NCBI GenBank assembly: GCA_007127105.1
Contig: SLAA01000240.1
Span: 1 to 33,290 of the forward strand
DNA from: Spirochaetales bacterium
Lineage (GTDB): Bacteria > Spirochaetota > Spirochaetia > DSM-27196 > SLAA01
DNA length: 33,290 nt
Direction of reading: 5' to 3'
Shown here: positions 1 to 33,290 of the stretch, piece after piece
How the letters are laid out: each line of letters begins with the position of its first letter
Numbering within the stretch: the first letter of the stretch is position 1
The notes under the pieces: generated by a model
What the model was told of the DNA's origin: nothing
Database searches by the model: none
What the model saw: only the letters and a program-made list of their open reading frames with translations
Position numbers and translations under genes: made by a program

Positions 1-984
1 AGCTCCGAGGTCAATGAAGTAAGCATTCTCACGTATAATGTTGAGAATCTCTTTGACGATGTCTCGGACGGTACCGAGTACCAGGGCTATGATCCCGCTC
101 GGGACAACTGGAACACCGAGCTTTTTGAACGGAAACTAGAGAACATTGCAGCGGTGATTGAGGCCTCCCTTCCAGGTGGCCCAGACATACTCGGCCTACA
201 GGAGATTGAGAACTCGCATGCCCTCACTCGACTTGTGGAGTCGCATCTGTCCCGACTCGGGTATACCGAAATGGTCATGGCACCCTCGCCGAACTCAGCC
301 TTTCATGTTGCCGTGGTCAGTAGATTCCCAGTTAGCTCGGTGCGCTCGCACATGGTATCGGTACCGGACAGGGGGCCTCGCCGCAGCATTCTGGAGGTGC
401 GGCTCGACATAGGGGGAACACCCCTGGTGGTGTTTGTGAATCACTGGAAGAGCAAGTTTGGTGGAGGCGGGCCCCACACCGAGCCCGAACGCATAGAAAG
501 CGCAACGCTTCTGGCACGTCGCATACGCGAGCTGCTGCATGGAGAGCCAGACCTGAACATTGTGGTCATGGGCGACTTGAATTTGAGTTACGATGAGTAC
601 CGCCGAGTCGATGGGGTGTACCAGACAGCTCTTATTCGTCTCTCGGACGACTACCCACCTGACTTTCGTGAGAGCGGAATTTTCCTGACCGGTGATCTGA
701 GCCAGCCGGGTACCTTAGGCCCCAAGCTAGTCTTGTACTCACCGTGGAAGGAAGGCGGCCAGCTTGGAAGCTACAGCTACCAAGGTTCCTGGGAAACAAT
801 TGACCATGTTCTGTTAGGCCCGAACTTTGACAACGGGCGTGGACTGGAGTACGAGAGTTTTTCGGTGGTTGCCCCAAGCTTTGCTCTCACCAATCGTGGG
901 ACGCCGTTGCGTTGGGACACCGAGCGGAGGACAGGCTACTCTGACCACCTGCCGCTTCTGCTGCGCCTCAGGCATTTTAATTGA
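1..984 (+). CDS. Endonuclease/exonuclease/phosphatase (EEP) family protein, 5' truncated by window
   Basis: Frame 1 is open from base 1 (SSEVNEVSILTYNVENLFDD...). EEP motifs: TYNVENLFD, LGLQEIEN, VMGDLN, YSDHLPLLL. Confidence 0.9.
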   Translation, partial: SSEVNEVSILTYNVENLFDDVSDGTEYQGYDPARDNWNTELFERKLENIAAVIEASLPGGPDILGLQEIENSHALTRLVESHLSRLGYTEMVMAPSPNSAFHVAVVSRFPVSSVRSHMVSVPDRGPRRSILEVRLDIGGTPLVVFVNHWKSKFGGGGPHTEPERIESATLLARRIRELLHGEPDLNIVVMGDLNLSYDEYRRVDGVYQTALIRLSDDYPPDFRESGIFLTGDLSQPGTLGPKLVLYSPWKEGGQLGSYSYQGSWETIDHVLLGPNFDNGRGLEYESFSVVAPSFALTNRGTPLRWDTERRTGYSDHLPLLLRLRHFN

Positions 985-1013
985 GTGTGCAGGCTTCCAG
1001 CTACCAGCCCCTT

Positions 1014-1787
1014 CTACCAGACGCCAGCCTGCTTCAGCCCGGCAACGGCGGCTGCATCCCAGCCTGCGTTTGCGCGCGGATTGGCTGGGCTGGGGTGGAG
1101 AATGCCGCTTATGCGGGCTTCCAGACCAAGCAGGTCTGGCCGAGCGCTCACCACACGTTGGAGGGCGGCCTCAGCATAGCGGCCTATGCCGACAAGGTAC
1201 TGGGGGCGAAGCACCCCAAGCATTGCCCCGAGAGCGTTGTCGCAGGCGCTGCTCAGCGGTAGAGTCTCGGTCTTGGGAAGTTTGTCGGGCGTACGGTTTC
1301 GGCCGCTTGCTTCAAGGAACAGCAAAGGGCAGTAGTTAAGAACGAAATGTTCAGCAAAGAACTGCTCGGCAGAGCCAAAGCGTTGCTGCATGAGCCCCCA
1401 GAGCCGTTTGCCGCTTGGCTCGCTGCGACCGCATTCAAAACCCAGTACTGGACGCTTAGGGTGTTCGCATCCTGGCCTGCCAGCTGGCGTCGGGCTCTGG
1501 ATCCAGTCGCGGGCAAACGATACCTCACCAAAGGGAATTCCGGTTTGCGCCATTCCCCACGGTCCGGGGTTCATTCCCAGAAAAACCACTCGCTTCTCGG
1601 CGGTCGCATAGCGTTTGAGGTACTCGGTGTGCGCATTCCAGGCGTAGTGCAAGGGGTTGTAGACGTACTCCGTTGGCGGACTGAAGCGGAGTTCGTCGAG
1701 CTTGTCTCGCAACTCCGCGCTAATCTGAACAAGGGCCTCCGCGACTTTGCTCCCCGAGCTTTGTGAACTACTCGGCTCCATGTTCAA
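1014..1787 (-). CDS. SMUG1-like single-strand-selective uracil-DNA glycosylase
   Basis: Motifs YNPLHYAWNAHTEYLKRY, VVFLGMNPGPWGMAQTGIPFGEV and C-terminal GILHPSPANPRAN are typical of SMUG1. Confidence 0.9.
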   Translation of the reverse strand: MNMEPSSSQSSGSKVAEALVQISAELRDKLDELRFSPPTEYVYNPLHYAWNAHTEYLKRYATAEKRVVFLGMNPGPWGMAQTGIPFGEVSFARDWIQSPTPAGRPGCEHPKRPVLGFECGRSEPSGKRLWGLMQQRFGSAEQFFAEHFVLNYCPLLFLEASGRNRTPDKLPKTETLPLSSACDNALGAMLGVLRPQYLVGIGRYAEAALQRVVSARPDLLGLEARISGILHPSPANPRANAGWDAAAVAGLKQAGVW

Positions 1788-2811
1788 ACTCCCCGTTCGT
1801 TTCGTTCCTTGGGACGTGGTTCCTTTTCACTCCACCGTCGAGGCGAGTAGCGTCACCGGCAACGCGCCGGTATCCTTCACCTACGTTGCGAAAGCTGCTC
1901 TCAAAGTTCTGGAAGTGTTTTTCGGCCAGCTGCAGCTCGCGGCCCAGTGCGCCTACGTCCTGCGAAAGGCGGCTCAACGCGGAGGACAGGGTGCGTCCTT
2001 GCTCCGAGAAGGCAAAGCCCCGCAAGCCGTAGGCAACCGTCTGCAGGTACAGCAATAAGGCGTTTGGCCCAACCGGTACCACCCCATGCTCCAAGGCAAA
2101 TCGCCACAGCGGCCCATCCTCGGTTACAAAGACCTCGTAGTACAAATGCTCGGATGGCAGATACATGAGGGCAAAGGGCAGGGTTCCCTCCTCGGTGCGA
2201 ATGTACTTCTGGGCAATGGACTCAATCTGTGGCCGCAAGGCCTTGGTTGCTGCGGCCCGAAGTTTGCCGAGGTCTCCGGAGGCGCCTGCTTCTCCCAGGC
2301 TCTCCAAGGGGAACTTGGCGTCAATGGCAACCAGGTACTCACCCAGGCGAACCACCGCGTCAACTCGCGAGCCGTCCCGAAAGCTATGTTGCAGACTGTA
2401 GGCCGATCGTGGCAACCAGTCGGAGAGCAGCTGCTCCAGCATGAGTTCGCCGACAATACCACGTCGCCGAGGGCTAAGAAAGACGCTGCGCAGGTGCTCA
2501 ACATCGCCTGCAAGGTGCTCCAGGCGACCGAGTTCCTCGCCGATCTTAGTCAAGGTTGCTCCAAGGTCGGCGGTGCCTGCCCCTGTCGCGCCTGCCCCAG
2601 CAGCGCCTGCCCCTGTCGTGCCTTCCCCGGCCCTACGAAACCGACGCAGCAACACAAACATTGAAATGAGGTAGAGAAGCACAAGCGCCACCACCAGCGC
2701 GGCTAATGTCAGAGTTCCCGGGTTCTCCAGCAAGGCAGATATCGGCATTGCGCCATGGTAGATCGCCGCTCCTTCCGCGTCAAGCACGGTTCGCTCCCGG
2801 TCTATCTCCAC
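1768..2811 (-). CDS. rmuC: DNA recombination protein RmuC
   Basis: N-terminal TM helix, then RmuC core (RRRGIVGELMLEQLLSDWLP, DAVVRLGEYLVAIDAKFPLE, PSEHLYYEVF, GPNALLLYLQTVAYGLRG). Start uncertain: GTG at 2811 or ATG at 2748. Confidence 0.9.
   Translation of the reverse strand: MEIDRERTVLDAEGAAIYHGAMPISALLENPGTLTLAALVVALVLLYLISMFVLLRRFRRAGEGTTGAGAAGAGATGAGTADLGATLTKIGEELGRLEHLAGDVEHLRSVFLSPRRRGIVGELMLEQLLSDWLPRSAYSLQHSFRDGSRVDAVVRLGEYLVAIDAKFPLESLGEAGASGDLGKLRAAATKALRPQIESIAQKYIRTEEGTLPFALMYLPSEHLYYEVFVTEDGPLWRFALEHGVVPVGPNALLLYLQTVAYGLRGFAFSEQGRTLSSALSRLSQDVGALGRELQLAEKHFQNFESSFRNVGEGYRRVAGDATRLDGGVKRNHVPRNETNGEFEHGAE
2573..2632. repeat. Four-copy 15-bp tandem repeat within rmuC
   Basis: gtgcctgcccctgtc / gcgcctgccccagca / gcgcctgcccctgtc / gtgccttccccggcc; encodes a Gly/Ala/Thr pentapeptide array on the minus strand. 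Confidence 0.8.
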
Positions 2812-2893
2812 TCCCTGGAGACCCCGAGCCCCAGCGCGGGGTCAATCTGTCCTCATCTGGGTAGATGTATTTTTCCTCGGATCGCCGTATAGG

Positions 2894-2926
2894 GGCAAAA
2901 TGCCAGCAAAGTGATAGCATTTTGCC
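2894..2926. repeat. Intergenic inverted repeat
   Basis: GGCAAAATGC (2894-2903) and its exact reverse complement GCATTTTGCC (2917-2926), 13-nt loop. Confidence 0.7.
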
Positions 2927-3151
2927 TACAGTGTGTCTTAATAGAAAAGTGTTAGCACTACCTACTACGTTTGCGGTAATTCCACCGCCAAAAGTGCTGC
3001 TTATACAAGGGGCCGCAAGCACGAACTCAAACACGAACAAGGGCCCGATTTCCAGAGAGCCCGTCCCCGTTCATACTCACGCTGGCGTCACATGGAGAGT
3101 TGCTCTATTCCGTACTCATCCTCACACCTCGGCGACCCTGCCGCCCGCATA

Positions 3152-3200
3152 GCTCAGGCAGTCGGCGATGCGCGCCTCACGTCGCTCAGGCGGTCGGCGA
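3152..3200 (+). repeat. Direct repeat GCTCAGGC[A/G]GTCGGCGA, two copies
   Basis: Copies at 3152-3168 and 3184-3200, 16/17 identical, 32-bp period, directly upstream of a promoter. Confidence 0.7.
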
Positions 3201-3204
3201 CCGA

Positions 3205-3233
3205 TTGACAGCTCAGTATGCCGGGTTTATGAT
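3205..3233 (+). promoter_or_regulatory. Sigma70-type promoter for tetR/acyl-CoA synthetase
   Basis: TTGACA (3205-3210), 17-nt spacer, TATGAT (3228-3233). Confidence 0.75.
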
Positions 3234-3250
3234 ACCCTCAAGTCCTTAGG

Positions 3251-3270
3251 TCGGCCGTTCGCCCGGCCGA
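3251..3270 (+). promoter_or_regulatory. GC-rich hairpin in predicted 5' UTR of tetR
   Basis: TCGGCCG-ttcgcc-CGGCCGA, perfect 7-bp stem. Confidence 0.5.
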
Positions 3271-3364
3271 GCAGCGTAGTTTCATGTTCGTAGTTCCAGG
3301 CAGCGTTGCGGCGGATGAAGTACCCAGCGTCCGGTAAGCGTCCGGAAGCAGACAGAGGAGACCT

Positions 3365-3973
3365 ATGGAGTTTCAACGTTCCCGCACCGGCGCGAATCGT
3401 GAGCGTATAATACAGGCCGCCGCAAAACTCATAATTGAGCGCGGAGTTGCCAATACCAGTCTTGCCGACATTGCCAAAGAAGTTGGAATCAGCAAGGGCA
3501 CGCTCTACTACTACTACTCATCGAAAGGTGATCTCATTTTTGATGTTACCGAACGGCATATGGCCTATGTTGGCGGAAAAATCCTGAGCTGGCTGGAACA
3601 GAGTGGAAAAGGCATGCCGCGGGAAGATGTGATCCGTATGGTTTTTCGTACCATGATTCGCTCGAAAAAGCGCGGGCAAATTCGGGTGTACCTGATTGAG
3701 GAGGCACTCCGTGGCAACGACTCAATACGCGAACGTTTCATTCAGGAGTACGAGCGCTGGAGACAGATGATTGAGGACGGATTGCGGAAAATATTCTCAG
3801 ACGACCGCGAGTTCGAGACCATGTCACAGGTCATGCTTGCAACCATGGATGGGCTACTGCTCCAGCAACTCATGGGTGTGCCACATATATCGCTTGACCG
3901 AATTTCTCGCTTTATTGCCGGGCAAGGCACTGCTGGTCAGAGCCGCGCCTCCAGCGGTGAGATCGGTTCCTAA
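3365..3973 (+). CDS. TetR/AcrR family transcriptional regulator
   Basis: N-terminal HTH: RERIIQAAAKLIIERGVANTSLADIAKEVGISKGTLYYYYSSKGDLIFDV. Confidence 0.95.
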   Translation: MEFQRSRTGANRERIIQAAAKLIIERGVANTSLADIAKEVGISKGTLYYYYSSKGDLIFDVTERHMAYVGGKILSWLEQSGKGMPREDVIRMVFRTMIRSKKRGQIRVYLIEEALRGNDSIRERFIQEYERWRQMIEDGLRKIFSDDREFETMSQVMLATMDGLLLQQLMGVPHISLDRISRFIAGQGTAGQSRASSGEIGS

Positions 3974-3988
3974 CAAAGACCTCAGGAG

Positions 3989-5770
3989 ATGAAAATGAAG
4001 AACGAGCTACCATGGAGCTTTCTTGACGCGTACCGCGACGAGTCCGCCGGTTCGCTGGTGTTAACCGAGCGGTGGCCAAGTCTACCACACCTGTTTGCTA
4101 TTAGCGCCTCCCGCTATCCTAACCGGAACGCATTTAGCTGCTATGACCCCAAGGAGCTGCGCTTCACCTATGCACAGGCTTTTGATGTGGTCTACAAAAC
4201 AGCCCTTGAGTTGGCCAAACGCGGTGTAATGCCTGGCGACCGGGTCGTGGTGACCGGCAAGAACTCACCGGAATGGGCACTTGCGTACCTGGCGGTGCTT
4301 GCTCGACGCGCTGTAGTGGTACCACTTGATTTCCAGCTGACCGATGCAGAGATCAAGAATCTTGTGTCGATATCGGAAGCAAAAACGGCGTTTGTTGACC
4401 ACGAGAAGCTCAAGACCTTTGCTTCACTTGGAACGAACACCATTGCGCTTGCTGAAGGTGACCCGGACTACATTCTTGACCTGGTGCGTTCCGACTCCAG
4501 CGCAACGGCACTGAAGGACCCAAGTATGGGCTTTGAGGACGGCTTTCCGGCTGCGGGAGATATTGCAGCGATCATGTTCACCTCAGGTACAACCGGAGCA
4601 GCCAAGGGTGTTACGCTCACTCATGAGAACTTCGTGAGTGACTGCCTGCTTGCGCAGTCTCTGCTGCAGGTGCTGCATACCGATGTATTCTACGCGCTGC
4701 TTCCTATACACCATTCGTACACCATGCTCGCGGTATTTATCGAGGCGATCTCGGTTGGGGCCGAGGTGGTGTTTGCCAAGAAACTGGTAGTGCAGCAAAT
4801 CCTGTCGGATCTCAAGACCGCTCAGGTCACCATGTTTCTTGGGGTTCCAACCCTGTTTAACCGACTGTTGAAGGGAATCATGCGTGGCGTGCGTGAGAAG
4901 GGACCTGTTGTCTACGGCATCATCCGCTTTCTTATGATAAGCAGCGGCATAGTAAAAAAGGCTACCGGCATGAACCCGGGCAAGCGGCTCTTCAAGGGAA
5001 TTCTTGCCAAGGCCTCGCTTGACAGCATTCGCATCTGTATTTCCGGCGGTGGCCCCTTACCGTCCGAGACCTTTCGCCGTTTTAACCAGTTAGGTATAGA
5101 TTTCGTGCAGGGTTACGGTCTTACCGAAACAGCTCCCATTCTGACACTGAACCCGGTGGACCACTACAAAGAGAGTTCGGTCGGGAAGGTCTTGCCGGAA
5201 GTTGAGATGAAGATCATTAATCCCGATGAACGAGGACGGGGTGAGATCGTAGTACGTGGCCCCATGGTCATGCAGGGCTACTATAACAATCCAGAGGCCA
5301 CCGCCGAGACCATAGACAAAGATGGTTTCCTGCATACCGGTGATGTCGGTTACCTTGATAATGAAAACTATCTGTATCTAACCGGACGAAAGAAATCACT
5401 CATTGTTACTAGCGCTGGCAAAAACGTGTACCCCGAGGAGCTTGAAAGTCATTTTGATCTCTTTGATGAGGTGGCGCAGGTCATGGTTGCCGGATACCTA
5501 AGCGATCCTGAAGAACACACCGAGGATATTGAAGCCTTCATTCACCCCGAGACGAGCTTCTTTGAAACCAAGGACGGCACAACAGACAAAGAGGCGGCCG
5601 AGACTCGCATCCGCGAGATTGTCTCACAGGTTAATAAGGGACTCCAGCCCTATCAGCGTATTCGCCGCAGCACCGTACTCTGGGAGCCAATGGAGACCAC
5701 CACCACCCGCAAGATCAAACGCCATGTGGTACAAAAGCAGGTGGATCCCAATGAACCGGGTGCTGTTTGA
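3989..5770 (+). CDS. AMP-dependent synthetase/ligase, probable long-chain acyl-CoA synthetase
   Basis: Motifs IMFTSGTTGAAKGVTLTH, GYGLTETAPI, DGFLHTGDVGYLDNENYLYLTGRKKSLIVTSAGKNVYPEELE. Confidence 0.95.
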   Translation: MKMKNELPWSFLDAYRDESAGSLVLTERWPSLPHLFAISASRYPNRNAFSCYDPKELRFTYAQAFDVVYKTALELAKRGVMPGDRVVVTGKNSPEWALAYLAVLARRAVVVPLDFQLTDAEIKNLVSISEAKTAFVDHEKLKTFASLGTNTIALAEGDPDYILDLVRSDSSATALKDPSMGFEDGFPAAGDIAAIMFTSGTTGAAKGVTLTHENFVSDCLLAQSLLQVLHTDVFYALLPIHHSYTMLAVFIEAISVGAEVVFAKKLVVQQILSDLKTAQVTMFLGVPTLFNRLLKGIMRGVREKGPVVYGIIRFLMISSGIVKKATGMNPGKRLFKGILAKASLDSIRICISGGGPLPSETFRRFNQLGIDFVQGYGLTETAPILTLNPVDHYKESSVGKVLPEVEMKIINPDERGRGEIVVRGPMVMQGYYNNPEATAETIDKDGFLHTGDVGYLDNENYLYLTGRKKSLIVTSAGKNVYPEELESHFDLFDEVAQVMVAGYLSDPEEHTEDIEAFIHPETSFFETKDGTTDKEAAETRIREIVSQVNKGLQPYQRIRRSTVLWEPMETTTTRKIKRHVVQKQVDPNEPGAV

Positions 5771-6524
5771 GGCTGGTGAACTTGAGCAGCCTCTGTCTCG
5801 GAGTGACCCGCGTGGGCGTCATATTCTTAAGGTGCTCAATGCAGTTGTGGGTGACCGGGTCCGCGTTGGCATTGTAGACGGCCTCGCTGGCACTGCGGTG
5901 CTGCGTGAGTTAACGCAGACGCACATTGTCCTGGAGCTGGAGACGCTCAACGAGACACCCCCACAGCTTTTTCCCGTCACGGTAGTCCTGGGTCACACTC
6001 GGCCCATTGTGCTACAGCGAGTGCTTCGCGATCTTACGACCATCGGTGTGGGCCACATTATTGTCACCCACACCGAGTTGGGAGAGAAGTCGTATTTTCT
6101 CAGTAATCTCTGGCAACAGGATGCCTACCGCGCCTTTCTTATTGAGGGGGCCGCTCAGGCGGGGTGCACGCGACTGCCACGGGTTGATCGTGCCCGATTT
6201 CTGGGTGAGGCCTGCGAGCTGCTGCCGCCGCAGAATACACATAAGCGGTACGCCTTTGATCTACCGCCCGCCAACTCGGATATCGACCCGGACATCGACC
6301 CTGCTTCCGACTCGGGCGGCCGTTCCGACATCGACCCTGCTCCTGACCTTGCTGGCTTTGTTGCGGCCTTTGGCTCGGAACGTGGATGGACAGAGAGAGA
6401 ACGTCGGCGCTTGCAGGAGTCGCACTTTACCTTTCGTGGCCTGGGACCGCGTATACTCAGAAGTGAAACGGCAGCGGTTTGTGGTACCATGGTGCTGCTT
6501 GAGGCTCTGGGTTTCTTTGCATAA
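5751..6524 (+). CDS. rsmE: 16S rRNA (uracil1498-N3)-methyltransferase RsmE family
   Basis: MNRVLFEAGE...RGRHILKVLNAVVGDRVRVGI, GVGHIIVTHTELGEKSYF, GSERGWTERE, LGPRILRSETAAV. Starts inside the end of the preceding ORF. Confidence 0.85.
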   Translation: MNRVLFEAGELEQPLSRSDPRGRHILKVLNAVVGDRVRVGIVDGLAGTAVLRELTQTHIVLELETLNETPPQLFPVTVVLGHTRPIVLQRVLRDLTTIGVGHIIVTHTELGEKSYFLSNLWQQDAYRAFLIEGAAQAGCTRLPRVDRARFLGEACELLPPQNTHKRYAFDLPPANSDIDPDIDPASDSGGRSDIDPAPDLAGFVAAFGSERGWTERERRRLQESHFTFRGLGPRILRSETAAVCGTMVLLEALGFFA

Positions 6525-6569
6525 GTTTGACTGCATGGTATACTCACGTAAATCAAGGAGCCCTTGTAG

Positions 6570-7823
6570 ATGAAGAGAATCCTCGTTATTGACGATGACG
6601 AGATTAGCCTGGCCATCGTTAAAAAAGTATTGTCAGAGAGTGGTTTTGAGGTAGAGACGTTCTCGTCTTCAGCAGAAGCGTGGGAGCAGTACGAGCCTGA
6701 AGCCTACGATCTCATCCTCTCAGATTACTTCATGCCAGAAATCAATGGTGATGAGTTACTGAAGAAGGTTCGCAAACATGATGATGTAACGCCCTTTGTA
6801 TTTCTGACCTCGAACACCGACGTGAAGATTGCAATTGAGCTTGTAAAGTCAGGCGCGGACGACCACATTGTGAAACCGATTGTGGCGGAGGAACTGGTTT
6901 TCCGGGTTAACAAGAACCTGAAGGAACGCGAGAACCTGCGCATGATTGAGGAGGCCGAGAAAGAGAAGGCTCTGCTTGATCTGGAACATCAGAAGCTGGT
7001 GAACTGGCGTGCGCTCTACGCGAGCAAGGATATTACGCAGACCGAGCAGATGATTGCGCTGCTGTCGCGCACCATAAATCAGTCTGGGGGTTTTCTTTGG
7101 CTTGAGCTGCTGAAGTCAGATCTCAAGGAGCTTGACGAAAAGAGCTTCCGGATCTCCAAAGACCTTGTTGATATGATTCTGAGCTCTGCCGAAAGTCAGA
7201 AGAGCATTTTTGACTACATCACCTTCATTAGCCAACTTGACGATCTGGTTCTCCATCCGGAGGATTATGATATAGCGCGCTTTGTGAAGGAGATGAACGG
7301 ATTGCTTAAGACCGAGGCCGGTAAACTTGCCTCGAAATACCCACGGGACATTGTTGTTTCCCCGCCTTCCAAGCATTTGCCAGTAGGCAAGGTCTCAGTT
7401 GATCCCGAGTACTTTCCAAGAATTCTACGGGAACTGCTCATCAATGCCGTGAAGTACTCACCTGAAGGCTCACGAATTCTGACCAACTTTGAGCTGAACA
7501 CCACGGAGAAGGGGAACAACCTTGACTTCACTATTCGTAATACGCCCAAAGAGATCAGTGCAAAGGCTCGTGACGGCTCCCCAATTCGTGGTGTTCCCTA
7601 TGACTACTCAGAGTTGGTCTTTGACTTGTTCTACACTATTGAGTCCTTTCCGGTATACCTAGAAGAGGAGGAGTGGAGCGATGGTACGGGTCTTTACGTT
7701 GCGCGGAAGCTTTTGCGTAACCAGAACAGCTGGATCAAAGCGGTAAATGGAATAGACTACACCGGAAGCTCTCCGGAGAGTTTTGTCCGATTCACCATAA
7801 CCTTACCCTTTACAGTCACTTAA
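6570..7823 (+). CDS. Response regulator receiver with C-terminal histidine-kinase-like ATPase domain
   Basis: N-terminal REC (LVIDDDEISL, LILSDYFMPEINGDELL, FLTSN, IVKP); C-terminal N-box RELLINAVKYSP and G2-like DGTGLYVARKLL. Confidence 0.85.
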   Translation: MKRILVIDDDEISLAIVKKVLSESGFEVETFSSSAEAWEQYEPEAYDLILSDYFMPEINGDELLKKVRKHDDVTPFVFLTSNTDVKIAIELVKSGADDHIVKPIVAEELVFRVNKNLKERENLRMIEEAEKEKALLDLEHQKLVNWRALYASKDITQTEQMIALLSRTINQSGGFLWLELLKSDLKELDEKSFRISKDLVDMILSSAESQKSIFDYITFISQLDDLVLHPEDYDIARFVKEMNGLLKTEAGKLASKYPRDIVVSPPSKHLPVGKVSVDPEYFPRILRELLINAVKYSPEGSRILTNFELNTTEKGNNLDFTIRNTPKEISAKARDGSPIRGVPYDYSELVFDLFYTIESFPVYLEEEEWSDGTGLYVARKLLRNQNSWIKAVNGIDYTGSSPESFVRFTITLPFTVT

Positions 7824-7832
7824 GGAGTCCCT

Positions 7833-8207
7833 ATGGCAGACAAAATACTAATCGTCGACGACTCGGTGTCAATGCGACAAATGACGAACATGATTCTCAG
7901 CGGCGCTGGTTACGAGGTAGTGCAAGCGGTGGACGGCAAGGACGGACTCGACAAAATGAGCGCCGACATCAAGGTCATTATCACCGACTACAACATGCCG
8001 AACATGAACGGCATCGAGTTCATTAAGGCCGTGCGCACCGGGACGGTTAATAAGTCGGTGCCTATTCTTATGGTAACCACCGAGTCCGAGAACGAGAAAA
8101 AACAGGAAGGAAAAAGCGCTGGCGCGACCGGGTGGATTACCAAGCCATTCGACAAGGATACTCTTCTACAAACCATAAAGAAGGTAGCCGATCCGCTTGG
8201 ATTCTAG
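7833..8207 (+). CDS. cheY: CheY-like single-domain response regulator
   Basis: KILIVDDSVSMRQMTNMILSGAGYEV, IITDYNMPNMNGIEF, MVTTES, WITKPF. Confidence 0.93.
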   Translation: MADKILIVDDSVSMRQMTNMILSGAGYEVVQAVDGKDGLDKMSADIKVIITDYNMPNMNGIEFIKAVRTGTVNKSVPILMVTTESENEKKQEGKSAGATGWITKPFDKDTLLQTIKKVADPLGF

Positions 8208-8250
8208 GCAGCCATCACAAAAGGGATGAGAATCACCTAACGGAAAAGCC

Positions 8251-8574
8251 ATGATGCGTACGGAATTTGACACGACAAAAAAGCCTGCTCAACTAGACAT
8301 AGAAGGTGAGATGTCCTTTGCCACCGTGAGCGATCTGCATGCAGCCCTTTTGACTGCCTGTGATGAGGTGGAAGAGTTGGTTGTTTCGCTTGACAAGGTG
8401 ACCGGGATAGATGCCGCCGGGCTGCAGCTGCTGTTTGCGGTCTGCCGCTATGCCGAGAAGAGCAAAAAGACTGTGCGGGTCGTGCCGGGGGCGGCCGCAG
8501 AGCGCATTGACCGCATTCTGGAGTTTTCCGGTCTTACCGCGCCTGTCTGCCTCGCTGGAGATATCGCTCAATGA
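8251..8574 (+). CDS. STAS-domain protein (anti-sigma factor antagonist-like)
   Basis: STAS fold: LDIEGEMSFATVSDLHAALLTACDEVEELVVSLDKVTGIDAAGLQLLFA; between cheY and cheA with a 4-nt overlap to cheA. Confidence 0.85.
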   Translation: MMRTEFDTTKKPAQLDIEGEMSFATVSDLHAALLTACDEVEELVVSLDKVTGIDAAGLQLLFAVCRYAEKSKKTVRVVPGAAAERIDRILEFSGLTAPVCLAGDIAQ

Positions 8575-10694
8575 ATGAACTCGGAAGTCCTCTCGAAACC
8601 TTTCGTGAGGAGGCTCGTGAGCTTTTGGAGCAGCTTGAGCAGCATCTCATGCAGCTTGAAGAGGATCCTGCAGACCACGACTCAATAGACGGCGCTTTTC
8701 GCGCCCTCCACACAATCAAAGGTTCCGGCAACATGTTTGACCTCGACGACTTGGTGGGTTTCACCCATATCGTAGAGGCAGTGTTCGTGCGTGTGCGTGA
8801 CGGGAAGTTGCCGGTAAGCAGAGAATTGATAGATCTCTCTCTGCAGGCTCGAGACCATATATCCCTTTTGCTCACCGCGACCGAAAGTGGAACCCTGGAC
8901 ACCGAGGTCGCCGAACGGTCACGACTGCTCTCTGTGGCATTTGAGGAATACCTGGATGCAGAGACATCTGCGGTCTCCGGAGGGGTTGCCGGAAAGCAGA
9001 ACTCGGAAGCGCCCAAGGATAGTGAGCATGAGTCGGAGGGGGAATGTACCTATCGCATTGAGTTCACTCCGGCTGCCGACTCCTTTCTCACCGGCGCAAA
9101 TCCGCTTCTCATTCTCAATGAGCTTGCTGAGCTTGGAACCATACTCAAGATTGGGTACTGCGAAGCTATTCCCGACCTCAAAGAGATTGAGCCTGAGTAC
9201 TGTTACTTGAGGTGGGTAATCCTGCTCACTACAGATCAGGGTGAAAACGCAGTTCGTGACGTCTTTATTTTTGTAGAAGGCAGTGCCGAGATAAAGATCG
9301 ATGTCATAGATGAAGCAGATCCCTTAATTGGTGAGTCGGGATACAAACGGCTTGGTGAGATTCTTGTTGACCGAGGCGAGATAAACCCCAAGGACCTTGA
9401 GTCGGCCGTGAGTTCCAAGAGTTACATAGGCGAGCTGCTGGTCAAAAAGGGTTTTGTGAGCGAGGAGCAGATCAATAGCGCGCTCCAGGAGCAGAACTAC
9501 GTCCGGGATATTCGCGAAAACCGACGGACGGTGGAAACCAGTACAACAATCAAGGTGAAGGTTGAGAAGCTTGACGAGCTCGTGAACCTGGTAGGTGAGT
9601 TTGTAACGATGCATGCAGGCATTGCAATGGTTGCTGAACGAAAGAATGACCAGGACTTTCGGGCTGCAGCTGAGCAAATGGAAGGGCTTATCCGGCAGGT
9701 GCGGGATCTCTCAATTGAGCTCCACATGGTGCCGGTGGAAATCCTCTTCTCCGGTTACAGGCGGCTTGTTCGTGATCTCTCCGAGGATTTGTCAAAGCAG
9801 GTGCAGCTCAAGCTGGAGGGCACCGAGACCGAACTTGATAAAAATGTCATTGACTCACTGAAAGACCCACTGCTGCACATAATCCGCAACAGCATAGATC
9901 ACGGAATTGAATCCCCCGAGGTTCGAACAAAAAAGGGTAAGCCTCCCACAGGCACATTAAGGCTCTCGGCGTACTATTCGGGTGCCAGCGTGGTGATTCA
10001 GGTTGTGGACGACGGAGCCGGAATGGATGTTGAGCGCATCCGCCAAAAGGGTATTGAACGCGGTGTCATTGATTCATCGGACCGGTACTCGGAACAGGAC
10101 ATCCTGCAACTCATTTTTGCCCCGGGGTTTTCGACCAACGAAGAAGCCACTAACGTGTCAGGTCGCGGTGTGGGTATGGATGTAGTTCGGCGCAATATAG
10201 AGGCAATTGGTGGGAGTATCCGTATTCAAACCGAGAAGGATGTCGGAACAACGCTCTCAATTCGCATTCCACTCACACTTGCAATTGTCGACGGACTGCT
10301 CTCACGAATTGGCGACTCGCTGTATCTTATCAATCTGTCCTATATCGTTGAGTGTCTTGACCTCAAGGATGTTCGCACGGCTGGCAACGGCGGTGACATG
10401 ATAGATTTCCGTGGCGAAATTGTCCCCTTCCTTGATCTGCGGAGGTACTTTGGTGTTGAAGGTGCAGCCGCCGAGCATCCGCAGCTGGTTGTTGTGGCCA
10501 TAGAGGAAAAAAAGATCGGGCTGGTCGTAGATGCCTTGCTGGACAAGTACCAGTCGGTCATTAAAAGTCTCGGCAAAATCTATGAACGCGTAGAAGGTAT
10601 TTCCGGGGCCATTATTCTGGGTGACGGCAAGCCAGCGCTTATGCTGGATGTAGATCGACTGGTGAAGGTCACGCGTGATGAGGTGAAGAAATGA
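8571..10694 (+). CDS. cheA: Chemotaxis histidine kinase CheA
   Basis: P1 Hpt (FRALHTIKGSGNMF), HATPase (LLHIIRNSIDHGIE, VVDDGAGMD, ATNVSGRGVGMDVVRRNIE), C-terminal CheW-like domain. Confidence 0.97.
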   Translation: MNELGSPLETFREEARELLEQLEQHLMQLEEDPADHDSIDGAFRALHTIKGSGNMFDLDDLVGFTHIVEAVFVRVRDGKLPVSRELIDLSLQARDHISLLLTATESGTLDTEVAERSRLLSVAFEEYLDAETSAVSGGVAGKQNSEAPKDSEHESEGECTYRIEFTPAADSFLTGANPLLILNELAELGTILKIGYCEAIPDLKEIEPEYCYLRWVILLTTDQGENAVRDVFIFVEGSAEIKIDVIDEADPLIGESGYKRLGEILVDRGEINPKDLESAVSSKSYIGELLVKKGFVSEEQINSALQEQNYVRDIRENRRTVETSTTIKVKVEKLDELVNLVGEFVTMHAGIAMVAERKNDQDFRAAAEQMEGLIRQVRDLSIELHMVPVEILFSGYRRLVRDLSEDLSKQVQLKLEGTETELDKNVIDSLKDPLLHIIRNSIDHGIESPEVRTKKGKPPTGTLRLSAYYSGASVVIQVVDDGAGMDVERIRQKGIERGVIDSSDRYSEQDILQLIFAPGFSTNEEATNVSGRGVGMDVVRRNIEAIGGSIRIQTEKDVGTTLSIRIPLTLAIVDGLLSRIGDSLYLINLSYIVECLDLKDVRTAGNGGDMIDFRGEIVPFLDLRRYFGVEGAAAEHPQLVVVAIEEKKIGLVVDALLDKYQSVIKSLGKIYERVEGISGAIILGDGKPALMLDVDRLVKVTRDEVKK

Positions 10695-11182
10695 GTGCCG
10701 ATACCGAGAAATATCTGGTGTTCTCGGTCGCCGAGGAAAAGTATGCGGTTGAGGTAGTTCGGGTAGAGGAGGTCATTGAGGCCTACGGCATTACGCCTGT
10801 TCCTCGCACGCCCAGCTACCTTCTGGGAATAATAAACCTCCGGGGCCGCATTGTACCGGTGCTCTGTGTGCGCCGACGGTTCGGGTTTGAGGCAGCTGTC
10901 ACCACTACCGACACGCGCTTGGTGGTGCTTCAGGTGTGCCTTGGTGAGGAGTTGGTTTCGTTGGGGGCAGTGCTCGACGCGGTTCATGGAGTGGTGGATA
11001 TATCGCCTTCCGCCATTGAGAAGCGCCCCGCTCTAGGCAATAGTGGTGATCAACACATTGCCGTCACCTCCATAGCAAAGCTTGAGAACGAACTGCTGCT
11101 GGTTCTGGATGCCGACCGGCTCCTTACCAGGGAATACCTTGACGACAGTTACGAGCACCTGCGTCGGCAAGCTGGTGGATAA
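10691..11182 (+). CDS. cheW: Chemotaxis adaptor CheW
   Basis: EKYLVFSVAEEKYAVEVVRVEEVIE...VPRTPSYLLGIINLRGRIVPVL; 4-nt overlap with cheA. Confidence 0.93.
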   Translation: MSADTEKYLVFSVAEEKYAVEVVRVEEVIEAYGITPVPRTPSYLLGIINLRGRIVPVLCVRRRFGFEAAVTTTDTRLVVLQVCLGEELVSLGAVLDAVHGVVDISPSAIEKRPALGNSGDQHIAVTSIAKLENELLLVLDADRLLTREYLDDSYEHLRRQAGG

Positions 11183-11191
11183 GACGAGCTG

Positions 11192-12688
11192 TTGGATAAA
11201 ACTCTTCTTGCCGTTGCATCAACAACGGTTTTTTCCTACTATGGGAAAATGTCCCGGAACCTTCTACCCGCAAGCTTGGTTGGGCTACGAGTGTTCATGG
11301 TTGGAATCAAGGGTTCCGGCATGACGGCACTTGCAGAACTCTTTAAGCATATGGGTGCCTTGCCTCAAGGCTCAGATACGCAGGAAACTTTCTACACCGA
11401 CGCCATCCTCAAGGAACTTGGCATTCCCTTCTTTGAAGGCTTTGACAAGGCAAATCTTCCGTCACAGTGTGACTTGGTGGTCTACTCGGCTGCGTACGAC
11501 CCGGTGATGCACCCAGAACTCCTTGCTGCGTCCGAGCGAGGACTGCCTATGCTCACCTATCCGGAAGCCTTAGGTGAGCTCTCCCGTCGTGTGCCTTCGG
11601 TTGGGGTGTCCGGTGTTCACGGAAAGACCACCACCACAGCTATGGTAGGTGAGCTCATTCGCATGGGCAAGTTGCCCGGCAACGTACTTGTTGGAAGTGC
11701 ATCACTTGGCTTTGGCGGGCGGCAGGTGTATACCGGGGGTGACCGTTTCCTCGTTGCCGAAACCTGTGAGTACCGGCGACACTTTCTCTCTTTTACTCCC
11801 ACGGTGCTGGTGCTCACCGGGGTAGAGGCAGATCACCTTGACTACTACCGTGACTACGACGACATTCGCAACGCCTTTCTAGAATACTCCGAGCGCATTA
11901 CTCAGGGTGGGAGTCTCATCTACTGTGCAGACAATGCAGGAGCTTGCGAGGTAGCCGCAGCCGTGGCCTCCAGGCGGCCGGATGTGAAACGCATCCCCTA
12001 CGGGCACACCGCCGAGGGCGGATTTCGCATTCATGAGATATCCTACGAGGAAGGAAGGCAGGTGTTTCGGCTCGAGGGTGTCGCAGAACCCTTTGAGCTA
12101 CCGGTTCCGGGGCGTCACAATCAGCTCAATGCGGCAGCGGCACTTGCGGCGGTAGATGAACTGAGCCGTGCGGTTGGGTTGGCGGCGCTGAGTGCAGATG
12201 CGGCAACCTCCGCATTGGCCGGATTTCGCGGCACCAAGCGTCGCGCCGAGCTCCGTGGGGAGTACCGGGGAGTGCTGTTCATGGACGACTACGGTCATCA
12301 CCCAACCGCAATTTCCGGAACCCTGGAGGGCCTGCGGGACTTCTATCCCGGCCGTCGCCTTGTGGTTGACTTCATGTCCCATACCTTTAGCCGGACCGAA
12401 GCGCTGTTGCAGGACTTTGCTCGCTGTTTTTCGGCTGCCGACCTCGTTATCCTCCATAAAATTTATGCGTCGGCTCGTGAGCAGTACGGTGGGTCCGTTG
12501 ACGGCTATGCGCTGTTTCGCGCCGTGTCGGCTCAGCACTCTGCGGTTCAGTATTTTGAGGAACCGCTCGACGCGGTGCCATACCTGCGTACAACCCTGCA
12601 GCCCGGTGATTTATTCGTAACCCTTGGTGCCGGTGATAACTGGCGCATTATTGACACGCTGTTAGACTTGCCTGAGTTTGGCAGGTGA
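11192..12688 (+). CDS. murC: UDP-N-acetylmuramate--L-alanine ligase (Mur ligase family)
   Basis: VFMVGIKGSGMTALAELF, GVSGVHGKTTTTAM, AETCEYRRHFLSFTPTVLVLTGVEADHLDYY, DDYGHHPTAI. Start may be internal (e.g. ATG near 11249). Confidence 0.9.
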   Translation: MDKTLLAVASTTVFSYYGKMSRNLLPASLVGLRVFMVGIKGSGMTALAELFKHMGALPQGSDTQETFYTDAILKELGIPFFEGFDKANLPSQCDLVVYSAAYDPVMHPELLAASERGLPMLTYPEALGELSRRVPSVGVSGVHGKTTTTAMVGELIRMGKLPGNVLVGSASLGFGGRQVYTGGDRFLVAETCEYRRHFLSFTPTVLVLTGVEADHLDYYRDYDDIRNAFLEYSERITQGGSLIYCADNAGACEVAAAVASRRPDVKRIPYGHTAEGGFRIHEISYEEGRQVFRLEGVAEPFELPVPGRHNQLNAAAALAAVDELSRAVGLAALSADAATSALAGFRGTKRRAELRGEYRGVLFMDDYGHHPTAISGTLEGLRDFYPGRRLVVDFMSHTFSRTEALLQDFARCFSAADLVILHKIYASAREQYGGSVDGYALFRAVSAQHSAVQYFEEPLDAVPYLRTTLQPGDLFVTLGAGDNWRIIDTLLDLPEFGR

Positions 12689-12698
12689 GGAGCTCCTG

Positions 12699-13565
12699 AT
12701 GCGAAGCATGACGGCCTACGCCATTGACGAAGGAATGAATGAACGCTTCTCGGTGAGTCTGGAAATCAAGTCGGTGAACAACAGATATCTTGACGTTGCC
12801 TGTAATCTGCCGTCTTTTCTGGCACCGCTTGAGGCGGAGTTACGGGGAGTTGTCTCGGACAAAGTCTCTCGGGGGCGCGTAGACCTTACTGTTCGTGTGA
12901 GAGAGCTGCAAAGTGAGATTGAGGTCGATGTCGACGCGGTCAATGCAGAAAAGTACGTCACCGCGCTCCAACGTTTGGCCGGGCTTGCCGGAATTACCGC
13001 AGAGCTGAGGGTTGAGCATCTTTTAGGATTCGAGGGTCTCTTCAGCGTTGAGAAGAAGCGCGACCCGGAAATGTACAAACCTGCGGTCATGGAGGCTTTA
13101 GAGCGGGCATTGCAGAGCTTTCTTGAACAGGCCGAGCGGGAAGGGGAGAAGACGCAGCTCGATATCTTCACGCAGCTTGAACGCATTGAGCGCCATCTTG
13201 GTGTAATTGAGGAGCAGGCACCGCGGCTGCAGCAGCGTATTCGGGATCAGCTTATGCTTCGTTTTACCGAGATGCTCGGTGACGGGGTAGATGAAGGCCG
13301 CGTGTACGCAGAAACCGCGGTGCAGTTAGTCAAGCACTCCATTAATGAAGAGATCGTCCGAATGAGAGCTCATTTTGGCGGATTCCGCTCTATGGTAGCC
13401 GAGGGTGGCCCTATGGGCAAGAAACTGGACTTCCTCTGCCAGGAACTCAATAGAGAGATCAATACCATTGGGTCAAAGAGTTTTCTGTATGAAATTGCCG
13501 AGGCCGTTATAGAGATCAAGGACGCTATTGAGAACATGCGGGAGCAGTTGCGAAATGTCGAGTAA
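12699..13565 (+). CDS. YicC/YloC family endoribonuclease
   Basis: MRSMTAYA start after GAGGAGCT; SLEIKSVNNRYLDVACNLP, RGRVDLTVRV, KKLDFLCQELNREINTIGSKS. Confidence 0.93.
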   Translation: MRSMTAYAIDEGMNERFSVSLEIKSVNNRYLDVACNLPSFLAPLEAELRGVVSDKVSRGRVDLTVRVRELQSEIEVDVDAVNAEKYVTALQRLAGLAGITAELRVEHLLGFEGLFSVEKKRDPEMYKPAVMEALERALQSFLEQAEREGEKTQLDIFTQLERIERHLGVIEEQAPRLQQRIRDQLMLRFTEMLGDGVDEGRVYAETAVQLVKHSINEEIVRMRAHFGGFRSMVAEGGPMGKKLDFLCQELNREINTIGSKSFLYEIAEAVIEIKDAIENMREQLRNVE

Positions 13566-14097
13566 GGCAGACGGAGAGCTGCGGATTGCAGTGTCCGGCA
13601 AGAGCGGCTGTGGCAACTCGACCGTGAGCCGCATTGTTGCCGAGAGTCTTGGACTGCGTCTTGTTAACTACACCTTTCATAGTATTGCCGACGAGAGAGG
13701 AATCCCGTTTGAAGAAGTGTGCCGACTTGCAGAGGAAGACTCCAGTTGGGATCGATATCTTGACCGCCGGCAAATTGAACTGGCCATGGAGCAACCCTGT
13801 GTACTTGGGTCGCGTTTGGCGGTCTGGTTGCTTCACAGCGCAACCCTCAAGGTGTATTTGACGGCCTCCCTGGAGGAGCGCGCGCGTCGTATTCAGGAAC
13901 GTGAGGGGGGCGCCTTCGACGAGGTTCTGCAAAAGACCCTGGACCGCGACCGCAAGGATCGTGAACGTTACATGCGACTCTACAATATTGACAACAACGA
14001 GTTTGGCTTCGTTGATCTTATCATCAATACTGAACACCACAACCAGCACCAGGTTGCCGATCTGATCATAGCAGAGGTGAGTGGCGCTAAACTGTAG
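13555..14097 (+). CDS. Cytidylate kinase-like protein
   Basis: IAVSGKSGCGNSTVSRIVAESLGLRLVNYTF; LGSRLAVWLL; LTASLEERARRIQEREG; DLIINTEHHN. Start at ATG 13555. Confidence 0.8.
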   Translation: MSSKADGELRIAVSGKSGCGNSTVSRIVAESLGLRLVNYTFHSIADERGIPFEEVCRLAEEDSSWDRYLDRRQIELAMEQPCVLGSRLAVWLLHSATLKVYLTASLEERARRIQEREGGAFDEVLQKTLDRDRKDRERYMRLYNIDNNEFGFVDLIINTEHHNQHQVADLIIAEVSGAKL

Positions 14098-14136
14098 GGC
14101 GAGCCGGGAAGGTCGCGGGTCTGCCCCGGAACTTGT

Positions 14137-15330
14137 CTATCCCAGGATGGGAATAATTGCCAGCAGCACACCAGCGGCAACGGCCGAACCCAGTACACCC
14201 GCCACATTCGGGCCCATCGCATGCATAATGAGATAGTTCCCGTGATCCTCATCACGTCCAAGACGCGCGGCTACGCGCGCCGCCATAGGAACGGCCGACA
14301 CACCGGCCGCGCCGATGAGTGGGTTAATCTTGTTGCCCGGCAGCATGTTCAGAACTTTTGCCAGCAATACTCCCGCCGCAGTCCCTATAGCAAAAGCAAC
14401 CAGGCCAAGGAGCACGATCCCAAGGGTCTCGGGACGGAGAAACTCGTCGGCACCAAGTTTTGAGCCCACTGCAAGACCCAGGAGTATAGTCACAATGTTT
14501 ATCATCTCGTTGCCAGCTGCCCGCGCTAAGCGTTCGGTGACGCCACTCTCGCGTAGTAGATTACCGAACATGAGTGCCCCTATCAGCGGAGCCGCGGTCG
14601 GCAAGAGCAAAACACACAAGGCGAGTGCCGCTAAGGGGAAGAGAATGCGCTCAAGGCGAGAAACCTGTCGCAGTTGCTTCATGCGTATTCCACGTTCAGC
14701 CTTGGTGGTGAGCAGGCGGACTATTGGGGGTTGAATGATAGGAACCAGCGCCATGTAGGTATAGGCGGCAACGGCAACCGCACCCAGAAGTCGAGGTGAC
14801 AGTTGTGAGGCTATGAAAATGGCGGTTGGACCGTCGGCACCGCCAATGATTGCAATTGCCCCTGCATCGGCAAGGGTGAATCCAAAACCGAAAAACTCGG
14901 TAAGTATGGCTGTACCAATAACGGTAGAAAAGATACCAAACTGGGCGGCTGCTCCAAGGAGCGCGGTTTTGGGGTTGGCAATGAGTGGGCCAAAGTCGGT
15001 CATTGAACCGATTCCAACAAAGATAAGCACCGGGAAAAGGCCGGAGGCAATTCCAAAGCCGTAGATCTGACCCAGGAAGCCACCAAACTCGGTTGTGATC
15101 TCGAGCGTCAGCGGATCAATGATCTCTCGCGTAGCTGTAGCAATGCCCGCAATCGGAACATTTGCAAGAATTCCACCAAAACCAATGGGAATAAGAAGCA
15201 GTGGTTCAAACTCTTTGCGGATAGCCAGATAAATGAGAAGGCTGGACACCGCGATCATGAACAGGCTGCCAATATCCATAGCGGCAATTCCGGTAGCGAG
15301 CCATACTTCGTGTAGCGTCTGTACAAACAT
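14137..15330 (-). CDS. oadB: Sodium-ion-translocating decarboxylase beta subunit
   Basis: Polytopic; [89 protein letters not shown]. Confidence 0.95.
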
Positions 15331-15347
15331 GCGGTTACTCCGGTTGC

Positions 15348-17252
15348 CTAATGCGTGATTCGTAACAGGACCGAGTCGGCGGCAACCTGATCCCCGGTTT
15401 CTACAAATACATCGGTCACGATGCCTCGCACCGGTGACTCAACCGGAGTCTCCATCTTCATGGCCTCCAGTACAATGATCTCGTCGCCTTTGTTGACCGA
15501 GGCTCCCGGCGCGACCGACATTCGCAAAACAAGTCCGGACATGGGCGCCTTGAGATCTAAGACAGCCTTGAACTCATCTGCTCCGTCGGTGCGCTCGGCT
15601 GCGGTCGTATCCGGTGGAAGATCGCCAGCCGGGCTGTGTCCGCCAGCAACCGGGTGCGACCCAGCCGGCCCAGGAGCGCCAGCCTGTATAGCTACCTGGT
15701 ACTCCTTACCATTCACCAGCGCGGTCTGGCCCTTGAGGTCAATTTCGTAGCGGTGGCTGTCAATGGTTACGCTGTAGCGGCCGGAATGATTGCCGACCGG
15801 CACACGGTCACCATGCGCACCGCCGGACTCGCGGGGTGTCGAGCCTTCGGAGCCATTCTTACGCACGCCGAGCCGGCCCTTTCCTGCCAGAAAGGCAATC
15901 CCTTTTTCTTTACAGGTTGCAGCAATGAAAACATTCTCGTCGGAAACGGGAATGTCTGTATCTATGAGGGAGGCGCGCGCCGCCTCCATACCCTTTTTGG
16001 GGTCGCGTTCGTTTATATCAAGAGGACTCTCGGTGGTCGCTTCAAGCCCCAGCTGTTCAGTTGCAAGCCTCACAACCTCGGGATCAGGTGGAACCGGAGT
16101 CTTCCCGTAGTACCCGAGCACCATCTTGCCGTAGCCCTCTGCAATGCGTTTCCATGGGCCAAGCATGACGTTGTTGAAGGCCTGCTGGAAATAGAACTGC
16201 GAAACCGGAGTCACCGAGGTTCCAAAACCGCCACGGCTAATGACCTCTCCCATGTTGCGAATAACCTCGTCAAAGCGGTGCAGGAGGTTATTGTCCCGCA
16301 GCATCTGTGTGTTTGCAGTAAGTGCGCCACCCGGCATTGGACTAAAGGGAATGACCGGTTCAACCGCAATTGCCTCGGGGGGCACAAAGTACTCGCTCAT
16401 GCACTCGCGAAAAACTTCCTCGGCCTCGATCACTTTCTGAATATCTATACCGAGATCATACTTGGTGCCGCGCAGTGCGTGCCACATGGTGACGATGTCT
16501 GGTTGGCAGGTGCCGCCAGAAACCGGCGCCATTGACAGGTCTATCTGATCTACGCCGGCGTCAAGTGCTGCCATGTACTGGGAAATACTTACCCCCGCAG
16601 TTTCGTGGGTGTGAAACGAAATGTGCACATCCTTGCCGAGCATCTCACGAGCGCCCTTGATGGTGTCATACACCTTGCTGGGTACCGAGGTACCGGAGGC
16701 GTCCTTAAAGCACACTGAGTCGAATGGAATTTCAGCGTCGAGGATCTGCCTGAGCATCTGGAGATAGAACTCCGCAGTGTGCGCCCCCTCGACGTCAGGT
16801 GGTAACTCCATGAGTGTGACACATACCTCGTGCTTCAGGCCTGCCTCGTTAATGCAGCGGCCACTATAGACCAGGTTCTCTACATCGTTGAGTGCGTCAA
16901 AATTGCGGATCGTTGTAATGCTGTGTTTCTTAAAGAGCTCAGCATGCAGTTTGATAATGTCTCGCGGTTGCGAGTCGAGGCCTACCACATTTATGCCACG
17001 AGCAAGTGTCTGGAGGTTAGCCTCCGGTCCGGCAGCTGCTCGAACCGAGTCATGCATGGCGAACGCATCTTCGTTGCAATAGAAGTACAGAGACTGAAAG
17101 CGAGCTCCGCCTCCAATTTCATGATGCATAATGCCGGCGTTGCGTGCCGCCTCGACCGCGGGTAAGAAATCCTCGGTGAACACCCGTGCTCCGAATACCG
17201 ACTGAAAGCCGTCTCTGAATCCGGTGTTCATGAACTTGACGAGTTTTTTCAT
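15348..17252 (-). CDS. oadA: Oxaloacetate decarboxylase alpha-type carboxyltransferase with C-terminal biotinyl domain
   Basis: [44 protein letters not shown], and C-terminal biotin motif [11 protein letters not shown]. Confidence 0.93.
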
Positions 17253-17482
17253 GGTGTGCTTTCCTTTGTGTCTGTATGTATGCGTCTGCTCTGAGCGTGT
17301 GCCAGCGCGACCGCCAGCGCAATCTCCGGTTCACCCATACCCGGGGCGTAGTGTGAAGGAAACAAAACCTGAGAGGCAAAGCTTACTCCGGTAAGCGTAA
17401 GCACCAGCAAGCCAAGGAAAACAAACACCACCAGCATGCCAATTAAGGCTATAGTAAGGGTTGCTGCTAACACGTGAGTCAC
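17249..17482 (-). CDS. oadG: Oxaloacetate decarboxylase gamma-like subunit
   Basis: Small protein with one N-terminal TM helix (ALIGMLVVFVFLGLLVLTLTG), 4-nt overlap with oadA, oadGAB order. Confidence 0.75.
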   Translation of the reverse strand: MTHVLAATLTIALIGMLVVFVFLGLLVLTLTGVSFASQVLFPSHYAPGMGEPEIALAVALAHAQSRRIHTDTKESTP

Positions 17483-17547
17483 CTCCGAGTAGGGGATTAT
17501 TTCCAGATAGACGACCAGAGCGGTTTGTATTTATATACATAATTCCC

Positions 17548-17563
17548 GCCCCTGTCCAGGGGC
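17548..17563. repeat. Intergenic hairpin between oadG and rpoZ-like gene
   Basis: GCCCCT-gtcc-AGGGGC in the divergent intergenic region. Confidence 0.45.
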
Positions 17564-17640
17564 TTTACCAGCAGCGCAGGAATCGTTATCATAAGCCTTC
17601 AAGCGACAAGTGTCGTCCGCATGCGCAGGAGAAACCCAAT

Positions 17641-17832
17641 ATGATCATTCCTTTGCGAGAACTAGAAAACCACCACGGAAACGTATACGAGACCACATCG
17701 GCAGCTATACGTCGAGCGTTCCAAATTACCGTAACCGGCGACGACGAACTGGACGTAAATGAAGGCAAAGTGGTGTCTACCGCCATACGCCAGGTGCTTA
17801 CCAAGAAAGTTCAGTTCCAGATCGAGGACTAA
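17641..17832 (+). CDS. rpoZ: DNA-directed RNA polymerase omega subunit-like protein
   Basis: MIIPLRELENHHGNVYETTSAAIRRAFQITVTGDDELDVNEGKVVSTAIRQVLTKKVQFQIED: size and AAIRRAFQ...KVVSTAIRQVL pattern fit omega; RBS AGGAGA upstream. Confidence 0.6.
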   Translation: MIIPLRELENHHGNVYETTSAAIRRAFQITVTGDDELDVNEGKVVSTAIRQVLTKKVQFQIED

Positions 17833-17841
17833 GGAAGCCGC

Positions 17842-18858
17842 ATGAGCGGCGTGCCCAATCCAACACCGGCCCCAGCATTAGAACCGGCGGCCTTACCACC
17901 CTTTCTCTGCGTTTTTGGGCCTACCGGGACCGGCAAGACCGAGATCTTACTCAAGGCTTTTGCCGGACGGGCCGAGGTGATTAGTGCGGACTCAATGCAG
18001 GTGTACAAGCAGCTCAATATTGGGACCGCCAAGCCGTCCCCTGCGGTACAGCGTGAGTTACCACATCATTTGATAGATATACTCAGCCTGCATGAAGCGT
18101 ACGACGCCGGTAGTTTCGTCAGGCACACTGAACAGCTGCTTCCCGAAATAGCAGCCCGTGGAAAGATTCCCATTGTGTCCGGGGGAACGGGGTTCTACAT
18201 CCGGGCGCTGCTGTACGGACTTCCGGAAGCTCCGCCTTCCGATCCGGAGCACCGTCGGCGTCTAGAAGAGCGGCTAGTGCGAGCCGGGGCAGAGTCCTTA
18301 CGGCGAGAACTTGAAGAAGTAGATCCCGTTTCTGCAGCCAAGATCAAGGAAGCCGACCACTATCGTCTTGTACGGGCCCTTGAGGTCTACTACAGTTCCG
18401 GTCGCCCGCGGTCGAGTTATCAGGTACCCGATACCATGCGCCCCGGTCTGCGGGTAGTCGCCGTGAACCTGAACCGCCCGCGGCCCAATCTGTATGCCCG
18501 CATTAATGCCAGGGTGGAGTCCATGCTTCAGGCAGGTCTTGCCGAGGAAATCTTGGGACTGGCTCGGGCCGGTTACCATGCGCAACACGCAGGCATCCGC
18601 AGTATCGGATACAAAGAGTTTTTCGACGCACTTGAGGAAGGTGTTTTGACCCTCGAGTCTCTCCAAGGTGCCGGTGCTTCTGAGAATCCGGCCGTAAAGG
18701 AGCTCGTCCGCCTCATTCAGCGGAATAGCCGACACTACGCAAAACGACAAATGTTGTTTTTCCGTAGCATAGAAGAGGCAATAGGCATTCACGCCGACGA
18801 TGATCAGTCCTTACTGAGAGTCGCAAGCTCATTATTTTCGAGCTCGGACAGGCCTTGA
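17842..18858 (+). CDS. miaA: tRNA dimethylallyltransferase MiaA
   Basis: FGPTGTGKTEILL, ISADSMQVYKQLNIGTAKPS, PHHLIDIL, GGTGFYIRALLYGLPEAP, IGYKEF, AKRQMLFFR. Confidence 0.97.
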   Translation: MSGVPNPTPAPALEPAALPPFLCVFGPTGTGKTEILLKAFAGRAEVISADSMQVYKQLNIGTAKPSPAVQRELPHHLIDILSLHEAYDAGSFVRHTEQLLPEIAARGKIPIVSGGTGFYIRALLYGLPEAPPSDPEHRRRLEERLVRAGAESLRRELEEVDPVSAAKIKEADHYRLVRALEVYYSSGRPRSSYQVPDTMRPGLRVVAVNLNRPRPNLYARINARVESMLQAGLAEEILGLARAGYHAQHAGIRSIGYKEFFDALEEGVLTLESLQGAGASENPAVKELVRLIQRNSRHYAKRQMLFFRSIEEAIGIHADDDQSLLRVASSLFSSSDRP

Positions 18859-18925
18859 CAGTGGACGGCCTAATAAGCATACTGAGCGCTCATCTTTCAC
18901 CTGTTGCCTAAGGAGTAGATTAAGA

Positions 18926-19021
18926 GTGCCGTGTGGACGTAAGCGTAAGCGTAAAAAGATAGCAACTCACAAGCGTAAGAAAAAACTCAGAAAGAACCGT
19001 CACAAGAAGAAGGCTCGATAA
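18926..19021 (+). CDS. 31-aa AURKAIP1/COX24-domain (bS22/mS38-like) small basic protein
   Basis: GTG start, (M)PCGRKRKRKKIATHKRKKKLRKNRHKKKAR stop; AAGGAG 10 nt upstream. Absent from the ORF track because it is too short. Confidence 0.8.
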   Translation: MPCGRKRKRKKIATHKRKKKLRKNRHKKKAR

Positions 19022-19148
19022 CGGGCGTGTAGGGTTCTTAGTGGCCCACATCCATGAAAGATAAGGCTGTCACACCACATTGGTGGGCAGCCGCTTTCAG
19101 TCCGCTACCGTTCACCAGATCCGGTGTTTAGCCTGCCAGCAGGTTCGT

Positions 19149-20021
19149 ATGACTATTATTCCACTACCTCGCATGAGGACCCTTTCCATTGGAAACACTC
19201 CCCTGGTAATGGGGATACTCAATTGTACGCCAGACTCGTTTTACCCTGGGGGGCGGGCTGAGTCCTGCGCGGCCGCGGTGAGGCAGGCGCGTGAAATGAT
19301 TAGCTCCGGCGCCGACATCCTGGATATAGGTGGCGAATCGAGCCGTCCTGGTAGTGCCCCGGTCTCACTGAGCACTGAACTTGATCGGGTGCTTCCGGTA
19401 CTTAATGAAGTCCGCACATTTTCTGACATCCCAATCTCGGTGGACACCCGTAAGTCTGAGGTAGCACACCGTGCCCTGCTTGCCGGGGCAGACATCATTA
19501 ACGACATCTCAGCACTTCAGGAAGACCCGGAGAAGGCCGACATTGCAGCCGAACATGGGGCGGCGCTGGTCCTTATGCATATGCGCGGCACCCCTGCGAC
19601 TATGCAGGTTTCGCCGTTCTATGTGGATCCCGTGGGTGAGGTGCTGAAGGAGTTAGAAGCCGCGGTTGAGGTTGCCTGCAAAGCTGGCGTACCGAAGAAC
19701 AGCATTATCCTTGATCCCGGCATTGGATTTGCCAAACGACTGGAAGATAATATTGCGGTTCTCAGGGGCATTCCACGGCTCCGAGCCTCTGGTTTTCCTA
19801 TTCTCATTGGACACTCACGAAAATCTTTTCTTGGCGCCCTGTTGGCGGACGAAGACGGAAACGTGCGACCCGTAGAAGCAAGACTGGCTGGCGGCTTGGC
19901 TGTTTCTCTGTTCGCGGCTACCCATGGAGCGGAGATATTGAGAGTTCATGACGTTGCAGAAACTGTCGATGCTCTAAGAGTAGGACTGTTTTTGTCCTCC
20001 CCGGGGGAGAGCGATAGGTGA
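19149..20021 (+). CDS. folP: Dihydropteroate synthase
   Basis: LVMGILNCTPDSFYPGG, GADILDIGGESSRPGSAPV, PISVDTRKSEVA, ADIINDISAL, ILDPGIGFAK, GHSRKSFL. Start uncertain (19080 or 19149). Confidence 0.95.
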   Translation: MTIIPLPRMRTLSIGNTPLVMGILNCTPDSFYPGGRAESCAAAVRQAREMISSGADILDIGGESSRPGSAPVSLSTELDRVLPVLNEVRTFSDIPISVDTRKSEVAHRALLAGADIINDISALQEDPEKADIAAEHGAALVLMHMRGTPATMQVSPFYVDPVGEVLKELEAAVEVACKAGVPKNSIILDPGIGFAKRLEDNIAVLRGIPRLRASGFPILIGHSRKSFLGALLADEDGNVRPVEARLAGGLAVSLFAATHGAEILRVHDVAETVDALRVGLFLSSPGESDR

Positions 20022-20827
20022 ACTGGTTTACCGACATTTGGCTGCTGCGCGGTTATGTGCTGCCGGCGCTCGATATTTTGTTACTCGCGTTTCTGTTTTA
20101 CAAGGGATATCAGATCCTGGTGCAGACTCGCGCCGTGCAGCTTGTGCGAGGTGGAGTGTTCGTCGGCCTGACCTATGCCACCGCCTACGTCTTTGATCTT
20201 CGTACGCTTTTGTGGTTGCTCAATATTGTTGCTCCAAGCCTTGTCATAGGAATTGCAATTATTTTCCAGCCTGAGCTGAGGAAGATCTTCACGCGTATTG
20301 GACAGGGGCGTTGGTTACAGTTCACCGAGACCTCCAAGACCAATCAACTGGATGCCGTAGTACACGCCGCCGAGGTGCTTTCAATTCGCAAGAGGGGTGC
20401 GCTCATGGCATTTGTTCGTCAGGTTGGCCAGAAGGGGGTTATTGAGACCGGTACACGGCTCGACGCGGATATATCGAGCCAACTCTTGCTGTCGATCTTC
20501 GGCTATGATACCGCCCTTCATGACGGTGCGGTCATTATTGAGGGCAGCAAAATGGTGGCAGCTGGTTGCTTGCTCCCTCTTTCAGACCAAGTGGATATTC
20601 GAAGAAGCTTTGGAACACGGCACAGAGCAGCCTTGGGCCTGGTTGAGGAGTCCGACGCGGTAGTGCTGGTGGTCTCCGAGGAAACTGGGGCGGTTTCTCT
20701 CGCCTATGATGGCAACCTCTACTACGACCTTGGTACTGACGAAGTGCGTGCGCGTTTAATGGATCTTCTGAATATCGCGGGCATAAGTGATTTGCAGCAG
20801 GAGGAGGTGACCGCCTTTGAAGATTAG
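20018..20827 (+). CDS. cdaA: Diadenylate cyclase CdaA (c-di-AMP synthase)
   Basis: N-terminal TM helices; DAC domain with YDTALHDGAVII and SFGTRHRAALGLVEESDAVVLVVSEETGAVS; 4-nt overlap with folP. Confidence 0.95.
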   Translation: MNWFTDIWLLRGYVLPALDILLLAFLFYKGYQILVQTRAVQLVRGGVFVGLTYATAYVFDLRTLLWLLNIVAPSLVIGIAIIFQPELRKIFTRIGQGRWLQFTETSKTNQLDAVVHAAEVLSIRKRGALMAFVRQVGQKGVIETGTRLDADISSQLLLSIFGYDTALHDGAVIIEGSKMVAAGCLLPLSDQVDIRRSFGTRHRAALGLVEESDAVVLVVSEETGAVSLAYDGNLYYDLGTDEVRARLMDLLNIAGISDLQQEEVTAFED

Positions 20828-21755
20828 CGTGTTACTCTCTCGTGCTCGCAAGAACTGGCCTGCGAAGGTATTGTCAATTGCGGCTGCGGTCGTGCTGGTG
20901 CTTTTCCATAACTACTCTCGTCTAGAAAGCCGTGACCTAAGTGTACCCTTGAGACTTGAACTGCCAAGTGGCTATGTCCCCGCCACGCCATTCGCCGACC
21001 GTGTGCGGTTGACGCTTCGGGGTGAGGGAGATGAGATTTTCCGCATTTCTGAACAGGACCTTGATGTGTTTGCCGACTTGAGTGGCCAGTCATCCGAGGG
21101 TGCGTTTCGTGTTCCTGTGCAGGTTCAAAAGCTTGGCGCTGCAATCGGAGTTGATCCGCTTGAAATAGGAATTGATCCTATGCACGTTACGGTGCGCCTT
21201 GGTGAGCAGATTACCCGTGCGGTCGATGTCGTCCCAAATCTTTCCGGATATCCGCCACCAGGATACCAGCTGGGGAGCTACGTAATAAACCCCACTCAGG
21301 TGACAGTGACAGGCCCTCGCGAGCGCGTTGCGGGTTTGGAATCTATTCAAACCGAGGAAATCAATGTTGCAGGCCGGACCGAGTCCTTTGTAATGCAGGT
21401 GCGCCTTTCGCGGCCGAGCCCCCTGGTGAGCATTCCGGGAGGTGAGATTGTTGAGTTTCGTGCATCAATTGAAGAGTCTGTAGTACTCACGACCTTTGAC
21501 CAGGTAGAGGTGGTGATTTTGAACCTCGCGCCGGAACTGCAAATTGAGTCGGCGCCAGAGACGGGTTTCATTCGCCTCCAAGGTGGCGGGCAGGAGCTGG
21601 ATGGGCTCTCTCCCTCCGACATGCAACTGATTGTGGACGCGTCCGGCATTGATTCTCCCGGCACCTACGAGCTTTCGACCAGGCCGGTGCTCCCCGCCGG
21701 GTTTCTGGTGCTGCGCTATGAGCCAATGACTATTGAGCTGAGCGTAACGGAGTAA
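20817..21755 (+). CDS. cdaR: YbbR-like domain protein (CdaR-like)
   Basis: N-terminal anchor (NWPAKVLSIAAAVVLVLF), repeated YbbR-type segments (PSGYVPATPFADRVRLTLRG; PPGYQLGSYVINPTQVTVTGPRERV), directly after cdaA. Confidence 0.85.
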   Translation: MKISVLLSRARKNWPAKVLSIAAAVVLVLFHNYSRLESRDLSVPLRLELPSGYVPATPFADRVRLTLRGEGDEIFRISEQDLDVFADLSGQSSEGAFRVPVQVQKLGAAIGVDPLEIGIDPMHVTVRLGEQITRAVDVVPNLSGYPPPGYQLGSYVINPTQVTVTGPRERVAGLESIQTEEINVAGRTESFVMQVRLSRPSPLVSIPGGEIVEFRASIEESVVLTTFDQVEVVILNLAPELQIESAPETGFIRLQGGGQELDGLSPSDMQLIVDASGIDSPGTYELSTRPVLPAGFLVLRYEPMTIELSVTE

Positions 21756-21761
21756 GGCTAA

Positions 21762-22142
21762 GTGATTCATGGAATTGGCATCGATGTAGTTGAAGTTGCT
21801 CGGATGCAGGTGTGGCTGGACAAGCCCGAAATTCTCAACCGTTACTTCTTCCCGGCCGAGCTCGCCGATATTCGCTCGCGTGGTGACTCGGCTGTATTGT
21901 CTTTGGCTGCACGCTTTGCTGCCAAGGAGGCCTACGGCAAGGCCCTGGGTACAGGGATGCGTGGCATTCGTCTTAAAGACATACAGGTACAGAATGATAA
22001 ACACGGTAAGCCGGAGATGTTTCTGCATGGCACAGCCGCCGAAGCGTTGCGAAGATCCGGCGCGTGGCGTGTGCACCTGTCTATGAGTCATGAGCGGGAG
22101 CACGCCTTGGCCATGGTGGTGATTGAGACTCGAGGTGAGTGA
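21762..22142 (+). CDS. acpS: Holo-[acyl-carrier-protein] synthase
   Basis: IHGIGIDVVEVARM, FFPAELADI, LAARFAAKEAYGKALGTG, HLSMSHEREHALAMVVIE. Start is GTG or ATG near 21762. Confidence 0.93.
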   Translation: MIHGIGIDVVEVARMQVWLDKPEILNRYFFPAELADIRSRGDSAVLSLAARFAAKEAYGKALGTGMRGIRLKDIQVQNDKHGKPEMFLHGTAAEALRRSGAWRVHLSMSHEREHALAMVVIETRGE

Positions 22143-22183
22143 CTGCTATGTTTTGTGAAGGGACTGCCTAAGGAGAAAAGTCG

Positions 22184-23056
22184 ATGGACGGCGAGTCAAG
22201 TATCACGTTTTTTCAAAAGAACGCAACGAGTTGTCCGGTATGCGACAAAGAGTTCTTCCGTGAAGAAATGCGCACAGGGCGCGGGAGGCTTATTGCTGGC
22301 AAGCTCACCCATGAGCTGCGACGCACATATGAACCCTCCCAGAAATATGGAGCAATTCACCCGCTGATCTATCCTGTGGTTGTGTGTCCTCATTGTTACT
22401 ATGCTGCCTTCGCGCCGGACTTTGCTACCATTAAGCCCGAGGCAGCCGAGGTGCTTAATGAGAAATATGACGAGCGTAGAGAGCAGGTGGAGAGAATTCT
22501 CCCGCCACTCGACTTCACCTCACCCCGACAACTCAAAGAAGGACTGGCCTCCTACTACCTGGCCACCCTGTGTTATGAACATGCCCACAAAGATGTCTCG
22601 CCGACCTTTAAGAAGGGCTTGTGCTGTTTGCGGGCTGCATGGGTTGCCAACGACATGCACAAGAAACACCCTAATGACAACTATGACTATCTGGCACGCG
22701 TATTCTATAGAAAGGCCAGATTCTTCTACGCTCATGCAATTGAGTTGGAGCAGACCGGCAAGGAAAAGCTGTCCTCGGGCGGTCACTTGGGGCCGGATCT
22801 TGACAAGAACTACGGCTATGACGGTGTGCTCTACGTAACGGGTATGTTGGAGTACAGATACGGGCCAAGCACGGATCCGGAAAAACGCAAAGTTGCATTG
22901 AATCGGGCAAAGCGCACCATTGCCAGGATCTTTGGCATGGGCAGGGCCTCTAAAGACAAACCCGCTGCCATTCTGGACAACGCACGTGACGTGTATGAGC
23001 AGATTGCCAAGGAGCTGGGGTCCACCGATACCGACCCTGAGAATCCTGATGCATGA
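22184..23056 (+). CDS. DUF2225 family protein
   Basis: Cys pairs CPVCDKEFF and VCPHCYYAAF plus helical TPR-like C-terminal half, typical of DUF2225. Confidence 0.8.
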   Translation: MDGESSITFFQKNATSCPVCDKEFFREEMRTGRGRLIAGKLTHELRRTYEPSQKYGAIHPLIYPVVVCPHCYYAAFAPDFATIKPEAAEVLNEKYDERREQVERILPPLDFTSPRQLKEGLASYYLATLCYEHAHKDVSPTFKKGLCCLRAAWVANDMHKKHPNDNYDYLARVFYRKARFFYAHAIELEQTGKEKLSSGGHLGPDLDKNYGYDGVLYVTGMLEYRYGPSTDPEKRKVALNRAKRTIARIFGMGRASKDKPAAILDNARDVYEQIAKELGSTDTDPENPDA

Positions 23057-23798
23057 ACGCAACCTATTGTTGACTTTATCTTATGACGGTACCGAATTTA
23101 GCGGTTGGCAGGTGCAGGCATCTGGACGTACGGTTCAAGGTGTACTGGAACAGGCCCTGAGTAAGCGGCATGGAGTTCGCACCACCGTTATCCCGGCTGG
23201 CCGCACCGATACCGGGGTGCATGCGGTGGGACAACGTGCTGGCTTTCGTTCGCGTATACACTCCATTCCACTGCAGAGGTATCCAGCTGCCATTAATTCA
23301 TTGCTGCCGCGAGATGTTCGCGTGACCGCTTGTGCTGAAGTTTCGGAAGATTTCCATGCCCGCTATGATGCCCTTTCGCGTGAATATCGATACTATATTC
23401 TCCCTGCCACGCTTGCTGATCCATGTTACGATCGCTATGCGTGGGGGCTGTCCCAGAGCCTGGATCTGCGTAGAATGAACCGCTTGGCCGGGATGGTGGT
23501 TGGTGAGCATGACTATGCCGGTTTTGCGGTGCGAACGGCCGAAGTCAAGAGTACCGTCAGGCGGGTTATCTCGGCTGGCTTTTATCCCGAAGGCAGGTTC
23601 GTGGTGTTTCGTATTGTGGCGACCGGCTTCTTGTGGCGAATGGTACGTTCATTGGTAGGTTCAATTGTGACTATGCATCAGGAGCACAGTGATTTGTTTG
23701 GAGAAATCTTGCGGAGCGGTGTACGTCCTCTGAGCCTGGAGTCTGCTCCGGCTCGGGGCCTTTTCTTACACAGGGTGCGGTATGAACATGAGTCATGA
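23049..23798 (+). CDS. truA: tRNA pseudouridine(38-40) synthase TruA
   Basis: LTLSYDGTEFSGWQVQASGRTVQGVLE, AGRTDTGVHAVGQRAGF, DFHARYDALSREYRYYI, GFLWRMVRSLVGS. Start ATG 23049. Confidence 0.96.
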   Translation: MHERNLLLTLSYDGTEFSGWQVQASGRTVQGVLEQALSKRHGVRTTVIPAGRTDTGVHAVGQRAGFRSRIHSIPLQRYPAAINSLLPRDVRVTACAEVSEDFHARYDALSREYRYYILPATLADPCYDRYAWGLSQSLDLRRMNRLAGMVVGEHDYAGFAVRTAEVKSTVRRVISAGFYPEGRFVVFRIVATGFLWRMVRSLVGSIVTMHQEHSDLFGEILRSGVRPLSLESAPARGLFLHRVRYEHES

Positions 23799-24501
23799 GT
23801 TTGCAGGTGCGTTTCATGAGCTCACGCTTCTTGCTGAGGACTTTGTGCGCGGGCCGTATCGGCAGCAGCGCGAGTCCGTGCCTGAGCAGGCGGCTCAGCA
23901 GTCGCCAGAGCCGTTCGTGGCGGCTCACACCGCAGTTGTCGGCGACCGCAGCGAGGCCCGCCGCCTGCTTGAGCAGGAGATATTGGCCTGCAGCCTCTGT
24001 CCCCTGAGCGGTGGGCGTACCCAGGCCGTCCCCGGTGTTGGGGTGCTTGATCCGCTGGTTATGGTTATAGGGGAGGGCCCCGGGGCCGAGGAAGACCGCC
24101 TGGGTGCGCCCTTTGTTGGTCCGGCGGGCAGATACCTTGACGACTGGCTCCGGGCCATAGAACTGTCACGAGAAGCTAACGTGTACATTACCAATGTGGT
24201 GAAGTGTAGACCTCCCGGCAATCGTGACCCGGAGCCTGCCGAGATTCAGGCCTGCCGCCCCTATCTTGAGCGCCAGATTGAGCTGGTGCGCCCGCGCGTC
24301 ATTCTTGCTGCTGGTCGAGTTGCAGCGCAGTTTCTGACCAGCTCTGAGTTGGGTATAGGGAAGCTTCGTGGGCGCGAGCACCGCTGTTACGGACTTCCCA
24401 TGGTCGCCACCTATCACCCAAGTGGAGTGTTGCGCAACCCCGACTGGCGTCGGCCGGTTTGGGAGGACTTGAAGCTGCTCCGTTCCATTCTGGACCGATG
24501 A
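23782..24501 (+). CDS. Family 4 uracil-DNA glycosylase (Fe-S type)
   Basis: CSLCPLSGGRTQAVPGVG, VIGEGPGAEEDRLGAPFVGPAGRYLD, YITNVVKCRPPGNRDP, ACRPYL, TYHPSGVLRNP. Confidence 0.95.
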   Translation: MNMSHEFAGAFHELTLLAEDFVRGPYRQQRESVPEQAAQQSPEPFVAAHTAVVGDRSEARRLLEQEILACSLCPLSGGRTQAVPGVGVLDPLVMVIGEGPGAEEDRLGAPFVGPAGRYLDDWLRAIELSREANVYITNVVKCRPPGNRDPEPAEIQACRPYLERQIELVRPRVILAAGRVAAQFLTSSELGIGKLRGREHRCYGLPMVATYHPSGVLRNPDWRRPVWEDLKLLRSILDR

Positions 24502-24505
24502 GCCT

Positions 24506-26476
24506 GTGCCGGTGAGCCGCTACATAGAACTTGTCTTTAATCTTCCCCTGAACTCACGGTTTACCTACACGATGTCGGACCATATGCCTACTCCCGAGCT
24601 TGGCAGCCGTGTCATGGCGCCTTTTGGCCGCCGCAAGCTTCCGGGCTTTGTCGTTGGGTTTCCATCCGCAGCGCCGGTCGGCCTCAAGCAGCTGCGCGAC
24701 ATTGAGCGCGTGATAGATGCCACCCCCTTGTTTGACGACACCTTTCTGGAGCTTGCCATATGGGTATCCGAGATGTACCACTGCAGTCTCGGCGAGGCAC
24801 TGAGCGCTATGACGCCGACCGGGCGTAGTGAGCGTGAGGCACCAGGGCTTGGTCCGGACGAGGAGGCCTACCATGTGGTGCCGGACCAGCTTTCAGCCGA
24901 CCAGGCCAAGGCGCTCGAGGCCGTCACGACAGGATCACCCGGACTCTACTATCTTGACGGGATTACTGGGTCCGGGAAAACAGAGGTGTTTCTGCGAGTG
25001 GCTGAGTTTGTGCTTGCTCGGGGACAGAGTGTCATCTATCTGGTGCCAGAGATTGCATTGACTCATCAAGTGGTGGACACCCTGCGCGCACGGCTCTCGG
25101 TGCCTTGTGCCGTGCTCCACTCCCGTCTGACACCATCACAGCGACTGGGCGAGTGGAACCGAATTCGAAGTGGAGAGGCCCGGGTCGTCATAGGCGCTAG
25201 GAGCGCGGTGTTTGCGCCGCTGCAGGATCTTGGCCTAATTGTGCTGGATGAGGAGCACGAGTCGGGATACAAGAGTAGCTCCGCGCCCCGCTATCACGCG
25301 CGACAGGTGGCAATGAAGAGGTGCGCGCGGGCGGGTGCGTATCTGCTTATGGGAAGTGCGACCCCTTCGGTCGAGGCCTGGTATCTTATGGAGCAGGGGA
25401 GAATTCAGCGGCTTGAACTGCGGGGCCGGGTAGCTGGCGGCAAACTTCCCGACATCGACCTTGTTCCTCTGAAAGGGAGTGACAAGGCTCTTTCCAAGCA
25501 GCTGGTTGAGGAGATCAGGGCGACACACTCGGCCGGAAAACAGAGCATTCTCTTTCTTAACCGCCGAGGCTTTTCTTACTTTTTCCACTGTCGCAGCTGT
25601 GGTTACGAAATGAAGTGCCGCAGCTGCTCGGTGAACTTGACCTACCACAAACAGGCTGGCCGTATGGTGTGTCACTACTGTGGCTACAAGACTCAACCGA
25701 TACAGGTGTGCCCCGACTGCGGATCACTTGATCTTGGCTACTCCGGCTTTGGAACCGAACGTGTTGAGGAGGAGCTATCCGCCCATTTTCCTGATCTGCG
25801 TATTGGAAGGCTCGACAGTGACTCGGTGCGTGTTAAGGGGAGTCTGGAGACGACTATCACCGCATTTCGCAAAGGTGAGCTCGACATCCTTCTTGGTACC
25901 CAGATGGTGGCAAAGGGGCTTAACTTCCCGGGGGTGCGACTGGTTGGGATAGTGATGGCCGACACCGGCTTGCAGATGCCAGACTTCCGCGCGGCAGAAC
26001 GCTGCTTTGGCCTGATTGTACAGGTTGCAGGGCGCGCCGGGCGCTTTGTCCCGGACGGCCGAGTGCTGGTGCAGAGTTTCAGACCGGAGCACGCTGCCGT
26101 CAGACTGGCGGTGGAGGGAAACCGAGAGGCGTTCTACCGTTCGGAGCTGGAAACGCGCCGCCTTCTGGGCTTCCCGCCCTTTTCTCGGCTGATTCGCATA
26201 GTTGTACGTGGTAAGAAACCGGAGCTGGTCCGGGCTACTGCGGAGTCGGTTGCAACCTCTTTGCGAGGGCCCCTGCAGGAGCAAGGTGTCGGAGAGCTTC
26301 TTGGCCCGGCAGACTGCCCCCTGGCAGTAATCTCGGGAAACCTTCGGGTGCAACTGCTCATTCGCTGTGGGAGTTTTGACCGGGTGCAAGGGCTCCTGAG
26401 CCGGTTCTTGTCCCGCTTTGAGTCGCCCCGAGGCCTGCATCTTGAGATTGATGTAGATCCGAGCGCTCTGCTCTAA
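24506..26476 (+). CDS. priA: Primosomal protein N' (PriA helicase)
   Basis: GITGSGKTEVFLR, LDEEHESGYKSSSAPRYHARQVA, zinc Cys cluster CRSCGYEMKCRSCSVNLTYHKQAGRMVCHYCGY...CPDCGS, GTQMVAKGLNFP. GTG start. Confidence 0.97.
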   Translation: MPVSRYIELVFNLPLNSRFTYTMSDHMPTPELGSRVMAPFGRRKLPGFVVGFPSAAPVGLKQLRDIERVIDATPLFDDTFLELAIWVSEMYHCSLGEALSAMTPTGRSEREAPGLGPDEEAYHVVPDQLSADQAKALEAVTTGSPGLYYLDGITGSGKTEVFLRVAEFVLARGQSVIYLVPEIALTHQVVDTLRARLSVPCAVLHSRLTPSQRLGEWNRIRSGEARVVIGARSAVFAPLQDLGLIVLDEEHESGYKSSSAPRYHARQVAMKRCARAGAYLLMGSATPSVEAWYLMEQGRIQRLELRGRVAGGKLPDIDLVPLKGSDKALSKQLVEEIRATHSAGKQSILFLNRRGFSYFFHCRSCGYEMKCRSCSVNLTYHKQAGRMVCHYCGYKTQPIQVCPDCGSLDLGYSGFGTERVEEELSAHFPDLRIGRLDSDSVRVKGSLETTITAFRKGELDILLGTQMVAKGLNFPGVRLVGIVMADTGLQMPDFRAAERCFGLIVQVAGRAGRFVPDGRVLVQSFRPEHAAVRLAVEGNREAFYRSELETRRLLGFPPFSRLIRIVVRGKKPELVRATAESVATSLRGPLQEQGVGELLGPADCPLAVISGNLRVQLLIRCGSFDRVQGLLSRFLSRFESPRGLHLEIDVDPSALL

Positions 26477-26539
26477 GCTGTGCTCTGCTCAACATTGACC
26501 CCGGCTACACTTTCCGGGTAGTGTTAGGAGAGTACTGTA

Positions 26540-27103
26540 ATGGAAAAGAAGAGCACAAACCAAACACCGGACATAGCCATTCCACCCTCCGATCTTGGCA
26601 CTTTGGACGATATAGAAATTGTATACTACCCGGATGAGGTGCTGCGCCAGCCAGCGGCGACGGTCAAGGACATGGGCGACTCTCTGCGGGCAACTATAGA
26701 CCGCATGGTGTTTCTTATGCGTCATGCACGGGGTATTGGCCTTGCTGCACCTCAGGTTGGCATACTTGAACGGTTCTTTGTGGTGCAGGTGGACAACGAC
26801 CCTGTTTATGTGTTTATCAACCCAAGTATCGTCGGCACGTCCCACGAAACCGGGGTGTACGAAGAAGGCTGCCTGAGCATACCCGGGCTTTACGCGGACG
26901 TGAAACGTCCAAGCGAAATACAGGTACAGGCCTGGAACGAGAATGGACGCCCCTTTACACTCAACGCGGATGGCATGCTGGCCCGGGTCATTCTTCATGA
27001 GCTTGATCATTTGAACGGCGTGCTTTTTCTGGATCACCTCAGTGATCGGAAGCGAGAAAAGCTACTGCAGAAGTACCGCAAACCAGAGGACTCTACCCGG
27101 TGA
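26540..27103 (+). CDS. def: Peptide deformylase
   Basis: GIGLAAPQVG, EEGCLSIPG, HELDHLNGVLF. Confidence 0.97.
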   Translation: MEKKSTNQTPDIAIPPSDLGTLDDIEIVYYPDEVLRQPAATVKDMGDSLRATIDRMVFLMRHARGIGLAAPQVGILERFFVVQVDNDPVYVFINPSIVGTSHETGVYEEGCLSIPGLYADVKRPSEIQVQAWNENGRPFTLNADGMLARVILHELDHLNGVLFLDHLSDRKREKLLQKYRKPEDSTR

Positions 27104-28056
27104 AGATCCTCTTTGCCGGTACCCCGGAGATTGCTCTTCCTTCCTTACGCGCAGTTGCCCAGGCCCATGAAGTTGCAGCAGTCCTTACTGCACCGGATAG
27201 GCCGGTGGGTCGCGGACGGCGAATGGAGGCTTCACCCGTGGCCGAATGTGCGGCTGAGCTTGGACTCAAGGTGCTCCGTTTTGAGAAACTGAACGACTCG
27301 GCGCGCGACGAGGTTGCTCAGTTAGACGCAGAGCTTCTGGTCTGTGTGGCATACGGTAAGATTTTTGGCCCCAAGTTTCTTGCTCTCTTTCCTCGTGGCG
27401 GTGTGAATCTTCATCCCTCTCTGCTACCGAAATATCGTGGCCCCTCACCAATTGCGGCGGCTCTCCTTGCCGGAGATTCCGTTACCGGAGTGAGCATCCA
27501 GCGCTTGGCCCTTGAGATGGATGCTGGCGATATACTGGCACGCCGTGAGATTCCCCTCGATGGAACCGAGACCTCTGCCTCACTAACCGAACGCGCAGCA
27601 GAGATTGGTGCCGAGCTGCTCGTCCAGACCCTGAACGCTATTGAGGCTGGCAATCAGCAGGCTGAGGCCCAGGAGCATGATCGGGCAAGTTATTGTGGTC
27701 TCGTCAGGAAGCAGGACGGTCTTCTGAACTGGGACAGGTCAGCGCTTGAGCTGGACCGCGTAGTCCGGGCCTTCCACCCCTGGCCCGGGGCCTTTACTAC
27801 CTTTGACGGCAAGGAGCTGAAGCTTCACGAGACCGCTGTCCCAACGGAGCTTGATCATAGTGAAACCATGGCGAGCGCTCAGCCAGGGCAGGTGCTCGGA
27901 GTGGACAACCGACATGGAATTCTGGTACAAACTGGGGACGGTGTGCTCGCACTCCGGCGTCTTCAACTTCCTGGTCGTAAGGCGCTTGACTGGGCCACAT
28001 TTCTTAACGGAACCCCCAACTTTCTTGGAAGCGTTCTCGGAGGAACAATTAGGTGA
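27100..28056 (+). CDS. fmt: Methionyl-tRNA formyltransferase
   Basis: KILFAGTPEIALPSLRAV, APDRPVGRGRRMEASPVAECA, VCVAYGKIF, NLHPSLLPKYRGPSPIAAALLAGDSVTGVSIQRL. Confidence 0.97.
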   Translation: MKILFAGTPEIALPSLRAVAQAHEVAAVLTAPDRPVGRGRRMEASPVAECAAELGLKVLRFEKLNDSARDEVAQLDAELLVCVAYGKIFGPKFLALFPRGGVNLHPSLLPKYRGPSPIAAALLAGDSVTGVSIQRLALEMDAGDILARREIPLDGTETSASLTERAAEIGAELLVQTLNAIEAGNQQAEAQEHDRASYCGLVRKQDGLLNWDRSALELDRVVRAFHPWPGAFTTFDGKELKLHETAVPTELDHSETMASAQPGQVLGVDNRHGILVQTGDGVLALRRLQLPGRKALDWATFLNGTPNFLGSVLGGTIR

Positions 28057-29087
28057 ATCGCATTACCGAAACTTTCAAAAGTATGATGCCGAACCGCACG
28101 GACCAACAGGACATCAAGTACTTTAAGATACTCATGTACTCCTTCATTGGAATCATTCTCATAACCTTTGTTGCGGGAGCCATTACCTTTCTCATGTCCT
28201 TACGAGGTGCCGAGGATACGCTGGTACCGGAGGTAAGAGGACAGGAGCTTGTGGACGCCCTCGTTGAGTTACAACGACGTGAGCTTTATCCACTGATCGA
28301 AGCTCGCTTTGACTCTGACCCCGCTACTCGAGGTTCCATTCTTGATCAAAGCCCGGCTGCGGGATCGGTAGTGAAGGCTGGGCAACGCGTGCAGTTGGTT
28401 GTAAGTCAGGGCGCTATTGTAGACCGGGTTGACGACTTTGTTGGGCGACCTGTAGAAGAAGTGCGTGATGAGTTGCAGGCGCTGTTCGCTACCTTTGATG
28501 CCTTGCTCCGAATAGCTAATGTCACCTACGTTTTCCATCAGTCAGACCCTGGAACAATTGTGGAGCAGGATCCTGCGCCTGGTGTTGATCTGAGCGGCCC
28601 TACGGATCTTAATCTTATAGTCAGTCGGGGAGCGCGTGATGAACCCATACGGGCGAGCTCGTACGTGGGCCTCCAGTACACAGAAGCGCTACAGCGCATT
28701 GGAAGGGTGGGGGTACCCTTTGAGTTCCGGCTCATAGATCCCGCTCCCGGGCGCACCCCGGGCGTTGTTCAGCGACAGCAACCAACAGCAGGTTCCGAGC
28801 TTGAGGCCGGTGAGGCCCTGGTGTTCGAACTGGTACCACCACAGAATGTACCTGACGGCCTCGTCTTTGGCATATTCCGGCATGAGCTACCGCGCTATCC
28901 GGTCTCGGTCGAGCTGAACCTGGATGTCATATCACCTACGGGCGAGCGTCGGCGTTTGACAACTATGCTACATCCAGGCGGGACGGTGACGGTGCCGTAT
29001 CTTGAGGAGATAGGCTCAACACTCGTGTTGTCACGGTACGCAACCGAGCTCACTCGTTCAGTCGCGGAGCCTGTTGATCTGGACTAA
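28053..29087 (+). CDS. Membrane-anchored PASTA-domain protein without a kinase domain
   Basis: One N-terminal TM helix followed by about three PASTA units (VPEVRGQELVDALVEL...GSILDQSPAAGSVVKAGQRVQLVVSQG; DFVGRPVEEVRDEL...GTIVEQDPAPGVDLSGPTDLNLIVSRG; SYVGLQYTEAL...GVVQRQQPTAGSELEAGEALVFEL). Confidence 0.9.
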   Translation: MNRITETFKSMMPNRTDQQDIKYFKILMYSFIGIILITFVAGAITFLMSLRGAEDTLVPEVRGQELVDALVELQRRELYPLIEARFDSDPATRGSILDQSPAAGSVVKAGQRVQLVVSQGAIVDRVDDFVGRPVEEVRDELQALFATFDALLRIANVTYVFHQSDPGTIVEQDPAPGVDLSGPTDLNLIVSRGARDEPIRASSYVGLQYTEALQRIGRVGVPFEFRLIDPAPGRTPGVVQRQQPTAGSELEAGEALVFELVPPQNVPDGLVFGIFRHELPRYPVSVELNLDVISPTGERRRLTTMLHPGGTVTVPYLEEIGSTLVLSRYATELTRSVAEPVDLD

Positions 29088-29096
29088 CTGCGGCCA

Positions 29097-29113
29097 TAGG
29101 GGTTCAGCCCCTA
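29097..29113. terminator. Hairpin after PASTA gene, possible terminator
   Basis: TAGGGG-ttcag-CCCCTA; no T-tract follows. Confidence 0.4.
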
Positions 29114-29206
29114 CGACGCAAAATGTGTCAGGAACAAGATAATCGTCAGGACAAACACGGGTTTCTGTGATACCTTAACCACTGTCGTCAACCAAGACCG
29201 GAGCGA

Positions 29207-29277
29207 GCGGGCGTCGTATAACGGCATTACCCGAGCTTCCCAAGCTCGTGACGAGGGTTCGACTCCCTTCGCCCGCT
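29207..29277 (+). tRNA. tRNA-Gly (anticodon CCC)
   Basis: Acceptor GCGGGCG/CGCCCGC; anticodon arm CGAGC-TTCCCAA-GCTCG; T arm GAGGG-TTCGACT-CCCTT; no encoded CCA. Confidence 0.92.
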
Positions 29278-29384
29278 CGGTCCGGTATTCTCGGGGTAAT
29301 GAAAAAAGCAGCATAAGCCTACAACAGTCACAACATCATTTTACTCAGCATTGGTAATTGTGTTCATTTCTCGTGGGTTACTAC

Positions 29385-29413
29385 TTGACAATGGGTGTGT
29401 GATTAGGCATATA
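29385..29413 (+). promoter_or_regulatory. Sigma70-like promoter upstream of dksA-like gene
   Basis: TTGACA (29385-29390), 17-nt spacer, CATATA (29408-29413). Confidence 0.55.
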
Positions 29414-29462
29414 TGTACGTTCATCGCGCACATGTTGTTCCAAATTACGGTAGGAGCTCGGA

Positions 29463-29819
29463 ATGGAAAAAGCGTTTGTCGAAAGAATGAAAGCCTCGCT
29501 CTTGCAGCTCAAGCAAGATATCTTTGATAACCTGCAGTCCGAGAACGAAGAGTTCCAGGAAATTGTCGCGGGTATGGATGGCAAGGACTTGGTCGATATT
29601 GCATCTGATGATATCGACATGAAAACTATTGAAGCCATCGGCGCACAGGAAATGAAACGTCTGCGACTCATTGAGTCGGCGTTGGCTCGTATTGAGATGA
29701 ATCACTACGGACAATGCATGAAGTGTGGGAAGAAGATCCCCATTGAACGACTTGAAGCAATTCCTTATGCGCTCATGTGTATTGATTGTAAGACGGCAGA
29801 GGAACGGCGTACCCGCTAA
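29463..29819 (+). CDS. DksA/TraR C4 zinc-finger family protein
   Basis: Coiled-coil N-terminus and C4 zinc finger CMKCGKKIPIERLEAIPYALMCIDC. Confidence 0.92.
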   Translation: MEKAFVERMKASLLQLKQDIFDNLQSENEEFQEIVAGMDGKDLVDIASDDIDMKTIEAIGAQEMKRLRLIESALARIEMNHYGQCMKCGKKIPIERLEAIPYALMCIDCKTAEERRTR

Positions 29820-29903
29820 GCATCGGCGCCAAAGAAATACGCACATGTAACATGCTTAAGCTTCCCCCTTATCTTCCGATACATAAAGTGGAGGATATCG
29901 GGG

Positions 29904-30296
29904 ATGTTGGATTCGGGAATTCAGCCAACACGTTCTACTGTTCCCGTGCAGGAGTTGCTGCGGGCACGCTACGCCGACGGGAGAATCTCTCTGCCGGTCA
30001 GTGGAAGCGCAGTGTATGCTCGATTCCGCCATGTTCAGGGCGTACCTACCGACGGAGAGACAATGGGCTTCTCGTTGTCCCGTCTGAGAGTTCTTGATAC
30101 CCTCATAGATCGTCTGGTTCGAATGCAAGGAAAGGCCGAGTACCAGCGTCACGACGAGGGAATGTCACCCGAGGCGGTTGAGGCTCTCATTGACCGCTAC
30201 AAACAAGAACTCAGCTCCACTCTTACTCGACTCGAGGCTGCTGGATACACAAACGGACTTGTTGAGTCCGGCATGGCGGTCAGCCTGCTGGTCTAA
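29904..30296 (+). CDS. Conserved-looking hypothetical protein (130 aa)
   Basis: Intact ORF in the only coding-like frame between dksA and the convergent MBL gene; no family recognised. Confidence 0.6.
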   Translation: MLDSGIQPTRSTVPVQELLRARYADGRISLPVSGSAVYARFRHVQGVPTDGETMGFSLSRLRVLDTLIDRLVRMQGKAEYQRHDEGMSPEAVEALIDRYKQELSSTLTRLEAAGYTNGLVESGMAVSLLV

Positions 30297-30331
30297 CTCC
30301 CCATACTGCCTTGAAGCCTTAAACTGAAGCC

Positions 30332-31015
30332 CTAAAATGTTCGCTGTGCCTCTGCAAGTGTGTTGTTTTGCATTTCTCGCTCAATGTTTGAGAATGGGCC
30401 ATGTCCGGGGAACAGGCGTGTATCGGCTGGAAGGGTGTAGAGTCGAGTTCGAATACTGTTCAACAGTGCCTCTTCATCACCGTCCGACAGGTCGGTCTTG
30501 CCAATTCCGGTGAAAATGAGTGTGTCTCCGGAGAACAAGGCGGCACGTTGCTCACTGTAAATGCAGACGCTGCCCGGGGTATGCCCTGGAGTAGTCATGA
30601 CTATAAGATCGGAGTCAAGAATGGCTTGCCCGTCTTCAAGCGCAAAGTCAATGTCCGGTGGCGCTGTATAGAGCTCTTCAAAAAGCACGCCACCCATTTC
30701 CCCCAGCGTCTCAAATGCCAACTCGTGAACTCGAGAGGAGCTTTCAGAAAAATACCGGCTGTCGGCCGGATTCACTCCTACCGGAATAATTGTCCCGCGT
30801 TCCCGATAGTGTTCTTGTATGGCCCTCGCCGCCCCCATATGGTCGAGGTGACCATGTGTAAGCACGATAGCCTGTGGTATCATGTTAAGGGTTTCCAGGC
30901 GGCTACAGATATGCTCCGGGTCGGCACCTGGATCCACAATGATACACTCTTTCTTTCCGGTGGAGACGATATAGGTGTTTGCATACATCGGCCCGACAAT
31001 AATTCGCTCTACCAT
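30332..31015 (-). CDS. MBL-fold metallo-hydrolase (glyoxalase II-like)
   Basis: MVERIIVGPMYANTYIVS, IIVDPGADPEHI, VLTHGHLDHMGAA, TPGHTPGSVCIY, ALFSGDTLIFTGIGKTDL, FPGHGPFSNIERE. ORF open to 31132; ATG 31015 preferred. Confidence 0.93.
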   Translation of the reverse strand: MVERIIVGPMYANTYIVSTGKKECIIVDPGADPEHICSRLETLNMIPQAIVLTHGHLDHMGAARAIQEHYRERGTIIPVGVNPADSRYFSESSSRVHELAFETLGEMGGVLFEELYTAPPDIDFALEDGQAILDSDLIVMTTPGHTPGSVCIYSEQRAALFSGDTLIFTGIGKTDLSDGDEEALLNSIRTRLYTLPADTRLFPGHGPFSNIEREMQNNTLAEAQRTF

Positions 31016-31053
31016 GATTGGCACAAGATAATAATTTAATTGGAGAGAAACAA

Positions 31054-32007
31054 GTGAACCCTGTCTCATTACCACTACTAATCCTCCTATTTGGCACGCT
31101 TTTTTATTTGGTGATCCCGGGCATTGGAGCATTTGCGGTAAGAAAGCAATGGCGTGTGTTTCGCAGGCAGGTGCTGACGCGCGCCAGCTTTCCTGTCCTG
31201 AGTTATAAGGGCGTGCGCGAGCAGGAGGGGAGCAGAGAGCAGACTATAGGATCATATCAGTTCTTTGGTGCGTTAGAAGCCATTGAGGACGACGATATCA
31301 TTTGGTTACGCAACGGTACTCTGTCTGTGGCGGTGGAGATGCGTGAGGTGCGGCTGTACATGTTACCAACCAAGGACTTTGGTGTGACAGTGGACGGAGC
31401 TGGAGGGCAACTGCCTGACCGCACGCCCTCGGTTTTGCGATGGCACCGCATGACATCACTGACCGAGGGTAGCAAGATCTTTGTTGCTGGCACCGTCGTA
31501 AGAAGGGCTGGGCGGGCAGTCTTTCTTGCTGGGCGTGGCGATCCTCTGTTGGTCGTAATGTATGACGGCCCTGACGAGACGGTAGTTCGGCGGGCGATAT
31601 GGTGCGGGAGGCAGCGCAATGAGTATTGGAATCAGCTCACTCCATTGTCCTTGGCCGGAGGCATACTTACACTCACCGTTTTGGCGTATCTGGCAATTCG
31701 GCCGCCACTTGACACTTTCTCAGCCGTGCTGGCGAGCGTCGGCGCTCTCCTGCCGGTACTTCCGTTGGCTCCGCCGGGAGTGGCTCTGTTTTTTGTATAT
31801 CGTCATCTGTGGAAAGAGGGTCGATACCGTCGTGCGCGAAGGGACCTTGAGATTCTGGAGGATGGTAGCTCAGTTGATGCCCAACATGCCCGCCACGCTG
31901 GTCGGGTGGCTGCTTTGTTCGAGTTGCTATCCTTGGGCTGCCTCGTTACAGGACTGCTCCTCAACGTTGTGATTGCATTGGCAGTCATGAGTTACTTCAT
32001 TCCGTAG
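31054..32007 (+). CDS. Predicted membrane protein, unknown function (318 codons)
   Basis: GTG 31054 after GGAGAG; one N-terminal and about three C-terminal TM segments around a soluble beta-rich domain. Confidence 0.7.
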   Translation: MNPVSLPLLILLFGTLFYLVIPGIGAFAVRKQWRVFRRQVLTRASFPVLSYKGVREQEGSREQTIGSYQFFGALEAIEDDDIIWLRNGTLSVAVEMREVRLYMLPTKDFGVTVDGAGGQLPDRTPSVLRWHRMTSLTEGSKIFVAGTVVRRAGRAVFLAGRGDPLLVVMYDGPDETVVRRAIWCGRQRNEYWNQLTPLSLAGGILTLTVLAYLAIRPPLDTFSAVLASVGALLPVLPLAPPGVALFFVYRHLWKEGRYRRARRDLEILEDGSSVDAQHARHAGRVAALFELLSLGCLVTGLLLNVVIALAVMSYFIP

Positions 32008-32030
32008 ACCGGTCTGCGGACAGTTGGGAA

Positions 32031-32052
32031 CTCCGACTAAACCCAGTCGGAG
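32031..32052. terminator. Hairpin between convergent genes, candidate bidirectional terminator
   Basis: CTCCGACT-aaaccc-AGTCGGAG, perfect 8-bp stem between convergent CDSs. Confidence 0.55.
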
Positions 32053-32069
32053 CTCAGTTCGGCAGGAGC

Positions 32070-32681
32070 TTAGTCTTTCCGGCGGGCAAAATTCACGGTG
32101 ACTTTGCGCCCTCGGTACTCGCTGCCGTTCAGGTGCTCAATTGCAGCTTGCGCCTTTTCCGGGTTGACCTCAACAAAAGAGTAGTTGTCCAGAATCTTGA
32201 TCTGCCCGATGTCTGCGGTCTCAATATTCTCAATCTCAGAAAAGAGCTGAATAAGGTCCTTTGGGTACACCCTGCGGTTTTTGCCTACACCAACAAAAAC
32301 ACTCGTGAGGCCGCTGTCACTCGTCTCGGAAGCGTCGTCCTGATAGGCTGCGTCCGCTTCAGTGTGTGGACTCGGTGCAGTCTCGCGGGGATTTGATCGT
32401 TTCTTGTCTTCATTTCGGGACTCATCCTTGCGGATGGCCTCTTTTCGAGCCCGCTTGGGCCGGGGGCGGCCGTCTCTGTTCTCGTCCTGCAGGAGACCAT
32501 GCTTAATAATAAAGCCAGCAAAATAGCCACGTCGAAATAAGGGCACGTGCTTCTTAAACAGACGTCGGTACGCATTGAGCTCCTGCGGATCCTCTTCTTC
32601 CTCAATACGCCGGAGGATGTCCTCAATGTGTTGCTGTAATGCAGCCTCGTCTATGGCTGGCGTGCGTGTGTTGTTGCTCAT
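32070..32681 (-). CDS. DbpA-type RNA-binding domain protein, no helicase domain
   Basis: C-terminal SVFVGVGKNRRVYPKDLIQLFSEIENIETADIGQIKILDNYSFVEVNPEKAQAAIEHLNGSEYRGRKVTVNFARRKD; N-terminal charged linker. Start ATG 32681 (MSNNTRTPAIDE). Confidence 0.85.
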   Translation of the reverse strand: MSNNTRTPAIDEAALQQHIEDILRRIEEEEDPQELNAYRRLFKKHVPLFRRGYFAGFIIKHGLLQDENRDGRPRPKRARKEAIRKDESRNEDKKRSNPRETAPSPHTEADAAYQDDASETSDSGLTSVFVGVGKNRRVYPKDLIQLFSEIENIETADIGQIKILDNYSFVEVNPEKAQAAIEHLNGSEYRGRKVTVNFARRKD

Positions 32682-33182
32682 ACCTTTTCTCCCTTGCAAT
32701 CTTGTCGGCCCACTCATAAACCCAAAACTATTGGCTCGTAGTAGCGCGAGCACCCTCTGAATTCGGGCGCTGAATTCGGGCCGCCTACTGGTGGTTGGAG
32801 CGCTGCGAGGAGATTCCGAAAACCCCACGTGCTTGCTCACAACCATCATAACGCCATGGGCCGGGGCCGACGTCCTGACAGAAATATACCGTTCTCTAGC
32901 CTAAAGATCATGCGTGGCGCCCCAATTGGGCTACTGAGCCGCGCCCGTGAACCGTGTACCTAACCATTATGGAAAGAAGTGGGGGCTAGCCCCTAAGGGT
33001 CTCCGCCGTGGCAATCACCGCGTCCTGGATTCGAAACCAAGGTGCATAGTGAAAACATGGTTGCTACCTGTTCAACGAATATGTATCTCTTTGCCGAGAT
33101 GTACTGTAGCTTGCGCGATACCCTTTGTCAAGGTTGGTTCATCTTGGGACGATCCGTGCCGAGTATTGGAGAGAGGGATTAT

Positions 33183-33290
33183 ATGCCAATGAGAATAGGT
33201 AATAGACGAGTGTTTCTAAGGAACGGTGTCCGCCGTGTGGCCTGCCGACTTTTTCTGTTGGCACTGGTCTGGATGGTGAGTGCAGCCTAT
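33183..33290 (+). CDS. Start of a probable exported protein, 3' truncated by window
   Basis: ATG after GAGAGAGG; MPMRIGNRRVFLRNGVRRVACRLFLLALVWMVSAAY resembles a signal peptide and runs off the window. Confidence 0.5.
   Translation, partial: MPMRIGNRRVFLRNGVRRVACRLFLLALVWMVSAAY

Follow-up and report, generated by a model that had tools for sequence, protein, structure and literature searches.

A short GTG-started gene between miaA and folP in a Spirochaetales bacterium very probably encodes ribosomal protein bS22 and is conserved in nearly the whole of Spirochaetota

The window analysed here, i.e. the whole stretch of 33,290 nucleotides from a Spirochaetales bacterium, contains on its forward strand the genes miaA, folP and cdaA, the last followed by a gene with a YbbR domain. 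Between miaA and folP lies a very short open reading frame, which is absent from the standard list of open reading frames and falls under the usual gene-finding cut-offs. The features of the locus are the following:

17842-18858, forward strand: miaA (tRNA dimethylallyltransferase; IPPT, PF01715, E = 7.5e-76), the upstream neighbour of the short gene
18855-18883, forward strand: predicted sigma-70-type promoter, TTGACA-N17-CATACT (10/12), overlapping the miaA stop codon
18910-18915, forward strand: Shine-Dalgarno sequence AAGGAG, 10 nt before the GTG
18926-19021, forward strand: putative bS22 coding sequence, GTG start, 31 codons plus TAA, assigned from its translation, its match to 8fmw and its conservation in the phylum
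19080-20021, forward strand: folP (dihydropteroate synthase; Pterin_bind, PF00809, E = 3.2e-84), start not fixed (TTG at 19080 or later)
20018-20827, forward strand: cdaA (diadenylate cyclase; PF02457, E = 7.6e-38), the next gene after folP

The reading frame at 18926-19021 translates as (V/M)PCGRKRKRKKIATHKRKKKLRKNRHKKKAR before its stop codon. A sequence-only reading of this DNA had proposed a GTG-started frame preceded by AAGGAG and placed between miaA and folP; the first part is borne out by the sequence and its translation, and the second by the matches of the flanking frames to PF01715 and PF00809. The peptide, very basic and 31 residues long, has the features that define bS22 of the Borrelia and Bacteroidota type, namely a length of about 30 residues, more than half of them lysine or arginine, and a core of THKRKK and RHKK, the residues of which are invariant or nearly so in a 14-row alignment of its relatives. 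Its own genome holds one copy. Elsewhere in the window, at 14137-17252 on the reverse strand, a gene for a beta subunit of the sodium-pumping oxaloacetate decarboxylase type adjoins one for a biotin-carrying carboxylase subunit.

A single-sequence search of PDB chains gave three matches in all, every one of them named as a ribosomal or an AURKAIP1/COX24-domain chain: the 30S protein bS22 of 8fmw (E = 4.1e-9, with 25 of 28 residues identical), a chain of 7jil labelled S22 or L38 (E = 3.5e-7) and the AURKAIP1/COX24-domain protein of 9i5v (E = 4.8e-7). From the literature, we take the source of 8fmw to be Borrelia burgdorferi and that of 7jil to be Flavobacterium johnsoniae. A profile built from 14 relatives found the same chains at 8.5e-14 (8fmw), 1.1e-13 (7jil) and 5.9e-12 (9i5v), and no further PDB chain. 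In other words, the protein matches bS22 chains of ribosome structures over its full length, and the best explanation is that the frame very probably encodes the small-subunit ribosomal protein bS22. The earlier proposal of a small-subunit ribosomal protein is thus supported, by these matches together with the phylum-wide conservation and the conserved GTG start described below.

The sequence-only reading had also suggested a search against the AURKAIP1/COX24 family, and this search gave nothing: PF08213 (COX24_C) matched neither the window protein nor its genome even at E <= 10, and the Pfam and NCBIfam models gave no bS22 match at E up to 10, for the window protein or in whole-genome searches. 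As a control, the bS22 sequences of Borrelia and F. johnsoniae were also unmatched in the same Pfam and NCBIfam libraries. Since the libraries also miss homologues that have been verified in structures, their negative result is uninformative.

Conservation is extensive. The gene was recognised in 51 of 61 near relatives, in 32 of the 33 among them with at least 90% completeness and low contamination, and in 271 of 295 Spirochaetota genomes, nearly always as one match per genome; it is, in short, a single-copy gene, vertically conserved in the lineage. Conservation in relatives, on which the earlier reading had made its case depend, is therefore present. A profile search of 20 genomes without a match yielded one further convincing match (2.5e-4), the others that it gave being doubtful. 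About 8% of the phylum's genomes have no recognisable bS22, so the ribosome perhaps dispenses with it in some lineages. In five families (f44, f47, f53, f56 and f57), several near-complete genomes gave no convincing match to bS22, a few of them having doubtful partial matches, and there the gene seems lost or unrecognisable; a few families may thus lack the protein or have a very divergent one.

Where the gene is present, it is conserved at the protein level. Relative to the window sequence, 674 of the codon changes are synonymous and 52 non-synonymous, while the frame itself leads one to expect about 1 in 5 single-base changes (50/252) to be synonymous. The invariant residues include P2, C3, G4, T14, H15, K16, R17, R25 and H26, among others. 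Among the nearest loci, the start codon is GTG in 43 of 47 and ATG in the remaining 4, and a Shine-Dalgarno-like motif precedes the gene in all 47 of these spirochaete loci. Could the frame nevertheless be a product of chance in a stretch biased towards lysine and arginine? It is short and of low complexity, and the HMM libraries do not match it. That said, the PDB match at E = 4.1e-9 and the mostly synonymous divergence argue against chance, as does a degenerate DNA pattern for its opening eight codons, which has a single match in the window and none in 100 shuffles. Its conservation already refutes a chance origin, the probability of which we regard as negligible.

A different question is whether the peptide has its main role away from the ribosome, as a cationic antimicrobial or bacteriocin-like molecule, which has been proposed as a second activity of the bS22 of Cutibacterium acnes. 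The peptide is indeed very basic, and C. acnes bS22 inhibits several bacteria in disk assays as well as E. coli cell-free translation (PMC10085706). However, a phylum-wide, single-copy gene with near-invariant residues is in keeping with a fixed site of rRNA binding, not with a competitive peptide, the sequence has no apparent export signal, and the immediate neighbours include no immunity or transport gene; we therefore consider an activity mainly outside the ribosome very unlikely. As a ribosomal protein, moreover, bS22 had been called accessory in the earlier reading. The ribosomal part of that description stands, but the adjective undersells a protein that is near-universal in its phylum and the Borrelia gene for which is an essential-gene candidate (PMC10618245).

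As to gene order, miaA is the immediate upstream neighbour, in the same orientation, at 23 of the 30 nearest loci, and miaA, folP or cdaA lies beside the gene in 27 of the 30; the order miaA-bS22-folP-cdaA is widespread in near relatives. Among the matches listed, many Treponema and Spirochaetales records contain bS22, some with this whole row. Borreliella tanukii and Borrelia persica also have the order miaA-bS22; neither folP nor cdaA was detected next to the Borrelia gene in the stretch examined. It is from these named records that the phylum of the genomes counted above is taken to be Spirochaetota. Since folP follows the frame immediately in most close relatives, one may ask whether the frame works in cis, as a leader peptide or upstream open reading frame the translation of which regulates folP or cdaA, rather than encoding a protein that acts in trans. 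Yet Borrelia and many other groups conserve the peptide without a detected adjoining folP, i.e. conservation independent of folP is already observed; no Rfam RNA element, riboswitch or leader, was found near the frame, and homologues have been built into ribosome density. Such a regulatory role is, in our estimate, extremely unlikely.

A search between miaA and folP gave no terminator-like site. The promoter-like site at 18855-18883 ends 42 nt before the GTG, and taken by itself means little, a single such site in 2.5 kb being no more than chance (1.3 expected). When the 140 bases before bS22 were scanned in each of 63 distinct loci spanning several families, sites of at least 10/12 were found in 73% of the loci, as opposed to 2.3% of mononucleotide shuffles, with the provision that the loci are related and do not represent 63 independent events. 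The recurrent words are TTGAC[A/C/G/T] and CATA[A/C]T. This recurrence makes a separate transcription start probable, though inside the gene row, and bS22 probably has its own transcript, from the predicted promoter. Two Borrelia-type loci differ, showing no recognisable strong promoter by the same scan.

By sequence, the close kin of the protein are the bS22 proteins of Borrelia and Bacteroidota, and not that of mycobacteria. The protein of the Lyme-disease bacterium Borrelia (Borreliella) burgdorferi (bb0822, 8fmw), described in 2023 as highly basic, GUG-started and unannotated, was seen in cryo-EM density only, mass spectrometry not having found it; it occupies a pocket formed by 16S helices h2, h27, h44 and h45 and also touches 23S H68. 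Its gene, without transposon insertions, was grouped among essential-gene candidates (PMC10618245). It resembles the protein described here in its aligned residues, its start codon, its omission from annotation and, in the Borrelia genomes examined, miaA directly upstream, and differs in a few substitutions (R9L, A13S and L21R) and in C-terminal residues. The chains of 7jil and 9i5v share the length and the pattern PxGxKRKRxKxATHKRKKxxxxNRHKKK, but have serine or asparagine for cysteine at position 3, and histidine at 10; the 7jil-type chain carries both labels, S22 and L38, in depositions.

The name AURKAIP1/COX24, or bS22/mS38-like, which the earlier reading had given the protein, holds in part: homology to bacterial bS22 is supported, the 9i5v chain itself being named an AURKAIP1/COX24-domain protein, but neither mycobacterial bS22 nor mS38 was recovered by sequence. 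The PDB search with the 14-relative profile reached neither actinobacterial bS22 nor mS38, and PF08213 did not link the protein to either of them. Actinobacterial bS22, from Mycobacterium smegmatis and Cutibacterium acnes, sits in the same 30S pocket in solved ribosomes (PMC10085706, PMC10618245), and the C. acnes and F. johnsoniae proteins are only 37% identical (PMC10085706). Mitochondrial mS38 (AURKAIP1/Cox24, PF08213), a longer protein than spirochaete bS22, places an analogous bent basic helix in that pocket (PMC10618245). The link to mS38, like that to mycobacterial bS22, is structural and comes from the literature, which relates them by their position and shape in the ribosome.

Beyond spirochaetes, a degenerate DNA pattern scan, in which matched loci without a bS22-like peptide were not counted, found such peptides, among the matches listed, in records named Omnitrophota, Ignavibacteria/Melioribacter, Kapabacteria, Calditrichota, Fibrobacterota, Rhodothermia, Gemmatimonadota, Latescibacterota, Krumholzibacteriia and WOR-3, most of these records being metagenome bins, the names of which can be wrong. 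Fibrobacterota records have RRRRDRHKKK in place of KLRKNRHKKK, and other variants, ending in RHLKK, occur in Omnitrophota records. The bS22-like peptide MPCGRKRKLQKMRTHKLKKRRKKMRNKKK comes from a record named Candidatus Altiarchaeales archaeon, which may be either a bacterial contig binned wrongly or a relative from the archaea. We consider it likely that bS22 of the Borrelia and Bacteroidota type is a ribosomal protein of old origin and wide occurrence among bacteria (Spirochaetota, Bacteroidota/Ignavibacteria, Fibrobacterota, Omnitrophota, WOR-3, Gemmatimonadota and others), with a recurrent promoter of its own in spirochaetes, overlooked because its gene has about 30 codons, often starts with GTG and is invisible to current HMM libraries.

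If the Borrelia and Cutibacterium structures are a guide, the basic, bent helix of bS22 would fill the h2/h27/h44/h45 rRNA pocket of the 16S close to the decoding centre and, through its basic residues, touch 23S helix H67/H68, adding a contact between the subunits; the protein would thereby stabilise the neck and decoding region of the 30S subunit as well as the 70S ribosome. Transcription from its own promoter within the miaA-folP-cdaA row would permit a higher output of bS22 than of its enzyme neighbours.

This protein has already been published for Borrelia, start codon included, and the discovery of bS22 in further species was predicted in that paper (PMC10618245), of which the spirochaete gene described here is a case. 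What is added here is that bS22 is near-universal in the phylum, that its gene order is shared and its promoter recurrent, and that current HMM libraries are blind to this type. Since Pfam and NCBIfam models do not flag it, automatic annotation by them will go on missing it. The result adds a ribosomal protein missing from the standard list of open reading frames, in one spirochaete and in nearly its whole phylum, and, as bS22 lies close to the decoding centre, a site of action of several classes of antibiotic, its distribution bears on the ribosome models used for antibiotics.
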